Shown here in pieces: positions 1 through 64,000 of a stretch of 64,000 bases of DNA. The notes under the pieces were generated by a model that was not told where the DNA came from, did no database searches, and saw only the letters and a program-made list of their open reading frames with translations. The stretch spans positions 4,464,001 to 4,528,000 of the forward strand of contig NZ_CP015839.1 in assembly GCF_001651805.1 (NCBI RefSeq). Direction: 5' to 3'. The stretch is from Marinobacterium aestuarii (GTDB lineage Bacteria; Pseudomonadota; Gammaproteobacteria; Pseudomonadales; Balneatricaceae). A program made the position numbers and the translations under genes. Numbering within the stretch: position 1 is the stretch's first letter; every line of letters starts with the position of its first letter.

Positions 1-38
1 TCAGCAGCATAGTTTTTATTTTCGTGCTGTTCAGACAT
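1..38 (-). CDS. 5' end of an unidentified gene (cut by window edge)
   Basis: An ATG at 38-36 on the minus strand opens a frame reading MSEQHENKNYAA up to the window edge. An AGGAGA ribosome-binding site lies about 8 bases upstream (46-51). It follows the cytosine deaminase gene in the same direction, 135 bases after its stop, so it may be co-transcribed. A nucleobase permease would be a natural neighbour, but twelve residues do not allow a family call. Confidence 0.5.
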   Translation of the reverse strand, partial: MSEQHENKNYAA

Positions 39-173
39 TGGAATGTCTCCTGTTGGGATAATGGGCGCCATCGGTGACTACCGAGGGCACCTCGGGTGTG
101 ATAATTGCTCGTCTTTAAATAAAGTTCGCTGATAGAAACTGTTAATTACTCAATAACTGCAGAGCGCCGGCGG

Positions 174-1454
174 CTAAAACAGGCCTCTCGAAAAACTGAC
201 CTCAGCCGGCCCCTCATTCAGTATCACCTGGGTGCGGGTCGGCTGCGTTTTGGCGATAACCTCGCCACGGCGGATCACAAACAACCGCGCGGGCCTCAGC
301 TGCAGCGCCTCGACCACACTGCTGGCCTGCAGAATCACCATATCGGCGGGCTTGCCCACCTCCAGGCCGTAATCATCCAGCCCCAGCACCCGGGCGCCGT
401 GGGTGGTCACAGCCCCATAGGCCTGCTGCATCTGCTTCAAGCCCGTCATCTGGGCCACGTGGGCGCCCATATGGGCCACATCCAGCATGTCGTGGGTGCC
501 GTAGCTGTACCAGGGATCCATCACGCAATCGTGGCCGAAGGCGACGTTAATCCCCGCCGCCAGCATTTCCGGCACCCGGGTCATGCCACGGCGTTTGGGA
601 TAAGTGTCATGACGCCCCTGCAGGGTAATATTGATCAGCGGGTTGGCAACCGCGTGCACACCGGCTTCGCGTATCAGCGGCAACAGCTTGCTGACGTAGT
701 AGTTATCCATAGAGTGCATCGAGGTTAGATGGGAGCCGCAGACCCGCCCGTTCAGCCCCAGACGCTGGGTTTCTGCGGCCAGCACTTCGATGTGTCGCGA
801 CAGCGGATCGTCCGATTCATCACAGTGCATATCGACCCGCAACCCGCGGCGCTCGGCGATCTCGCACAGCGCCCGGATGGAGGCCGAGCCGTCTGCCATG
901 GTGCGCTCAAAATGGGGAATGCCGCCCACCACATCGACGCCCTTGTCCAGCGCCCGCAGCAGGTTTTCATGGGAGCGCGGGTAACGGTAGTAACCATCCT
1001 GGGGGAAGGCCACCAGCTGCAGGTCGATGTAGGGTTTCATCTGCTGGCGCACTTCCAGCAGGGCCTCCACCGCCAGCAGGCGATCGTCGCAGATATCCAC
1101 ATGGCTGCGAATGGCCAGAGTGCCGCGGGCGATGGACCAGCGGCACATCTCCAGCGCCCGCGCCTTGATGGCCTCCACGGTGAGATCCGGCTTGAGTTCG
1201 CCCCAGATGGCGATGCCCTCAAGCAGGGTGCCGCTGGCGTTCAGCCGCGGCTGACCCAGGCTCAGGGCCGAATCCATATGAAAGTGGCTGTCCACGAAGG
1301 GCGGCGATGCCAGCTGACCCTGGCCATCAATCTCGATGCTGGCCGACGCCTGGATGGCAGGCGCCATCTCGACAATACGCTTGTCCTTGATGGCAATATC
1401 AATGCCCTTGCGACCATCGGGCAAGTTCAGATTACGCACGAGCATATCCAGCAT
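174..1454 (-). CDS. codA: Cytosine deaminase (amidohydrolase family)
   Basis: A 426-residue cytoplasmic metal-dependent amidohydrolase that should deaminate cytosine (possibly isocytosine or related pyrimidines) to uracil and ammonia for pyrimidine salvage. Length and residue spacing match E. coli CodA (427 aa) with a constant offset of four: HFH at 57-59 (metal ligands), Gln152, His210 and Glu213 in HCDE, His242, and Asp309 in GHDC. One visible difference is Ser in HCDESDD where E. coli has Ile, which could shift substrate range. The start is supported by GAGGA seven bases before the ATG. It is the first gene of a possible minus-strand operon running off the left edge. Confidence in the family is very high and in the exact substrate good. 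Confidence 0.9.
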   Translation of the reverse strand: MLDMLVRNLNLPDGRKGIDIAIKDKRIVEMAPAIQASASIEIDGQGQLASPPFVDSHFHMDSALSLGQPRLNASGTLLEGIAIWGELKPDLTVEAIKARALEMCRWSIARGTLAIRSHVDICDDRLLAVEALLEVRQQMKPYIDLQLVAFPQDGYYRYPRSHENLLRALDKGVDVVGGIPHFERTMADGSASIRALCEIAERRGLRVDMHCDESDDPLSRHIEVLAAETQRLGLNGRVCGSHLTSMHSMDNYYVSKLLPLIREAGVHAVANPLINITLQGRHDTYPKRRGMTRVPEMLAAGINVAFGHDCVMDPWYSYGTHDMLDVAHMGAHVAQMTGLKQMQQAYGAVTTHGARVLGLDDYGLEVGKPADMVILQASSVVEALQLRPARLFVIRRGEVIAKTQPTRTQVILNEGPAEVSFSRGLF

Positions 1455-2070
1455 GCTTGAATCCTCAGACTAAAATGAGCTTCGTTTAAATACGCGACCA
1501 CAAACAGTCTTAAATATAAGGTCTGCCGACTGCCGCATTCAAACAATAAGATGGAGCCCGCCACTGTTGATGCATCGCCGGATAAAGCTCAGGCAATATA
1601 AAATCAATGCAAAAAAGCGCAAAGGCAGACGAATAAGCAGGTGAAGGTGTGAGCGGAAAATCAGGCGTTAACGAGGGTAAACAGCTTGGTTTGCTTCTGG
1701 TTGAACAGATAGATGGACAGCAAGGAGGGGGGAATAACATGAAAATGCCTGGCACGGGCTGCGCCGAGAAAAGACAGGCTTTGCGTCATCAGGGCGTATA
1801 ACAAGGTTATCAAGGCGAAGGGCTGCGTAAGCAGGGTCACCAACTGACAAGTGCTCGCAGGCAGTGCCTGCAGCCTCTGGAATGAATGACGGCAGCAGGA
1901 GGCATGATATTGCATCAGAATGCTCACCATGATCAGAACCTTTTATTATTGTATGCAGGCTGTGAGACCAGAAACATAGCAGCATTTTTACCACATGGTC
2001 AACCACTGTTATACCTGATCTTCCTCTAGCTTTCCCGACCGAGTATTAAATGCGTATGTCCCGAATCTGC
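1455..2070. other. Intergenic region, no convincing gene
   Basis: About 600 bases between codA and the YeiH-family gene. Several short overlapping open frames exist on the minus strand, but they lack good ribosome-binding sites and protein-like composition. The codA promoter must lie here. I see no tRNA, repeat or recognisable riboswitch. Confidence 0.6.
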
Positions 2071-2099
2071 ACCGGGCGCCCGCCTAAGCGGCGCCCGGT
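2071..2099 (-). terminator. Strong GC hairpin after the YeiH-family gene
   Basis: A perfect 10-bp inverted repeat (ACCGGGCGCC / GGCGCCCGGT) with a 9-base loop sits directly after the stop codon of the minus-strand gene at 2106. No T-run follows on that strand, so it may act as a 3' stabilising hairpin rather than a classical intrinsic terminator. Confidence 0.6.
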
Positions 2100-2105
2100 A
2101 AGACA

Positions 2106-3083
2106 TCAGCCGTAAAACAGCACATTCAGACCATAGCCACCCACCATCAGCATCACAAAGAGCACCAGCGACAGTGCCAGCGGTTTGATACCGGCCTGGC
2201 GGATGGTGGCCCAGCGGGTTTTGATCCCCAGCGCCGCCATGGCGATGGCCAGACTCAGCTGAGATGCCAGCTGCAAAGCTTCCAGCACAATGGTTGGCAG
2301 GGTCAGCACGCTGTTCAGGGCCGCCGTGGCAATAAACCCGAAGACGAACCAGGGAATGGGCACGGGCCGGCGCTCACTGCTGCCGGCGGCGCGCTGGAAA
2401 TAGAGGCTGCCCAGCACAATCACCACCGGTGCCAGCAGCATCACCCGAATCAGCTTGGCGACCACCGCATTCTGCATGGCCTCACCGCCAATGGACTGGC
2501 CCGCCGCCACCGCCTGGGCCACTTCATGCACAGTGCTGCCGATATAGATACCGAACAGTGACGATTCCATGCCGACAAAGCTGTAAATCACCGGGTAACT
2601 GAACATCGCCAGGGTGCCGAACAGCACCACCGTTGCCACCGCCACGGTCACATCCTGCTCCTTGGCACGAATCACCGGTTCCGTCGCCATGATGGCGGCG
2701 GCGCCGCACACCGCGCTGCCGACCGAGGTCAGTATGGCGATCTCCCGTGGCAGCCCGAACAGCCGAATACCGACAAAAATCCCCATCGACAGCACCACCG
2801 TAATCACGATCATGTCGAGCAGGATTGCCTGATAACCGACCGCGGCAATCTGCTGAAAACTGAGGTTGAAACCAAACAAAATAATGCCCAGGCGCAGCAG
2901 TTTTTGCTGGCTGAATGCCAGTACGGCGGCATCGCGCCCGCTACTCGCGGGCTTGGCAACATTGCCATAGGTAATGCCCATCAGAATGGCCAGGGGCAGT
3001 GCACTCAGGCCGATGGCACTAAAGGATTCGGTTTGTGCCAGCGCCGTGGCGGCAATGGCAATGAGTAACAGTCGAATGAGCAT
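2106..3083 (-). CDS. yeiH: YeiH/UPF0324-family putative sulfate/sulfonate-type exporter
   Basis: A 325-residue inner-membrane protein with about ten hydrophobic segments and family-typical stretches such as LGIILFGF (~residue 70), GSAVCGAAAI (~125) and STVHEVAQAVAAG (~185). The family (UPF0324, PSE) is annotated as putative sulfate exporters, although transport has been poorly tested. A LysR gene is divergently transcribed from it with a clear dyad in between, the same arrangement as yeiH/yeiE in enterics, where YeiE has been linked to sulfite sensing. Given the taurine genes in this window, a role in sulfite or sulfate efflux is plausible but inferred. Confidence 0.85.
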   Translation of the reverse strand: MLIRLLLIAIAATALAQTESFSAIGLSALPLAILMGITYGNVAKPASSGRDAAVLAFSQQKLLRLGIILFGFNLSFQQIAAVGYQAILLDMIVITVVLSMGIFVGIRLFGLPREIAILTSVGSAVCGAAAIMATEPVIRAKEQDVTVAVATVVLFGTLAMFSYPVIYSFVGMESSLFGIYIGSTVHEVAQAVAAGQSIGGEAMQNAVVAKLIRVMLLAPVVIVLGSLYFQRAAGSSERRPVPIPWFVFGFIATAALNSVLTLPTIVLEALQLASQLSLAIAMAALGIKTRWATIRQAGIKPLALSLVLFVMLMVGGYGLNVLFYG

Positions 3084-3132
3084 GGCCTGGTCCCCTTATT
3101 CCAATTAAGGAGGACTTTATAATCGCCAATAC

Positions 3133-3158
3133 TGTAAGTATATTGGATTGTACTTACA
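3133..3158. promoter_or_regulatory. Inverted-repeat operator between yeiH and its LysR gene
   Basis: TGTAAGTA (3133-3140) and TACTTACA (3151-3158) form a perfect 8-bp dyad with a 10-base spacer in the 94-bp divergent promoter region. It contains the T-N11-A core expected of LysR-type operators and lies 19 bases before the regulator start. It is probably bound by the adjacent regulator to control both genes (inference). Confidence 0.6.
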
Positions 3159-3177
3159 TATAACTTAAGAAAAACCG

Positions 3178-4050
3178 ATGAATATAAGCCTGCGTCAGCT
3201 CCATCTGTTTGAAGCCACCGTGCGCCTGGGGCGACTCGGCCTGGCAGCAGAGGAGCAAGCCATCAGCCAGTCCGCCGCTAGCCAGGCGATCAAGGAACTG
3301 GAGCGCGCCCTGGGCTACAAGGTGCTGGATCGCATCGGCCGCGAGCTGGTGGTAACAGAAGCCGGCCAGACCATTCTGCCCCGTGTGCGCCAGATTCTCA
3401 GCCTGAGCGACAGCCTGACCCGCCCGGACGATCGCCGCATCGCCGGCACCCTGCGCATCGCAGCCAGCGTCACCATCGCCAGCTATCTGCTGCCCAAACT
3501 GATTGCCCAGTTTCGCCGCCAGCATCCTGAAGCCGACGCCAAACTGGAAATCACCAACACCGAGGGCGTCTTGAGCCGGCTCGAAAAGGGCCAGGCGCAG
3601 CTGGGGATGATCGAAGGCCCGGCCCTGCACCCCAGCCTCGATATAGTGCCCTGGCGCTCGGACCGGCTGGTGGTTTTCTGTGCGCCCGAACATCCGCTGG
3701 CGCGCAAAAGCCCACTGGATACCAGCCTCCTGGCAGACCAGGAATGGATAGTGCGCGAAGCGGGCTCCGGTACCCGCGCGGTACTGGATGCCGCCCTGCA
3801 GGCGCAGGGGTTAAAGCCTCGCATCGCCCTGGAGCTGACACGCCACGAAGCCATCAAGCAGTCTGTACGGGCAGGCCTGGGTATCGGCTGCCTGTCGAGC
3901 CTGACCATCGCCGATGAGGTGGCCGCCGGCCAACTGATACTGCTGGACACCTCACTCAACCTGACCCGCCGTTTTGCCTGGGTCTGTTCACCGGAAAATC
4001 GCGACAACGCCCTGATTCAGGCACTGCTGCTGCAGCTCAGGGCAGACTAA
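3178..4050 (+). CDS. LysR-family transcriptional regulator (YeiE/CysL-like)
   Basis: 290 residues. An N-terminal winged helix (1-60; LRQLHLFEA, SQSAASQAIKELE) is followed by a LysR substrate-binding domain (~88-288). The protein resembles the YeiE/CysL group, consistent with its position divergent from a YeiH-type exporter. The signature REAGSGTR (~199-206) is typical of this subgroup. It likely binds the 3133-3158 dyad and activates yeiH, possibly in response to a sulfur oxyanion. The effector is not deducible from sequence. Confidence 0.85.
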   Translation: MNISLRQLHLFEATVRLGRLGLAAEEQAISQSAASQAIKELERALGYKVLDRIGRELVVTEAGQTILPRVRQILSLSDSLTRPDDRRIAGTLRIAASVTIASYLLPKLIAQFRRQHPEADAKLEITNTEGVLSRLEKGQAQLGMIEGPALHPSLDIVPWRSDRLVVFCAPEHPLARKSPLDTSLLADQEWIVREAGSGTRAVLDAALQAQGLKPRIALELTRHEAIKQSVRAGLGIGCLSSLTIADEVAAGQLILLDTSLNLTRRFAWVCSPENRDNALIQALLLQLRAD

Positions 4051-4156
4051 CGAAAGCCTGCGTCCAAGAGGTGTAGCTCCCGCCTGCACGGCCCTACCGC
4101 CACCCTGCGGATTTGCCCGCGCATCCGCAGCGTATTTGGGCAGCAACCGGCAGAAA

Positions 4157-4178
4157 AACGGGGCCCTCAGACCCCGTT
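4157..4178 (-). terminator. Intrinsic terminator of a degraded gene (minus strand)
   Basis: AACGGGG / CCCCGTT stem (4157-4163, 4172-4178), followed on the minus strand by a run of five T. It lies just past the stop codon of the dehydrogenase remnant at 4201, so the old gene's terminator survives although most of its coding sequence is gone. Confidence 0.65.
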
Positions 4179-4200
4179 GTTACACCGCCAGCATCGCGAC

Positions 4201-4295
4201 TCAGAGCACGGACTGTACCGCCTGGGCGAGCGCGGCCGTACTGAGGGTACCCCCCATATCGGGGGTACCGGCCCAGAGGGTCGCTAGCAGATCAC
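4201..4295 (-). pseudogene. 3'-terminal remnant of a tartrate/D-malate dehydrogenase gene
   Basis: The minus strand encodes LATLWAG directly joined to TPDMGGTLSTAALAQAVQSVL and a stop. In the longer homologue at 10459 the same two blocks are separated by 29 residues, so this copy carries an in-frame deletion as well as loss of everything upstream of about 4295. The matching 69 bases at the 3' end differ from the 10459 copy at roughly eleven positions, so it is a diverged paralogue or a piece brought in from another strain, not a recent duplicate. Sequence 4296-4349 is not recognisable. It sits in direct orientation relative to the 10459 gene, bracketing the tctABC-RraA cassette. Confidence 0.75.
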
Positions 4296-4349
4296 CCAGG
4301 CGGTCGATCTTCTCCCGGTGTTGGACGGCGAGGATTTTCGAGGAGCCCA

Positions 4350-5876
4350 CTAATCGTTTTCTCCTGCCGCAGAAGCAACAGGCTGCATACTCATCCGCTT
4401 TCGAAGGATCGGCCCGACAATCATCGGCAAAACAAGCCCGGCAATAGCCACACTCCATATACCGAGGGATAAATTGCTCTGCCAAAGCGCCGTCCAGTCT
4501 CCGTCTGATAACTTCAGCGTATGACGAAGGTTGCTTTCCATCTCCGGCCCTAACAATAGGCCGAGAATAATAGGCACGACCGGAATGTCCACCTTGCGCA
4601 GGAGATATCCAACCACCCCGAAGGCTACCATCAAGTAGAGATCGAATGTCGAATTACTGATCGAATAAATACCGACAAAGGCGATCATCGTCACGATGGG
4701 CAACAGGTAATAGGTAGGTACAGAAAGAATCCGTACGAAAATTCCAATCATTGGGATGTTAAGTATCAACAGTAGGATATTACCGATCAATAGTGCCGCG
4801 ATAACACCCCAGACCAGATCGGCATTCTGAGTAAACATCAGGGGCCCTGGCGTGATATTCAGTGATATCAACATGGCCAGCATGACGGCGGTCGTTCCGC
4901 TACCGGGTATTCCAAGCGTCAACATGGGTACCAGGGCACCACAGGAGGCACCATTGTTGCCGGCCTCAGGCCCGGCAACTCCCCTTGGATCTCCTTTCCC
5001 GAAGTAGCCTTTCCGGCCGACAATTTTCTTTTCCAGAGTGTAAGCTATAAAACTCCCCAGGGAGGCTCCTGCACCGGGTAATACACCGGCAATGAACCCC
5101 AGTATTCCTCCACGAATACTGCTTGGTAGTACGAACAAAATATCTTTAAGAGAAACTTTTAACTTGGCAAGTTTGACAGGGGAATTGGACGACTTCAACC
5201 TTTCTTCAAGGAAGAATATGAGTTCTGAAATGGCAAATAGACCCACAATCAAAATGATAAAATCGATGCCTTCATAAAGCTTGAGTATGCCGAAGGTGTA
5301 GCGCTCGCTGCCTGTCGAATGATCCATGCCGACAGTCGCGATCATCAGACCTATGGTTGCAGAAAAGATCGTCTTGAACGCATTTTTTCCAGTAATCCCG
5401 CCCAGTGTCGCAAAAGCCAGTACAAACAGAGCAAAGTATTCCGCCGGGCCGAATTTGAGTGCGAACTTTGCAAGAAAGGGTGCCAGAATGATCATGCCGA
5501 TGGTTGCGATCAGGCTGCCGATAAACGATGCAACGGCCGATACCACCAGTGCTTCGGCTGCACGTCCCTGTCTGGCCATAGGGTAGCCATCAATGCAGGT
5601 CATCATCGCCGGTTCGTCACCGGGAATGTTTAACAGAATTGAAGATATACGCCCACCATACATCGCACCGACATAAACCGAAGTCAACATGATCAGAGCT
5701 GTTTCAGGGGACAGACCGAGGGCAAAAGCCATTGGGATTAGGATAGCCACACCATTGGATGGCCCCAGTCCCGGCAAGCAACCGATCAAGGTTCCCAAAA
5801 AGGCTCCCAGAACGCCGAACATTAGATTTTCTGGTGCCAGCGCGACAGAGAAGCCCTGTAAAAGTAAGTCGAGCAT
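4350..5876 (-). CDS. tctA: Tripartite tricarboxylate transporter, large membrane subunit TctA
   Basis: 508 residues from the ATG at 5876 (MLDLLLQG), chosen because it lies one base after the tctB stop and matches family length; an upstream in-frame start would overlap tctB. It has ~12 hydrophobic segments with TctA hallmarks: GCLPGLGPSNGVAILIP near the N-terminus, YVGAMYGGRISSILLNIPG, and GVLPGAGASLGSF and GIPGSGTTAVM in the second half. It forms the secondary-active permease with TctB and receives substrate (citrate- or tartrate-like carboxylate) from TctC. The gene is visibly richer in A+T than the flanking chromosome, consistent with acquisition. Confidence 0.92.
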   Translation of the reverse strand: MLDLLLQGFSVALAPENLMFGVLGAFLGTLIGCLPGLGPSNGVAILIPMAFALGLSPETALIMLTSVYVGAMYGGRISSILLNIPGDEPAMMTCIDGYPMARQGRAAEALVVSAVASFIGSLIATIGMIILAPFLAKFALKFGPAEYFALFVLAFATLGGITGKNAFKTIFSATIGLMIATVGMDHSTGSERYTFGILKLYEGIDFIILIVGLFAISELIFFLEERLKSSNSPVKLAKLKVSLKDILFVLPSSIRGGILGFIAGVLPGAGASLGSFIAYTLEKKIVGRKGYFGKGDPRGVAGPEAGNNGASCGALVPMLTLGIPGSGTTAVMLAMLISLNITPGPLMFTQNADLVWGVIAALLIGNILLLILNIPMIGIFVRILSVPTYYLLPIVTMIAFVGIYSISNSTFDLYLMVAFGVVGYLLRKVDIPVVPIILGLLLGPEMESNLRHTLKLSDGDWTALWQSNLSLGIWSVAIAGLVLPMIVGPILRKRMSMQPVASAAGEND

Positions 5877-5877
5877 A

Positions 5878-6330
5878 TTAATATCTACTCCCGATCTCCA
5901 ATACTCCCAATGGTAGTGAGAGTTCAAGGACTTGATTAAAAAGTAAGAATATTACCGAGCCGCTCACCAGAGCGATTAGATAGGATAACTTTGCCCGTGC
6001 GCCCATTCTCCAACTCAGTGTTCCGATCGCCAGCGTGGTAGCAATAATGAAGCCAAGGGGCTCGATAAGAGCCGTGTAGAGTATGAGCGTGACAATGGCA
6101 ATGCCCATATCTGCTGCGGTTCGTCTTGCCGGCCATCGATGGTCGGGATCAGGACGAAACACCAAATACAAACTTGTCACAGTGAGAATGACTGACAAAA
6201 TAATCGGAAACGTTTCGGGACCAACGATTTCAGCCCCACCAAACGGCTCTGGAAACCGGGTGGCGCCCCAGCCGTACGCGACGGCCAGGGCAACCCCCAC
6301 CAGACCTAAAGCCCGGTCATTAAACCTCAT
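5878..6330 (-). CDS. tctB: Tripartite tricarboxylate transporter, small membrane subunit TctB
   Basis: 150 residues with four predicted membrane helices (about 8-25, 40-60, 75-105, 115-140), the expected size and pattern of TctB. Its start overlaps the tctC stop by four bases (ATGA), so the two are translationally coupled. It completes the membrane part of the TTT transporter with TctA. TctB sequences are poorly conserved, so the call rests on topology and position as much as on sequence. Confidence 0.88.
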   Translation of the reverse strand: MRFNDRALGLVGVALAVAYGWGATRFPEPFGGAEIVGPETFPIILSVILTVTSLYLVFRPDPDHRWPARRTAADMGIAIVTLILYTALIEPLGFIIATTLAIGTLSWRMGARAKLSYLIALVSGSVIFLLFNQVLELSLPLGVLEIGSRY

Positions 6331-7310
6331 TTCATCAACCCAATTTCTTTGGACAGGCTGCGCATATCGTCGATCTGTTTTTTCACGAAAATTTCAAACC
6401 CTTCGCCACTGACATGAAAGGGCATAAGACCGTTTCTGGCCATCATTTCTTTCCACTCCTCACTGGTATAGAGAGTGTCAATCGCATGGGTCCAGTAGTC
6501 TTTTACCTCTTCCGAGATGCCGCCTGGCATATAGAAACCGCGCCAGTTCGGGCCAATTACATCGACGCCCTGCTCTTTGGCCGTCGGAACGGAGGCGTAT
6601 TCGCCTTCCAGACGCTCCGGTGAAAGCACCGCAAGTACGCGTAAATCACCAGACTTTATAAAGCCTCCGGCTTCGGAAATATCGCCGGAATACGCCGAGA
6701 CATGCCCGCCTATGACTTGCGTGATAGCACTCCCTCCACCATGACTCGCGAGCCAGGTAATTTTGGCGATATTTTCGACCCCTGCTGCTCTAGCGGTCAT
6801 CAACACTTTGAGGTGGTCCCAGCCGCCAACGCCACTCCCGCCTGTGAATTTTACCGAATTGGGGTCGTCCTTGAGCGCTTCCAGCAACTCACTCAAACTC
6901 TGGTACTTGGAATCATTGCTAACTGCGATAATTCCATAATCGCTGCCCAAAGTACCAATCCAAGACACCTGGTCGGGACCGCCCGGATATTTGCCCTGGG
7001 CCATCTGGCTTGCCATCGCGGTGGAAGTGGCCACCAGGAGGTTTTCCTCTCCCTGGCGCTTACTTATCACATGGGAAAAGCCCACTGCTCCCGACGCTCC
7101 CGGCATATTGACGGTCTGGACGGAACGGGGAACCAGGCCGAGTTCCGACAACACTTTACCCGCGCTCCGGCATGTGAAGTCCCAGCCCCCACCGGGGGTA
7201 CTGGGGGCGATGCATTCGACCTTGTTACCGGGTTCAAAGGCAAAAGCGTTCTGCATGGCCATTGAAAATATAGCGGCTGTCAGAATGGAAAACTTAATGT
7301 TTCGAGTCAT
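6327..7310 (-). CDS. tctC: TTT-transporter periplasmic substrate-binding protein TctC
   Basis: 327 residues. A signal peptide occupies about 1-24 (FSMAMQNAFA, then FEPGNKVECIAP), followed by a Bug/TctC-type binding fold: STPGGGWDFTCRSAGKVL (~37-54), NMPGASGAVGF (~68), FTGGSGVGGWDHLKV (~155) and GDLRVLAVL (~222). It captures the carboxylate substrate in the periplasm and hands it to TctAB. It is the first gene of the tctCBA operon; AAGGGAA lies eight bases before the ATG. The neighbouring hydroxyacid dehydrogenase and aldolase suggest a hydroxylated or branched dicarboxylate as substrate (inference). Confidence 0.92.
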   Translation of the reverse strand: MTRNIKFSILTAAIFSMAMQNAFAFEPGNKVECIAPSTPGGGWDFTCRSAGKVLSELGLVPRSVQTVNMPGASGAVGFSHVISKRQGEENLLVATSTAMASQMAQGKYPGGPDQVSWIGTLGSDYGIIAVSNDSKYQSLSELLEALKDDPNSVKFTGGSGVGGWDHLKVLMTARAAGVENIAKITWLASHGGGSAITQVIGGHVSAYSGDISEAGGFIKSGDLRVLAVLSPERLEGEYASVPTAKEQGVDVIGPNWRGFYMPGGISEEVKDYWTHAIDTLYTSEEWKEMMARNGLMPFHVSGEGFEIFVKKQIDDMRSLSKEIGLMK

Positions 7311-7540
7311 GATGGATTTCCCTTATTTTTCTAATCTATCGCTCTTGAGGGTTAACTACTGCACATTGACCGTGGCAGGAGTTATGCATTTTTAGATGTA
7401 CGAGTTATCCATGGGTGAGCACAGGGCCTGTGCAGTGGATAAAACAGTTTTAACATGCGTAGGCTTGAAAATAATATTGAATAAAAATTCTCCAATGATA
7501 ACTTTCAGGAATCTATAACCCCCTCAACAAGGCAGCCGAC

Positions 7541-8437
7541 TCACCCGCGAAAAATGGCTGCACTCCGCTTGGCGAGCAGTGCCATGAAACTGTGACAGGC
7601 GGGCGATATGTAGCTGTCATGCCGCGTCAACAGACCAAAGTGGCGATGCATGGTTGTCTCATTGAACGGAATCTCTACCAGCTGTTCTCCGATCTCACCT
7701 TTTGCCAGGTTTCGCCGAGATATGAAGCTAAGCAGTTGAGTCTTGGCTATCAGGCGTGGCAGCAAGGCGAGCGAGTTCGCCTCGATCTGCAGCCGCGGGG
7801 CGGGTAGTCCAAGTTGCTTGAACGTCTGCTCGAGCCAGACCCGGGTCTCCACATTGAGGCCAGGCAGCACCCACCGGTAATCGCGAAGCCGTTCTAGTTT
7901 GCCGACCTGGTTTGCCAGCGGATGCAGTCGGCTGGCGACAATCACGACCTGGTCCTTAACAATGGGCTGGCAGTCAAACTCTTCGCTTTCGGCTGCTGGA
8001 CCAATAACCAAATCGAGATCGCCTTGGCACAAGGCTTCACGCAGCACATCGCTCATGCCAATGGTTAGTGACATGGTGACTTCAGGTGTTAACTCGACAA
8101 GCTCGCTTAGGGCATCCGGGAGCAAGAACTCGGTGAGCGTCGCAGCTGCGCCGATGCGCATGTGCCCTATTCGCCCCTTAGCATAGTCGCCGACTTCACG
8201 CTGAGTTTCATCGATGCTCTGGATGATATTACGGGCGCGCCGAACCAGCACATTGCCAACGGGTGTTAGAACGATTTGCCGCCCTCGACGCTCGAAGAGG
8301 CGCGCATCAAGCTGCTCTTCCAATCGACCAATGCATTTAGTCAGAGCGGGTTGTGAAATATGGAGTTGTTCCGACGCCCGTCGCAAACTGCCGCACTCAG
8401 CGATAGCGGCGAAATAACGAAGATCTCGTTCGTTCAT
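7541..8437 (-). CDS. LysR-family regulator of the tct/aldolase cassette
   Basis: 298 residues from the ATG at 8437 (MNERDLRYFAAI), preferred over an upstream in-frame start because AGGAA lies eight bases before it and the family normally begins there. Helix-turn-helix at ~18-37 (SLRRASEQLHISQPALTKCI), effector-binding domain ~90-290. It is divergent from the hydroxyacid dehydrogenase/RraA genes and lies behind tctCBA, so it probably controls import and breakdown of the same substrate. It resembles CatR/GltC-type LysR proteins; the ligand is unknown. Confidence 0.85.
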   Translation of the reverse strand: MNERDLRYFAAIAECGSLRRASEQLHISQPALTKCIGRLEEQLDARLFERRGRQIVLTPVGNVLVRRARNIIQSIDETQREVGDYAKGRIGHMRIGAAATLTEFLLPDALSELVELTPEVTMSLTIGMSDVLREALCQGDLDLVIGPAAESEEFDCQPIVKDQVVIVASRLHPLANQVGKLERLRDYRWVLPGLNVETRVWLEQTFKQLGLPAPRLQIEANSLALLPRLIAKTQLLSFISRRNLAKGEIGEQLVEIPFNETTMHRHFGLLTRHDSYISPACHSFMALLAKRSAAIFRG

Positions 8438-8610
8438 ATAAACATTCCTAAAAGTTATCACTTCTACAAAAAAAGAAAATAGACTTTATTAATTCAACTA
8501 TCAATACTCAACCTTGTATAGGGGCCTGAAGTCGATGCATGGGACGTCCATGGGGGTACTTCGCAATAACAATCGATTCGCTTTCTGATCCACAAAAACA
8601 AGGTAAACCT

Positions 8611-9546
8611 ATGAGCTACACAATACTCATAACGGCTCCGGCATTAGCGCCGGCCGGTCGGCAGCTGCTCGAGGCACGAGGCTGTGAAACAATCTACATT
8701 CAGGATCAAGCTGACGTTAAGAGGCTGGAGGAATGCCTTTCCAACCGCAGGATTGATGCTGTTATTTCAAGGACCATGCAGCTGACGTCCACAATGATTG
8801 ACTCATGCTCGACACTGAAGGTGATATCCAAACACGGTGTTGGTGTTAGTAATATTGACCTCGAAGCAGCACGCGGCCATGGGATCGCAGTGCTTTCGAC
8901 ACCCGGGGCCAATACCCAGTCCGTCGTCGAGTTTTCCATTGGATTGATGCTCGCCAGTGCTCGCTTTATTGCGTTCTGCGATAGCTCGATGAAATCGGGC
9001 AAATGGGAGCGTATCGACAAAGGTATTCAGCTGGCCGGACGAACGCTCGGCTTGGTCGGTTTTGGTCAGATTGGTCGTGGAGTGGCACGGATTGCAAACG
9101 CCATGGGTATGCAGGTGTTGGTCTTCGACCCAGCTCTGAGTGATGCGCAAGCGAACAATCTGGGCGTCGAGCGGATTTCCTCCATCGATAAACTGCTGCC
9201 ACGCAGTCAAGTACTCAGCCTGCACTGCCCTGCCAAGCACGGCGCGCCGCCACTGCTGGATGCATCTCGTTTGGCCCTGTTGCCACGAGGCGCAGTAGTG
9301 ATCAATACAGCACGTGGCGAATTGATAGACGAGCAGGCACTGGCAGCGGCCCTCAGAAGCGGGCAACTGGCGGCAGCAGGGCTTGACACCTTTGTCTGTG
9401 AGCCGCTGCCCGCCGACAGCCCTTTGCGACAGCTTGAAAATGTTCTGATTACACCTCACGTCGCCGGCTCTACACCGGATGCGTTGGCCGCCATGGCCGA
9501 GGGAGCCGTCCGCAACGCCCTCGAATACCTGGATCAGCATCCCTAG
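8611..9546 (+). CDS. D-2-hydroxyacid dehydrogenase (NAD-dependent)
   Basis: 311 residues from the ATG at 8611 (AAGGTAAACC just upstream); an in-frame start at 8539 would lie in the promoter region. Rossmann motif LGLVGFGQIGRG at ~147-158, catalytic Arg in NTARGELID, Glu in FVCEPL and His in ITPHVAG, i.e. the complete Arg/Glu/His set of the phosphoglycerate dehydrogenase superfamily without a C-terminal ACT domain. It should interconvert a 2-hydroxyacid and a 2-oxoacid in the cytoplasm. Followed 98 bases later by an RraA-type aldolase, it may oxidise the imported hydroxyacid to the 2-oxoacid that the aldolase cleaves (inference). Confidence 0.88.
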   Translation: MSYTILITAPALAPAGRQLLEARGCETIYIQDQADVKRLEECLSNRRIDAVISRTMQLTSTMIDSCSTLKVISKHGVGVSNIDLEAARGHGIAVLSTPGANTQSVVEFSIGLMLASARFIAFCDSSMKSGKWERIDKGIQLAGRTLGLVGFGQIGRGVARIANAMGMQVLVFDPALSDAQANNLGVERISSIDKLLPRSQVLSLHCPAKHGAPPLLDASRLALLPRGAVVINTARGELIDEQALAAALRSGQLAAAGLDTFVCEPLPADSPLRQLENVLITPHVAGSTPDALAAMAEGAVRNALEYLDQHP

Positions 9547-9644
9547 CGGCACCGACAGCCTTCAGCGTTTGGAAGACCCATGGTCTGAACGGAATATTCG
9601 ACCCATGTACTGGACGGAAACAACACTCAGCGAGAACAATTACC

Positions 9645-10334
9645 ATGAGCAACCCAGTTTGGCCGAAAGGCTTCATGATCAACCCACGCCCGGAATCCCT
9701 CGACCCCGAGTTGCTGGCGGCCTACCGTAAGGTGCCAAGCGCTCACGCCAGCGATTGCCTGGGTCGTCTCACCGGAGGATTGGGGTTGCGCGCCTATCAC
9801 AACGACATTGGGTTAACGATGTGTGGCATGGCTCTGACGGTACGTATACGTCCGGGCGATAACCTGATGATTCACAAGGCTATGCTGATGGCGCAGCCCG
9901 GCGACATAATCGTCGTCGACGGTGCTGGCGACCTGACCCAGGCGGTAATGGGAGGCCTTATGCGGACCACCGCATTGACCCGCCGTATTGGAGGACTGGT
10001 GATCAACGGCGCAATCCGCGATGTGGCGGAATGGGCGGAAGGCGAGCTGCCTGTCTATGCCCTCGGGCATGTTCATCGCGGCCCTAGCAAGACTGGCCCA
10101 GGCGAGGTCAACGTCCCGGTCGCCTGTGCCGGCATGGCCGTTACGCCGGGCGATCTGATCATCGGTGACGCTGACGGTGTCGTATCGGTCCCACGGGACG
10201 CTCTGTCTGACTTGTTACCGCTGGTGAAAGCCCATGCTGAGCATGAGGATAAAATACGCCAAGTAAACCGCGAGAAGGGCGGTGACGAGGTGCGCTTCGC
10301 AGAGTTATTACGCTCACTCGGCTGTCCGGTCTAG
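9645..10334 (+). CDS. RraA-family aldolase (HMG/CHA aldolase-like), copy 1
   Basis: 229 residues of the RraA/DlpA family, class II pyruvate aldolases that cleave 4-hydroxy-4-methyl-2-oxoglutarate or 4-carboxy-4-hydroxy-2-oxoadipate and decarboxylate oxaloacetate. The metal-binding GGLMRT...NGAIRD block (glycine-rich turn, then Arg-Asp ~20 residues later) is at ~101-125, and SDCLGR at ~36. A close paralogue lies at 21746, and both end in GCPV. Context (carboxylate importer, hydroxyacid dehydrogenase, LysR) supports catabolic aldolase function rather than the RNase E inhibitor role of E. coli RraA. The exact substrate is unknown. Confidence 0.87.
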   Translation: MSNPVWPKGFMINPRPESLDPELLAAYRKVPSAHASDCLGRLTGGLGLRAYHNDIGLTMCGMALTVRIRPGDNLMIHKAMLMAQPGDIIVVDGAGDLTQAVMGGLMRTTALTRRIGGLVINGAIRDVAEWAEGELPVYALGHVHRGPSKTGPGEVNVPVACAGMAVTPGDLIIGDADGVVSVPRDALSDLLPLVKAHAEHEDKIRQVNREKGGDEVRFAELLRSLGCPV

Positions 10335-10411
10335 TGCTCGCCCGCGAGGGGCGTTATCCGCGATAACTTGCCCCCTGCAGCAACACCGGATAACACGCAT
10401 CCATGCAAAAA

Positions 10412-10439
10412 AAAACGGTGCCATTTATGGCACCGTTTT
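10412..10439. terminator. Bidirectional intrinsic terminator
   Basis: A perfect 12-bp stem (AAAACGGTGCCA / TGGCACCGTTTT) with a TTTA loop and A/T runs on both sides. It serves the RraA-type gene on the plus strand and the convergent dehydrogenase on the minus strand. Confidence 0.9.
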
Positions 10440-10458
10440 ATCTTTCCACAAAACCCTG

Positions 10459-11507
10459 TCAGAGCACGGACTGCACCGCCTGGGCGAGTTCCGCTGTGCT
10501 GAGGCTTCCCCCCATGTCTGGGGTCCCAGCACCGGCGCCGGTCACCGTTTCGATAGCGGTCATCAGCGCCGCGGCACCGGCGGTTTCACCCATATGCTGC
10601 AGCATCAGGGCACCGGCCCATAGGGTCGCCAGCGGGTTGGCCAGCCCCTTGCCCATAATATCGGGAGCCGAGCCGTGCACCGGCTCGAACATCCCGGGCC
10701 CTGCGCTGAGCGGGTTGATATTGGCCGATGCAGCAAAGCCCAGCCCGCCCTGGATCGCGGCGCCGATATCGGTGAGGATGTCGCCGAACAGGTTAGAGGC
10801 GACCACCACATCCAGGGTCTCGGGATTCGTGATCATGCGAGCGGCAATGGCATCGACGTGGTAGCGGGTGACCTGAACATCCGGGTAATCGGCGGCAACA
10901 CGGTCGGTCATTTCATCCCAGAACACCATGCTGTGGCGCTGGGCGTTGGACTTGGTAACCGAGGCCAGCTTGCCGCTGCGAAGGGTGCCTGCTCGAAGCC
11001 GTAGCGCAGCACGCGCTCGACACCGGCGCGGGTGAAAATGGAAGTCTCGACCGCCACTTCCAGGTCGCCGCCCTGGTGCACCCGGCCGCCGGCGCCGCTG
11101 TACTCGCCCTCGGTGTTTTCACGAATGCAGAGGATATCGAACGGCTTGTCGGTACGCAGTGGCCCGGTGACGCCCGCCAGCAACCGGTGCGGGCGCTCGT
11201 TGACCGACAAGTCCAGCCCCTGCCGGATCGCCAGCAGCAGTTCACGCAGCGAAACATGGTCCGGCACCGTCGCCGGCAACCCCACCGCGCCCAGGTAAAT
11301 GGCATCGAAAGCCCGCAGCTGCTCGACACCATCGGCCGGCATCATGGTGCCGTGTTCAAGGTAATAGTCGCAGGACCAGGGCAGCCAGGTGCCTGCAAGT
11401 CTGAAACCCTGCTTGGCAGCAACGGCCTGCAACACGGGCCAGGCGGCCTCCATCACTTCGGTGCCGATGCCATCCCCCGGCAGCAGCGCAACGCGGTAAT
11501 CTTTCAT
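10459..11507 (-). pseudogene. Tartrate/D-malate dehydrogenase (isopropylmalate dehydrogenase family), frameshifted
   Basis: The family is beta-decarboxylating dehydrogenase (TtuC/DmlA type, oxidising D-malate or tartrate). Frame 1 runs from ATG 11507 (MKDYRVALLPGDGIGTEV) through CIRENTEGEYSGAGGR to about 10990; the remainder (KSNAQRHSMVFWDE, SNLFGDILTDIGAAIQGG, EPVHGSAPDI) continues in another frame to 10459. One missing base near 10985 restores a ~349-residue protein, close to the family's ~360. All catalytic motifs are otherwise intact, so this is either a recent mutation or a sequencing error. Its C-terminus is duplicated as the remnant at 4201. Confidence 0.8.
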
Positions 11508-11721
11508 GCTATTTCCCAATGTTTAAACCTGTGAAAGCAAGCCTACGCCGAGCCCCGGAATAAGGTACTCAACAAGATTGATAGGTTTGATAATGAACAC
11601 TTATGCAGCAGCCGAATACCGGATGGAAGCCAATGACCAAACCGCGGTCAAACCGTTCAGAGAGCTCTTTTCGGCGGCGCCGCCGGCGGGAGTCGATGCA
11701 TGCCGGAACAGGAGGAAAACA

Positions 11722-12714
11722 ATGAAAACACTGAAGCTGCTGTGTCCCGGGGTTGCCGTCACGCTGGCGCTGCTGCTGTCCTGCTCGGTATCGGCACAGC
11801 AGCTCAATGGCTTCGACCTGGAAGGGGCCCTGGTGCCGAGCAGCGACATCCTGCGGGGCGGACCGCCCCGGGACGGCATCCCGTCGATTGATGCACCGCG
11901 CTTCGTGCAAGCCCATGAGGCCGCAGCCCTGCACGACACGGACAGGGTCATGGGGCTGACCCGCAACGGTATCAGCAAGGCCTACCCGATCCGTATTCTC
12001 AACTGGCATGAGATCGTCAACGACCGTTTTGGAGATGAGCCCCTGGCCATCACCTTCTGCCCGCTGTGCGGCTCCGGCATGGTTTTTTTACGTGAGGTGG
12101 CGCCTGAGGTGGAGGGTCAGGTGAAAAGTCAGCCGCTCAGCTTTGGCGTGTCAGGCCTGCTCTACAACAGCGACGTGCTGCTCTACGACCGCGAAACCGA
12201 GTCGCTCTGGTCCCAGATCCAGGCCCGCGCCCTCACGGGGCACTACCGCGGTCAGCCCCTGACACAGATCGCCGTCGAACATACCAGCTGGCTCGACTGG
12301 CGCCAGCGTCACCCCGATACCCAGGTGCTGAGCTTCGAAACCGGCTTTGGGCGCGACTACGATTCCAATCCCTACGGCGGCTATGCCGAATCAGCGGCAA
12401 CCTACTTCCCGGTCAAATTCCGGGCGCTGGGCTTTCACCCCAAGGAGCGCGTGATCGGCCTGGCGCTGAACGGCGAGGCCAAAGCCTGGCCCTTCGTTGA
12501 GCTCGGTAAAGTTGAGAGCCCGCTGCAGGACCGCCTCGGTGATACCCCCATTGTGGTGCACTTCGATCCCGCGCACGGCGCAGCCAGTATCCGAGATAAC
12601 AACGGCAGCCTGCTACCGGCTGTCACGCTCTACTGGTTTGCCTGGGCGGCTTTTCACCCGGATACCCAGGTGTTTCGCCAGCCGTCTGCGGCATCCGAGA
12701 GTACGGAGCAGTAA
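11722..12714 (+). CDS. Secreted DUF3179 domain protein
   Basis: 330 residues from the ATG at 11722, which has a strong GGAGGAAAACA site; a longer in-frame extension upstream lacks one and would bury the signal peptide. Signal peptide ~1-26 (cut near SVSAQQ), then a DUF3179 domain with the characteristic FCPLCGSG motif (~113-120), whose two cysteines could bind metal or form a disulfide, and a GVSGLLYNSD motif. Biochemical function is not known for this family. It is divergent from the dehydrogenase gene and not obviously part of either catabolic cassette. Confidence 0.85.
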   Translation: MKTLKLLCPGVAVTLALLLSCSVSAQQLNGFDLEGALVPSSDILRGGPPRDGIPSIDAPRFVQAHEAAALHDTDRVMGLTRNGISKAYPIRILNWHEIVNDRFGDEPLAITFCPLCGSGMVFLREVAPEVEGQVKSQPLSFGVSGLLYNSDVLLYDRETESLWSQIQARALTGHYRGQPLTQIAVEHTSWLDWRQRHPDTQVLSFETGFGRDYDSNPYGGYAESAATYFPVKFRALGFHPKERVIGLALNGEAKAWPFVELGKVESPLQDRLGDTPIVVHFDPAHGAASIRDNNGSLLPAVTLYWFAWAAFHPDTQVFRQPSAASESTEQ

Positions 12715-12869
12715 CAAGCCGGGCCGCTGCCACTCATACAGAATTTGATATCGGGCATTGAAACCTAGGCGCAGCAAGACCAAGCTGTTACAGCAGCACT
12801 AACATAGCTGCTGCCATACGCTCAGCTTTGCGTTTTAAAAATACACTGCATGCCTCAACCAAAAAGGTG

Positions 12870-13058
12870 ATGACCTTGGCTGTAATTCTTCGAAACTTTA
12901 ATATCGTACGCATCACCGATGGCAAGAAAGTCGTTAACTGCACCGTCGTTACCATGTGTACGGACTATGCCGTCATCAAGTACGATGGCAAAAAATACAA
13001 AGTCCCCTACCCCATTATCAAGGAAGTGATCGGCCATGAGCTGCTGATCTCAGCCTGA
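12870..13058 (+). CDS. Small protein of unknown function
   Basis: A 62-residue basic frame (NFNIVRITDGKKVV ... VIGHELLISA) with an alternating beta-like pattern and a plausible protein composition. The ATG at 12870 has AAGGTG almost touching it, so the real start could be the TTG six bases further in or an upstream in-frame ATG at 12828. No family is recognised. It stands alone between a DUF3179 gene and a convergent GST gene. Confidence 0.45.
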   Translation: MTLAVILRNFNIVRITDGKKVVNCTVVTMCTDYAVIKYDGKKYKVPYPIIKEVIGHELLISA

Positions 13059-13110
13059 AAAAGGCTGCGGCATTTGCCTCAGTTCTGGCACTCCCTACAA
13101 GCTCAAGCCA

Positions 13111-13815
13111 TCAAGGCGCTGCGGGTATCATCAGCCCTCGCTGTACTGCAGGGCGCGCCAGAAAGGCATCCAGCGTCCGGGTAACCTCAGGAAAGTCGCT
13201 GATACCCACCAGATCTCCCGCTTCATAGAAGCCGATCAGGTTACGCACCCAGGGGAAGGTGGCGATCTCGACGATTGAATAGTTGTCGCCCAATATCCAT
13301 TCACGCCCCTGCAGGCGCTGATTCAGAACCCCGAGCAGACGCCTGGACTCGGCCACGTAGCGATCCCGCGGGCGCTTGTCGTCATACTCCTTGCCGGCAA
13401 AACGATTAAAGAAACCCACCTGGCCGAACATGGGCCCGATGCCCCCCATCTGGAACATCAGCCACTGCAGTGCCACATAGCGTTCAGCGGGATCCTCTGG
13501 CAACAGCTGCCCGGTTTTGTCGGCAAGATAGACGAGAATGGCCCCGGATTCGAACAACGCCAGAGGCTTGCCCCCCGGCCCCTGCGGATCCAGAATCGCC
13601 GGAATCTTGTTGTTGGGGTTAAGTGACAAAAACTCCGGCGACAGCTGATCATTAGCGGCAAAATCCACTCGATGGGCCTCATAGGCCACGCCGGTTTCCT
13701 CCAGCATAATGGAAACCTTGACCCCGTTTGGCGTCGGCAGCGAATACAACTGCAGCCGCTCGGGCTGACGGGCGGGCCACTTGCGGGTCACGGCAAAGGC
13801 GGAAAGATCGGTCAT
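13111..13815 (-). CDS. Glutathione S-transferase family protein (YghU/Ure2p-like)
   Basis: 234 residues from ATG 13815 (AAGGAA eight bases upstream). N-terminal thioredoxin fold (~20-100) with LYSLPTPNGVKVSIMLEE, NPNNKIPAILD and the glutathione-binding FESGAIL; C-terminal helical domain ~110-230 with MFGQVGFFNRFAG. The TPNGVKVSIMLEE signature and length fit the nu-class/YghU-type disulfide-bond oxidoreductases rather than classical transferases. Cytoplasmic redox or detoxification role, monocistronic. Confidence 0.88.
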   Translation of the reverse strand: MTDLSAFAVTRKWPARQPERLQLYSLPTPNGVKVSIMLEETGVAYEAHRVDFAANDQLSPEFLSLNPNNKIPAILDPQGPGGKPLALFESGAILVYLADKTGQLLPEDPAERYVALQWLMFQMGGIGPMFGQVGFFNRFAGKEYDDKRPRDRYVAESRRLLGVLNQRLQGREWILGDNYSIVEIATFPWVRNLIGFYEAGDLVGISDFPEVTRTLDAFLARPAVQRGLMIPAAP

Positions 13816-13968
13816 CAGCGAATTCCTTTTGTCCTGTGTACATAGAGGTAACGCCAGAGCGCCAACAGTAAGGCCCTGCCAGCAGCGCCGATGACAATAT
13901 GCCACAGCCCCGCCATTTTCTGAATGCCAGCCCTTACAGCGAAAGCCAGCCATCGCGCAAATAATACC

Positions 13969-13992
13969 GATGAGGATGAGGATGAGGATGAG
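13969..13992. repeat. Short tandem repeat, four GATGAG units
   Basis: Four perfect copies of the hexamer GATGAG followed by a partial unit, in the intergenic region between the divergent GST and lipoprotein genes. Slippage here would alter promoter spacing by multiples of six. I see no coding role on either strand. Confidence 0.6.
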
Positions 13993-14101
13993 GAGAAAGT
14001 TATCATCGCGCCCCGGAGCGGGGTACTCTGCAACCTAAACCAATCCGGCCTCAGCCCCGATACAGGGTCAGATGCAGCAACAGACACGGAGACGGCTGCG
14101 C

Positions 14102-15286
14102 ATGCCAAAAGGAACAAGAGGAGGTTTCGTGACAGCGGGGCTAGTATTGCTGGCGCTGCTGGCCATGGCAGCCCTGGTAACGGGATGCAGTCGCTCATGG
14201 AGCAATTTTTCGCAGTATCCAGGTTTTAATGACTATTACATCAAGAATCCGCGCAGCACCCAGGCGGCGACGGCCGCCGAGCAGGCCTTGCTGCAACGCT
14301 TTCGCCCGCGCCTGTTTCTGGATCAGGACGCTGAAGGCCCGATCAGTTTCTATGCTGACTATATCGCCCAGGGCAGCCTGAGTGCGGCGGACGGAACCCT
14401 GCTTTCCCGTCAGGTCGACAGCCCGTTACTCAACCAGTACAAAGCCAGCCCGGAGGTGGTGTTTAGGCATCAGCCGGAGTCCCGCCCCGTTAACCCCCAA
14501 GCCTTTGGTCGCGTCGATTATGATCAGCACCCATCGCTTGGCAGGCTCAGCTTTTTAACTTACCACTTTGTGTTTCGCAGCTCCGGCATAGTCGCAGGCT
14601 TACCCGGCTGGCAGTCCCTGTTGCTGCCACTGGCGGGCGACCCTGATGACTGGCACCAACTGGATCATTACACCGCTGCCACCCTGGTTCTGGATCCGCA
14701 GTCCCAACCTCTGGCGCTGATGCTGCAGCAACATAACAACCTGCGCAGCTATGTACTGGGCGTCGACCTGCCGACACCGGACAACTTTTCTGTGCGCCTG
14801 GTGGCGGCGAAAAGATCGAACGAACTTTATCCCTGGCACCCGGGAATAAAAGAGCATCCGGTAGTGCGTTTTTTGAACCCCGACACCCTGCCCTATCTGG
14901 TGACAGGCAACCCCAAACCCTGGGTCGCCGGATATGATCTAACCGAAGCGGTACGGGAAGCCGAGTATGAACTGGCGTTTATCCCGCCCGATGATGCCTT
15001 TTACAGTTTTGCCGGTTTTCTCGGTGAGCGCCGGCGGCTGCCCGGGCGTGACGGCCCTCCGGGAGCGGACTACAACAGCCGACCGGCATTCAAGCGCCCA
15101 CTGGTGCAGTTAGTGGCATTCAACTGGCAAGAGGAGGATCAGCAGCAGATGCACGCCTTACTGCAGTTCTTCCAAAACACCGACCTTGAGCAGCCACCCT
15201 TTAAGCGCCTGCTGCAGCTGTTCGAGCGCAAGCTGGCGGCCCGGCAGGCGACCAAAGTCGATGCCGAGTCCGCCTCAAACCCCTGA
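14102..15286 (+). CDS. Putative lipoprotein of unknown function
   Basis: 394 residues. The N-terminus has Lys/Arg (MPKGTRGG), a hydrophobic core and a lipobox ALVTGC, so the mature protein should begin at that Cys and be membrane-anchored in the envelope. The ATG at 14102 is chosen because the charged n-region is needed for export; an in-frame GTG at 14129 has the better ribosome-binding site (AGGAGG) but would lose those charges. No family is recognised: the protein contains FLDQDAEGPISFYADYI and YHFVFRSSGIVAGLPGW stretches and many conserved-looking aromatic residues. Its last 32 codons form part of a direct repeat copied at 22476. Confidence 0.8.
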   Translation: MPKGTRGGFVTAGLVLLALLAMAALVTGCSRSWSNFSQYPGFNDYYIKNPRSTQAATAAEQALLQRFRPRLFLDQDAEGPISFYADYIAQGSLSAADGTLLSRQVDSPLLNQYKASPEVVFRHQPESRPVNPQAFGRVDYDQHPSLGRLSFLTYHFVFRSSGIVAGLPGWQSLLLPLAGDPDDWHQLDHYTAATLVLDPQSQPLALMLQQHNNLRSYVLGVDLPTPDNFSVRLVAAKRSNELYPWHPGIKEHPVVRFLNPDTLPYLVTGNPKPWVAGYDLTEAVREAEYELAFIPPDDAFYSFAGFLGERRRLPGRDGPPGADYNSRPAFKRPLVQLVAFNWQEEDQQQMHALLQFFQNTDLEQPPFKRLLQLFERKLAARQATKVDAESASNP

Positions 15287-15385
15287 CGGTTATTGCGGCT
15301 GTGTTTGTTATTGCTGCCGCTGTAGCAAGAGCGCGTCGGCAAACTGCTGTTGCAGCAGCGCCTTGTTACTGAAATGGCCGTCGGG
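15189..15385 (+). repeat. Left copy of a ~197-bp direct repeat flanking a catabolic cassette
   Basis: This segment contains the last ~32 codons of the lipoprotein gene, the short convergent intergenic spacer and the last ~25 codons (minus strand, ending FADALLLQRQQ) of the binding-protein gene whose full copy is at 22594. The same stretch recurs at 22476-22672 in the same orientation with only a few substitutions, clustered at the left end and in the intergenic spacer. The most economical reading is that the two genes were once adjacent and that the DNA between the repeats was inserted, duplicating the junction. Confidence 0.85.
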
Positions 15386-15594
15386 CAGCCAACTACTTTT
15401 ATAAAGCAGCTTAAAGCTTTAAATGCAGACCTATTATTTTATCAACCTGAACAACAATGAAATTCCCTACCCACCTGCCATCTCTGAAAAAACGGAAGCA
15501 AGCACGCGAACTGGTAAATTATTAAGTCTACTTTATTTAAGGAATCAAGCATCCCTGCTCCATTTCTTAATTTTTTATAGAATACTTCTCTTTT

Positions 15595-17097
15595 CTAAAA
15601 TCCGAAGACGGTCTCTGCAAGCAGATACATGGCAATAAATGTTACCATCACAGCGATAATATTCAGCCAAAAGCCAGCCTTGACCATATCCCGGAGCTGC
15701 ATCTTGTCATAGGAAAAGACGATAGCATTGGGCGGAGTCGCTACAGGCATCATGAATGCCATTGACGCTGCGACCGCCACCGGTACTGCGAGCATTCGGG
15801 GATCCAGCCCGAGCCCAACGGCGACAGCGCCAAGAATAGGCAGAAATGTCGCCGCGGATGCCGTATTCGACGTAATTTCAGTTAGGTAAATAATCGATGC
15901 GCTGACTACAAGAACTAGCAACCAGCTACTGATATCAAAGCTCGAAACCGAAGATCCCACCCATTCGGCCAGACCCGTGCTGCTAAATGCACCCGCCAGC
16001 GCCAGACCACCGCCAAACAACAGCAGCACGCCCCAAGGCAAATCCTTCGCCACACTCCAGTCAAGTACGAACTCGCCTTTTTCCCGCGACAGCGGCCAGG
16101 CGAACAGCGCCAGAGCTGCCAGCAAGGCAACCGTGGTATCACTGATGGGTAGGCCGGTCATCGCGGCCAATTGCGAGCGAAAGATCCATCCAAGTGCTGC
16201 GGCCAGAAAAACCCCGCCGACGATTTTCTCCGCCTTGCTCATTGGGCCCAGCTCCGCCAGCTCTCCCTTAACTACCTGCCCAACATCGCCTATTTGAATC
16301 TGACTCGCTGGAAAAACGACTTGGGTCAGCATTAGCCAGCTCAGCGGTAACATCACCAGCACTATTGGCACACCAAACAGCATCCACGTCAGGAAATCGA
16401 TCTGAATGTCGTAAGTCACCGACAAAAAACTGGCTAGCAGGGCATTGGGGGGCGTACCTATCAGCGTGCCTATTCCACCGATGGTTGCGCTATAAGCGAT
16501 ACCCAGCATGAGCGCCACACCGAAGTTGCGGACCGCTTTGTCATCCGCTGTTTTGTGCGCTACAAAGTCAATCACCGACAGCCCGACGGCATACATCATG
16601 ATCGTCGCCGAGGTGTTTGATATCCACATGGATAGAAAGCCCGTTGCCAGCATAAAGCCTCCGATGACACGGCTCGGCGTAGTACCAACGATCGCCACTA
16701 TGCGCAGAGCGATACGCCGGTGCAAGCCCCACTTTTGCATTGCAGCGGCCAGCAGAAAACCACCTAAAAACAGGAAGATCAACGGATTGGCAAAATTGGC
16801 CGCCACGGGTTTAAGATCAGCAATGCCAAACAGAGGCATAAACGGGATCGGCAGGAGCGCTGTCGCCGGAATCGGCACCGCCTCACCTAGCCACCAGATG
16901 ACCATCCATGCAGCCAACGAGACCAAATGCCAAGCCTGTGCATTCATCCCCTCCGGGGCCGGCAGCAGATAGAGCAACAAGGCTGCCAGCGGACCCGCCA
17001 GTAGCGCGATAAAACGTAACTGCGACGCGCCGGACTGGGCTACGATAGCCACGCCAGCAGCAGGCTCCATGTTTTGGTTAATATTGACCATAGTCAT
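15595..17097 (-). CDS. DASS-family (SLC13) sodium/dicarboxylate symporter
   Basis: 500 residues, ~11-12 membrane helices. Two SNT signature motifs (WISNTSAT ~ residue 160 and TEITSNTAS ~ residue 407) bind sodium and carboxylate in this family, and GTLIGTPPNALLASF and MPVATPPNAIVF are the paired hairpin loops. It should import a di- or tricarboxylate or sulfate with sodium. AGGAG lies ~10 bases before the ATG. It points away from the LysR-leuCD genes but lies inside the same repeat-flanked cassette, so it is likely the cassette's importer. Confidence 0.92.
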   Translation of the reverse strand: MTMVNINQNMEPAAGVAIVAQSGASQLRFIALLAGPLAALLLYLLPAPEGMNAQAWHLVSLAAWMVIWWLGEAVPIPATALLPIPFMPLFGIADLKPVAANFANPLIFLFLGGFLLAAAMQKWGLHRRIALRIVAIVGTTPSRVIGGFMLATGFLSMWISNTSATIMMYAVGLSVIDFVAHKTADDKAVRNFGVALMLGIAYSATIGGIGTLIGTPPNALLASFLSVTYDIQIDFLTWMLFGVPIVLVMLPLSWLMLTQVVFPASQIQIGDVGQVVKGELAELGPMSKAEKIVGGVFLAAALGWIFRSQLAAMTGLPISDTTVALLAALALFAWPLSREKGEFVLDWSVAKDLPWGVLLLFGGGLALAGAFSSTGLAEWVGSSVSSFDISSWLLVLVVSASIIYLTEITSNTASAATFLPILGAVAVGLGLDPRMLAVPVAVAASMAFMMPVATPPNAIVFSYDKMQLRDMVKAGFWLNIIAVMVTFIAMYLLAETVFGF

Positions 17098-17461
17098 CAG
17101 ATCAAAACTCCTCTCTTATAGTTATTTGAACAGGCGGATACACTATCCCGGAACAGGCATAGTTTAAGAAACGAACGCTCGTCATTATTATTTTCTCGCA
17201 TATATATTATTACGATATAAGATCAGATAAAGCAGCCCAATCAAAAAACATTGAAAATATTATAATTTACAAGGCGATTAAAAAGTTCACAGAAACATAT
17301 TTTATTGCACAGACAAAAGCCATTATGGGCGACTATGCCATATGTTAATTTATTCCCAGAAATGGCCACAGATGCACAGGCTTACTGAATTTTTGAGTGA
17401 AGGGATACTCACATTGGGCAATAACCTAAGACCCAATCATAAAGCATCCCTGCTTCATGTA
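17098..17461. other. A+T-rich intergenic region upstream of the DASS gene
   Basis: About 360 bases with long A/T stretches (for example around 17190-17290), noticeably different from the GC-rich surroundings. It must contain the DASS gene promoter. I find no convincing ORF or repeat in it. Confidence 0.5.
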
Positions 17462-18352
17462 TTAACCCGCCGAGTTAATAGTAAAAAAACCTAACACCTC
17501 ATCCAGTAATATTTCTGGCACTTCCTCCGCAATATAATGTCCAGCAGGCAAAGGTTTCCCTCGGACATCCAGCGCCACTTGCTGCCACTCGGCCAGCGGA
17601 GAAAAACATTTCCCAACGGTGCCCTGCTCGCCCCACATCACCAAAAGCGGGCAACCCAGCTTGCGACCAGTTGCCGCGTCAGCCCTGTCATGCTCCAAGT
17701 CAATACTGGCGCTTGCCCTGTAATCCTCGCAGATCCCTGTAGCCGTACCAGGCAGGCGGAGGCAACGCAGGTATTCAGCCTGCGCTGCTTCAGTGAACGG
17801 TCGCATACCGGCGCTTCTGGCGCCCAGAACACTGTGAAGATAAAGCTGCGGATCCGTTTCGATCAGTATCTCAGGCAGGGGCGCCGGGCGGATCAGAAAA
17901 AACCAGTGCCAGTAGGCCCTGGCAAACTCCAGATGGGTCTGTTCATACATAGACAATGTCGGTGCTATATCCAGCAGAACCATTCGCTCTACTGCATCCG
18001 GATGATCCAGCCCAAGCCGGTGAGCGACCCTGGCCCCTCGGTCATGAGCAAGCACGGAAAAGCAGTCAAAACCAACGGCTTTCATTAGCTCAACCTGGTC
18101 TAGCGCCATAACTCTTTTCGAATGCGCCAGGTGATGCTCGGACGCAGGCACCTTTTCGCTGTCGCCATAGCCACGCAGGTCTGCCGCCACCACCGTAAAA
18201 TGTTTCGCCAACGACTGGGCAACCTTGTGCCAGATAACGTGAGTTTGCGGATGCCCGTGCAACAACAGAAGTCCTGGGCCATCGCCACCAATACGGCAAT
18301 GAATCTGGACACCGTTTACGTGATAAGTACCTTGCGTAAATCCGGCAAACAT
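17462..18352 (-). CDS. Alpha/beta hydrolase, fluoroacetate/haloacetate dehalogenase-like
   Basis: 296 residues from the ATG at 18352 (GGAG nine bases upstream). Aligned by eye with fluoroacetate dehalogenase RPA1163, every key position is present at a near-constant offset: nucleophile Asp104 and Arg105/Arg108 in HDRGAR, acid Asp128 in LLDIAPT, halide pocket His149-Trp150 in YWHW and Tyr211 in EDYRAS, and base His272 in GHYIAEE. The enzyme should hydrolyse the carbon-halogen bond of a short haloacid to a hydroxyacid in the cytosol. It is divergent from a LysR gene and upstream of aconitase-like and aldolase genes, suggesting use of a halogenated or related carboxylate. A non-halogenated ester substrate cannot be excluded. 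Confidence 0.85.
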   Translation of the reverse strand: MFAGFTQGTYHVNGVQIHCRIGGDGPGLLLLHGHPQTHVIWHKVAQSLAKHFTVVAADLRGYGDSEKVPASEHHLAHSKRVMALDQVELMKAVGFDCFSVLAHDRGARVAHRLGLDHPDAVERMVLLDIAPTLSMYEQTHLEFARAYWHWFFLIRPAPLPEILIETDPQLYLHSVLGARSAGMRPFTEAAQAEYLRCLRLPGTATGICEDYRASASIDLEHDRADAATGRKLGCPLLVMWGEQGTVGKCFSPLAEWQQVALDVRGKPLPAGHYIAEEVPEILLDEVLGFFTINSAG

Positions 18353-18505
18353 AAAGGTCCGCTCCTTCTCAATGCTATTGATAATTTGCAGCCACATAAC
18401 GGCTCCGCTGCCGCAATGCGTCTGCCACCGGCCTGATATGCCGGGATCTGGTCACTGATGTTTGACATGCTATACTTCACCTTTCGTGTAATAAAGACAC
18501 CAATT

Positions 18506-19429
18506 ATGTCCATAGAAGTCACGAAACGTGATCAATTGCCATTACCTGAAGATCTGCGGGTTTTCCTCACTGTCATCCGCAAACAAGGCTTCGCCGCTGC
18601 CGCCGAAGAACTGGGTCAGTCACCCGCCTATGTCAGCAAACGCATTCAGATACTTGAAGCCACACTCAAGACACGCTTGCTACACCGTACCACCCGTCGC
18701 ATTGCGCTTACCGAAGACGGCGAACGCGCGCAGCGCTGGGCCCTGCAGATTCTAGGGGATCTTGACGACCTGATTGACGACCTATCCCAGTCACGCAAGA
18801 CACCGAGAGGCCTGCTGCACATCTGCAGCACTTTCGGCTTTGGCCGCAATCATGTGGCGCCGGCGATCTCACTGCTTGCACAGCTCTATCCAGAACTGGA
18901 AATACGCCTCGAAGTCTTCGACCGTGTTATCGACATTGTAGGGGAAGGATTCGACCTCGAAATCCGCGTTGGGGATGACCTGCCAGACCAGCATATCTGC
19001 AAGCAATTGGTATCCAACAAACGCATTCTCTGCGCAACACCCGAATACCTGCAGCGCCAGGGAACACCTCAGACCCTCGACGAGCTCAAATCACATAACT
19101 GCCTGGTATTGAAAGAGCGCAGCACGCCATTCGGGATCTGGCATCTGACACGGAATGAGTCCACACAGGCGCTGAAGGTCAATGGCTCTCTGTCATCAAA
19201 CAATGGGGAAATCGTTCTGGAATGGGCACTCAAGGACCGCGGTATAGTGCTGCGTTCCATGTGGGACGTTAAACCCCTGCTCGATCAGGGCACCTTAGTG
19301 CAGGTGCTCCATGAATATTCACAAAGTGCCAATGTATGGGCGGTATACCCAACCCGACTGTCACACTCAGCCAAGCTGCGCGTCTGCGTCGAATTCATGG
19401 AAGAACACTTCAAAGCCCTCTCCGTATAG
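18506..19429 (+). CDS. LysR-family regulator (DmlR/TtdR-like)
   Basis: 307 residues from ATG 18506 (MSIEVTKRDQLPLPEDLRVFL); an upstream in-frame start overlaps likely promoter sequence. Winged helix ~12-70 (FAAAAEELGQSPAYVSKRI, LLHRTTRRIALTEDG), binding domain ~98-305. The RTTRR pattern and overall sequence resemble DmlR, which controls D-malate use in E. coli. It is divergent from the dehalogenase-like gene and upstream of leuCD-like/RraA genes. A CACG-AAA-CGTG dyad falls inside its first codons and recurs before the leuC-like gene, so it may regulate itself and those genes. Confidence 0.87.
   Translation: MSIEVTKRDQLPLPEDLRVFLTVIRKQGFAAAAEELGQSPAYVSKRIQILEATLKTRLLHRTTRRIALTEDGERAQRWALQILGDLDDLIDDLSQSRKTPRGLLHICSTFGFGRNHVAPAISLLAQLYPELEIRLEVFDRVIDIVGEGFDLEIRVGDDLPDQHICKQLVSNKRILCATPEYLQRQGTPQTLDELKSHNCLVLKERSTPFGIWHLTRNESTQALKVNGSLSSNNGEIVLEWALKDRGIVLRSMWDVKPLLDQGTLVQVLHEYSQSANVWAVYPTRLSHSAKLRVCVEFMEEHFKALSV
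18520..18530. promoter_or_regulatory. Candidate operator dyad, copy 1
   Basis: CACGAAACGTG (4-bp arms, 3-base centre) lies within codons 5-9 of the LysR gene. Its reverse complement occurs once more at 19520-19530, 125 bases before the leuC-like start. A matching half-site TTTCGTG is at 18482-18488. Regulator binding is inferred from recurrence alone. Confidence 0.4.
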
Positions 19430-19519
19430 TTGGGCGACCGGGGGTCTGCACTAAATCGGCCCCAAGCTACTCCTCATCCTTTATCGGTCATCCGATGATC
19501 GGAAAATCCGCCAATAGTT

Positions 19520-19530
19520 CACGTTTCGTG
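19520..19530. promoter_or_regulatory. Candidate operator dyad, copy 2
   Basis: CACGTTTCGTG, the exact reverse complement of the element at 18520-18530, sits in the 226-bp gap between the LysR gene and the leuC-like gene, with a further CACGAA half-site at 19542. The position is suitable for control of the leuCD-like/RraA operon. Confidence 0.4.
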
Positions 19531-19655
19531 TTCTAAAAGACCACGAATACGGCATTGATTCACACTTCGAATCCAATATCCTTGGTCGTGACATTTCGCC
19601 AGGCTCAGCATTGCATACGAGCCTGGCAACCTATCATCGAGCGGGGCCTCTTTCC

Positions 19656-21080
19656 ATGAACCAAGCCAAAACCCTCTACGACAAACACATCGATTCTCAC
19701 ACAGTCTGCTCCCTTGATGACCAAGGCCATGTACTGCTCTATATTGACCGCCAAGTTCTGAACGAATATACCAGCCCTCAGGCATTCAGCGGCCTGCGCG
19801 AGGCCGGGCGCGGCGTGTGGCGTAGTGAAACATCCCTGGCCGTTGTCGATCATGTCAACCCGACTGCCGCCAATCGCATCGCTCTGGTTCCCGATGAAGG
19901 CGGTGCCCGCCAGGTGTCTTACCTGGGAGAGAACTGCCGAGACTTCGGCATTGAGCTGTTTGATATTCTGGACAGCCGACAGGGCATCGAACATGTGGTG
20001 GCTCCCGAACAGGGTTTTATTCTGCCAGGCATGGTCATTGCTGCTGGTGACAGCCACACCACCACCTATGGCGCCCTCGGCGCTTTTGGTTTTGGCATAG
20101 GCACATCCGAAATTGAACACCTGCTGGCCACACAGACCCTTGTGTACAAACGCTTGAAAAGCATGCGTGTCACCGTCACCGGTCAACTTAGCCACGGCGC
20201 AACATCCAAGGATATAGTTCTGCAACTGATCCGCGAGATCAGTGCCTCTGGCGCCACCGGCTACGCTATCGAATTCTGTGGTCAGACCATAGACGCCCTG
20301 AGTGTCGAGGCCCGAATGACCATCTGTAACATGGCCGTTGAAGCCGGTGCCCGCGGTGCCTTTATGGCCCCCGATCACAAGGTATATGACTACCTGCGCA
20401 GCAAACCCCGAGCCCCGAAAGGCGAGCAATGGGATCAGGCAGTTGCCAAATGGCAGCAATTGAGAAGCGACGATAATGCGATATTCGACCGGGAAATTAG
20501 CCTGGATGCCAGCCGAATAGCCCCCATGATCACCTGGGGTACCAGCCCTGACCAGGCGTTACCTATTGATGGAATAACACCGGACCCGGCTGCTGAACCC
20601 AATGCCGACAGGCGCAGAGCGCTTCAGCGTGCGCTGCACTACATGGGACTCGAGCCCGGTATGCCCATCGCCGGCGTACCAATCAGTCATGCCTTCATCG
20701 GTTCTTGCACCAATGCCCGCATTGAAGACCTGCGCGCCGCCGCCCAGGTAGTGCAGGGCCTCAAGGTCGCCCCTCAGGTGCGCGCCATGATTGTACCCGG
20801 CTCCAGTGTCGTTAGGGCTCAGGCCGAGTCGGAAGGCCTGGCTGACATTTTTATCGCCGCAGGCTTTGAATGGCGCCAGTCTGGCTGTTCCATGTGTCTT
20901 GCCATGAACGACGATGTTCTCGATGCCGGTGATCGCTGCGCATCAAGCACCAACCGCAACTTTGAAGGCCGCCAGGGCGCCGGCGCCAGAACGCACCTTA
21001 TGAGCCCTGCCATGGTAGCCGCCGCCGCAATCACAGGCCAACTAGCTGACATTCGCACACTGTCCCTGGAGACCCGTTAA
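19656..21080 (+). CDS. Aconitase-family hydro-lyase, large subunit (LeuC-like)
   Basis: 474 residues from ATG 19656 (an in-frame start at 19611 would add 15 residues). Iron-sulfur cysteines are at ~349 (IGSCTNAR), ~409 and ~412 (SGCSMCLAMN), the same spacing as in isopropylmalate isomerase, and AAGDSHTTTYGALGAFGFGIG and EGRQGAGARTHLMSP are conserved. With the adjacent small subunit it should hydrate/dehydrate a 2- or 3-hydroxy di/tricarboxylate through a [4Fe-4S] cluster. No leuA or leuB accompanies it; instead a LysR, a dehalogenase-like hydrolase and an RraA aldolase do, so a catabolic substrate (for example an alkylmalate, as for dimethylmalate dehydratase) is more likely than leucine synthesis. 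Confidence 0.88.
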   Translation: MNQAKTLYDKHIDSHTVCSLDDQGHVLLYIDRQVLNEYTSPQAFSGLREAGRGVWRSETSLAVVDHVNPTAANRIALVPDEGGARQVSYLGENCRDFGIELFDILDSRQGIEHVVAPEQGFILPGMVIAAGDSHTTTYGALGAFGFGIGTSEIEHLLATQTLVYKRLKSMRVTVTGQLSHGATSKDIVLQLIREISASGATGYAIEFCGQTIDALSVEARMTICNMAVEAGARGAFMAPDHKVYDYLRSKPRAPKGEQWDQAVAKWQQLRSDDNAIFDREISLDASRIAPMITWGTSPDQALPIDGITPDPAAEPNADRRRALQRALHYMGLEPGMPIAGVPISHAFIGSCTNARIEDLRAAAQVVQGLKVAPQVRAMIVPGSSVVRAQAESEGLADIFIAAGFEWRQSGCSMCLAMNDDVLDAGDRCASSTNRNFEGRQGAGARTHLMSPAMVAAAAITGQLADIRTLSLETR

Positions 21081-21689
21081 ATGCAGACCTTCACTTCTGT
21101 ACGTGGCAAGGCCGCCCCCATGCTGGCCGCCAATATCGACACCGATGTCATCATGCCCAAACAATTTCTCAAGGGCATAGATCGCAATGGTCTGGATCGA
21201 GGAGTGTTTTTCGATCAGCGCTTTCTGTCCTCGGGCGATCCAAACCCAGACTTCATCCTCAATAAATCCGATTGGCAACCAGCACGCTTCCTGGTCGTGG
21301 GCCCCAACTTCGGCTGTGGCTCGAGCCGTGAACATGCGGTTTGGGGACTCAAGCAACTTGGCATAAGGGCGTTAATTGGTACCAGTTTTGCCGGTATTTT
21401 CTTCGACAACTGCCGACGTAACGGCATATTAACCATAAAACTTAACGACGCTGAGTTTCAGCAGCTGGCTCAAACCATCTCGGCGCCGGATAGCAACGAA
21501 CTCGGTATTGACCTTGGCGCTCAACAGATCCAGCTGCAGGATGGCCACTCTATCAGTTTCGAAATCGACGCCCTGAGCAGGAATGCCCTGCTCTCTGGTC
21601 TGGATGCCATCGGCAGCACCTTGCAACGCGCAGACCAGATACGCCAGTTTGAGCAACAGCATCTGGGCGAAAACCCATGGCTAGCATGA
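21081..21689 (+). CDS. Aconitase-family hydro-lyase, small subunit (LeuD-like)
   Basis: 202 residues, the swivel domain that caps the large subunit: IDTDVIMPKQFLKGIDRNG (~19-37), the substrate-binding loop GPNFGCGSSREHAVW (~75-89) and GTSFAGIFFDNCRRNGIL (~101-118). The ATG immediately follows the large-subunit stop codon, so the subunits are co-translated. Length equals the usual LeuD (~200). Substrate unknown, see the large subunit. Confidence 0.88.
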   Translation: MQTFTSVRGKAAPMLAANIDTDVIMPKQFLKGIDRNGLDRGVFFDQRFLSSGDPNPDFILNKSDWQPARFLVVGPNFGCGSSREHAVWGLKQLGIRALIGTSFAGIFFDNCRRNGILTIKLNDAEFQQLAQTISAPDSNELGIDLGAQQIQLQDGHSISFEIDALSRNALLSGLDAIGSTLQRADQIRQFEQQHLGENPWLA

Positions 21690-21745
21690 CACACGCATCC
21701 CCTCCCCTGATTCAGCGCCGGAACAAACCGGCAAAGAGGCACCGA

Positions 21746-22441
21746 ATGCTGGACGTCAACTCAAACCAGATCTGGCCCACCGGTTACATGATCAAGCCGA
21801 TGGCTACCCCTGTGTCGCTAAACTGGCGGAGTGAATTCGCGTCAATTCCATCGTCGATTATCAGCGACTGCCTGGGCCGCAACATTGGCGCTCTGGGCCT
21901 AAAACCCTATCACGGCTTCAAACCCATGTGCGGTACCGCCCTGACAGTACGGGTCCGGCCTGGTGACAACCTGATGATACTGAAAGCCCTGCAGCTAGCC
22001 CGGCCGGGCGATGTACTGGTTATAGATGGCGGCGGCGACCTGAGCCGGGCTGTCATCGGCGGCCTGATGCGCGCCATGGCGTTACGGGCCGGTATGACAG
22101 GCGTGGTCGTCAATGGAGCCTTGCGTGACAGGGACGAGTGGATGGAGGGCAACCTTCCCGTTTACGCCCTGGGCTGTGTCCACCGCGGACCCAGCAGTGA
22201 TGGCGGTGGCGAAATCAACGTGCCCGTATCCTGTGCAGGTATGGTTGTAACCCCGGGGGATCTGGTTGTCGGTGATGCCGACGGTGTGGTTGCGGTGGGC
22301 CCCGCTGAACTGGCGGCACTGTACGCACGCTGCCAGCAGCTTCTGCTGCGCGAAGAGCAGATGCGCCAGGGTATAGCGAAAGACAATCTGGACCCAGATC
22401 GCTTCGACGCCTTGCTGCGCCAGAAAGGCTGCCCGGTTTAG
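21746..22441 (+). CDS. RraA-family aldolase, copy 2
   Basis: 231 residues from ATG 21746 (AGAGG upstream), which aligns with the N-terminus of the paralogue at 9645; an earlier in-frame ATG at 21677 would overlap the leuD-like stop and add an unconserved tail. SDCLGR (~39), GGLMRA...NGALRD metal/substrate block (~105-128), VSCAGMVVTPGDLVVGDADGV. Expected reaction: retro-aldol release of pyruvate from a 4-hydroxy-4-substituted 2-oxoacid or oxaloacetate decarboxylation. It is last in the leuC-leuD-rraA-like operon and closes the repeat-flanked cassette. Confidence 0.87.
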   Translation: MLDVNSNQIWPTGYMIKPMATPVSLNWRSEFASIPSSIISDCLGRNIGALGLKPYHGFKPMCGTALTVRVRPGDNLMILKALQLARPGDVLVIDGGGDLSRAVIGGLMRAMALRAGMTGVVVNGALRDRDEWMEGNLPVYALGCVHRGPSSDGGGEINVPVSCAGMVVTPGDLVVGDADGVVAVGPAELAALYARCQQLLLREEQMRQGIAKDNLDPDRFDALLRQKGCPV

Positions 22442-22475
22442 AACCGGTACCGATCTTAGTATGAGAGCCTGGAAA

Positions 22476-22672
22476 GCAGCCACCTTTCCAACGCCTGCTG
22501 CAGCTGTTCGAGCGCAAGCTGACAGCCCGGCAGGCGACCAAAGTCGATGCCGAGTCCGCCTCAAACCCCTGACGGTTATTGCTGTGATTTTTATTACTGC
22601 TGCCGCTGTAGCAAGAGCGCGTCGGCAAACTGCTGTTGCAGCAGCGCCTTGTTGCTGAAATGGCCGTCGGTC
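22476..22672 (+). repeat. Right copy of the ~197-bp direct repeat
   Basis: Direct, imperfect copy of 15189-15385. Here the left part is a stranded fragment of the lipoprotein gene's 3' end (codons for LLQLFERKL onward, then its stop), and the right part is the genuine 3' end of the minus-strand binding-protein gene. Homology stops at about 22672, where the binding-protein gene continues and the left copy diverges. Confidence 0.85.
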
Positions 22673-23226
22673 GGGCGCACGGCGATGTCGATCAGACGAG
22701 CAATGGCATAGCCGCGTTGTGCAACCGTATCCGGTGCGCTGCCGTAGAACTGGCGATAGGCGTCACTGAAGGCGAGCCTGGATGCTGCCGGCAACGTCGG
22801 TGGCGTGAAATGATTGGGCACCTGGACCGCTGCATTTGCAGCCAGCAGTACCACTGCAGGTATCTCCTCTGGCAGAGCCTCAAGCATAGAGGCCTGATTC
22901 GGGCCCAGTACGGCGATAAGAAAACCCTGGGACTCAGCCAGGGCCCGCAGCTGCTGCGCGACCTGCGCGGTGCCCGCCTGACTGTCGATCCGACGCAGAT
23001 TCGAATCCACACCCCCTAGGTGTCCGTCCGACGTTTCCTGCGGATGGCCATCGGCTTCGCGGGTGGCCACCCGCATGCCTTGCCACAGGCTGGCCCCTAC
23101 CGTCGCCTCAGGCCCTGAGAAGGGCGCGATCACCGCTATATCAAAGCTGTGCGCCCAGAGTGACACTGGCGTCCCCATCAGCAAAACCAGGACGAACAGC
23201 CTGCACAGCCGGCTTAATCTCAACAT
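22594..23226 (-). CDS. Short periplasmic binding-protein-like protein (branched-chain amino-acid receptor fold)
   Basis: 210 residues from ATG 23226; upstream in-frame sequence lacks export features. Signal peptide ~1-26 (VLVLLMGTPVSLWAHS), then FDIAVIAPFSGPEATVGASLWQGMRVA, the typical opening of type I extracellular ligand-binding receptors. Usual family length is ~350-400, so this protein has roughly one lobe plus part of the second and lacks conserved central sequence. It may be a degenerate or specialised single-lobe protein. No ABC permease is nearby. Its 3' end is part of the direct repeat. Confidence 0.7.
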   Translation of the reverse strand: MLRLSRLCRLFVLVLLMGTPVSLWAHSFDIAVIAPFSGPEATVGASLWQGMRVATREADGHPQETSDGHLGGVDSNLRRIDSQAGTAQVAQQLRALAESQGFLIAVLGPNQASMLEALPEEIPAVVLLAANAAVQVPNHFTPPTLPAASRLAFSDAYRQFYGSAPDTVAQRGYAIARLIDIAVRPTDGHFSNKALLQQQFADALLLQRQQ

Positions 23227-23341
23227 CAGCGATCCCTCGGATAACAGCACTGTTTCGAGCATAGAAAAGCGTTCGAAATCTGATGTACACCTTTGAAGAA
23301 TAGCTGGCGCCGGCTGCGGATAACAAAAGCCTGCCCAAAAA

Positions 23342-24103
23342 TCATAGCCACACACTTATACCGTCCCACAGCAGCTTCAGGGCCAGCAATGTGAGGGTGA
23401 GCTTCAATACCTGGGAAAAACGCTCGTTGGGGATGCGATCCAGCACCTTTTTGCCCACCAGGGTACCCATAAAACCGGTGATGATCATCAGCAGCACCAG
23501 CCCCAGCCAGTCGGCGAAAGCGAAGCCGAACAGACCAAACACCAGTGCTTTCAGGGCGTGCTGCACCGCCATCAGCGCCGCCATGGTGCCCACCAGCTCC
23601 CTGCGCTCGGACAGGCTGTTGCGCAGCGCCGCGATAATGAAGGTGGCGGTGACGCCAACAAACATCGCCACGAAAGCGGTGATGGCCCCCAGCAGTACAC
23701 CGGACTTGCCCCCCGCCAGCCGGGTGCGCAGCGGTAACCAGCAGCTGTAAAGAATAAAGCTGCCAATAATGAGTTTGAGCCAGTGCGCCGGAATACTCAC
23801 CGCAATCTGGCCACCCAGCAGGCTGCCAGCCAGGCAGCCAAGGGCAAACCAGCCCACCAGGGGCCAGCGTATGTGCTCCTGCATGGTCCAGAGCCGACCC
23901 AGGTTCGACCCCAGTTGCACGGTGCCGTGTACCGGAATCACGGCGATGGGCGGCATCACATTGGCCATGACCGCGATCAGCACGGCGCCGCCACCCACCC
24001 CCATCATGGCCGTCATCGCCGAGGTAAAGGCGCTGAGGCCGATCAGAAAAAGAAACTGCCCCTGTTCCAGCGCGGCGGGCCGCAGCCAGTCCAATAATTC
24101 CAT
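23342..24103 (-). CDS. TauE/SafE (TSUP) family anion exporter
   Basis: 253 residues, ~8 hydrophobic helices. Family pattern MGVGGGAVLIAVMANV (~35-50) repeated in degenerate form as FVGVTATFIIAALRN (~147-161), with GTVQLGSNLGR between. TSUP proteins export sulfite, sulfoacetate or related organic anions, or import them. A role in releasing sulfite made by Xsc from taurine is possible but it is 23 kb from that cluster. The ATG at 24103 is used; a TTG precedes it. Confidence 0.85.
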   Translation of the reverse strand: MELLDWLRPAALEQGQFLFLIGLSAFTSAMTAMMGVGGGAVLIAVMANVMPPIAVIPVHGTVQLGSNLGRLWTMQEHIRWPLVGWFALGCLAGSLLGGQIAVSIPAHWLKLIIGSFILYSCWLPLRTRLAGGKSGVLLGAITAFVAMFVGVTATFIIAALRNSLSERRELVGTMAALMAVQHALKALVFGLFGFAFADWLGLVLLMIITGFMGTLVGKKVLDRIPNERFSQVLKLTLTLLALKLLWDGISVWL

Positions 24104-24214
24104 CAAGAGAGTCTGCCCTGCTGTAAAAGCCTGATGCGGTAATGCCCGCCCATGCTAATAGAAGCGGGCCCGGACCTCAGCAGAATATTGGCGTTCTGGC
24201 TGAAAATAGACCTG

Positions 24215-24664
24215 TCAGTAAGATTTGTAGGGCAGGAACTTGCCGGATAGCACTACATTGACGCGGTCGCCGTTGGGATCCGGCTGGCGCTGCAGGTCCA
24301 TCGAAAAATCGATGGCACTCATGATGCCGTCGCCAAATTCTTCGTGAATCAGCTCCTTGATGGTGCTGCCATACACATTCACCAGCTCGTACCAACGGTA
24401 GATCAGCGGGTCTGTCGGCACTGCCGTCGGCAGTGACCCCTTGCTGGGCGTCACCTGCAGCCAGGCCATGGCTTCATCGGACAAGCCAAAGACTTCGCCG
24501 ATAATCTCGGCCTGCGCCTTGTTGAAAGTCATCTGCCCCAGACAGGCAGCGGTGGTCCACTCCTTCGACAAGCCGATTGCCGCGGCAACATCCGTCCATT
24601 TAATGCCCTTTGCGACCTTGGCACTCAGAATCATTCGGGTGACTTCATCACGATTGCTGATCAT
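24215..24664 (-). CDS. cynS: Cyanate hydratase (cyanase)
   Basis: 149 residues. Converts cyanate plus bicarbonate to ammonia and two CO2. Catalytic Arg90, Glu93 (YRWYE) and Ser116 (GIMSAI) correspond to Arg96, Glu99 and Ser122 of E. coli CynS, and the N-terminal helical DNA-binding-like domain (WTDVAAAIGLSKEWTTAACLGQ) is present. AAGAGGA precedes the ATG. It lies downstream of an FNT channel gene and a PP2C-kinase fusion gene on the same strand, a likely operon for cyanate (or nitrite) uptake and use as nitrogen source. Confidence 0.95.
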   Translation of the reverse strand: MISNRDEVTRMILSAKVAKGIKWTDVAAAIGLSKEWTTAACLGQMTFNKAQAEIIGEVFGLSDEAMAWLQVTPSKGSLPTAVPTDPLIYRWYELVNVYGSTIKELIHEEFGDGIMSAIDFSMDLQRQPDPNGDRVNVVLSGKFLPYKSY

Positions 24665-24735
24665 TGCTGTGTCCTCTTTTATCTTTGGGGGAAATAGACC
24701 GGATTAAAACAAGCCTGAAATCATTGAAGGCCGGA

Positions 24736-26454
24736 TTAACGCTGCAGCAGCACCACGATTATGCCGGCAAGAATGGCTGCAACGCCTTGCCAGAAGCGTA
24801 CCGGGTTGCGTTCCAGCAAGGGCGGGCGCGCCCGGTTGAGGAACTGCCGGTTGGGCTGGCGCAGGTCGGCCATGAATTCCGACAGTTCCTGATAGCGCTT
24901 GTACGGATTGATATGAACGGCCTTTTTGAGAGTTTCATCGATCCAGGCGGGGATTTCCCGTTCATGATGCAGCACCGAGCCGTAGTGCAGTCGCCGCTGC
25001 GCCGATGCGGTTCTGCATTTGGACACCTCGGTACCGTAGGGGAAATCGCCCGACAGCATGTGATAGGTCAGCACGCCCAGGGAATACAGATCGGAGCAGG
25101 GTGTACCCACTTCTTCCATAAAGTACTCCGGCGCCGTATAGAACGCCGTTCCCAGAATCGCGTCCTGCGGTGCGTCTGGCGCAGACTCCACTAAGCCCGC
25201 CACCCGGGCAGCGCCAAAGTCGATGACCTTCACCGTACCGCTGTTGTCGATCATGATGTTGTCGGGCCTGAGGTCCTGATGCAGGATTTCCATGCGGTGC
25301 AGCGCCTGCAGCCCCCGGGCGACCTGCTCGACAATGCCGCGCACAGTTTCAAGCCCGGGCCTGGGGTTATCCACCAGCCACTGCTTCAGCGTCTGGCCCT
25401 CGATAAACTCCATTGCCGTATACAGGTACTGGCGCGGGCGGCTCTGCGGGGCAGCTTTGAGCACATGGGTACTGTTGATACGCCGCGCCGTCCACTCCTC
25501 CATCAGAAAGCGCTCCAGATAAGCCGGGTCGCCGCCCAGATCAATGGACGGGGTTTTCAGCACGACCCGGCTATTGCTGGCCTCATCCAGCGCCAGATAG
25601 ACATGGCTGCGGCTGGTGGCATGAAGCTCACGCAGGATTCTGTAACCATCAAAGCGTGCCCCCGCCGCCAGTATCGGTGGCAGCTCCAGCGCCTCGGCAT
25701 CCCGTTGCAACGAAGCTGAACCTGGCTTTGGCAACGCATCTATGCGCACAATCTGCAGACTGAGGTTATCCCCGCTGCCCTGATCCAGCGCATGTTCGAC
25801 GATGCTCCTGGCGGCGCTATCGAGGTCACTGCTGCCGGCAATACTGTCGAGTACAAAGGCCGTATCGGCATATTCGTAGACGCCATCGGTCGCCAGCAGG
25901 TAGATATCACCCAGGCTGAGCGGCCGTGTCTGATAATCGAATTCGATATGAGCTTCAACTCCCAGTGCGCGACTGAGGTGACTTTGGGTTTGCGACACCC
26001 AGAGGCGGTGATCGTGGGTCAGCTGCTCCAGACCCTTGCCGTGCAGCCGGTAGATACGGGTATCACCGACGTTAAAGATATGTGCCCGTGTCGCCTTGAG
26101 CACCAGGGCACTGAGCGTACAGACATAGCCCCGATCCTTGTCGAATCGGTAGGGGCTGCTCAGCGTCTGGCTGTGCAGCCAGGCGTTGCAGGCCGTCACG
26201 ACACGCTCCACCGAATGCTGTACCGACCAGGCATCCGAGGTGCAGAAGTAATCATCAAGAAAATTCTTTACCGCCGTTTCGCTGGCGATATGACTCAGCT
26301 CACTACTGCTGATCCCGTCCGCCATGGCAAAGGCCATCCCCTTGCGACTCAGCAAGGGTTCGGTGGGCAGGTAACAGCCGTGAAAGTCCTGATTGAAGGC
26401 CTTAAGGCCCTTATCGGCATACTGACCCACTGATACTTTCAAGCGACTGCTCAT
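24736..26454 (-). CDS. PP2C phosphatase - Ser/Thr kinase fusion protein
   Basis: 572 residues from ATG 26454 (GGGGA eight bases upstream; an in-frame ATG two codons earlier is possible). Residues ~1-240 form a PP2C phosphatase (FAMADGIS, VGDTRIYRL, LLATDGVYEY, SGDNLSLQ); ~268-535 form a kinase with VVLK lysine, catalytic loop HQDLRPDN (HRD changed to HQD), DFG in VIDFGAARV and GTAFYTAPE activation segment; a single C-terminal membrane helix (~548-568) anchors it. Both activities look competent, so it probably toggles phosphorylation of a partner at the membrane, most simply the adjacent FNT channel (inference). Confidence 0.9.
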   Translation of the reverse strand: MSSRLKVSVGQYADKGLKAFNQDFHGCYLPTEPLLSRKGMAFAMADGISSSELSHIASETAVKNFLDDYFCTSDAWSVQHSVERVVTACNAWLHSQTLSSPYRFDKDRGYVCTLSALVLKATRAHIFNVGDTRIYRLHGKGLEQLTHDHRLWVSQTQSHLSRALGVEAHIEFDYQTRPLSLGDIYLLATDGVYEYADTAFVLDSIAGSSDLDSAARSIVEHALDQGSGDNLSLQIVRIDALPKPGSASLQRDAEALELPPILAAGARFDGYRILRELHATSRSHVYLALDEASNSRVVLKTPSIDLGGDPAYLERFLMEEWTARRINSTHVLKAAPQSRPRQYLYTAMEFIEGQTLKQWLVDNPRPGLETVRGIVEQVARGLQALHRMEILHQDLRPDNIMIDNSGTVKVIDFGAARVAGLVESAPDAPQDAILGTAFYTAPEYFMEEVGTPCSDLYSLGVLTYHMLSGDFPYGTEVSKCRTASAQRRLHYGSVLHHEREIPAWIDETLKKAVHINPYKRYQELSEFMADLRQPNRQFLNRARPPLLERNPVRFWQGVAAILAGIIVVLLQR

Positions 26455-26505
26455 AGGCATTCCCCGGCGCCCCGGCCACCTTTAGTGACCGGAGCTTGGC
26501 GGCTA

Positions 26506-27330
26506 TCAGACAGAGACAGTCTGAACCGCACGTTTCTTGCCAGTGCGAACGTGGGTGGTATAGAGCGTCAGCCCGGTGAACGCCAGACCACCGACCAGGT
26601 TACCCAGCACAGTAGGGATTTCGTTCCAGATGAGGTAATCCATGATGGAAAAATCCCCCCCCATGATGATGCCAGAGGGGAACAGGAACATGTTCACCAC
26701 CGAGTGCTCAAAGGCCATGAAGAAAAACAGCATGATCGGCATCCACATGGCGATGACCTTGCCACTCACCGAGGTGGAAATCATGGCACCGACAACCCCC
26801 ATGGACACCATCCAGTTGCACAGCATGCCGCGGATAAAGATGGTGAACCAGCCGGCAATACCGTATTCAGCATATCCCAGGGTACGGGCCTCACCGATAC
26901 TGGCAATCTTCGCGCCCACAGCACCTGGATCCGTATTGAAGCCGTAGGTGAAAACAAAGGCCATCATCACGGCCACGGTCAGGGCACCGGCAAAGTTGCC
27001 AACGAACACCAGACCCCAGTTCCTGAGGATGCCATTGATGGTGACCCCCGGACGTCGATCCAGCCATGCCAGCGGCGTCAGCACGAATACCCCGGTGAGC
27101 AGATCAAAACCCATCAGGTACAGCATGCAAAAACCCACCGGAAACAGAATGGCGCCTATCAGAAAGACGCCGGTTTGCACGGCGATAGTAATGGCGAACA
27201 CCGCTGCCAGCGCCAGAATAGCCCCAGCCATATAGGCCCTGATCAGCGTATCGCGAGTCGACATGTGAATCTTGGATTCACCGGCATCGACCATCTTTGT
27301 CACAAACTCAGACGGAACCAGATAAGCCAT
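26506..27330 (-). CDS. Formate/nitrite transporter (FNT) family channel
   Basis: 274 residues with six membrane helices in the FocA/NirC fold. GFDLLTGVFVL and GNFAGAL carry the FNT signature region, and FFFMAFEHSVVNMFLFPSG contains the second half-motif with the pore His (EHSVVNM). It passes small monovalent anions (formate, nitrite; possibly cyanate here given the downstream cyanase). AGAGG precedes the ATG. First gene of the FNT / PP2C-kinase / cynS unit, 51 bases from the next gene. Confidence 0.9.
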   Translation of the reverse strand: MAYLVPSEFVTKMVDAGESKIHMSTRDTLIRAYMAGAILALAAVFAITIAVQTGVFLIGAILFPVGFCMLYLMGFDLLTGVFVLTPLAWLDRRPGVTINGILRNWGLVFVGNFAGALTVAVMMAFVFTYGFNTDPGAVGAKIASIGEARTLGYAEYGIAGWFTIFIRGMLCNWMVSMGVVGAMISTSVSGKVIAMWMPIMLFFFMAFEHSVVNMFLFPSGIIMGGDFSIMDYLIWNEIPTVLGNLVGGLAFTGLTLYTTHVRTGKKRAVQTVSV

Positions 27331-27746
27331 AGCTATTGCCTCTTTCCAGGAAAATTACGTCACTGCGCATTGGTGTCCAATCCCTTGGCCAGCGCCTGCA
27401 GCCTCCGACACTTGCGTGTGAACAGGCGCAAAAAAGCGCCCACAACCGAGCAGCCAAAACAGTTCAGTAAGGACGCCGTTGCCCGTAAAACGCAATCTGT
27501 AGGAGTCTGGGGCGGCCCAATGGCAATCCACCTAAAACTCATACCGGATAGAGCAATAGTCGTGCCTAAGCTGTTTCATCAGCGTTACAGGCCGCGTAAA
27601 CAGCCTCTCTGGCGCCCGCAGCGCGCCCAGACCTGCTCCTGTCAGCGGGCCTCAAGCCCTCGCCTGCGGACAGAAAAGGTGCATCAAGTGCTGCAATTGC
27701 ACCGCAAAAGCGCGCCTTTATGCCGTGAAGCAGACAGCGGCCAGGC
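27331..27746. other. Intergenic region between FNT and MFS genes
   Basis: About 415 bases with short, unconvincing frames only. A small GGCGC/GCGCC hairpin is at 27425-27440. The promoter of the FNT operon must lie within it. Nothing else is recognised. Confidence 0.5.
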
Positions 27747-28922
27747 TCAAACACCCGCCGCCGCCGCACGCGCATCGAGCGCACCCGACCAGCGGGTCAG
27801 CAGCAGTGCCAGCAGCACGATCAGGGCACCTATCCAGGCGGTATCCGTGAGTGCCATATCGGCAATGATAACGCCGCCGATGAGCGAGCCCAGGGCGATG
27901 CCGACGTTAAAGGCGGCGATATTCAGCCCTGCGGCTACATCCACCGCCTGGGGCGCATATTTTTCCGCCAGCTGTACCACATATACCTGCAGGCCCGGCA
28001 CATTGCCAAAGGCAAAGCCGCCCCAGATCAGGACTGTCAGTACCGCCGTAATCGGGTTGGCCGCGCTGAAGGTGAAGACCAGCAGCACCAGTGCCAGCGC
28101 CGCGAAAATAATTTTCAGCGCAGCAATGGGCCCCAGGCGGTCAGCCAGCCGGCCGCCCCAGATATTGCCCACCGCCACCGAGACACCATAAACCAGCATG
28201 ATCAGGCCGATGGCGCTGGGCTCAAAGCCCGAGACTTGCTGCAGAATGGGCGCAAGGTAGGTAAAGGCCACAAAGGTGCCGCCATAGCCCACCGCCGTCA
28301 TGGCGTAGACCAGTAGCAGGCGTGGCTCTTTCAGTACCGCCAGCTGTTGTGACACTGTCGCCGCCGCCGGCTGCTTCAGATTGCCCGGAACCAGTAACGC
28401 ACTGCCGATCAGCGCCAAAGCCCCCAGTAGCGACACCACCAGGAAGGTCGCGCGCCAGCCAAAATGCTGTCCGATCCAGGTGCCCAGCGGCACCCCGGTC
28501 ACCAGCGCCACGGTCAGGCCGGTAAACATGATGGCGATGGCACTCGCCTCCTTGTCCTTGCTCACAAGACCGGTGGCAATGGTGGAGCCAATGGAGAAAA
28601 ACACCCCGTGGGCCAGGCCCGTCAGAATGCGCGCACTCATCAGCGAGCTGTAACCCGGCGCCATCCAGGCCAGCAGGTTACCGAGCACAAAGAGCGCCAT
28701 GATGCTGAGCAGCACTGTCTTGCGGTTCCAGCGTCCGGTCAGGGCCGTAAGCACCGGCGCCCCTATGGCAACGCCCAGCGCATAAAGACTGATCAGCAGC
28801 CCGGCCGAAGGGAGTGAAACGCCCAGGTCCTGGGCGATGGTGGGCACCAATCCGACGATCACAAATTCGGTGGTGCCAATGGCAAAGGCGCTGAGTGTCA
28901 GCGCCAGCAAGGCAAGGGGCAT
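27747..28922 (-). CDS. MFS transporter, DHA1 family (AraJ/YdhP-like)
   Basis: 391 residues from ATG 28922, chosen because TGGAGA lies eight bases upstream and the start then matches YdhP length; longer in-frame starts would run into the divergent LysR promoter. Twelve membrane helices; FAIGTTEFVIVGLVP in helix 1 and the GRWNRKTVLL loop 2-3 motif are typical of the arabinose-efflux/YdhP group. Likely a drug or metabolite exporter in the inner membrane, controlled by the divergent LysR protein. Confidence 0.88.
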   Translation of the reverse strand: MPLALLALTLSAFAIGTTEFVIVGLVPTIAQDLGVSLPSAGLLISLYALGVAIGAPVLTALTGRWNRKTVLLSIMALFVLGNLLAWMAPGYSSLMSARILTGLAHGVFFSIGSTIATGLVSKDKEASAIAIMFTGLTVALVTGVPLGTWIGQHFGWRATFLVVSLLGALALIGSALLVPGNLKQPAAATVSQQLAVLKEPRLLLVYAMTAVGYGGTFVAFTYLAPILQQVSGFEPSAIGLIMLVYGVSVAVGNIWGGRLADRLGPIAALKIIFAALALVLLVFTFSAANPITAVLTVLIWGGFAFGNVPGLQVYVVQLAEKYAPQAVDVAAGLNIAAFNVGIALGSLIGGVIIADMALTDTAWIGALIVLLALLLTRWSGALDARAAAAGV

Positions 28923-29021
28923 GAGCCGTCTCCAGAATGAATACTTGACGGCCTGCATTGTGCGGCGCAATACTTTTTCAATAAACGCCATAAATATCAA
29001 AACATATTTGCAGAAACAACA

Positions 29022-29903
29022 ATGATAAGCCGATCCGATGATCTGGAAATACTGCTGGCCGTGGTCGATAGCGGCGGTTTCTCCACCGCCGCCGAGCTAC
29101 TGGGCATTCAGGTGGCGCGGGCCTCCCGCGCAGTGACCCGGCTGGAACAACAGCTGACCACGACCCTGCTCAACCGCACCACCCGGCGGGTTGAACTCAG
29201 CGAAGACGGGCGAATTTTTGTCGCCCAGGTGCGCCAGGGGCTGGCTCAGCTCGAAGGTGCCGAGGAACAGCTGCGCCTGCGTCACCAGGCACCGGCCGGC
29301 CCCCTGCGCATCGATGCCGCCAGCCCCTTCATGCTGCATCAGCTGGTGCCCCACATTCGGGCATTCCGCGAATCTTATCCACAGATCGAACTGGAACTCA
29401 CCACCAGCGAGGGCTTTATCGACCTGCTCGAAAAACGCACCGATGTCGCCATCCGTATCGGCGAGCTGCAGGATTCCAGCCTGCATGCCCGTTTTCTTGG
29501 GCGCTCCAGATTGCACCTGGTGGCCAGCCCCGCCTACCTTGCGGCTCACCCGGCGCCGCAGTCCGCGGCGGAACTCGCCGAACATGACTGTATCGGCTTC
29601 ACCTCCCCCGCCAGCCTCAATCAGTGGCCGGTGGGCACCGGTATGCCCATCAATGCAGCCGTCTCGGCCAGCAGCGGCGAAGTCATTCGCCAGCTGTGCC
29701 TGGCATCCCAGGGCATCGCCAGCCTGTCCCACTTCATGGTCGCCGACGATCTCGCCGCAGGACGCCTGATCCCGCTGCTCACCGATCAGATACAGTCACC
29801 CCACCCGCGCGAGCAGGTTAACGCCGTCTACTATCGCAACACGGCACTGTCGGCACGCATCAGCGCTTTTCTCGATTTTTTCCAGCCCAGGCTTTCGCTT
29901 TAA
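29022..29903 (+). CDS. LysR-family regulator divergent from the MFS gene
   Basis: 293 residues. Winged helix ~1-65 (FSTAAELLGIQVARASRAV, LNRTTRRVELSEDG), substrate-binding domain ~90-290. It belongs to the CrgA/DmlR-like group. The ~100-bp gap to the MFS gene suggests it senses the exported compound and regulates the exporter. The ligand cannot be read from the sequence. Confidence 0.87.
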   Translation: MISRSDDLEILLAVVDSGGFSTAAELLGIQVARASRAVTRLEQQLTTTLLNRTTRRVELSEDGRIFVAQVRQGLAQLEGAEEQLRLRHQAPAGPLRIDAASPFMLHQLVPHIRAFRESYPQIELELTTSEGFIDLLEKRTDVAIRIGELQDSSLHARFLGRSRLHLVASPAYLAAHPAPQSAAELAEHDCIGFTSPASLNQWPVGTGMPINAAVSASSGEVIRQLCLASQGIASLSHFMVADDLAAGRLIPLLTDQIQSPHPREQVNAVYYRNTALSARISAFLDFFQPRLSL

Positions 29904-30002
29904 ACCGCTCAAAATCTCGCCCATGTACTGGCAGTATGACCGCCAGGGAGGGTGGAAATGTCGTTATTGCAGGAGAAAATAACGATAAATACGCCCATGC
30001 AT

Positions 30003-30034
30003 AAAAAAACGCCCGGAGAATGATTCGCCGGGCG
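30003..30034 (-). terminator. Intrinsic terminator of the TRAP operon
   Basis: CGCCCGG / CCGGGCG stem (30010-30016 with 30028-30034) followed on the minus strand by seven T residues, just downstream of dctM. A-runs on both sides may let it act in both directions, also ending the LysR gene at 29903. Confidence 0.85.
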
Positions 30035-30080
30035 CAAAAAATCGCAGCACGATAAGTTGGTCTATGACTGGTGCCCAGTC

Positions 30081-31391
30081 TTATTTGAAGGTGTCCGGCA
30101 GCAGCATTTTCGGCAACCAGAGCGCGAGCTCGGGGAAGCAGATAATCAGCAGCAGGATCAGCAGCATCGGCACCAGAATAATCACCACATCCCGCAGTAC
30201 CTGCACCACGTTCATGCCACCAATGGACGCAGAAATCAGCAGGCAAAGGCCGTAAGGCGGCGTTACCAGCCCAAAGGCCAGAGACACTATGCCGATAATG
30301 GCAAAGACGACGGGGTGAATGCCCGCATCCAGCGCCACCGGCAGCAGCACTGTCCCCAGGATGATGATGGTGGGAATGGCATCAATAAAGAGCCCGAAAA
30401 ACAGAAAGAGCGCACCTATCACCAGCGAGGTGCCAAAGGTGCCGAACTGCATGCTGGTCATGGTGGAAACGATCAGCCGGGGCACGTTGTAGAAGGCCAG
30501 CATCCAGCCGAAGGCCGAGGCCGTGCCTATGGCGAACAGCGAGATGGATGCAAAGCGCCCGGTATCGTAAAGAATTCCGCCCAGATCCCGCACACTGACC
30601 GTGCGATAGACGAACATGCCAAGAATCAGCGCATAGACCGCAGCGATAATCGCGCTTTCGGTCGGCGTGACAATGCCACCAACGATGCCGCCGATCACCA
30701 GTATCGGTGTCAGCATCGCCAGGGCTGCACTCTTAAAGGCAGATACAAACTCAGCAAAGGTCGGACGCCCCGCCGTCGGATAGCCATACACCTTGGCGTA
30801 ACCGTAAACGGTGGCCATCAGCGCTGCGGCTATCATGAAGCCCGGAATCGCACCGGCGAGAAAGAGCGCGCCCACCGACACCGACATCACACCGCCCCAG
30901 ACAACCATCAGGATGCTGGGCGGAATGATCACCCCCATTACGGATGAGCAGGCAGTGATCGCAATGGCAAAGCGCTTGTCGTAGCCCTCCTTCGCCATGG
31001 CAGGAATCAGAATCTTGCCACAACCGGCGGCATCGGCGGTAGACGACCCCGAGATACCGGCAAAGAGCATCGACACTGCCACATTGACATGCCCCAGCCC
31101 GCCCGGCATCCAGCCAGTCAGTACCCGCGCCAGTTCGATCAGCCGATCGGTGATCTTGCCGGAGTTCATCAGGTTTGCCGCCAGCAGGAAGAACGGCACC
31201 GCCAGCAGGATAAAGGAGTTATAGGACTGGAACATCCGATCCATGATGATGAAGGGCGTCAGGCGCATATCGAGCATCACGACAGGAATAGTGGCAATAC
31301 CCAGCGCAAAGGCAACGGGCACGCGGATGGCAACCAGCAGGATGAAACCGCCCACCAGAAGCGCACAGGCTAGCGCGGTCGAAACAATCAT
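30081..31391 (-). CDS. dctM: TRAP transporter large permease (DctM)
   Basis: 436 residues, ~12 membrane helices, DctM family: AGISGSSTADAAGCGKILIPAM is the GSS-containing hallmark (~residue 113), and IIPPSILMVVWG and TPTESAIIAAVYAL follow. It imports its substrate with sodium together with DctQ and DctP. The start overlaps the dctQ stop (ATGA). Substrate is undefined; a C4-dicarboxylate or 2-hydroxyacid would fit the divergent dehydrogenase. Confidence 0.93.
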   Translation of the reverse strand: MIVSTALACALLVGGFILLVAIRVPVAFALGIATIPVVMLDMRLTPFIIMDRMFQSYNSFILLAVPFFLLAANLMNSGKITDRLIELARVLTGWMPGGLGHVNVAVSMLFAGISGSSTADAAGCGKILIPAMAKEGYDKRFAIAITACSSVMGVIIPPSILMVVWGGVMSVSVGALFLAGAIPGFMIAAALMATVYGYAKVYGYPTAGRPTFAEFVSAFKSAALAMLTPILVIGGIVGGIVTPTESAIIAAVYALILGMFVYRTVSVRDLGGILYDTGRFASISLFAIGTASAFGWMLAFYNVPRLIVSTMTSMQFGTFGTSLVIGALFLFFGLFIDAIPTIIILGTVLLPVALDAGIHPVVFAIIGIVSLAFGLVTPPYGLCLLISASIGGMNVVQVLRDVVIILVPMLLILLLIICFPELALWLPKMLLPDTFK

Positions 31392-31880
31392 GGCGTAACC
31401 TCGGAAGATTGACGGTATTCAACAACCGCCTCGTATAAGCGATAGCCCGCGAACAGTGCCCAGAGCGTACCGGCGATTGGCACTGATATATAAGTAATCA
31501 TCAGATTGGCACGCATCATCACTGAGTGCTGAATGAAGCCAAATTTGGCATAGTCGATGCCGTACCAGGCAAAGAGCACCGCAAAGATCAGTACGAAGCC
31601 CAGCGCTATGCCCTTTTGCAGCAAACGCCAGCCCGGCTTAATCGCATCGGGCAGCACCCGCACATCAAAGTGGCTGCCATCCCAGACCGCGATGGCGGAG
31701 CCGATCATGACAACCCAGACAAAAATGAAAGTCGAAAGCTCTTCGGTCCAGAGATAGACCGGGAGAATGTCGGTGTAACGGGAAATGACCTGCATGCCCA
31801 CGGGAATCGCCAGAGCGCCCACCAGGGCTCCATCAATACCGCAACACCCGACAGAGGTTATCCAGCACTTGTCCCAGCAT
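31388..31880 (-). CDS. dctQ: TRAP transporter small permease (DctQ), apparent frameshift near the 5' end
   Basis: The main frame (ALVGALAIPVGMQVISRY, LPVYLWTEELSTFIFVWVV, four helices) is a typical DctQ, but its proper N-terminus (ATG 31880 preceded by AGGA, reading MLGQVLDNLCRVL) is in another frame. The 493-base span has one base too many for a continuous gene of ~163 residues, which points to a single-base insertion near 31838. Alternatively translation could begin at GTG 31822 (GGAG five bases upstream) and give 144 residues lacking the start of helix 1. The DctM and DctP partners are intact. Confidence 0.78.
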
Positions 31881-31967
31881 AGTGAAATCCTGAACGACAA
31901 TTGACCGTAAAAACGGCCAGGATGAGATCGGACTCCGGCGGCCGCAAGCCGCGGAGCCCGACAGGGA

Positions 31968-32963
31968 TTACTTGGCGCGGATGGCGGCCAGAAGATCCGT
32001 AGCACCCAGCTCGGCTGCATACTCATCCTGTACAGGCGTTACGAGTTCAAGCAACTGCTCGCGATTGGCGAATTCCTGCAACTGAATCTGACCGGCATCG
32101 GCCATTTCCTTCAGCTTGGCGCTGTCTTCGCGCGCTTCCAGTTCGCGACCGAAGGCACCGGCTTCCTTGCCTGCACGCATAATCGCGGCCTGCAGTTCAA
32201 CGGGGAGCTTGCGCATGGATTTGCCACTGAAAACAATCGGACGCACTGTGATGGAGTGACGCGTGAGGGTGACATGGGGCGCCACTTCGTAGAACTTGAG
32301 ATTCTGCAGGCTGGCCGCTTCGTTTTCAAGCCCCGAGACAACACCGGTCTGAATGGCGTTGTAAACCTCGTTATAGGCAATTGCCGAGGGCGCCGCCTTG
32401 ATGGCCGCAAAAATCTGCGCCTGAATGGGCGCGCCCATCACTCGCATCTTGTGACCGGCAAGCTCATCAATATTGCCGATGGCCTTGCTGGAAATCAGGT
32501 TACGGGTGCCGCCGCCGGAATAACCCACCACCACAAGATCGGCCTTCTCCTTGAGCTCGCCTTCCAGCGGCGCCAGCACATCGCTGGAGAGCACCGCATT
32601 CCAGTGCTCCAGATCCCGGAACAGGAACGGCATGTCCATCAGCGGAATTGCCGGTGCGAAGGTCGCCATATTGGACGGCGCCATGATGGAGTAGTCGATT
32701 GCCACGCCCTGATTCAGGAAGGTCACGTAGTCGGACTCGACTCCCAGCTCGCCGTTAAGGCGCAGATCCATCACCAGCTCGCCATCGTAATACTGGTCCA
32801 CCAGCTCGCCAAAACGCACCATGGTTTTGGTAAAGGCATGCTCGTTATCGAACATGCTCGCACCGCGCAGCGTGATCGCTTCGGCCTGAACCGCCGGTGC
32901 CAGCACAACGGCTGAAACCACGGCTGCCTGGAGCAGGTTTTTTGCGTGATTGATAATAGACAT
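31968..32963 (-). CDS. dctP: TRAP transporter substrate-binding protein (DctP)
   Basis: 331 residues from ATG 32963 (AGAGGA six bases upstream). Signal peptide ~1-27 (VVLAPAVQAEA), then a DctP fold: LRGASMFDNEHAFTKTM, LNGELG, GYSGGGTRNLISSK (~143), KMRVMGAP with the conserved Arg that binds the ligand carboxylate (~171), and NEVYNAIQTGVVSGLENE (~195). It collects the substrate in the periplasm for DctQM. First gene of the dctPQM operon. Confidence 0.92.
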   Translation of the reverse strand: MSIINHAKNLLQAAVVSAVVLAPAVQAEAITLRGASMFDNEHAFTKTMVRFGELVDQYYDGELVMDLRLNGELGVESDYVTFLNQGVAIDYSIMAPSNMATFAPAIPLMDMPFLFRDLEHWNAVLSSDVLAPLEGELKEKADLVVVGYSGGGTRNLISSKAIGNIDELAGHKMRVMGAPIQAQIFAAIKAAPSAIAYNEVYNAIQTGVVSGLENEAASLQNLKFYEVAPHVTLTRHSITVRPIVFSGKSMRKLPVELQAAIMRAGKEAGAFGRELEAREDSAKLKEMADAGQIQLQEFANREQLLELVTPVQDEYAAELGATDLLAAIRAK

Positions 32964-33076
32964 GATGTTCCTCTTATTGTTGTTGTAGCAGCGCAAATTG
33001 TGGGTCGCCTTAGCCGGTCAGCGCACGGCGGCGACACCCATAGAAGACGTGAATATACGTAACTGGTCAAGCATTA

Positions 33077-33112
33077 TGTGTAATTATTTGTAATATTTAT
33101 GTTAGTTACACA
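33077..33112. promoter_or_regulatory. Candidate operator between dctP and the hydroxyacid dehydrogenase
   Basis: TGTGTAA (33077-33083) and TTACACA (33106-33112) form an inverted repeat in the 534-bp divergent region, surrounded by further TTGTAA/TTACAA half-sites (33088-33123 and ~33340). The rest of the region to 33497 is A+T-rich without a recognisable gene. Binding protein unknown; no regulator gene is adjacent. Confidence 0.35.
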
Positions 33113-33497
33113 ACATTTACAACATTCTCGACGCATTAGCCAATCCAGGTATAAGGCCTTTAAAATCATCATATTAAGAAGGATTTAAAGTGAAAAAAGA
33201 AGGGTGTAAACGAGAAGAACACAGCGTTATTCGCCATCGGGCATCGCTACTGAAAGCAGATAGACAGCCGGGTTTTATCGACAAAAAGACGCAATATGGC
33301 CCCCGGATCACCATTTGAAAGGCACGCAACAGCGTAAAATTACAACTAATAACAATATATCATCACGCCCGTACGCGTTATGATCCGAGGATTTTCTATC
33401 CGGTTAGCGCCTGCCGGGGCTGTGTCCCAGATGGCTGGCGCAACCTGACACCCGACTCCAGATGTCACTGAACACCTAACGGAAAGGACCCTGAGCC

Positions 33498-34447
33498 ATG
33501 CAACATCTGCTACTTATTGGCGCCGCAACCGAAAATACGCAACAGCGCCTGGCCGAACATTTTCAGCTACACAAGCTGTCTGAAATCGATGATTTAAGCG
33601 AATTTCTCACCGAATACGGCGCCAAGATAAGCGCCGTCGCGACCAACGGCCACAGCGGTGTGAAGCCGCAAATTCTGGACGCCTGCCCCAACCTCAAGGT
33701 GATCTCCTGCCACGGCGTGGGTTATGACGGCATCGATACCGCCGCCTGCGTGGCGCGGGGCATTCTGGTGAGTCACACCCCGAACGTGCTGAATGCCGAG
33801 GTGGCCAATACGGCATTGATGCTGATGCTGGCGGCGTATCGCAACCTGCTGGGCAATGATGCCTATGTCCGCTCCGGTCGCTGGCTGAGCGACGGCCCCG
33901 CGCCCCTGTCGCACAGCCCGACAACCGTACCGTCGGCATTGTGGGCATGGGCCGTATCGGGCAGGAAATTGCCGAACGCCTGCAGGTCCTGAACTCGCGC
34001 ATCATCTACCACAGCCGCAGCCCCAAGGATGTGCCCTACCCCTATTACGCAAACCTGACCGACATGGCCCAGGCCGCCGATGTACTCGTCTGTATCACCC
34101 CGGGAGGCCCGTCTACCCGCAAGCTGATAAACCGCGACGTGCTGGACGCCCTTGGCCCTGAGGGCATGCTGATCAATGTCTCCCGCGGCACTGTTGTGGA
34201 TGAAGCTGAGCTTGTCAGTGCGCTGCAGGAGAAACGCCTGGGATATGCAGGGCTGGATGTGTTTGAGGCCGAGCCCAGGGTGCCTGAAGCTCTGTTTGCG
34301 ATGCCCAATGTCGTACTGCTGCCCCACGTCGGCAGTGCCACCCACGAAACCCGCGCCGCCATGGCGGCACTGACGGTGGACAACCTGATCCAGTTTCTGC
34401 AGGACGGCAGCGTACTCACGCCTGTGCCAGAATGTGCCGGAATCTGA
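33498..34447 (+). pseudogene. D-2-hydroxyacid dehydrogenase, frameshifted
   Basis: Frame 1 (MQHLLLIGAATENTQQ to WLSDGPAPLSHS) holds the catalytic-domain half and frame 2 (TVGIVGMGRIGQEIAERL to the end) the Rossmann half and active-site residues: Arg in NVSRGTVVDE, Glu in DVFEAEP, His in LPHVGSATHETR. The 950-base span is one base short of a continuous 316-residue gene, so a single deletion near 33915 explains the break. The family includes glyoxylate/hydroxypyruvate reductases. It is divergent from the TRAP operon and could process the imported acid if the break is a sequencing error. Confidence 0.8.
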
Positions 34448-34736
34448 TCCAGGGCCGCAACTCAGTCGCCAGCGGTCACTGAACCACAAGGGTCCAAGGC
34501 AACCGGGGGCGAGCGTCAACACCGGCGCGATACTCCCGGCACCGTCAGCCTACGCCAGACCCAAAGCGAAAGAATCAGCGCTTCAGTACCACAGCAGCCT
34601 GTTTTTTGGCGGCCAAAGCCCGGCCAGCCACATAAAAAAGCTAGAATGCTAACCCAAGGCGTCAACATTCACGTAAAGATTCTGAAGCTGCGCACGCTGC
34701 AGCCCCGTACGTTCAGCAAGGCACAGAGGGTGATAC

Positions 34737-36098
34737 ATGCTCACCGGCTTGAAAATGTCAGAACTCATCGGCGCCCTCAGTCATGCCCTGGATATGACCG
34801 AAGGCCAGCCCAAGGGCCACTGTGTGCGCAGCTGCTGGATCGGCATGCATATCGCCCGTGAGCTGGGCATGCCGGATGCCCAGCAATGGGAGCTCTACTA
34901 CACCCTGCTATTGAAGGACCTGGGATGCAGCAGCAATGCTGCCCGAATTTGCCAGCTTTATGCCACCGACGATCTCAATTTCAAACATGACTTCAAGACA
35001 GTCGATGGCAGCCTGCCTCAGGTGCTGCGTTTTGTCATGCGCCACACCGGGCTTAGCGGCAGCCTTGCCGAGCGCTTTCGTGCACTCATGACTATCATGC
35101 GAGATGGCTCCGAAATCGCTCAGGAGCTGATCCAGACGCGCTGCGAGCGCGGCGCGGATATCGCCAAAAAGCTGCGCTTCAGCGACGGCGTGGCCGCGGG
35201 CATACGCGGCCTTGATGAACACTGGAATGGTAACGGCAAGCCTCTGGGGCTGGCCGGTGAAGCAATTCCCCTTTATGCGCGCATCGCGCTGCTGGCCCAG
35301 GTGATCGACGTCTTCCAGATCAGTTCGACCCCTGAGCTGGCGCTGCAGGAAGTGCAGCATCGCAGCGGCAGCTGGTTTGACCCGCAACTGGTAAAGGTGT
35401 TTGAACGCGTGGCAGCCAAACAGCAGTTCTGGGCGATGCTGTCTGACCCCGACCTGGAACAGGCCGTCATGACGCTGGAACCGGCCCAGCATGAGGTCAC
35501 ACTGGACGAAAACTACCTGGACGAAATCGCCGCGGCCTTCGGTCAGGTGGTCGACTCCAAAAGCCCCTACACCGCGGGCCACAGCGAGCGGGTGGCACTC
35601 TATACCGACATGATCTGCGAGCAACTGGAGCTGAGCGCCAACGACCGTCGCTGGCTCAAGCGCGGCGCCCTGCTGCACGACATTGGCAAACTCGGCGTCA
35701 GCAACAGTATTCTCGACAAGCCCGGCAAGCTGGATGACCGCGAATGGGCACTGGTGCGTCAGCACGCCGCCTTCACCGAAGAGATCCTGATTAGAATCAG
35801 TGCCTTCTCGCACCTGGCCAGGATTGCTGGCGCCCATCACGAGCGCCTCGACGGCAAAGGCTACCCCCGCGGCCTGAGCGCCGCCGACATCAGCCTGGAA
35901 ACACGCATCATCACCACCGCCGATATCTTTGACGCCATTACGGCCGATCGCCCCTATCGAGGCCCCATCCCCATCCCCGCCGCACTGGAAATCATGGAGG
36001 CCGAGGTTGGCACCGCCATCGATGCCGACTGTTTTAACGCCCTCAAGGCAGCACTGCAGCAGCTTGAACAGGACAGTCCCACCCCGGAACCGGCATGA
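34737..36098 (+). CDS. HD-GYP domain c-di-GMP phosphodiesterase with a degenerate N-terminal HD domain
   Basis: 453 residues, no signal or membrane segment. The N-terminal half (~15-220) resembles an HD domain but the metal pair is KD in LLLKDLG, so it is probably non-catalytic or sensory. The C-terminal half (~268-440) is a full HD-GYP domain: HSERVALYTD, HDIGKLGV (~315) and HHERLDGKGYP (~367). It should hydrolyse c-di-GMP to pGpG/GMP. AGAGGG precedes the ATG. Monocistronic, followed by the TonB-receptor operon in the same direction. Confidence 0.9.
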   Translation: MLTGLKMSELIGALSHALDMTEGQPKGHCVRSCWIGMHIARELGMPDAQQWELYYTLLLKDLGCSSNAARICQLYATDDLNFKHDFKTVDGSLPQVLRFVMRHTGLSGSLAERFRALMTIMRDGSEIAQELIQTRCERGADIAKKLRFSDGVAAGIRGLDEHWNGNGKPLGLAGEAIPLYARIALLAQVIDVFQISSTPELALQEVQHRSGSWFDPQLVKVFERVAAKQQFWAMLSDPDLEQAVMTLEPAQHEVTLDENYLDEIAAAFGQVVDSKSPYTAGHSERVALYTDMICEQLELSANDRRWLKRGALLHDIGKLGVSNSILDKPGKLDDREWALVRQHAAFTEEILIRISAFSHLARIAGAHHERLDGKGYPRGLSAADISLETRIITTADIFDAITADRPYRGPIPIPAALEIMEAEVGTAIDADCFNALKAALQQLEQDSPTPEPA

Positions 36099-36202
36099 CC
36101 GGCGCACATATTTCTTTTTGCAATGCAGCACCCGTGGGCTGAATAGGGCGTTTGTGGTACGTTAAGTCCTCATTTTCACGTCGCCTGCACTCGGACAGAC
36201 CC

Positions 36203-36292
36203 ATGCTGGACTGGATACTGACAACCAATGGTTTCATTCTGGAAGCCCTGCTGCTGGTTGCAGTACTGATTTATGTCGGCACACGCATCTGA
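36203..36292 (+). CDS. Possible 29-residue single-helix membrane peptide
   Basis: A short frame MLDWILTTNGF then EALLLVAVLIYVGTRI and stop, lying alone between the HD-GYP gene and the TonB receptor. It has the composition of a small membrane protein (hydrophobic helix, C-terminal Arg). The ribosome-binding site is weak (CGGACA), so it could be chance. Confidence 0.3.
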   Translation: MLDWILTTNGFILEALLLVAVLIYVGTRI

Positions 36293-36338
36293 TCCGCAAC
36301 GCTGAAATTCAATCTAATGATAATTGCGAAAAGTCGCC

Positions 36339-38404
36339 ATGAAACACACCAAACCACGCCTGCAGCAGCGCACAGCAACATTGATACTGCTGATTCTGCC
36401 CTCCTTGTGCACCATGGCCGCAACGCAGCCTGATGAACCGGGTCAGGCCATGTTCAGCGAATCCGACTTCTATGCGGTGATTCCGGAGGTAATTTCGGCC
36501 ACCCGTATCACCCAAAAGCTGACCGAGGCTCCGGCCTCCATCAGCCTGATCGACCGGGACATGATTCACGCCTCAGGGGCACTTAACATTACCGACCTGC
36601 TGCGTCTGGTGCCCGGTTTTCAGGCATTTCATGTCAACGCCAACAAATTTGGTGCCACTTACCACGGTGTGAGTGATGATTTTCCCCGTCGCCTCGAGGT
36701 ACTGGTGGATGGCCGCTCGATCTATCTGCCGCTGCTGTCCACCGTCGACTGGAATTCCCTGGGACTCAGCCTCGATGACATAGAACGCATCGAGGTGGTA
36801 CGTGGTTCCAACGTGCCAACCTACGGTTCCAACGCCTTTCTGGGTGCCATCAACATCGTCACCCGCTCGCCCTACAGCGAAACCGGCGCATCACTCAAGG
36901 TCCTGGGCGGCTCGCAGGATACCCGACGTGTGGAAGGCCGTTTCAGTGTACCTGTGGGCAACGCCCAGCTCCGGGTTACTGCAGGTCATGACCAGAATGA
37001 TGGCAGCGACCGCTTTCAGGACGGCGCGCGCAGCGAGTACCTCAACCTGAGTGGCACCCTGGCACCGACGCTGGCCGATACCGTACTGATGCAGGCGGGT
37101 TTCAGCAGCGGTTATTCTGATCGCGGCGATATGGACCGCACCTTCAAGCCGGTCATTCCCCGTGATGCCCAGGCCAACTATCAGTACCTGCGCTGGAACC
37201 ATGTCACCGACAGCGCCAGCGAAACCCAGGTATCCGCCTACCACAACTACCTGAACCTCTCCGTTGCGGCCCCCACCGTTGCCGACCTGGTGAAATATGA
37301 GGGCCTGCCTGCCGGCTTTGCGGCAGCGCTGCTGGCACAGAATCCGGATTTCCGGCTGGACAGCGAGCACGGCAAAACCGAACTCTACGATATCGAAGTG
37401 CAGCATACACAGCAGTGGATACCCGAGCAGACCACCTTTCTGTGGGGGCTGGGGTATCGGCAGGAAACCGCCCAGAGTGGTGCGCTGCTGCAGGAACGGG
37501 GGCGCATCAATGAGGACCGCTGGCGCCTGTTCGGCAACCTGGAACTGGTTCCGGCCGACGCCATTACCCTCAACTTCGGCGCCATGCTCGAAAGCAGCAG
37601 TACCAACGCCGACGGTGCGCAGATATCCCCCGAGTTGCATTGAACTACAGGCCCGATGAGCAGTCGGTTATTCGCACCTCTTACAGCCAGGCCTATCGCA
37701 TGCCCTCGCTGCTGGACAAAAACTCCCAGTCGATCATTTATGACCCGGCCGGCGACGTGCTGGATACCATCGTCATACCGAATCCCAATATTGATCCCGA
37801 ACGTATAAAAACGGCTGAAATCGGTTATTACCGGGCTTTCCAGAGCATTTCCGGACATTTCGACTTGCGAATTTTTGTCGAAGATATCGATAATGCGATC
37901 AGCAGCTACCGAGTCCCGGATACGGATCTTGACAGCCGCCTGCGCTATAGCGCCAACGCTACCTCATGGCGCAACAACGGTGCCGAGTTTCAGCTGCGTC
38001 TGCAGCCACTGGAGCGCCTGTGGGTGCTGCTCAATTACAGCTATATCAACACCACCGACTTTTTGCGCGATGAGGGTCCAGCCGGACATGGGCTGGTGCG
38101 GGAGCGGAAGCCTCGGTCACCGGAGCATACGGCCTCCCTGCTGCTGAACTACAATTTCGCGCCACGCTGGGATTTCAGCCTGGCACAATACTATATGGAT
38201 GATGTGCAGTGGGGTGAGGGCGGTTACCGGGACAGCTACAACCGCACCGATGCTCGCCTGGCAAAGGAATGGAACCTGCCCGCCGGCCAGCGCCTCTCAG
38301 GTGCGCTGATTTTTCAGAATCTGCTGGGCAACAAGTACGCCGAGTTTTACCCTTATAATGAATTCGACCAACGGACCTATCTGCAACTGCAACTCGAATT
38401 CTGA
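36339..38404 (+). pseudogene. TonB-dependent outer-membrane receptor, frameshifted
   Basis: Signal peptide ~1-28, plug domain ~45-180 (APASISLIDRDMI, LRLVPGFQ, VDGRSIYLPL, IERIEVVRGSNVPTYGSNAFLGAINI) and beta-barrel to a C-terminal aromatic (LQLQLEF). The frame breaks at ~37638: the first part ends ISPELH-stop and LNYRPDEQSVIRTSYSQAYRMPSL resumes in a second frame; one missing base restores a ~688-residue protein. The ligand may be a siderophore, cobalamin-like compound or other large solute. It is 29 bases upstream of a periplasmic binding protein and hybrid kinase gene, a likely sensing/uptake unit. Confidence 0.8.
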
Positions 38405-38433
38405 TTACCGAGCGACGCGAACGGACACGCTGA

Positions 38434-39372
38434 ATGCAGGCATCGGATACACCTAAAAACAGACAATACTCCACTATTCGGCGGCCAGGACTTCTGTTGC
38501 TGATGTTTATTTTGTGGCTTACCGGCACCAGCGCCGTCGCTGAGCCACTGGCATTAATGAGCGAGGACAGTGCGCTCTATCGGCTGGTAGCCGAAGAAAT
38601 CAGGCTCAGCGCCCAGAAACCGCTGGCGCTATACAGTACTGACAGCATGCCGTCCCAGGAGCGGCTCGACCAGGCGATCAACATTGCCATAGGTGCCCGT
38701 GCCTGCGAACAGCTGCTGCAGCATAACGGCCACGCCGATCTGATCTGCACCTTTATTCCGCGCACGACCTTTGAATCCCTGTCGACCCTGTACGACAACG
38801 GACAGCGTCGCCTCAGCGCGGTCTATCTGGATCAGCCGCTGCAACGCCAGTTGCGCCTTGCCCACCTGCTGGTGCCGGATGCAAAAAGTATCGGCACCAT
38901 GTTCGGCCCGTTTTCCACGGCATCGCAGCAACTGTTCGACGACGCTTCCCGCAGGGAACAGCTGACACCCCTCTCCATCACCCTGGACGAAACGGATAAC
39001 CCGATCGAGCGACTGACGCCACTGATTCAGCAAAGTGACGTCTTTCTCGCCCTGCCGGACCGGGCTCTGTTTAACCGCGCGACCGCCAAATGGCTGCTGT
39101 ACATTACGCTGCAGCAGAAAGTACCGGTGATTGGCTTTTCCAAAACCTATGTCGAAGCCGGGGCCCTGGCCGCGGTATACTCAACACCCGCGCAGATCGG
39201 CCGGCAGACCGGCGAGCTGTTGCGCGAACTCGACCTGTCCCGGCCCCTGCCGCCACCGGTCTACCCGAAATACTACAATGTCAGCAGCAACCCTATAGTG
39301 GCCCGTACCCTGGAACTGCCTGAACCTGACGACCTGGCGCTGCACCGCCAGCTGGAGGACGGCACAGAATGA
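38434..39372 (+). CDS. ABC-type periplasmic substrate-binding-like protein (ABC_sub_bind family)
   Basis: 312 residues with a signal peptide/anchor ~18-40 (LLLLMFILWLTGTSAVAEP). The pattern VYLDQPLQRQLRLAHLLVPDAKSIGTMFGP, SDVFLALPDRALFNRATAKWLLY and KVPVIGFSKTYVEAGALAAVYS matches the TrpX/ABC_sub_bind group. No ABC permease or ATPase is nearby; instead its stop overlaps the start of a hybrid sensor kinase (ATGA), so it probably presents a ligand to that kinase in the periplasm (inference). Confidence 0.82.
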   Translation: MQASDTPKNRQYSTIRRPGLLLLMFILWLTGTSAVAEPLALMSEDSALYRLVAEEIRLSAQKPLALYSTDSMPSQERLDQAINIAIGARACEQLLQHNGHADLICTFIPRTTFESLSTLYDNGQRRLSAVYLDQPLQRQLRLAHLLVPDAKSIGTMFGPFSTASQQLFDDASRREQLTPLSITLDETDNPIERLTPLIQQSDVFLALPDRALFNRATAKWLLYITLQQKVPVIGFSKTYVEAGALAAVYSTPAQIGRQTGELLRELDLSRPLPPPVYPKYYNVSSNPIVARTLELPEPDDLALHRQLEDGTE

Positions 39373-42041
39373 AACGCCGCCTTAGAACCCTGGGAATCCG
39401 CCAGCGCGTGCTGATGATCTCGCTGTTGCCGATGGTCCTCTTTGCTCTGGTGCTGGGCGGCTACTTCATCAGCACCCGGATCGATGACACCCAGTTCTCA
39501 CTGCTGGAGCGCGGTCAGTCCATCAGCCGTCTGCTGGCATCCGCGTCCGAGTTTGGCCTGCTGCTCGGCAACCACGAGCTGCTGCGCAATCTTGGCAAGG
39601 GCGTCAGTCAGGAGCCCGATGTCGCCGACGTTGCCTTTCTGGATAACCGTTTTGAACTCATTACCCGCTCCCGCGCTTTCGATCTGCACCTGAAACCCCA
39701 GGGCCCCTTTGTCTATCAGGACAACAATCACTGGTACTTCGCAGAACCTGTACAGGTGACCGGCATATCCTTCCAGGATTTTCCCGAATATCCCGACGCC
39801 AAGGCCCGGCTGGACACCATTGGCTGGGTCATCGTCGTTCTGTCCAGCGACCAGACCCGCACCCGCCAGCGCAGTATCCTGATTACCGGTCTGCTGCTGA
39901 TGATCGGCACCTTTGGCATCACCGCCATCATAGCGCTGCGCTTTGGCAACCGTATCACACAGCCCATACAGGGCCTCAGCCATGTGGTCGAGCGCCTGCA
40001 GGACGGCCAGCTCGATACCCGCGCCGAAGTCTCCCTGACCGGCGAACTGCGCACCCTGGCCCGTGGCATCAACCGCATGGCGGCCCGTATCCAGGAATCC
40101 AGTTCCATGATGGAATCCAAGGTGGACACCACCACCAAACGGCTGCGCGCCACCCTGAACCACCTGGAAACCAAGAACCACGAGCTAGAACTGGCACGCT
40201 TCAAGGCCGACACCGCCAACCGTGCCAAGGACGAATTTCTGGCCCGCATGAGCCATGAGCTGCGCACCCCCATGACCTCGGTGCTGGGTTTCGCCCGCCT
40301 GCTCGATGAAACCGACGCCAACGATGAGCAGCGCGAGTACACCCGCATCATCAACCAGACATCCACGGTTCTGCTCAGCATCATCGACGACATTCTCGAT
40401 CTCTCCAAGCTCGAGTCCAATGCCATCAGGCTGGAACAGATCCCACTGGACCTCGAAGACCTGCTGCTCGACGTACTGGAAATGCAGGCTCCGCTGGCCC
40501 ACAGCAAGGGACTGGAACTCATTCTGCACTACGCTCAGGGAATACCCGACATACTGCAGGGTGATCCCACCCGCCTGCGCCAGATCCTTACCAACCTGGT
40601 CGCCAACGCCATCAAATTCACTGAAAAAGGTGAAGTACAGCTGTTCGTGGAAGCCGAAAACCTCGACAAATATCAGTGCATGCTGCGAATAAGGGTGGAG
40701 GATTCCGGCATTGGCATTGCGGAAAACCAGAAAGGCAAACTGTTCAAGGCCTTCACCCAGGCCGATACCTCCATCACCCGCCGCTTCGGCGGCTCTGGGC
40801 TGGGCCTGGTGATTACCCAGAAACTCACCCGCCTGATGGAGGGCACGATCAAGCTCAGCAGCGAGCTGAACAAGGGCACGCAGATCAGCCTGGCGATTCC
40901 CTTTGCCTACAGCGAACCGGACGCCAGACCCCTGCCTGGAGCCCGGCTAGAACACGGCCCAATACTGCTCTACGAGCCCCATCCGGCCATGCGCAAATCC
41001 CTGCAGGCGTTGTTGCAGCGCCAGCACCTGAGCGTCGACACGGCACTGAGCTTCGATGATTTTTGCCGCCGTGCAGGCCAGCATAACTGCCTGATCTGGG
41101 GCGACAGCCCTGGCATGAGCACCAAGGAATTCAACGCCCTGCTGCAACGGCTGCGCCAGAGCTACAATGCTCGCCTGGTTATTCTCTGTGCCAGCGGCTC
41201 CAGCCAGCCCCAGCTGGACACGCAGACACTGGTCGTGCACAAGCCGGTGCGGCCACGCAATCTGCTGCGGGCGCTGAACGCAACAGCACAAGGCCCGGTG
41301 ATCGATAAAACTATAGGGGCAACCCAAGCCGCCGCCGAGACAGCCCCCTGTACCGGCCTTGACGTGCTGATTGCCGAAGACAACGACCTGAACCGCCTGC
41401 TGATCATGAAGATTCTCAGCCGCGCCGGCATCCGCTCAAGGCAGGCCACCAGCGGGCTGGAAGTACTGGATCAGGTCGCGCACAAGGTGCCGGACCTGAT
41501 TCTGATGGATGTGCACATGCCCAGGATGGACGGTATAGAAGCCACACGACGCCTGCGCCGAACCTGCCCAGAGCTTCCCATCATCGCGTTGACAGCCAAT
41601 GTAGTGCCGCGGGAGCACCAGGCCTTGCAGAACGCAGGCATCACCAAAATCATGTTCAAGCCCATCAATGAACCTGAACTGCTCGCAGCGGTAAAGCGCC
41701 ACTGCAGCCCCGCGCCTACGCGCCCTGCGCCCCAGGCTGCGGCGGACAAAGATGCCTCTGCGCTGCTGAGCTACGCGCAAATACAACAGGAAATTCAGCG
41801 CCAGCTGGAGGCTTGCCAGCAGGGAGTGCTGAGCCGCGACGCCGCCAAAATGCGTCACCATGCACACCAGCTGCTGGGCATCAGCGGACTTTACGACTGG
41901 CCGGAGTTCGAGGCCCTTACCGCCGACTTCCACCAGTGTGTTGATGCCGGCCGCGGACAGCGTGAACTCTGGCAGTCCCTCTGGCGCCTGCAAAGACTCA
42001 GCAAGCAGCCCCTGCCAACGGCAGACACAGATCCGATCTAG
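39369..42041 (+). CDS. BarA/GacS-like hybrid sensor histidine kinase
   Basis: 890 residues. Membrane helix ~11-32, periplasmic sensor ~33-168, helix ~170-192, HAMP ~192-245, HisKA with phosphoacceptor His296 (SHELRTP), HATPase ~400-515 (NLVANAIKF, GSGLGL), a degenerate receiver-like segment ~535-640, a true receiver ~665-785 with Asp714 (LMDVHMPRMDG), and an HPt domain with His833 (AHQLLG). A phosphorelay from His296 to Asp714 to His833 would feed a separate response regulator, which is not in this window. Overlapping its start with the binding-protein gene suggests the ligand is sensed through that protein. Confidence 0.92.
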   Translation: MKRRLRTLGIRQRVLMISLLPMVLFALVLGGYFISTRIDDTQFSLLERGQSISRLLASASEFGLLLGNHELLRNLGKGVSQEPDVADVAFLDNRFELITRSRAFDLHLKPQGPFVYQDNNHWYFAEPVQVTGISFQDFPEYPDAKARLDTIGWVIVVLSSDQTRTRQRSILITGLLLMIGTFGITAIIALRFGNRITQPIQGLSHVVERLQDGQLDTRAEVSLTGELRTLARGINRMAARIQESSSMMESKVDTTTKRLRATLNHLETKNHELELARFKADTANRAKDEFLARMSHELRTPMTSVLGFARLLDETDANDEQREYTRIINQTSTVLLSIIDDILDLSKLESNAIRLEQIPLDLEDLLLDVLEMQAPLAHSKGLELILHYAQGIPDILQGDPTRLRQILTNLVANAIKFTEKGEVQLFVEAENLDKYQCMLRIRVEDSGIGIAENQKGKLFKAFTQADTSITRRFGGSGLGLVITQKLTRLMEGTIKLSSELNKGTQISLAIPFAYSEPDARPLPGARLEHGPILLYEPHPAMRKSLQALLQRQHLSVDTALSFDDFCRRAGQHNCLIWGDSPGMSTKEFNALLQRLRQSYNARLVILCASGSSQPQLDTQTLVVHKPVRPRNLLRALNATAQGPVIDKTIGATQAAAETAPCTGLDVLIAEDNDLNRLLIMKILSRAGIRSRQATSGLEVLDQVAHKVPDLILMDVHMPRMDGIEATRRLRRTCPELPIIALTANVVPREHQALQNAGITKIMFKPINEPELLAAVKRHCSPAPTRPAPQAAADKDASALLSYAQIQQEIQRQLEACQQGVLSRDAAKMRHHAHQLLGISGLYDWPEFEALTADFHQCVDAGRGQRELWQSLWRLQRLSKQPLPTADTDPI

Positions 42042-42151
42042 ACAACCTGTCCGACAATACTCAAGCTGCTGCGAACCATCTGGCCCGCTAACATGAGAGG
42101 GGCTGGTTTTCGTGCTGATGCATGGGTTCTAATGCGGGAGCGGCAAGGCCG

Positions 42152-42526
42152 TCAGAATTCGCGGTAAACCGGATCCTTGGCAATCAGGTCTGTCAGGTCG
42201 TCGACAATGCTGCGCAAGCGTTCTCTGCCGGCGCGGTCAAACAGATAACCATCAATGCCCTCGCCGGCCGCAGGCTCGTTATCGTCGCCTTCCTGCAGTA
42301 CCAGGCAGCGCAGACGTATGGCCTCGAGTTCCGGGTCATGTCGCATCGGCATACCGACATACAGGTCCCAGCGCTGCCACGTCGTCGTACCCTCCAGTAC
42401 GCCCTGCAACAACGCCAGTATCTCGGCTCTGGACGGACGATAGGTCGGCGCCCTGCCGAAATAGAGCGCCGCCGCCATCAAACACAGAAGTAGCAGAGTA
42501 ATGGCAAACGCCGCCAGGAAGGCCAA
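42152..42526 (-). CDS. Small membrane protein of unknown function
   Basis: 124 residues beginning at TTG 42526, three bases after the stop of the upstream gene in the same frame; no other start is available before that stop, so it should be translated by re-initiation. One N-terminal helix (~3-24, FAITLLLLCLMAAALYF) followed by a soluble domain (WQRWDLYVGMPMRHDPELEAIRLRC). No family is recognised. Its partner upstream is a DUF2489-type protein. Confidence 0.65.
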   Translation of the reverse strand: MAFLAAFAITLLLLCLMAAALYFGRAPTYRPSRAEILALLQGVLEGTTTWQRWDLYVGMPMRHDPELEAIRLRCLVLQEGDDNEPAAGEGIDGYLFDRAGRERLRSIVDDLTDLIAKDPVYREF

Positions 42527-42529
42527 GGG

Positions 42530-43012
42530 TCAGTGCATCCGATCGAGCGGATACACATGCAGCTTGGCAGCCGCCTGCAGCAGCGCTTCCCGGTGCTGCT
42601 GTTCCAGCACATCCATTTCCTGACGGAAACGCCGTTGCTGCGCACGCTCCAGCGACTTCCACCCCTTCAGGTAGGGAATATGCCGGGTGGCCTCGTAATG
42701 CGCCGATATAATTTCAAAGTCGGGATTCTGATGCAGTTCCGGCATCAGGTTATCGAGCAGTACCTTCAGGCGGATGGAGCCTTCGGTCAGAGTCATCTTT
42801 TCGTCTTCCGACATGGCACGGGCGATCACCCGGATACTGTCGATCAGATACTGGCGCTGTTCCCGGGCCTTGCTTTCTGCCTCACGCTGCAGCGCTTCCC
42901 GCTGTTGCCTTTGCTGTCTCAGGGCACGCAGGTGAACGACGATATACCAGGACGAAGCCACTATGATCACCAGGCCCAAAGCCGTTGCCCAAAACATCAA
43001 ACTGTCACTCAT
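42530..43012 (-). CDS. DUF2489 family membrane-anchored protein
   Basis: 160 residues from ATG 43012 (AGGG upstream). One N-terminal membrane helix (~5-25), a basic coiled-coil-like stretch (~30-55, rich in Gln, Arg, Glu), then ESIRVIARAM-type and GSIRLKVLLDNL sequence and a conserved-looking SAHYEATRHIPYLKGWKSL (~105-123). These fit DUF2489, of unknown function. Co-transcribed with the small membrane protein that follows. Confidence 0.72.
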   Translation of the reverse strand: MSDSLMFWATALGLVIIVASSWYIVVHLRALRQQRQQREALQREAESKAREQRQYLIDSIRVIARAMSEDEKMTLTEGSIRLKVLLDNLMPELHQNPDFEIISAHYEATRHIPYLKGWKSLERAQQRRFRQEMDVLEQQHREALLQAAAKLHVYPLDRMH

Positions 43013-43117
43013 CCGCCACCCTGTCATTCAGCCTGTTTAGTCAGGTGAACCATTATGCATAATCGCCACCTGAAACCCAGAGCCCCGGCAACCCGGCTGC
43101 CAAAATCCGCGCACAAA

Positions 43118-43147
43118 AAAGCCCGTTACTGGCCAGTAACGGGCTTT
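43118..43147. terminator. Perfect palindromic bidirectional terminator
   Basis: A 15-bp perfect inverted repeat (AAAGCCCGTTACTGG / CCAGTAACGGGCTTT) with A/T runs on both sides, downstream of the 57-residue minus-strand gene at 43207. Confidence 0.9.
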
Positions 43148-43206
43148 AATAAATTGGAAACTCTAATTGATTCGCCTCGCGGCGTGACGCCTGGTTCAAG
43201 CAGTGA

Positions 43207-43380
43207 TCAGCCGGCGATACCAACGAAGTCGTACTGGGGAGCTGCGGCTTCAGTCGGCTTCTTGCCCATCTGCTGCATGCGGGCATTGCGCTGTTCAAGC
43301 GCCTGGGCCAGAACCTGAACTCCGGTTTTGCTCGGAGTCTGCTGGGATCTTTCCAGACGTACGTTCAGATTTGCACTCAT
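43207..43380 (-). CDS. Small 57-residue protein of unknown function
   Basis: ATG 43380 is preceded by a near-perfect AGGAGG seven bases upstream and the frame ends just before a strong terminator, so this is a real gene. Sequence opens MSANLNVRLERSQQ; it is hydrophilic, with Gln/Arg-rich amphipathic helix (VQVLAQALEQRNARMQQMGK) and a C-terminus ending DFVGIAG. No known family. Its own promoter and terminator and strong translation signal suggest an abundant small protein. Confidence 0.75.
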   Translation of the reverse strand: MSANLNVRLERSQQTPSKTGVQVLAQALEQRNARMQQMGKKPTEAAAPQYDFVGIAG

Positions 43381-43709
43381 GCTCGGGCCTCCTGCGGCTT
43401 TGGCTATCTCACTGGCAGCGCCCCCGGGGGGGCCTATGGAGCCAGTTATCAAATTCGACTGGGGCCAGTATAGACAGAACCGCATAGCATGTAATGGAAT
43501 ATCATATTCTATATTTAGACCATAAACGCATATAAACAGCATCTGAGTCCAACCGTCAAAATCCGCCTCCCGCCTGGCTCCAACTATTCCAGGATGCTGG
43601 CGCTACGCCTGTGCAATGCCACGCCCTATAGTGAACAGGCATTGTGAAATAAACAGACAACCCTAGCCCGGCGCTATCGCCACCATTATCAAGTACAGAG
43701 AGCCTAGCC

Positions 43710-44384
43710 ATGAACGCCCTGTCCCCTGCGCCTCAGGCACCCCACACCGCATTACTGCACTACTGGCAGCAACCCCACCCCGACTTCACCTCGGGCAAGG
43801 ACGCTCGCAGCAGCGAAAATGCGTTGCTGGTACTGATGTATGGCGGCCTGGAAAAGGCGGCGCGTTATGGCTGGCTCAATGCGGGCCGTACCCTTGTCGA
43901 CAAGACCTATCTGCGCATTCTGTGGATGACCCAGCAGCTCGCGCCCACAGGTATCAGCTTCGATGAACTGGCCTCGCGTCTCGATGGTTTTATCCGCCGA
44001 GAGCTGCAACCACGCTGGGACAACCTGGACGGCCTTGAACACGACGCCCGCCATGAGCTGGCACAGGCTCTGGTGGAACAGCTTCAGGCACAGGTATTCC
44101 AGAGTACTGACCAACTGGAGTCCGCTACCACTGTGCTGTTTTTCCTGTGCCCGCAGCTACCCGTTTTTATCTATACAAAGGCACCGGGAGCACAGACTGA
44201 GCCTGCTACCGACTACCCAGGCTGGCACCAGAGTTGCCGTCAGCGCCTGATTCCTCTGCTGCCACGAGCCTGCAGCAGCACACCGTCGGCCCATTACGGT
44301 ACGGCGCAGGAGCAGCAGCTGATCACCCGCCTGCTGTCTCAGACCGACTGGTGGCCACGGCGGCTATTGTCCCAGCAACGCTAA
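43710..44384 (+). CDS. Protein of unknown function
   Basis: 224 residues, soluble, no signal peptide. Contains HYWQQPHPDF near the start, ALLVLMYGGLEKAARYGWL (~39-57) and TTVLFFLCPQLPVFIYTKAPG (~140-160), and ends in a basic tail. A long 5' region (43381-43709) without other genes precedes it and a terminator follows. I do not recognise a family. Confidence 0.7.
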   Translation: MNALSPAPQAPHTALLHYWQQPHPDFTSGKDARSSENALLVLMYGGLEKAARYGWLNAGRTLVDKTYLRILWMTQQLAPTGISFDELASRLDGFIRRELQPRWDNLDGLEHDARHELAQALVEQLQAQVFQSTDQLESATTVLFFLCPQLPVFIYTKAPGAQTEPATDYPGWHQSCRQRLIPLLPRACSSTPSAHYGTAQEQQLITRLLSQTDWWPRRLLSQQR

Positions 44385-44493
44385 ACCGTCGCGCGCCCCT
44401 ATCCGACAGCAAGCGATCAACTCCGGCGAAAGCCAGCCCTTTGTCAGCACCTGCGGGTGCTGTTTTTTTACCTATCGCAACCAGAGAACACAA

Positions 44494-44531
44494 AAAAGCC
44501 CGGGTTCCGCATATTAGGAGCCCGGGCTTTT
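44494..44531. terminator. Bidirectional intrinsic terminator
   Basis: Stem AAAAGCCCGGGTTCC / GGAGCCCGGGCTTTT with an 8-base loop and flanking A/T runs, between the convergent gene of unknown function (43710) and ribH (44597). Confidence 0.88.
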
Positions 44532-44596
44532 CCGATCAACTAACCGTTACCAGTGACTAATCACTAACCACCAATTACGAATCACGAATCACTGCA

Positions 44597-45094
44597 TTAA
44601 CACTCGGTCAGACGACGAATACTCTGCAGGTTTTCCATGGTGCTCAGGCACGCCTGGGCCACTTCTGTACCCTTGTCGGTGAAATGGCGGTAGAAGAAAT
44701 CGTGGTGCGTGCTGTGCTCATGGAAATGATGCGGTGTCAGTACCACCGACATCACCGGCACTTCGGTCTCCAGCTGCACCTGCATCAGGCCTTCGATTAC
44801 GGCCTGGGCCACAAATTCATGCCGGTAAATGCCGCCATCGACGACAAAACCCGCCGCAACAATGGCGCCGTAGCGGCCACATTTGGCGAGCAGTTTGGCC
44901 TGCAGTGGAATTTCATAGGCCCCGGACACGGTGAAGATATCCACCTGTTCGGCCACCAGCCCCTGGCGGGTACATTCGATAAGAAAGGCATCGCGTGCCT
45001 GGCCGACGATATCGCTGTGCCACTGCGCCTGAATAAAGGCAACGCGCTGGGCGCGGGTCTCATTGCTGAGTTTTGGGGGGTACGTCTGATTCAT
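44597..45094 (-). CDS. ribH: 6,7-dimethyl-8-ribityllumazine synthase (RibH2 type)
   Basis: 165 residues. Condenses 5-amino-6-ribitylamino-uracil with dihydroxybutanone phosphate, the penultimate riboflavin step. VSGAYEIPLQAKLL (~57-70), GFVVDGGIYRHEFVA (~82-96) and TPHHFHEHSTHHDFF (~120-134) match the type II (Brucella RibH2-like) decameric enzymes rather than the capsid-forming type I. It is alone behind an FMN riboswitch, with no other rib genes nearby, so it may be a second, flavin-regulated isozyme. Confidence 0.92.
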   Translation of the reverse strand: MNQTYPPKLSNETRAQRVAFIQAQWHSDIVGQARDAFLIECTRQGLVAEQVDIFTVSGAYEIPLQAKLLAKCGRYGAIVAAGFVVDGGIYRHEFVAQAVIEGLMQVQLETEVPVMSVVLTPHHFHEHSTHHDFFYRHFTDKGTEVAQACLSTMENLQSIRRLTEC

Positions 45095-45235
45095 GGTTAT
45101 CCTCGTTGATAGTCACCAGAATCAGGGCATGCGGAACCTCGGCGTACTCGAAAGTGCACTACCCGACAGCGCCTTGCGGCACCCAGATAGCCATTCGAAC
45201 ACGACTTTGCGCCGGGCGACCGCCTGGCGCTGGAA

Positions 45236-45400
45236 CCGTTCTCTTTCATCCGGACTATGACCGTCGGCTTCGGAGTTGCACCGAATCTGCTGACCCCGGC
45301 TGCGCTGTATCCCAACGGATGCAGACAGTACCGGGCGCTCGCGGGCTTGGCGACGCTGCGCCTTTACCGCCGGTGGGGACTTTCACCCCGCCCTGAGAAC
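45236..45400 (-). promoter_or_regulatory. FMN riboswitch (RFN element) of ribH
   Basis: On the minus strand the conserved RFN parts appear in order: CAGGGCGGGGTGAAAGTCCC followed by CACCGGCGG, a variable arm, then AGCAGATTCGGTG, CCGAAGCCGACGGTCATAGT and CCGGATGAAAGAGAACGG. It lies ~140 bases before the ribH ATG. FMN binding should lower ribH expression. A GC-rich stem at 45209-45230 lies in the probable expression platform, so either transcription termination or start-site occlusion is possible. Confidence 0.93.
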
Positions 45401-45497
45401 AATAAAATGCTGCGAATCACTCGCAGCAGCGCTATCTTAAGCGCACTGCGCCCGATTGCCAAGCCCGCAAGCTGGCAGCCTGAACGCGAATCAAACC

Positions 45498-45797
45498 TTA
45501 GCCAAATTCGCGGGCCAGACGTTCGCGCTCTTCCGGCGTGTACTGCACCCGCCCAATCGGAACCATGTCGTTGGTCGCCGCGCGGATGCGGTCGGCATCT
45601 TCGGCGCTAAAGCCGCCACAGAGCTCGATCAGCTGCACATGCTTGGTCAGCAGCTCCTGCGCCACCAGAATGGCTTCATCGACCGTTTGCACGCCGGACA
45701 CCGCCATATCAAACAGCTCGGTCTGAATACGGCCATGATGCTTGATGATTTCCAGATCCGGACCCTTAACGATAAAACCATATCGCGCCAATGCCAT
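45498..45797 (-). CDS. DUF6506-like small protein behind the taurine genes
   Basis: 99 residues. YGFIVKGPDLEI at the start, VSGVQTVDEAILVAQELL in the middle and the block VQLIELCGGFSAEDADRIRAA (~55-75) followed by VPIGRVQY match my recollection of DUF6506 proteins, whose function is unknown. It follows pta on the same strand after a terminator-like hairpin, so association with the taurine pathway is possible but not shown. Confidence 0.72.
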   Translation of the reverse strand: MALARYGFIVKGPDLEIIKHHGRIQTELFDMAVSGVQTVDEAILVAQELLTKHVQLIELCGGFSAEDADRIRAATNDMVPIGRVQYTPEERERLAREFG

Positions 45798-45923
45798 CTG
45801 CGCTGCTCCTGTCTGAATGAACGGGGGATGATGTATGCATTAAAGCCCGCGCAGCCCCAAGAGATTAGAGCCAGAGACTTAAAAAAGGTGGGACCACCGG
45901 CTGGCCACTGCGCGCCAGCAACA

Positions 45924-45953
45924 AAAAAGGCCCCGGGAACAACCGGAGCCTTT
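45924..45953 (-). terminator. Terminator after pta
   Basis: Imperfect stem AAAGGCCCCGG / CCGGAGCCTTT with a short loop and a T-run on the minus strand, 20 bases after the pta stop codon. Confidence 0.75.
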
Positions 45954-45972
45954 GTAATACCGCACCCTTAAC

Positions 45973-46908
45973 TCAATCCGTTTTCTGCGCCAGGTAGTGA
46001 CTGTAAATGGAGGCCAGGGCACAGGATGCCAGACGCGCCTCGGGCGGATCGGCGCGGGAGGTGAGAATGATCGGCACCCGGGCACCCAGCACCAGGCCTG
46101 CGGCCGTGGCACTCATGAAGTACACCATCTGCTTGAACATGCAGTTGCCGGTTTCGATATTAGGTACCAGCAGCAGATCAACATCGCCGGCCACCTGGCT
46201 GGTCATGCCCTTGAGATCGGCCGCATCACGCGAGATGGCATTATCAAACGCCATGGGACCTTCAATAATGGCGTCCTGCATGCCGCCCAGGGACGCCAGC
46301 TTGACCAGCTCGCCGGCATCCACGCTGGAGGGCATGGCGCGGTTTACTTCCTCGGTGCCGGACAGCAACGCGACCTTGGGTTGCGTCTTGCCAAGCGCAT
46401 GCAGCAGGTCGATGGCGTTACGCAGGATGTGGGCCTTGTCGACCACAGTGGGCTGCACATTGATCACCGCATCGGTGATGCACAGCGGACGCGCATGGCC
46501 CGGCACCGTCATGTGAAACACATGACTCAGGCGCCTTGTCGTACGCAGGCCCGCATCACGGCTCAGCACGGCCTTGAGCAGGGTATCGGTGTGCAGATGC
46601 CCCTTCATCAGCGAGTGCGCTTCACCGGCTGCCACTATGCCAACGGCTATACGGGCCGCATCGGCTTCAGTCGCCGCATCTTCGAGCCGGATAGACGTCA
46701 GATCCCAGTCCAGCTCCCTGGCCAGCGCCTGAATAACATCGACCTTGCCCACCAGCACAGGCTCGATAAGACCGGCGTCTGTGGCCATTTTCGCGCTCTC
46801 AAGCGAGACACGGTTTACCGGGTTCACCACGGCAGTCACCACCCGGGGCAGGGCCCTGGCTTTCTCAAGCAGGTAGGAGGGACACTCCACCGGAGTTTTG
46901 CTCAACAT
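45973..46908 (-). CDS. pta: Phosphate acetyltransferase of taurine catabolism
   Basis: 311 residues of the phosphate acetyl/butyryltransferase family (GLIEPVLVGK, GEAHSLMKGHLHTDTLLKAVL, ITDAVINVQPTV, EGPMAFDNAISRDAA, NIETGNCMFKQMVYF). It lacks the long N-terminal domain of E. coli Pta and matches the short form commonly linked to xsc. It converts acetyl phosphate from Xsc to acetyl-CoA. It is downstream of xsc on the same strand, separated by 320 bases with a hairpin, so it may have its own promoter. Confidence 0.9.
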   Translation of the reverse strand: MLSKTPVECPSYLLEKARALPRVVTAVVNPVNRVSLESAKMATDAGLIEPVLVGKVDVIQALARELDWDLTSIRLEDAATEADAARIAVGIVAAGEAHSLMKGHLHTDTLLKAVLSRDAGLRTTRRLSHVFHMTVPGHARPLCITDAVINVQPTVVDKAHILRNAIDLLHALGKTQPKVALLSGTEEVNRAMPSSVDAGELVKLASLGGMQDAIIEGPMAFDNAISRDAADLKGMTSQVAGDVDLLLVPNIETGNCMFKQMVYFMSATAAGLVLGARVPIILTSRADPPEARLASCALASIYSHYLAQKTD

Positions 46909-47142
46909 GGCAGCTTACCTAGATCCGTTGCACAGTTTGATATCGGGGTGCCGGCCAAGGCCGACGGGGTTTGCACAGACGCTCGGGGCCCTTTGGGCCA
47001 GCCTCCGTCATGCTCTGCATGGTCACGCACTGCAATCTGGGCTGCATAAGACAGCACCCGGACGCAGGGGCCAGAAACAGAGAACGGTTAAACGCTTGTG
47101 CAAACGATCAGGAAAACCGGCTGGTCTTCCCGCAAAAACAGA

Positions 47143-47163
47143 CCGAAGGCCCGCGGCCTTCGG
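47143..47163 (-). terminator. Terminator after xsc
   Basis: CCGAAGGCC / GGCCTTCGG perfect 9-bp stem with a CGC loop, followed on the minus strand by TCTGTTTTTG. It lies 65 bases past the xsc stop in the 320-bp gap before pta; the rest of that gap (46909-47142) shows no gene. Confidence 0.75.
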
Positions 47164-47228
47164 GGGGCCCGGCCAGCGCTGCCACTGGGGCCGCACTGGT
47201 CGGGTAATTACGCTTTGGGCCTTGGGGC

Positions 47229-48992
47229 TTAAACGTAGTCTTTGTACTTGTCGAGGTAGCGCACCGGCTTGGACAGGGCGTCACGGCGGAACGGGTCACC
47301 CAGCTCGCGAGTACACATGATCTCGATAACGGTGGTCTTGCCTTCTTCCATCTGACGGGTGATAGCGGCCTGCAGAGTCGGTCCGATATCTTCCAGCTTA
47401 TCGACGGTTACGCCTTCAGCACCCATGGAGCGTGCGATTTCAGCGAAGCTCGGGTTTTCCAGTTCACCGGCAACAAAGCGACGGTTGTAGAAATCCACCT
47501 GGTTTTTCTTCTCGGCGCCCCACTGACGGTTGTGGAAGACAATGGAGGTGACCGGGATGTTTTCACGTACGCAGGTCAGGATTTCCATCATGGACATGCC
47601 CCAGGCACCGTCACCGGCGTAGGAGATGGCCGGACGATTCGGCGCAGCAACCTTGGCACCAATGATGGTCGGCAGGGCGTAACCGCAGTTACCGAAGCTC
47701 ATGGCCGCGAAGAAAGAACGCGGTTTTTCAAAGCGCAGGTAGCTGTTGGCAACGGAGTTGATGTTACCGATGTCGGTGGACACCATGACGTTTTCCGGCA
47801 TGGCTTTTTCCAGCTCGCGCAGAACCTGACGCGGGTGCAGGAAGCTGCCTTCTTCGCCTGCCTGTTCGTTGATCATGTCCAGCGAGAACTCGTCCTTCTC
47901 GTGGATCCACTCGTTCAGCTCATTTTCCCAGTTGGCTTTTTCAGCAGCGATTTCTTCAGCACGCGCGTCCTTGGTGGCTACGCAGGCAACTGAAGTGTTT
48001 TCCAGACGCTGCAGCAGGTTGGTCGCAGCGGCCTTGGCATCACCGCAGATACCCACGGAAATTTTCTTCACCAGACCCAGCATCTTGGCATCGCAGTCGA
48101 TCTGAATGACTTTGGCCTGTTTTGGCCAGTAGTCCAGACCGTGCTGCGGCAGAGTACCGAAAGGCCCAAGGCGGGTGCCCAGTGCGACAACAACGTCGGC
48201 GCGGGACAGCAGCTTCATCGCAGCCTTGGAGCCCTGGTAACCCAGAGGACCACACCACAGAGCGTGGGACGCCGGGAAGGAGTCGTTGTGCAGATAGCTG
48301 TTAACAACAGGTGCGCCGAGGAATTCAGCCAGTGCCTGACATTCGCCCAGGGCATCAGCCATAACAACACCGCCACCGGAGATGATGACAGGGTTCTTGG
48401 CCCCAGCCAGCAGTTCAGCCGCCTGAGCCAGGCTCTGCTCGCCACCCGCACCGCGTTCGATACGCATGGGCTGCGGGATTTCAACGTCGATATCGCCGTA
48501 GAAGAAGTCACGCGGGATGTTCAGCTGAGTCGGGCCGTTTTCGTGCATGGCACGGTCGAAGCAGCGCGCCGTCAGTTCAGCCATGCGCGCAGGGTTGGCA
48601 ACGTGGCCCTGGTACTTGGTGATGGTTTCGAAGAACGGCAGCTGCTGCGCTTCCTGGAATCCGCCCAGGCCGTTGGACATGGAACCGGTTTCCGGCGTGA
48701 TGCAGACCACCGGGCTGTGCGCCCAGTAAGCCGCCGCAATAGCGGTTACAAAGTTGGTGATACCAGGACCGTTCTGCGCGATGCAGACACCGTGGCGACC
48801 GCTGACACGGGCATAGCCGTCAGCCATGTGGCCGGCGCCCTGCTCATGCACGACAGGAATAAAACGAATGCCTGCCGGCGTAAAGATATCCATGGCGTCC
48901 ATAAAGGCAGAACCCATGATACCGAACATATCGGTAACGCCATTGGCGACCAAAGTTTCGACCATCGCCTCACTTGGAGTCATACGAGCCAT
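47229..48992 (-). CDS. xsc: Sulfoacetaldehyde acetyltransferase
   Basis: 587 residues, TPP-dependent enzyme that turns sulfoacetaldehyde plus phosphate into acetyl phosphate and sulfite. N-terminal domain with VTDMFGIMGSAFMDAMDIF and HEQGAGHMADGYAR (catalytic Glu ~50), characteristic NGPGITNFVTAIAAAYWAHSP, and C-terminal TPP-binding GDGAWGMSMMEILTCVRENIP with metal ligands in FHNRQWGAEKKNQ. The Xsc-specific start ARMTPSEAMVETL is present. AAAGGA precedes the ATG. Central enzyme of the taurine cluster. Confidence 0.97.
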   Translation of the reverse strand: MARMTPSEAMVETLVANGVTDMFGIMGSAFMDAMDIFTPAGIRFIPVVHEQGAGHMADGYARVSGRHGVCIAQNGPGITNFVTAIAAAYWAHSPVVCITPETGSMSNGLGGFQEAQQLPFFETITKYQGHVANPARMAELTARCFDRAMHENGPTQLNIPRDFFYGDIDVEIPQPMRIERGAGGEQSLAQAAELLAGAKNPVIISGGGVVMADALGECQALAEFLGAPVVNSYLHNDSFPASHALWCGPLGYQGSKAAMKLLSRADVVVALGTRLGPFGTLPQHGLDYWPKQAKVIQIDCDAKMLGLVKKISVGICGDAKAAATNLLQRLENTSVACVATKDARAEEIAAEKANWENELNEWIHEKDEFSLDMINEQAGEEGSFLHPRQVLRELEKAMPENVMVSTDIGNINSVANSYLRFEKPRSFFAAMSFGNCGYALPTIIGAKVAAPNRPAISYAGDGAWGMSMMEILTCVRENIPVTSIVFHNRQWGAEKKNQVDFYNRRFVAGELENPSFAEIARSMGAEGVTVDKLEDIGPTLQAAITRQMEEGKTTVIEIMCTRELGDPFRRDALSKPVRYLDKYKDYV

Positions 48993-49061
48993 ATCAGTTT
49001 TCCTTTGCTTTGCTGTTGCAGACGACGGAACCGCCGCCGGCCGTTGGGTACCAGTTTTTAT

Positions 49062-50171
49062 TTACTTTGCCTTGTAAGGGACAAATTCTTTTCCCAGAGC
49101 CTGGGCAACTTCCTTGCAGGCCACTGCGCCCGCATGAATGTTGAGGCCATTGGCCAGATGCGCATCCCTTCGGATCGCCTCTTCCCATCCCAGGTCCGCC
49201 AGCGCAAGAATGTGCGGCAGCGTGGCGTTATTGAGGGCCAAAGTGGAGGTTCTCGCCACTGCCCCCGGCATATTGGCAACGCAGTAATGCACTACGTCAT
49301 CAACGATATAGGTTGGATCTTCATGGGTGGTGGCGTGGGAGGTTTCAAAGCAACCGCCCTGATCAATCGCCACATCCACCACCGCAGAGCCTGGCTTCAT
49401 GCGCTTGACCATCTCGGCGGTCACCAGCTTTGGCGCCGCAGCCCCCGGAATAAGTACACCGCCAATCACCAGGTCGGCCGAGAGCACATGCTCTTCCAGT
49501 GCCGCCTTGCTGGAGTAAACCGTCTGCACCTGAGTACCGAACTCGGATACCAGTCGGCGCAGCACATCGACGGAGCGATCCAGCACCACCACCTGAGCAC
49601 CCAGGCCAATGGCCATGCGGGCGGCATTGCTGCCCACCACACCGCCACCAATAATGACGACCTTGGCGGATTCAACACCCGGAACACCACCGAGCAGCAT
49701 GCCGCGTCCGCCGCGGGATTTTTCCAGACAGGCAGCACCGGCCTGGATGGACATGCGACCGGCCACTTCGGACATCGGTGCCAGCAGCGGCAGACCACCG
49801 CGCTCTGAGGTGACGGTTTCGTAAGCGATGCAGGTGGCGCCACTGGCCAGCAAGTCATCGGTCTGGGCCAGATCCGGCGCCAGATGCAGGTAGGTAAAGA
49901 GTACCTGGCCGGCCCGCAGCTGCTTGCGCTCTACCGCCAGCGGCTCCTTGACCTTGACCACCATCTCGGCCCTGGCAAAGACGTCTGCAGCAGTCGCTGC
50001 GATGGTTGCACCGGCGGCGACATAATCAACATCGGCAAAGCCAATGCCAGTGCCCGCCTGGGTTTCCACCAGTACCTGATGACCGCGCGAGGTGAGTTCC
50101 TGCACGCTGGCCGGGACCATGCCCACACGGTACTCGTGGTTCTTAATTTCCTTGGGGACTCCGATTAGCAT
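49062..50171 (-). CDS. ald: Alanine dehydrogenase of taurine catabolism
   Basis: 369 residues from ATG 50171 (GGAGTGG upstream), starting [17 protein letters not shown]. Rossmann motif [21 protein letters not shown] (~168-188), YLHLAPD with catalytic His (~95), and [12 protein letters not shown]. It oxidises the alanine released by Tpa back to pyruvate and ammonium with NAD, keeping the transaminase supplied with acceptor. It lies 69 bases upstream of xsc on the same strand. Confidence 0.95.
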
Positions 50172-50304
50172 TGTCACCACTCCCGTCATTATTTTTTTGT
50201 ATTCGGTTGTGAGCTCACACCCAGAGACTTTCTCACCCTGGATGCCTGTGATCAGAGGCTGAATGTTTCAGATCAGCTTGGTTGTAGATTAGGAGGGAGG
50301 AGCA

Positions 50305-50553
50305 ATGACAGGTAGAACCAGTTTCCGCACAGATGTTGCGCCAGACTGGCCCAAACAGAACGAACAGCCACTCAGGCTCGACGAGAAGCGCCGAACCACG
50401 GGCCTTTCAGGCCTGAAACAGGTGTTTTTTGAAGAGCAAGACAGACATGAGAGCGGCGTTCAAAGACGGGAGAAAAGATGCCCGGGACGGGACTTAGCAC
50501 GAAAAATCAGGATAAAAAACACGGCACTCAGTATCAAAAACACAATCATTTGA
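50305..50553 (+). CDS. Doubtful 82-residue ORF with a very strong ribosome-binding site
   Basis: The plus-strand ATG at 50305 is preceded by an AGGAGGGAGGAGCA tract, an almost ideal Shine-Dalgarno, divergent from ald. The product is hydrophilic and very basic (RTTGLSGLKQVFFEEQDR, GVQRREKRCPGRDLARKIR) and resembles no family. It may be a small real gene or a purine-rich leader by chance. Confidence 0.25.
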   Translation: MTGRTSFRTDVAPDWPKQNEQPLRLDEKRRTTGLSGLKQVFFEEQDRHESGVQRREKRCPGRDLARKIRIKNTALSIKNTII

Positions 50554-50557
50554 TACT
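50530..50557. promoter_or_regulatory. Inverted repeat in the tauR-ald intergenic region
   Basis: AGTATCAAA (50530-50538) and TTTGATACT (50549-50557) form a perfect 9-bp dyad. It lies 63 bases after the tauR stop and ~360 bases before ald. The TATCA/TGATA core also occurs at 52190-52202 before tauR, so it may be a TauR site; a 3' processing hairpin of tauR is the alternative. Confidence 0.4.
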
Positions 50558-50619
50558 TTTATTTCAAAAGAACCCTTCTGTTTTTATCCCGGGCGCACAG
50601 GGTGCACCCGGGGCCAGGC

Positions 50620-52086
50620 TCAGGTCATGTCCGAAATGAGTTCGGCCAGCGCCTTGATACCGGGGCGGATGCGCTCGGCACCGATGGACGAATACCCCAG
50701 CCGGAAGAAGTTGAGCGGCGGGTTTTCACCCGCAAAATGCAGATCGCCAGACTCGATCAGGATGCCACGGTCAGCCGCTTCCTTGCGCAGCAGACGCGCA
50801 TCCAGCCCCTCGGGCCCCTCGACCCAGTAACAGGAACCGCCGAAGCTGGGTTTCTGCGACGATGCCGGCAGAAATTCGCTCAGGGCCGCGCCCATTTCCT
50901 GCCAGCGCTCCTCGTAGGCCCGCATAATGGTCATGATCAGGGCATCGTGGTAGCCCCGTTCCAGGAAGAGTGCCACCGAGCGCTGGTTGTTGGCCGCAGG
51001 GTGGCGCAGCATCAGGCGGCGCAGCGCCCTGGCCTCGCGAATAAACTCTGCCGACCCCACCAGATAGCCCAGCCGCAGGCCCGGCGCCAGCGTCTTGGAC
51101 AGACTGCCGACATAAAGCACCCGCCCGCTGCTATCCAGGCTTTTCAGCGCCGGAATCGGGTTGGACTTGAAGTTGGTTTCGCTTTCGTAGTCATCTTCGA
51201 TGATGACAAAGTCGTGCTCGTTGGCCCGCTTGAGCAGCTCGTAACGCCGCTCTATGGGCATGGTGGCGGTCGTCGGGCACTGGTGACTCGGCGTCACATA
51301 GAGGCAATCGAGGTCGTTCAGGCTGTCATCCACAATCAGACCATCGCCGTCCACCGGCAGCGGCCGCACCTGGGACGGATTGAGCGTCGAGATATTGCGG
51401 ATATCCAGATAGCCCGGATCCTCCACGCCCATGATGCTGTCCTTGTCGAGCAGCAGACGCGCCAGCATGTAGAGCGCCTGCTGGGCGCCTACGGTCACCA
51501 GTATCTGATCAGCCGACGCCCAGACACCTCTGCGTGGCAACAGGCGGGTACGTATCTGTTCCACCAGCAGCGGATCGTCGTTGTCGAACCTGTCCGACGC
51601 CCAGTCGCGAATCGCCGGCACACTCACGGCATCGCGGCAGCACTCGCGCCAGTTGTTGGTGGGAAAGAGCGTCGGATCGAACTGACCGTAGATAAACGGA
51701 TAGGGGTATTTTTGCCAGTCCCGCGGCTTGCTCAAGTTCTGCTGATTCGACGGATACAGCTTGAGACAGCTCGACCAGTCCGGCGGCGTGCCTTCCACCG
51801 CGGCCACGGGGCTCTGCTTGATCACCACCTTGCCCGACATGATGTCCGGGTTGACGTAGTAGCCACTGCGCTCGCGGGCGATCAGATAGCCATCATCCAG
51901 CAGATGTTCGTAAGCCAGCACGACGGTGTTGCGCGCAATATTGAGCTGCTTGGCCAGCTTGCGACTGGAAGGTAGCGGGCTATCCAGGGGAATATTGCCG
52001 TTCAGTATGCCGGCGGCAATCTGCTCACGCAGCTGTTGCTGCAGGCTGGCGGGTTTTTCTGGAGAAAGGTGAAAGAGTTGAAACAT
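50620..52086 (-). CDS. tauR: MocR/GntR-type regulator of taurine genes (TauR)
   Basis: 488 residues. N-terminal GntR winged helix (~10-75: PLPSSRKLAKQLNIARNTVVLAYEHL) fused to a class-I aminotransferase-like domain (~110-480) with the PLP lysine in GSLSKTLAPGLRLGYLVG and YVTPSHQCPTTATMP. This is the TauR architecture, in which PLP and taurine are sensed to activate tpa/xsc. Position between tpa and ald supports the assignment. An ATCAGT...ACTGAT dyad ~100 bases upstream suggests autoregulation. Confidence 0.92.
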   Translation of the reverse strand: MFQLFHLSPEKPASLQQQLREQIAAGILNGNIPLDSPLPSSRKLAKQLNIARNTVVLAYEHLLDDGYLIARERSGYYVNPDIMSGKVVIKQSPVAAVEGTPPDWSSCLKLYPSNQQNLSKPRDWQKYPYPFIYGQFDPTLFPTNNWRECCRDAVSVPAIRDWASDRFDNDDPLLVEQIRTRLLPRRGVWASADQILVTVGAQQALYMLARLLLDKDSIMGVEDPGYLDIRNISTLNPSQVRPLPVDGDGLIVDDSLNDLDCLYVTPSHQCPTTATMPIERRYELLKRANEHDFVIIEDDYESETNFKSNPIPALKSLDSSGRVLYVGSLSKTLAPGLRLGYLVGSAEFIREARALRRLMLRHPAANNQRSVALFLERGYHDALIMTIMRAYEERWQEMGAALSEFLPASSQKPSFGGSCYWVEGPEGLDARLLRKEAADRGILIESGDLHFAGENPPLNFFRLGYSSIGAERIRPGIKALAELISDMT

Positions 52087-52185
52087 CCGCGGACCATACC
52101 TGTTTCCGACGCCAAAGCCGTGTTCCTGCCAAAGCGCCGAGGATTATTATGCCATTCTGTCACTTGCCGAGTCTGACCCGGAAAC

Positions 52186-52202
52186 ATCAGTATATCACTG
52201 AT
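52186..52202. promoter_or_regulatory. Dyad upstream of tauR
   Basis: ATCAGT-ATATC-ACTGAT, overlapping a second dyad ATATC-ACT-GATAT, in the 245-bp tpa-tauR gap. It shares TATCA/TGATA half-sites with the element at 50530-50557. A likely regulator-binding site. Confidence 0.45.
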
Positions 52203-52331
52203 ATTAAAAGGCGTTCAGCCGGCCAGCGAGCTGACTTCCGGCCCCAGAACGCAGAAACCCCACGGTCATGCACAGCATGCCCGCAGGGTTGAAAAAATCG
52301 ACCAGCCACCCGGCTGGCCGACAGCAGCCAA

Positions 52332-53720
52332 TCAGGCGTTGGGGGCCAGACGGGCGAAGGCGTTGTCCAGCGCATCGATCATCTGATCCAGCTCCGCCTG
52401 GGTCACAATCAGCGCCGGGCTGAAGCACAGCGTATTGTTGAACTGCTCGAAGCTGCGGTTGGTGCGGCCAATGATCACGCCCTGCTTCATGCAGTCTGCC
52501 GCGATGGCGATCGCCAGGCTTTCATCCACCGGCTCCTTGCTCTGGCGGTCCTTGACCAGCTCCAGACCCGCGAAGAGTCCCTTGCCGCGCACATCACCAA
52601 TGACGTCATACTTGTCATACAGCTGGTGCAGGCGCCCCATCAGGTACTCACCCATCTGAGTGGCGTTCTCAAGCAGGTTTTCGTCCTCAATGATCTTCAT
52701 GTTGGCCAGTGCCGCCGCAGGACCTGCGGTGCAGCCGCCGAAGGTGCTGATATCACGGAAGTAGCTCATGCGATCAGACGGATCATCCTTGAAGGCGTCA
52801 AACACGGCTTCGGTGGTCACGGTGCAGGAAATAGCCGCATAACCGGACGCTACACCCTTGGCCATGGTCACCATGTCAGGCTTGATGCCGTAGTGCTGAT
52901 AACCGAACCATTTGCCGGTACGACCCAGGCCACAGACGACTTCGTCGATGTGCAGCAGGATGTCGTACTTCTTGCAGATTTCCTGAATCTTGTCCCAGTA
53001 ACCCTGGGGCGGCGTAATCACGCCACCGCCGGCGGTGATCGGCTCCAGGCAGACCGCACCCACGGTATCGGGACCTTCGGCCAGAATGACCTTTTCCATT
53101 TCCAGCGCAGCACGCACACCGTAGTCGTCGACATCACCGAACTGCGAGCGGTATTCGCTGCAATGCGGGAACTCAACAAAACCCGGGGTAAAGGGGCCGT
53201 ACTGATGCTTGCGCTCAAACTGACCGGTGGCGCTCAGGGCAGTGATGGTGGTGCCGTGGTAGTCACGCTCACGGAACAGAATCTTGTGCTTCTTGCCACC
53301 GTACTTCCTGTGGGCAATCTGACGCACGATTTTGAACGCCTTCTCGTTGGCTTCAGAGCCCGAGTTGGAGTAGTAAACGCGACTCATGCCAGGCATTTTT
53401 TCAATCAGCTTTTCAGCGAACTGCGCCGCCGGAATGTTGCCGGCGGACTGGGCGAAGTAGTTCATCTTCACCAGCTGATCGCGCACCGCATCGGCGATGG
53501 ACTCGCGGCCGTAGCCTACGTTCACCGTCCAGACACCCCCGGACACCATGTCCAGATATTCATTGCCCTTGGCATCCCAGACGCGCATGCCCTTGCCTTC
53601 CACGATCACCATCGGATCGTTCTGCTCGAACTGCTTGTGCTGGGTAATGTGATGCCAAACATGCTTGCGATCACTGGCTATAACGGCGACTGCGTCGTAT
53701 TCGTTTACATCGTGCTTCAT
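52332..53720 (-). CDS. tpa: Taurine-pyruvate aminotransferase
   Basis: 462 residues from ATG 53720 (AGGGGGTGAA upstream); the longer in-frame start adds an unconserved tail. Class III PLP transaminase: SNSGSEANEKAFK (~118-130), Asp259 in HIDEVVCGLGRTG, PLP lysine Lys288 in TMAKGVASGY, and ISTFGGCTAGPAAALAN. It transfers the amino group of taurine to pyruvate, giving sulfoacetaldehyde and alanine. First gene of the tpa-tauR-ald-xsc-pta series. Family distinction from omega-amino acid transaminases rests on context with xsc and ald. Confidence 0.95.
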   Translation of the reverse strand: MKHDVNEYDAVAVIASDRKHVWHHITQHKQFEQNDPMVIVEGKGMRVWDAKGNEYLDMVSGGVWTVNVGYGRESIADAVRDQLVKMNYFAQSAGNIPAAQFAEKLIEKMPGMSRVYYSNSGSEANEKAFKIVRQIAHRKYGGKKHKILFRERDYHGTTITALSATGQFERKHQYGPFTPGFVEFPHCSEYRSQFGDVDDYGVRAALEMEKVILAEGPDTVGAVCLEPITAGGGVITPPQGYWDKIQEICKKYDILLHIDEVVCGLGRTGKWFGYQHYGIKPDMVTMAKGVASGYAAISCTVTTEAVFDAFKDDPSDRMSYFRDISTFGGCTAGPAAALANMKIIEDENLLENATQMGEYLMGRLHQLYDKYDVIGDVRGKGLFAGLELVKDRQSKEPVDESLAIAIAADCMKQGVIIGRTNRSFEQFNNTLCFSPALIVTQAELDQMIDALDNAFARLAPNA

Positions 53721-54099
53721 GATGTTCACCCCCTGTCTGTATGGAGTAGTACTTGCGAGAACGGGCAGGAGGCTGAATCCTGTTGACGTGTGCCGATACA
53801 TCCTGCAAACGCCAACAAGGGCAAGCTCCGGACACCAATGTCCTGTTGATGCCTAACAAGCTAAATTTATCCCTCAGGTCGGGTTAGAACCAGTTGTTTA
53901 CCACCTATGATGCCAGCCCGCCACAGCTGGCTTGGGCGGCAAAAAAAGACGCCTGCGCGCCCAGACCCGCACAATGACTGCACCCAACTGGACCGACCCC
54001 GCAAGTCCGGCTGGCTCTAGTGACGCCATCGATTCAGGCCCACTATGGCATGGCTAGACTACTAGGCAGCTAGCTTAACCTGCGTTGCGGAAGATCAGC

Positions 54100-54303
54100 A
54101 TGATTCAGTGTCACATCAATGGCCAGGCCACCCGGATACCTGAAGGTCACAGCCTTACCGACCTGATCGAACAGCTGGGTCTTAGCGGACGACGCCTGGC
54201 AATAGAGCTGAATGCAGAGATAGTGCCGCGCACAGCGCATGCAACTGTGACGCTGAATAACAACGATCGCGTGGAGATCGTCCACGCCATTGGCGGGGGC
54301 TGA
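54100..54303 (+). CDS. thiS: Sulfur-carrier protein ThiS
   Basis: 67 residues from ATG 54100 (GGAAG upstream), ubiquitin-like fold ending in the required Gly-Gly (HAIGGG). Includes IPEGHSLTDLIEQLG and VEIVHAIGGG. Its C-terminal thiocarboxylate donates sulfur to ThiG in thiazole synthesis. It is immediately upstream of thiG. No TPP riboswitch precedes it. Confidence 0.9.
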   Translation: MIQCHINGQATRIPEGHSLTDLIEQLGLSGRRLAIELNAEIVPRTAHATVTLNNNDRVEIVHAIGGG

Positions 54304-54344
54304 AAGCGCCGCCTGGATACTTTCGGAAAAGGGAGTCTGCCAAG

Positions 54345-55082
54345 ATGCATGACCCGGAAAACGAATCTGATCGCTTTACCATCGACGGCCAGCTGTTCGA
54401 CTCGCGCCTGCTGCTCGATATTGGCTACTACCGCGATCCACAGCGCGCCCTGATTGCCGCCAGAGCCAGTGGTGCAGAAATCCTCTGTGTCTCGGTACGG
54501 CGCAACAATCTTGGCCAGCGCAACGACGAAGCCAATCTGCTCGACACCCTCACTCCCGACGAATTCATGATCCTGCCCAGCAGTTCCGGCTGCTACAACG
54601 CAGAGGATGCCATCGAATGCTGCCACCAGGCCCGTGAACTGCTCAATGGCCAGAATCTGGTAAAACTGGAAGTGCTCGGCGATGAGCAGACGCTTTACCC
54701 CGATATTCCGGCGACCCTGAGCGCGGCACAGACACTGATCAACGACGGCTTTCGGTTGCTGGTCTACTGCAATGACGATCCGGTCATCGCCAGGCGCCTG
54801 GAAGCCATGGGCGCCGCCGCCCTGATGCCCATGGGCGCGCCGCCGGGCTCGCATCTGACGCAGTACAACCCCGGCAACCTGCGCAGACTCATTGATCAGG
54901 CCAGCATACCGGTGCTGCTCGGCGGTATCTGCCGCGCCTCCGATGCAGCGCTGGCGATGGAGCTGGGGTGTGATGCGGTGGTAATAGACAGGGCCATAGC
55001 CCACGCCCAGGAACCGGTATTAATGGCCCAGGCCATGTGTTTTGCCGTACAGGCCGGCCGCCAGGGTTATCTGGCAGAATAA
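54345..55082 (+). CDS. thiG: Thiazole synthase ThiG, divergent in catalytic regions
   Basis: 245 residues. Clear ThiG by VRRNNLGQRNDEANLLD, GCYNAEDAIE, Schiff-base lysine Lys107 and Glu109 in LVKLEVLGD, and AMELGCDAVVIDRAIAHAQEP. It departs from the family at several normally invariant spots: SRLLLDIGYY replaces the GTGKY loop, GAPPGSHL replaces GxxIGSGLG, and PVLLGGICRASDAA replaces PVLVDAGVGTASDAA with loss of one residue and the catalytic Asp (Asp182 in B. subtilis). Function as a canonical thiazole synthase is therefore uncertain. Confidence 0.82.
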   Translation: MHDPENESDRFTIDGQLFDSRLLLDIGYYRDPQRALIAARASGAEILCVSVRRNNLGQRNDEANLLDTLTPDEFMILPSSSGCYNAEDAIECCHQARELLNGQNLVKLEVLGDEQTLYPDIPATLSAAQTLINDGFRLLVYCNDDPVIARRLEAMGAAALMPMGAPPGSHLTQYNPGNLRRLIDQASIPVLLGGICRASDAALAMELGCDAVVIDRAIAHAQEPVLMAQAMCFAVQAGRQGYLAE

Positions 55083-55090
55083 CTGCAGAC

Positions 55091-55756
55091 TCAGTTCTCC
55101 AGCGCTTGCGCCCGTGCTTCGGCCAGGCGCTGCTTGGACGCGGCTAGATCACTCATTGGCCGCGTACGCCGGGAGGCATGGTAGTACTCGTTGAAGACTT
55201 CGAAATAGGCGTCCAGCACCTCAGCGCTGGGCGCATCCCCTATCTGCTCCAGCAAGGCGGCTGCCACTTCACAGGTGCACAGATGATGATCCTGCGCCTG
55301 GGTGCGCAGATCGTAGCGGGTTTGGCGCTGGCTGCGCGGCTCTATCACCGGCACCTGATCCAGGTAACGACTGTGACGAAACATGCGCCGCGCCTGTCGC
55401 CAGGTACCGTCAAGAATGATGAATACCGGCTCGCGACCGGGCTTGGGCTCGAACTCCACCATGCGCTGGTCATAATCCGGTGCTGCAGGAAACACCAGGT
55501 AAGGGTCTAGGCCCGGATTGGCGAGTTGCTCCAGCAGGTCGGGGTCAGGCTCGGTGCGACTCCACGCAAAGGTGCGAGACCGGGCGATGGTATCCAGAAT
55601 CAGCCGACCAGTATTGGTCGGCTTGTAGACCTCATTGCGGTGTGTCAGCAGCCAGAAGCGCGCCTGCGCCTCAATCTCAACGCGGTATTCACAGATGCAG
55701 CGCAGCTGCGGCAGCAGGCAGCGCTCACAGCGACTAACTCTGGAACCCCCGGGCAA
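55091..55756 (-). CDS. DTW-domain protein (tRNA-uridine aminocarboxypropyltransferase-like)
   Basis: 221 residues starting from TTG 55756, the only suitable start in frame. Zinc-type cysteines CERCLLPQLRCIC at ~10-22, LLTHRNEVYKPTNTGRL (~36-52), and the DTW motif as DGTW in IILDGTWRQARRM (~113-125). Members (TapT/DTWD) transfer the aminocarboxypropyl group of SAM to uridine in tRNA. Convergent with thiG. Confidence 0.85.
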   Translation of the reverse strand: MPGGSRVSRCERCLLPQLRCICEYRVEIEAQARFWLLTHRNEVYKPTNTGRLILDTIARSRTFAWSRTEPDPDLLEQLANPGLDPYLVFPAAPDYDQRMVEFEPKPGREPVFIILDGTWRQARRMFRHSRYLDQVPVIEPRSQRQTRYDLRTQAQDHHLCTCEVAAALLEQIGDAPSAEVLDAYFEVFNEYYHASRRTRPMSDLAASKQRLAEARAQALEN

Positions 55757-55899
55757 CGAAGGGCTTGCGCGGCGGCGCAGACAAAAAGGACATAGTAAGG
55801 AAAGTCGACTCTAGTGGGGCAGGAATCAGGCACCGCATAATACCGCGACCGGCGACGACATGCACCGCCGACGCCCGCAAGATGCAACGGGGCTAACGC

Positions 55900-56400
55900 T
55901 TACTGCAGCGTCTGGCTGGTCGGCACCTGAGTGTCAAACAGCTGCGCAGGCGCCCCCCAGTCCAGCGACTGGCTGCCACGGTGCAGCAGATGCAGAACCT
56001 GATGCAGCTCGGCGTAATTGAGCACACTGACTGCAGCCACCTCGTCGCTATCGCCGGTAAAGAAACTCAGCTGATAGCGCCCGCCGCGAAAGCTGGCATC
56101 GAGCCTGTGCAGCACTGCGGCCGGCGCCCGCGTCTGCAGCGGCGCCTCCTGCACCTGCAGTGCTTCACGGGCCTGTTCATGCTCAAACTGCGCGACGGCT
56201 TCCCGATGTTCCGGCGCCGTACGACTGACCTGCTTTGAAGTCCTGCGAATCAACTCGTCCGCGGCGCCCAGAATACGCAGGCACAGACGCCTTGTGAGCC
56301 AGAAATCGACCCGTGGCTGGCCGTTGTTCATATTGCCAATCAGCCGGATGCGATCTTCGCCCTGGTCATACTGAAAGGTAAAAGATCCAATATTTGTCAT
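55900..56400 (-). CDS. Protein of unknown function
   Basis: 166 residues, soluble. FTFQYDQGEDRIRLIGNM at the start and WLTRRLCLRILGAADELI (~34-51) suggest a small alpha/beta protein, followed by a Glu/Gln-rich helix and YQLSFFTGDSDEVAAVSVL (~108-126). No family recognised. Divergent from the PhnD-like operon across 248 bases. Confidence 0.65.
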   Translation of the reverse strand: MTNIGSFTFQYDQGEDRIRLIGNMNNGQPRVDFWLTRRLCLRILGAADELIRRTSKQVSRTAPEHREAVAQFEHEQAREALQVQEAPLQTRAPAAVLHRLDASFRGGRYQLSFFTGDSDEVAAVSVLNYAELHQVLHLLHRGSQSLDWGAPAQLFDTQVPTSQTLQ

Positions 56401-56648
56401 GTTTCCACCCTACCCCCATCCCCGCAAAGAGGTCAACTTTGGCCAGAAGTGAGACCCAGATGCGTCCCGTTAATGGTAAAAAACGGTGCATCCAACGCTG
56501 TCACCCAGCGACCAGCCACGCTGTGCAGCTGCACAAAGAAGCCAATAAATTCAATGCGTTATATATTGATGTTTGACAGGATTCCAGCACCTACTCTAGT
56601 ATCGGGTGCCATCCAAACAAACGTATGAATTACTCGGGAGACAACAGG

Positions 56649-57587
56649 ATGTTATATCGCCACCAGCATTCACCTGTCTATCCCCATGTCTCCAGCCACC
56701 CGCGCCCAGTCATGCTGCTGCGATGGGCCGCTATCCTGCTGCTGGTCGTGGCTTCACTGCTGGCCGATGCTCTGACCCTGGCGCCCCGGGCCGCAACCCA
56801 GGAGCCGCTGACGCTCGGCATACTGCCAAGGCGCAACGCGACCCTGACAACGGAACTCTTTACGCCCCTGGTTGAATACCTGAGCAAGTCGCTCGGACGC
56901 AAGATACAACTGGTCACATCAAAGGACTTCGACAGTTTTCTGCAGGACGTAAAGGATGAGCGTTTCGATATAGTGCACTACAACCAGTTCCATTATGTCC
57001 GTTCATCCGTGCAGTACCGCGTCATCGCCCATAACAGGGAGTTCGACCGCAGCACTGTCGCCGGCGCACTCTATGTCAAAAAAGATAGCGGTATTACCCG
57101 CGTCGAACAGTTACGCGGCAAGACGATCATTTTTGGCGGCGGCCAGGACGCCATGATGAGCTATATACTGCCACGCTACCTGCTGATGCAGGCCGGTCTG
57201 CAGCCGGGTGACTACCGGGAAATTTTTGCCAAAAGTCCACCCAACTCACTGATCGGACTGTACTATGATGAAGCCCAGGCCAGCGGTGCTGGCGATATTC
57301 TGATCGACCTCAAGGTGGTCAAGGACAGTGTGGACACCAGTCAGCTGACCCACCTTGCCGTCACAGAACAGCTGTTGCACCTGCCCTGGGCAGTACGCCG
57401 CACCATGGAGGACGAAGACGCGGCACAAATTCAGGCGCTGCTGATCGGTCTCGAAGCCAGCCAGGAAGGCTTGGCAATCCTTAAACAGGCCCAAATGACT
57501 GGCATAGGAATTGCCAATGACGACAGCTACGCCCCCCACAGGCGTATCATTGATCAGGTCATGCCGCCCAGTCAGGATCGTCCCTGA
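56649..57587 (+). CDS. PhnD-like periplasmic oxyanion-binding protein
   Basis: 312 residues from ATG 56649 (GGGAGACAACAGG upstream; ATG 56625 is also in frame). Signal/anchor ~22-45, then a phosphate/phosphite/phosphonate-type fold: LGILPRRNATLTTELFTPLVEYL (~66-88), FDIVHYNQFHYV (~112-123), GGGQDAMMSYILPRYLL (~167). There is no ABC permease or ATPase; instead a GGDEF-EAL gene begins 15 bases later, so it may act as a ligand-presenting sensor partner. First gene of a five-gene unit. Confidence 0.82.
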   Translation: MLYRHQHSPVYPHVSSHPRPVMLLRWAAILLLVVASLLADALTLAPRAATQEPLTLGILPRRNATLTTELFTPLVEYLSKSLGRKIQLVTSKDFDSFLQDVKDERFDIVHYNQFHYVRSSVQYRVIAHNREFDRSTVAGALYVKKDSGITRVEQLRGKTIIFGGGQDAMMSYILPRYLLMQAGLQPGDYREIFAKSPPNSLIGLYYDEAQASGAGDILIDLKVVKDSVDTSQLTHLAVTEQLLHLPWAVRRTMEDEDAAQIQALLIGLEASQEGLAILKQAQMTGIGIANDDSYAPHRRIIDQVMPPSQDRP

Positions 57588-57602
57588 CGACGGAGCATAG
57601 AA

Positions 57603-59666
57603 GTGCGCTTAGCCTCCAGGTTCATTCTTATTGTCAGTGGCATTCTGTCGGTGACGCTCGCACTCAATGCCTACTACTTTATCCACAGCCAGAATCAGTT
57701 GCTGGAACAGCAACTTAACGAGCGCGGCCGCGTACTCGGCCACCTGATCGCACTGATCAGCCCCGAAGCCATGCTCAGCTTCGATTTCCTGACCCTCAAC
57801 GAGTATGCCCGCGAAGTGTCGCGCCAGCGCGATGTCGTCTACGGCGTTATCGTCAACGCCAAAGGCACGCCCCTCACGTCCTTTTTCAATCGCCAGGACC
57901 CCCGCGTACTGGATGCCCTGCAGGCGCTTGATCTGGATCTGGAAACCGCTCCTTTGACCCCGCCCAAAACGGCCCAACTGGTGACGCGCCTGTCGTCCAG
58001 CCTTTATGACCTGCTGCCCATGGAATTTCCCATCAGCCATGGCGATCGCCCGCTGGGGCAGCTTAAGGTCGGCATCAGTCGCGAGCAGCTGCACTCCCAG
58101 ACCCAGCGCCAGCTACTGATTCAAAGTTCGATCTACGGTCTGATCATCCTGTTCCTGTGCAGTGCCATCTTCTGGGTCTTCCGCTACAACGTCATGGGCC
58201 CCGTCAACCGCCTGATGGCCGCCTCCCGCAATGTCGGCCTTGGCGAATTGGAAGAAGTGGCGGTGACCTCAAGCGACGAGCTAGGCAGCCTGGCCGAAAC
58301 CTTCAATGCAATGATTCACGCCATACGTGAGGAGCAGGCCAAGCTGCACTATCAAGCTAACCATGATGCGCTGACCTCACTGCCTAACCGCATGATGGCC
58401 ATCGATCGGCTGGAACACGAGCTGCATCAGGCACGGCGCCACAATGAGCTGCTTGCGGTGATCTTTATTGATCTGGACAACTTCAAGGTGGTCAACGACA
58501 CCATGGGACATGCCGCCGGTGACGAACTACTGGCCATGCTTGGCGCCCGCCTGCTGTCCCGTCTGCGTGATGTAGATACCCTGGCACGCCTGGGCGGTGA
58601 TGAATTCCTGGTACTGCTGCCGCGGATACAGAATATTGATGAAGTGAAGCAGATCGCAACACGACTGCTCGAAGCCACCTCCGAGCGCATGATGCTGTAC
58701 AGCCGTGAAGTCATAGTGCATTGCAGTATCGGCATCGCACTCTACCCGGATGATGGTATCAGCGCAGAAGAGCTCATGGCCAACGCCGACAACGCCATGT
58801 ATCAGGCCAAAACCCCGGGCCACCTGCCCATCTGTTTCTTCACCCAGGAAATGAACGTGCAGGTACGCCAACGGCTGCAGCTCGAGCAGGACCTGCACCT
58901 GGCGGTCGAGCGCGGCGAGCTGGAGCTCTACTTCCAGCCCATCGTTCAGGCCGGCCATTGCCGGCCCATAGGGGCGGAAGTCTTGCTGCGCTGGCAACAC
59001 CCGCAAAATGGCACTATCAACCCGGCAACCTTTATCCCCCTGGCTGAAGCCACCGGGCTGATAATCCCCATCGGCGACTGGGTGCTGCAACAGGCCACAT
59101 CCTTGCTGCGACACTGGCTCGACCTGGGGCTTGCCCCCGGTACCCTGGCGATCAACATATCCCGCCTGCAACTGCAGGAACGGCTGATTTCAGTCATCCA
59201 GGATCTGGTGACAGAGCATCGCATTCCGGCGAACATGCTCGAGCTGGAGATGACGGAAAATATTCTGCTGGATGACCACGCCAAGATCAGCGAAACACTG
59301 GATCAGCTGCAGGCCATGGGGCTCAAGCTCAGCCTGGACGACTTTGGCACCGGCTACTCATCCCTCAGTTACCTGCGGCGCTTCTCCTTCGACGCACTCA
59401 AGATCGACCGCAGCTTTATTCAGGGATTGCCACAGGATCAGGACGGCTGTGCTCTTATCGGCGCCATAGTAGTGATGGCCCATCGCCTTGGGCTGCGTGT
59501 TGTCGCCGAAGGCGTGGAAACCATCGAGCAGCGTGACTTCCTGCAACAGCAGGGCTGTGATTACCTGCAAGGCTACCTGCTGGCCCGGCCCATGACGGTC
59601 GACGCCTATCAGGCAACCCTGCCCAGCCAGGTCTGCCCGCGACTGAGTAAAGACAAGGAGATGTAA
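57603..59666 (+). CDS. Membrane GGDEF-EAL protein (c-di-GMP turnover)
   Basis: 687 residues starting at GTG 57603 (GGAG eight bases upstream). Helix ~7-26, periplasmic sensor ~27-175, helix ~178-200, HAMP ~200-252, GGDEF ~255-420 with intact active site (GGDEF ~331) and I-site RDVD five residues before it, EAL ~435-680 with EVL in place of EAL (GAEVLLRW) but DDFGTGYSS and the other metal-site elements retained. It could make and degrade c-di-GMP, with phosphodiesterase activity possibly lowered. The periplasmic part probably contacts the PhnD-like protein encoded just upstream. Confidence 0.9.
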   Translation: MRLASRFILIVSGILSVTLALNAYYFIHSQNQLLEQQLNERGRVLGHLIALISPEAMLSFDFLTLNEYAREVSRQRDVVYGVIVNAKGTPLTSFFNRQDPRVLDALQALDLDLETAPLTPPKTAQLVTRLSSSLYDLLPMEFPISHGDRPLGQLKVGISREQLHSQTQRQLLIQSSIYGLIILFLCSAIFWVFRYNVMGPVNRLMAASRNVGLGELEEVAVTSSDELGSLAETFNAMIHAIREEQAKLHYQANHDALTSLPNRMMAIDRLEHELHQARRHNELLAVIFIDLDNFKVVNDTMGHAAGDELLAMLGARLLSRLRDVDTLARLGGDEFLVLLPRIQNIDEVKQIATRLLEATSERMMLYSREVIVHCSIGIALYPDDGISAEELMANADNAMYQAKTPGHLPICFFTQEMNVQVRQRLQLEQDLHLAVERGELELYFQPIVQAGHCRPIGAEVLLRWQHPQNGTINPATFIPLAEATGLIIPIGDWVLQQATSLLRHWLDLGLAPGTLAINISRLQLQERLISVIQDLVTEHRIPANMLELEMTENILLDDHAKISETLDQLQAMGLKLSLDDFGTGYSSLSYLRRFSFDALKIDRSFIQGLPQDQDGCALIGAIVVMAHRLGLRVVAEGVETIEQRDFLQQQGCDYLQGYLLARPMTVDAYQATLPSQVCPRLSKDKEM

Positions 59667-59672
59667 GTCAGC

Positions 59673-60242
59673 ATGCAACAACCCGCCCATTCGCCTGCAG
59701 TATTGCGTGCCAGAGCCGCCCGCAAAGAGACGCTGAGCGCTACAGTACGACCACTATTGTGTACCGTCATGCTATTGCTGTTTGTGCTTTGGGTACATCT
59801 GGGTTCTGGACTTGCCACCTTCTCGCACCAGACCCGCACCGAGCCCGGCTGGGACGACTTTCGGGAGGCCTACCAGGTCGACAATTTCGGTCGCGACGGC
59901 TATTTTGTGCGGGCCGTGCAAAACGGCTACAACCTGACGCACCATACACCCGACTATGCCTGGCGCTTTACCCGCAAATCCGCCACCGATGCCAACAACA
60001 GCTGCAGCAGTTGCCACAGCAATGAAGATCTGGCCTATGCCCTGGTCAACGGGGATAGATTCGTACCTGAGCTGGACCGACGTGTATCCTTTGAGGAAAG
60101 CGTGATGCGCTGCTATGCCAAGCACCTGGATGGCTTCGTGCCGACGATTTACGACCCGGCGGTGCGTGATGTGCGCATCTTTGCCCGCATGGTGGCCCAT
60201 CACCTGCAACTCGGTGAGGGCAGCCTGGGAGTATCCCCCTGA
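59673..60242 (+). CDS. Monoheme SoxA/TsdA-like cytochrome c
   Basis: 189 residues. N-terminal membrane anchor ~28-48, then a c-type heme site CSSCH at 111-115. A cysteine follows in VMRCYAKHLDGF (Cys147), where SoxA/TsdA-type cytochromes carry the unusual Cys heme ligand. VRDVRIFARMVAHHL resembles the closing helix of that domain. Periplasmic, anchored electron carrier or subunit of the diheme protein encoded next; its stop overlaps the next start. Confidence 0.8.
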   Translation: MQQPAHSPAVLRARAARKETLSATVRPLLCTVMLLLFVLWVHLGSGLATFSHQTRTEPGWDDFREAYQVDNFGRDGYFVRAVQNGYNLTHHTPDYAWRFTRKSATDANNSCSSCHSNEDLAYALVNGDRFVPELDRRVSFEESVMRCYAKHLDGFVPTIYDPAVRDVRIFARMVAHHLQLGEGSLGVSP

Positions 60243-61318
60243 TGGAACTCTCCCAGCGAACCCTGAAAATCACCCAGTTAGGGCTGCTGCTCGCCCTGCT
60301 GGCAGGCCTCTACGGCGTGGCCCAGAGTTATCACGGCGAACGGGCGCAGATTCGCCAGAGCGCGGTCACGCTCACACCCGGCTGTGAGGCGAAGCTGTCG
60401 GACTATGGGCTCAAGCCCGGCGACGTCTACATTTCGCCCTACATCGAGCAAAAGACCGGCCAGCAGGTCGTCAGGCAGGGTTACAGCGCAGAAGATGTGC
60501 GCGCCATTGAGCGCGGCTGCAATATCATCGACGACCTGCAGGGCCAGCATGCCGAGGACAATCGGCTCGAGCGCTGGAACTCGACCCGCTTTGTACGCGG
60601 TAACCAGACCAGCTGTGATCACTGCCACCAGGGGATCGGCGACAAGCAGAACCCCGACGGCGAGCCCCAGATAGGTTCCCTGAGCCTGGGGGCCTCCTGG
60701 GTCATGGCCGACATGTATGACCGCTTCACCGGCATCTTGCTGCCCTACGAACTGCGCCAGATGCAGTGCTATATCAACTCATCCAATGGCTTCAAGCCCA
60801 ATATCGCCGACGATCTGATCGGCGATGTGACGGCTTACAGCCGCTTTCTGTCCGCCGCGCTGGATCTTCGTATCGGCAACCGCTACCCCGAACAGGGTAT
60901 CGACGAGGTCACCGCCTCCATGACCGACAAGCGCGGTGACGACTATGTGCGCGGACAGTCGCTGTACCGGGACAAATGCGCCCAGTGCCATGGCCAGCAG
61001 GGGCTGGGCACCCTGGTGGACAAGCAGGTACTCTTCCCCGCCGTGGCCGGCCCCGATGCCTTCAACCTGCAATCACGCAACAACTTTTCCTTTGTTTCGA
61101 CCATCCTGCCCGGATTTATCTGCCGCAATATGCCACTGGGCCAGGAAGGTACCCTGGAGCCCCAGGAATGCCGCGACATCGCCTTTTATATCAGCAACCT
61201 GCCCAGACCCGCCGGCGACAAGCAGGGACCGCTGGCCGCGGCCTGGCAGCAGGTGATGATGTTTGTCATGCCACCCCTGGTGGCTGCCGTTGAAAACTTT
61301 CACGCCAACAAGCCGTAA
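60242..61318 (+). CDS. Diheme SoxA/TsdA-like cytochrome c
   Basis: 358 residues. N-terminal helix ~10-27 (anchor or signal), first heme CDHCH at 125-129, candidate Cys ligand in QMQCYINSSNGF (Cys176), second heme CAQCH at 246-250 and a possible Met ligand in CRNMPLG. The spacing of CxxCH, SLGASW, Cys-x-x-S-x-NG and the closing DVTAYSRFLSA matches the TsdA/SoxA layout, which acts on thiosulfate. A thiosulfate dehydrogenase or tetrathionate reductase-type reaction is inferred, not proven. Confidence 0.8.
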   Translation: MELSQRTLKITQLGLLLALLAGLYGVAQSYHGERAQIRQSAVTLTPGCEAKLSDYGLKPGDVYISPYIEQKTGQQVVRQGYSAEDVRAIERGCNIIDDLQGQHAEDNRLERWNSTRFVRGNQTSCDHCHQGIGDKQNPDGEPQIGSLSLGASWVMADMYDRFTGILLPYELRQMQCYINSSNGFKPNIADDLIGDVTAYSRFLSAALDLRIGNRYPEQGIDEVTASMTDKRGDDYVRGQSLYRDKCAQCHGQQGLGTLVDKQVLFPAVAGPDAFNLQSRNNFSFVSTILPGFICRNMPLGQEGTLEPQECRDIAFYISNLPRPAGDKQGPLAAAWQQVMMFVMPPLVAAVENFHANKP

Positions 61319-61333
61319 ATCCAAGGATCCAGC

Positions 61334-62893
61334 ATGCACGCCTCCCTGATGAACCGCGGCAAAGACTACGCGATCGGCAACAGTCTGCTGGTAGGCCTCA
61401 CCCTGGCGGTAGTAGTCCTGCCCCAGGCGATCGCCTTTTCCACGACCCTGGCAGGGCTGCCGCCCTACTTCGGCATCTATGCCGCTATCTGGGGCGTGCT
61501 GTTCACCGCCCTGCTCAACCCCTCGCGAATATTCCACGGCGGCCCGAACAGCGCCATGTCGGCGGTGATAGGCGTGACCCTGCTGCCGGTGGCACCCCAG
61601 TTCGGCAATGACTATATCGGCTACGCCCTGAGCCTGATTCTGATGGCTGGCGTCTTCCAGCTGCTGTTCCTGCTGATTCCCGCCCTCGGCCGCATGCTGG
61701 ACTTTCTCAGTGAGCCTGTGATTAACGGCATGATCTGCGGCATAGGCCTGTTTCTGATCTTCAAATCCTTTGCGGGCTTTGCCGGCCTGCCGATTAATAC
61801 AGAGGTGGAATGGCCCCTGTGGATAGCCTGGCAGACCTTCCTTGCCATGCTCGAAATTGGCAACATGCATGCCATCCACATAGGCCTGGTGACCCTGGTG
61901 GTCACCGTACTGGCGCGGCAGTTTCAGCCCATTCGCAATGCCGCCATCCTGCTGGGGATCATCGCCGGCACCCTGCTGTCGGAATACCTCAACAGCCGCT
62001 ACGGCCTGGAAAATACCCTGATCGAGCAGACCGCCGACATGTCCGCCATTGGCTTTGTGTTCCCGTCCCTTCCGCTGTTCACCCAGGAAGCCATGCCCGA
62101 CCTGATCAGCATTATTCCAGGTGCCATCACGCTGGCATTGCTGGGGCTGTTTCAGACGGTGGCTGCCATGCGCCGCATGAATCGCAAGCAGGGACACTAC
62201 ATCAGCGCGCGCCATGGCATCTTCGCCGACAGTCTCAGCAACTGCCTGCTGCCCTTTATATCCTCGCTGCCGACCTGTGCTTCGTTCAACCGCATGTGGC
62301 TGATGCACGCCATGGGGGCCGTCAGCCGCCTGGCAGCGGTTTTTTCAGGCCTGATACTGTTACTGCTGGTGCTGTTTTTCTCCGACCTTATTGCCATTAT
62401 TCCGATCCCCGCCATGGCCGCCACCATCATGATCGTCGGCGCCAACATGATTAAGTGGTCGGATATAAAGCCGCATTTCCACAACCTCCCCGAAGCCATC
62501 GTATTTTCGGCATCCTTTGTATCGGTGCATGTTTTCGGGCTCTTTGGCGCGGTAATCTGTGGTTCCCTGCTGGCGCTGGCCTATGCGAAATGGGAAAAAG
62601 CCCACCCCAATGTGTCGATGGACGGCAATATTCTGCGCATCAAGGGCAACATCTATTATGGGTCTCTGCCGGTAATCGAATCCCTGTTCCACAAGGCCAT
62701 AAGCCAACAGGATGAGCTGGTAGTGGATTTCTCGGCGGTACACCACATAGACCCGGAGGGCGTTCGCTGGCTCACAGAGCTCCGGAAGCATGAAAAGGTA
62801 CGCTTCATGGACAGACGCAGTGGCATAGACAGACGCACCGGCAAGCGCGTCAAACACAGCAAGACCGATCGACGCCAGCGCCGGGTACTTTGA
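61334..62893 (+). CDS. SulP-family anion permease with STAS domain
   Basis: 519 residues, ~12 membrane helices (~15-425) and a C-terminal STAS domain (~430-500; IKGNIYYGSLPVIES, VVDFSAVHHIDPEGVRWL). LPQAIAFSTTLAGLPPYFGIYAAIWG and FHGGPNSAMSAVIG match SulP transporters of sulfate, bicarbonate and other anions. A basic tail DRRSGIDRRTGKR...DRRQRR follows STAS. Last gene of the binding-protein / GGDEF-EAL / cytochrome unit, 15 bases behind the diheme gene, so a sulfur anion is the likely cargo (inference). Confidence 0.9.
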   Translation: MHASLMNRGKDYAIGNSLLVGLTLAVVVLPQAIAFSTTLAGLPPYFGIYAAIWGVLFTALLNPSRIFHGGPNSAMSAVIGVTLLPVAPQFGNDYIGYALSLILMAGVFQLLFLLIPALGRMLDFLSEPVINGMICGIGLFLIFKSFAGFAGLPINTEVEWPLWIAWQTFLAMLEIGNMHAIHIGLVTLVVTVLARQFQPIRNAAILLGIIAGTLLSEYLNSRYGLENTLIEQTADMSAIGFVFPSLPLFTQEAMPDLISIIPGAITLALLGLFQTVAAMRRMNRKQGHYISARHGIFADSLSNCLLPFISSLPTCASFNRMWLMHAMGAVSRLAAVFSGLILLLLVLFFSDLIAIIPIPAMAATIMIVGANMIKWSDIKPHFHNLPEAIVFSASFVSVHVFGLFGAVICGSLLALAYAKWEKAHPNVSMDGNILRIKGNIYYGSLPVIESLFHKAISQQDELVVDFSAVHHIDPEGVRWLTELRKHEKVRFMDRRSGIDRRTGKRVKHSKTDRRQRRVL

Positions 62894-62934
62894 GGGGCTG
62901 CCGCCAATAGAGCATTCAGGCAGAGACGAAGACA

Positions 62935-62961
62935 CAGTGCCTGCCTATCAGGCAGGCACTG
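62935..62961. terminator. Hairpin between the SulP gene and moaA
   Basis: Perfect 12-bp stem CAGTGCCTGCCT / AGGCAGGCACTG with a 3-base loop between the convergent SulP and moaA genes. No long T-run follows, so termination strength is uncertain. Confidence 0.7.
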
Positions 62962-63006
62962 ATCTTGTAAATAGGAGCAAGAAGGCAGATGTACCGCGCA
63001 GGGCTA

Positions 63007-64000
63007 TTAGCCCCCGGTCATGTTCATGAAGCGAACTATCTGTACGTCGCCGTCATTACTGAAGTGGTGGCGCTCCGGCTTGTGCACAATGGCTTCCACT
63101 ATAGCGGCCTTGAGACGTTCAATGTCACCGGGGTAGCGTCGCAGCAACGCCTTGAGATCCAGCGAATCTTCGTTACCCAGGCAGAGTAACAGGCGGCCTT
63201 CCACCGTCACCCGTACCCGGTTACAGTCTCCGCAGAAGTTATGGCTGTGGGGCGAAATAAAACCGACACGACTGTTACTGTCCGCCATGCGCCAGTATTT
63301 CGAAGGGCCACCGCTGGACTCGGTCGTCGGCAGCAGCGGATAGTACGGCTCAATCAGCGCCCGTACGTCGTCACTGGAACAGAAGGTTTCGGCGCGGTCA
63401 TGCTCGGATATCTGCCCCAGAGGCATTTCCTCGATAAAGCTGATGTCCAGGGAACGATCCCGGGCATAGCGCACCAGTTCATGCACCTCGTCGTCGTTGC
63501 GCCCCTTGAGCACAACGGCATTCAGTTTGATGCGTTCGAATCCTGCTTCCCTTGCAGCCTCAATACCATCCAGAACCTGCTCCAGCCGCCCGGTACGGGT
63601 AAGACGCAGAAAGCGATCCGGCTGCAGACTGTCGAGACTGATATTCAGACGATTCACACCGGCATCCTTCAGCTGCCGGGCATAACGGCGCAGCTGCGAG
63701 CCATTGGTCGTCACACAGAACTCGCGCAGCCCCTCCAGTTTGCCGATACCATCAAACAGAGTGATGACATCACGTCGCACCAGAGGCTCGCCGCCGGTCA
63801 GGCGAACCTTGTTCACCCCCAGCTCCGTGAAAGCCTTGGCAATAGTCTGGATCTCTTCTAGCGACAGGACCTGCTGGCGCGGCAGGAACGTCATGTCCTC
63901 GCCCATACAGTAGACGCAACGGAAATCACAACGATCCGTCACCGACATCCGTACGTAGGTAATCTGGCGTCCGAAAGGATCAATTAGCTGCTCAGTCGCC
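63007..64000 (-). CDS. moaA: GTP 3',8-cyclase MoaA, N-terminus beyond window
   Basis: Radical-SAM enzyme of molybdopterin synthesis; 313 residues from an internal Met plus 17 further codons to the edge ([17 protein letters not shown]), so the true start lies outside. CDFRCVYC carries the SAM cluster, [11 protein letters not shown] and [10 protein letters not shown] follow, [18 protein letters not shown] holds the second cluster, and the protein ends with the essential Gly-Gly. Molybdopterin would serve, among others, molybdoenzymes of sulfur metabolism. Confidence 0.95.

Follow-up and report, generated by a model that had tools for sequence, protein, structure and literature searches.

Five adjacent genes of Marinobacterium aestuarii, encoding a periplasmic binding protein, a GGDEF-EAL protein, two c-type cytochromes (cyt1 and cyt2) and a SulP permease, form a conserved and apparently undescribed unit. 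The explanation that fits best, to which we give a probability of about one half, is that they act as one functional unit, in which membrane-bound redox chemistry of the thiosulfate/tetrathionate type and SulP transport are placed under c-di-GMP control. Neither the five-gene unit nor the tsdA-sulP pairs discussed below were found described in the open-licence papers searched, which is not proof of absence.

Organisation of the locus

All five open reading frames are intact and lie on one strand at 56649-62893 of the window (the whole 64,000-nucleotide stretch that was analysed; Table 1), with intergenic gaps of 15, 6, −1 and 15 bases in that order. The first-pass annotation had given spacings of −1 to 16 bases; the tight same-strand packing stands, while the upper limit is corrected to the measured 15. 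As read from the sequence, GGAG precedes the ATG of the binding-protein gene, and an alternative in-frame ATG is present at 56625. The number of sigma-70-like sites in the region (three) equals the chance expectation, so the candidate promoter in Table 1 is backed by its position alone. The ORF upstream runs divergently from the unit and the moaA-like ORF downstream runs towards it, so the five-gene unit stands alone.

Table 1. Features of the five-gene locus (window coordinates)
Feature	Position	Strand	Remarks
Upstream ORF	55900-56400		divergent
Sigma-70-like promoter (TTGACA, 18 nt, TAGTAT; 10/12)	56573..56602	+	46 bases upstream of first gene
PhnD/PtxB-superfamily periplasmic binding protein, 312 aa	56649..57587	+	N-terminal hydrophobic segment 21-39 (signal or anchor)
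GGDEF-EAL (EVL) c-di-GMP enzyme, 687 aa, GTG start	57603..59666	+	two hydrophobic segments around ~150 aa, then HAMP, GGDEF, EAL
cyt1, one-heme cytochrome	59673..60242	+	N-terminal hydrophobic segment; CSSCH 111-115; invariant Cys147; relative of predicted Cys-ligated SoxA/TsdA heme domain
cyt2, two-heme TsdA relative	60242..61318	+	N-terminal hydrophobic segment; CDHCH 125-129; CAQCH 246-250; Cys176, Arg172, Ser180, Met297
SulP permease, 519 aa	61334..62893	+	C-terminal STAS domain
Arginine-rich SulP C-terminal tail	62810..62890	+	DRR repeats, residues 493-519
Terminator-like hairpin	62938..62954	-	between SulP and convergent moaA-like gene; within chance expectation
moaA-like ORF	63007-63948		downstream, convergent

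Conservation, distribution and apparent mobility

A cyt2 pattern scan of the genomes of 84,980 species gave 39 loci. All five genes are found together in 28 of these, including three (L054, L055 and L061) where the GGDEF-EAL gene is cut by the contig start; six of the other 11 hold cyt1-cyt2-SulP alone, and five are interrupted by contig ends. The complete unit occurs in two gene orders, and the hosts of the loci comprise Marinobacterium, Motiliproteus, Aromatoleum/Azoarcus and many MAGs. In a set of 57 genomes, made up of the genome itself plus 56 relatives, the same five, all from the window's genus, give strong matches to each of four parts: cyt1, cyt2, the binding protein and the GGDEF-EAL sensor part. 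Two of the seven genus members in the set lack the unit, and the sensor part gave one further match, at 31%, in G018. The one conserved unit that the first-pass annotation had proposed is thereby borne out, its genes being kept together in relatives, and conservation across loci rules out chance neighbours. Any further gene family is common to at most 12 of the 41 loci compared, and with so few common flanks conserved extra genes were rejected as parts of the unit. Read from its sequences, the most widespread of these families resembles the Bug/TTT receptors that Burkholderiales commonly have in multiple copies.

It is highly improbable that the five genes are adjacent or co-transcribed without any joint function. 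Sharing an operon is no proof of sharing a function and GGDEF-EAL proteins are common, but the unit is kept across classes in both gene orders, its parts are jointly present or absent in the 57-genome set, and the SulP tail tracks the sensor pair (see below).

The cyt1 profile matched just two of 398 genomes (the genome itself and one weak match), so the unit is rare, and four of 339 genomes of the class have a SulP with more than 60% identity, each time with cyt2 adjoining. Trees of the parts group the gammaproteobacterium Marinobacterium with the betaproteobacteria Aromatoleum/Azoarcus, with support at the joining fork of 83/82 for cyt2, 90/68 for SulP, 96/89 for PhnD and, by a quick method, 82 for cyt1; the unit thus appears to have moved between lineages. 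With regard to carriers, none of 41 viral-contig stretches fitting the pattern encodes a cyt2 relative, and the 45 plasmid records matching cyt2 are all below 60% identity, with none covering 80% of cyt2, so that both viral origin and plasmid carriage were rejected. The six loci without the regulatory genes form one clade in the cyt2, cyt1 and SulP trees; cyt1-cyt2-SulP is a separable core, and the binding protein and GGDEF-EAL protein are a detachable pair.

Alignments were built from the window and 33 of the 39 loci for cyt2, 35 for cyt1, and 25 (27 proteins) for the binding protein, the last leaving out L064 (where the range passed a stop), L040, L041, L051, L060 and others.

The cytochromes

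As judged from its sequence, cyt2 is a divergent relative of the thiosulfate dehydrogenase TsdA. In a profile search of the PDB it matched TsdA at 5.3e-20 over residues 120-324, and TsdA also ranked first in a Foldseek search with the predicted fold, for which the model (pLDDT 69, of middling confidence and without hemes) served for fold rank only. Its two CxxCH hemes come in the order SoxA/TsdA, then cytochrome c. The catalytic-site residues Cys123, Arg119 and Ser127, as named in a TsdA study (PMC4423706), correspond to Cys176, Arg172 and Ser180 of cyt2; these do not vary among the aligned sequences (six cyt2, nine TsdA-type), and are kept in 37/37, 37/37 and 36/37 covering loci, respectively. 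The divergence is visible elsewhere: the window's cyt2 gave no match to Pfam PF21342 (SoxA-TsdA) even at E up to 1, whereas both of the ordinary TsdA proteins compared reach about 40 bits (cut-off 27), and the glycine-rich loop of TsdA is replaced by Ser-Arg279 and a three-residue insertion. The position of TsdA Arg109 is Lys in all nine TsdA-type proteins aligned and is not basic in cyt2 (Phe162 in 36/37 loci, Val in 1/37); in the same study (PMC4423706) Arg109 is described as less well conserved within TsdA. The neighbouring Arg161 (Arg in 31/37, Gln in 6/37) might take over its function.

The substrate of cyt2 may differ from that of TsdA, and we regard it as possible, if on the unlikely side, that the same architecture serves another compound altogether, with cyt2 and cyt1 acting on a periplasmic organic thiosulfonate, polysulfide, selenium or other oxyanion, or on a protein thiol as with SoxAX, and SulP moving another anion. 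Phe162, the altered loop and four extra conserved cysteines (Cys48, 93, 294 and 310) speak for this, as do a binding-protein pocket lacking the oxyanion motif and hosts not enriched in SoxB (see below). It has to be set against the retained equivalents of Arg119, Cys123 and Ser127, the last of which is reported to be invariant in TsdA and lacking in SoxA, and against the occurrence elsewhere of SulP near ordinary tsdA, with some of those SulPs carrying rhodanese domains.

The second cytochrome, cyt1, is a free-standing relative of the predicted Cys-ligated heme domain of cyt2. The two domains are homologous (hhalign 98.3%, 1.2e-14), and C111, C114, H115 and C147 are invariant in 36 cyt1 sequences, so that CxxCH is followed by a candidate axial Cys, as is characteristic of SoxA/TsdA domains, and Cys ligation is predicted. 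PF21342 matches 27 of 36 cyt1 at E up to 0.1 (best 4.9e-4). The earlier description of both proteins as SoxA/TsdA-type cytochromes thus agrees with the profile and structure searches, Pfam giving only E=0.05 for the window's own cyt1. SoxA as the nearest relative of cyt1 was rejected, since the profile match to the first heme domain of SoxA 2c1d was weak (E 0.026) and an unrelated WD-repeat protein scored better (E 0.0058).

Hemes with a Cys ligand have low potentials and carry electrons poorly. This property would suit cytochromes that sense redox state or a ligand instead of serving metabolism as an enzyme, the whole unit signalling to the GGDEF-EAL protein, and cyt1 keeps the TsdA Ser position in just 7/37 loci. 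Such a role is nevertheless quite improbable: the Arg119 position of cyt1 is kept in 29/37 loci, so that cyt1 may be catalytic too, and in 6/39 loci cyt1-cyt2-SulP is accompanied by neither a GGDEF-EAL protein nor a binding protein of the kinds seen here, which argues that the core has its own role.

The SulP permease and its sulfur context

The SulP assignment was confirmed by Pfam, with PF00916 (Sulfate_transp) at 6.9e-48 and PF01740 (STAS) at 3.6e-7. Of 35 windows around ordinary tsdA genes, 10 contain a SulP gene and 25 do not, compared with no SulP gene in 35 controls (Fisher p 9e-4). As L097 was known beforehand, the comparison was also made excluding it (9/34, same p); some genomes contributed two tsdA windows, the unpaired controls were drawn from fewer genomes, and 542 kb (tsdA) were compared with 630 kb (control). 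Six SulPs beside TsdA-family genes, one of them inside a cyt1-cyt2-SulP core, carry cNMP-binding and rhodanese domains. Of the ten SulPs near tsdA, five were Pfam-scanned and L097 was considered as well (L103, L104, L119 and L121 being left out); rhodanese is present on four of the five, L105 being without it, as is the SulP of L097.

SoxB above cut-off was found in 15/34 hosts and in 74/185 genomes of a class sample that includes two of the hosts, and is thus not commoner in hosts; this search covered 32 of the 39 locus genomes and two more. An association with the Sox pathway was therefore not found against the background sample, and ten neighbour proteins scanned around four loci included no known sulfur protein. 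The sulfur theme of the first-pass annotation receives indirect support from the TsdA-like catalytic residues, the SulP-tsdA linkage and the rhodanese-bearing SulPs.

The arginine-rich SulP tail is present in 27/27 loci with the c-di-GMP enzyme and missing in 4/6 without it; in units lacking GGDEF-EAL it is missing, short, or swapped for a cNMP-binding-rhodanese module. This co-occurrence suggests that c-di-GMP may gate the transporter, although, with all six core-only loci in one clade, one event might account for the correlation.

The binding protein and the GGDEF-EAL enzyme

The binding protein matches Pfam PF12974 (3.8e-44) and has a PtxB/ArrX/AioX-like fold, yet the oxyanion-binding role assigned to it earlier looks doubtful from its pocket residues. 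PtxB S130, T131, S132 and H160 align to A168, M169, residue 170 (Met/Ile/Leu/Val) and P197; the STS-His motif is missing, A168, M169 and P197 are found in 29/29 binding proteins, and an invariant Asp-Ala-Met replaces the STS motif.

The predicted c-di-GMP enzyme has intact motifs, in keeping with the earlier prediction of a GGDEF-EAL protein. Pfam identifies HAMP, GGDEF and EAL domains; GGDEF is kept in 28/28 covering homologues, and the EAL domain has EVL in 25/29 and EAL in 4/29, with DDFGTG and AEG(V/I)E in 29/29. We take these to be the catalytic motifs.

Proposed function and significance

Under the preferred reading of thiosulfate/tetrathionate-type chemistry, the core would consist of the SulP transporter and the two c-type cytochromes, which are probably anchored in the inner membrane. 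The TsdA-like cyt2 would convert thiosulfate and tetrathionate, or else a sulfur oxyanion much like them, the direction being presumed like the substrate, at the putative Cys-ligated heme (Cys176, with Arg172 and Ser180) via a sulfur adduct on the cysteine, with electrons passing from there to the likely His/Met heme. With cyt1 adding a second, free-standing candidate Cys-ligated heme domain, the heme make-up of the pair would be like that of SoxAX, with the genes split differently. The ion moved through the inner membrane by SulP would be the substrate or the product, with thiosulfate the likeliest candidate; the binding protein would detect a periplasmic ligand and set the activity of the GGDEF-EAL protein, and c-di-GMP may act on the arginine-rich tail as well as on lifestyle.

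A more specific proposal, which we consider speculative and rather unlikely, is a c-di-GMP-gated sulfur-oxyanion transporter, in which the DRR tail would be a cytoplasmic receptor for c-di-GMP (or for the GGDEF-EAL protein), the binding protein would control the passage of the cytochrome product through the GGDEF-EAL protein, and cyclic-nucleotide control of TsdA-coupled SulPs would be general and reached by two routes. If true, a c-di-GMP-gated SulP would to our knowledge be a new kind of effector.

Bacteria without SoxB above cut-off (0/9 named isolates reach it) carry an apparently mobile unit, probably for thiosulfate or tetrathionate, and if the preferred reading holds, sulfur redox chemistry would be tied directly to the attach-or-swim decision via the unit's own c-di-GMP input. 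That SulP transports compounds of the thiosulfate type is also suggested by its linkage to tsdA and by its fusions with rhodanese.

Comparison with known systems

AioX, ArrX, PtxB, HtxB and PhnD share fold and sequence family with the window's binding protein, but are partnered by an ABC transporter or histidine kinase and not by a GGDEF-EAL protein. A separate periplasmic binding protein with a membrane c-di-GMP enzyme is also seen in NspS-MbaA (Vibrio) and XAC2383-XAC2382 (Xanthomonas); XAC2383 (5ub3, 5ub7), which reportedly pairs with XAC2382, was among the top fold matches of the binding protein (rank 18), and the ligands of NspS are polyamines. We know of neither pair beside cytochromes or SulP.

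SoxAX, with two Cys-ligated hemes and one His/Met heme, likewise places Cys-ligated heme domains within a multi-heme complex; its domains are split otherwise, cyt2 unlike SoxA has the Ser127 equivalent, and no SoxYZ or SoxB is encoded within the five-gene unit. The tsdA-sulP pairs with SulP-cNMP-rhodanese (L091, L122, L123, L124 and L126) similarly have a TsdA-family cytochrome adjoining SulP, and L091 also has a divergent PhnD-superfamily protein, with no cyt1 or GGDEF-EAL match; these pairs differ from the window in having an ordinary TsdA domain and SulPs only 30-33% identical to its own.

Finally, TsdA and TsdBA (A. vinosum 4wq7, M. purpuratum 5lo9) share with cyt2 the two-heme layout, the equivalents of Cys, Arg119 and Ser127 at heme 1, and an Asn preceding the Met at the second heme (PMC4423706, PMC9237845). 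Unlike TsdA, cyt2 has an N-terminal hydrophobic segment and an extension of about 100 aa, Phe at the Arg/Lys109 position and extra cysteines; and while the partner in TsdBA is the His/Met TsdB, that of cyt2 is cyt1, of the predicted Cys-ligated type, in an operon with SulP and c-di-GMP genes.

Conservation and spread of the five-gene unit

The five genes form a real and conserved module, apparently undescribed and assembled from known kinds of parts, for which we infer the mechanism. As placed by the first-pass annotation, all five lie intact on a single strand, with gaps of 15, 6, -1 and 15 bases from first to fifth gene, between a divergent neighbour on one side and a convergent neighbour on the other. 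Pfam assigned the first product to PF12974, the second to HAMP-GGDEF-EAL and the fifth to SulP with STAS, and barely recognised the cytochromes (SoxA-TsdA at E=0.05 for the one-heme cyt1, cytochrome c alone for the two-heme cyt2). A promoter-like TTGACA-18-TAGTAT lies 46 bases upstream of the first gene, the frequency of such sites in the region not being above that in shuffles.

Across 57 genomes, the window's own and those of 56 relatives, the same five gave the strong matches to both cytochromes, the binding protein and the GGDEF-EAL sensor part; all five belong to the genus of the window (5/7 of its genomes in the set). A pattern scan with the cyt2 alignment, run over a single genome per species for 84,980 species, matched 81 stretches, 39 of which encode a relative; these 39 loci come from at most 38 genomes, since a single MAG contributed both L062 and L073 on separate contigs. 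All five genes are present in 28/39 loci (in three of them the GGDEF-EAL gene is truncated where the contig begins), cyt1-cyt2-SulP alone with space for further genes in six (core-only loci), and five loci are cut by a contig end. Complete units show two gene orders: binding protein first in 10 loci (Marinobacterium, Aromatoleum/Azoarcus, Motiliproteus and one MAG), and GGDEF-EAL first in 18, of which most are MAGs with Burkholderiales or Betaproteobacteria in the title and two carry a second binding-protein gene. No further gene family was found in more than 12 of 41 loci compared.

In a SulP search independent of cyt2, 4/339 class genomes had a match of >60% identity, each adjoining cyt2. 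The unit is rare: own genome aside, clear cyt1 relatives were found in 2/369 class genomes, where three more matches were weak, and a phylum sample of 398 genomes gave one weak match and no clear relative. The gammaproteobacterium Marinobacterium groups with the betaproteobacteria Aromatoleum/Azoarcus in trees of cyt2, SulP and PhnD, and of cyt1 by a quick method, which suggests that the unit has been transferred between bacterial classes; these part trees have midpoint roots and some modest supports, and the position of Motiliproteus differs between them. Some records are irregular: the SulP broken in L046 is whole in its near relative L047 (error or decay), the L051 binding-protein gene contains an in-frame stop, and the MAGs of L051 and L061 are titled Bordetella parapertussis, probably wrongly, their units grouping with MAGs titled Betaproteobacteria/Burkholderiales.

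Coordinates of the unit and of related features (within each locus)
Feature	Locus	Coordinates	Remark
Five-gene unit	window	56649-62893 (+)	
Tandem binding-protein genes	L053	3572-5526	between GGDEF-EAL and cyt1
Tandem binding-protein genes	L063	7968-9901	between GGDEF-EAL and cyt1
TsdA-family cytochrome gene then SulP gene, or overlap	L091	5316-9361	likewise L122, L123, L124, L126
SulP with cNMP-binding and rhodanese domains in place of Arg-rich tail	L066	3605-6166	MAG, inside cyt1-cyt2-SulP core
Second, distinct PhnD-superfamily protein	L029	9706-10620	divergent
Second, distinct PhnD-superfamily protein	L091	9685-10509	divergent
Likely large multiheme cytochrome	L029	15580-17952	
GGDEF-EAL protein	L162	7840-9921	
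SulP in two frames	L046	11454-12927	

The sensor pair

In its predicted model (pLDDT 88.5) the binding protein folds like PtxB, ArrX and AioX. The PtxB phosphite motif (S130, T131, S132 and H160; PMC5700983) aligns here to Ala, Met, a hydrophobic residue and Pro, with an invariant Asp167 preceding Ala-Met. As the phosphite residues are replaced, the earlier description of the protein as oxyanion-binding reflects its family only. In the second protein GGDEF and EAL motifs are kept, the latter reading EVL in 25/29. Fold matches of the binding protein include XAC2383, a binding protein that partners a diguanylate cyclase, and NspS-MbaA is a known pair for polyamines.

Related proteins occur elsewhere. 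In L029 and L091, two different units, the second PhnD-superfamily protein adjoins a TsdA-type cytochrome and SulP, that of L091 being 37% identical to one adjoining the L029/L050 core trio. The L162 protein has a sensor part that matches the window's at 31%, and the ORF list shows no binding-protein ORF next to it.

SulP tails and linkage to tsdA

After a conserved Arg-Trp-Leu near the STAS end, SulPs of sensor-bearing units carry 37-54 Arg-rich residues with repeated DRR-like motifs. At the thresholds used, this tail is present in 27/27 loci with both the SulP end and GGDEF-EAL visible, and also in L055, L060 and L062, which are truncated on the sensor side; it is absent from the cut locus L070. 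Four of the six core-only loci lack it, L056 has a short tail and L066 a cNMP-rhodanese region instead. This co-occurrence suggests that the c-di-GMP enzyme is physically linked to the transporter; the core-only loci form one clade, so the pattern may represent a single evolutionary event.

SulP genes were also found near ordinary tsdA, in 10/35 tsdA windows vs 0/35 control windows (Fisher p 9e-4), seven of the ten on the same strand and overlapping or <=237 bases downstream of tsdA. L091, outside this count, combines a three-heme TsdA-type cytochrome, a 940-aa SulP and the divergent PhnD-superfamily protein. Six TsdA-linked SulPs have cNMP-binding and rhodanese domains, at the C-terminal end in L091, L122, L123, L124 and L126, the sixth being that of L066; the SulPs of L097 and L105, which were scanned as well, do not have them. 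Rhodanese is a thiosulfate sulfurtransferase, so thiosulfate import is the simplest reading for these transporters.

The cytochromes compared with TsdA and SoxAX

The cyt2 profile matched TsdA in the PDB at 5.3e-20, and TsdA and TsdBA were the first structure matches of its predicted model (pLDDT 69). TsdA holds thiosulfate by Arg109, Arg119, Ser127 and a backbone amide, with Cys123 as heme ligand carrying the intermediate, and Ser127 is described as invariant in TsdA and missing from SoxA (PMC4423706); an Asn235/Met236 pattern is likewise described (PMC9237845). In an alignment with nine TsdA-type proteins, cyt2 Arg172, Cys176 and Ser180 occupy the positions of Arg119, Cys123 and Ser127, and Asn296 and Met297 those of Asn235 and Met236. 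In contrast to TsdA, position 109 is Phe (Val in L066), neighboured by Arg161 (Gln in 6/37), and cyt2 has the additional Cys294 and Cys310. With these TsdA residues kept, position 109 changed and cysteines added, cyt2 chemistry is probably TsdA-like with an altered substrate pocket.

Two results count against reading the unit as a plain sulfur oxidiser: SoxB above cut-off is not enriched (15/34 hosts vs 74/185 class genomes) and occurs in none of nine named isolates, and no known sulfur proteins were among ten flanking proteins scanned at three core-only loci and L044 (one, adjoining L050, is a further PhnD-superfamily protein). Near the core-only unit of L029 lies a long frame with many CxxCH motifs arranged in repeats.

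Cyt1 and the N-terminal-side heme domain of cyt2, its first, are homologous (hhalign 98.3%, 1.2e-14), and 27/36 cyt1 members match PF21342 weakly. In a search with the cyt1 profile, SoxA was matched in its first heme domain (E 0.026) but ranked behind an unrelated WD-repeat protein (E 0.0058); taken by itself, this result is no proof. Past the heme site Cys147 is invariant (37/37), and the TsdA Arg119 position is Arg in 29/37. The Ser127 position is Ser in 7/37 (L053, L054, L061, L064, L068, L071 and L073), lineages in which cyt1 may itself be catalytic. Both cytochromes have an N-terminal hydrophobic segment and, judged from sequence, the pair would resemble SoxAX in its heme make-up.
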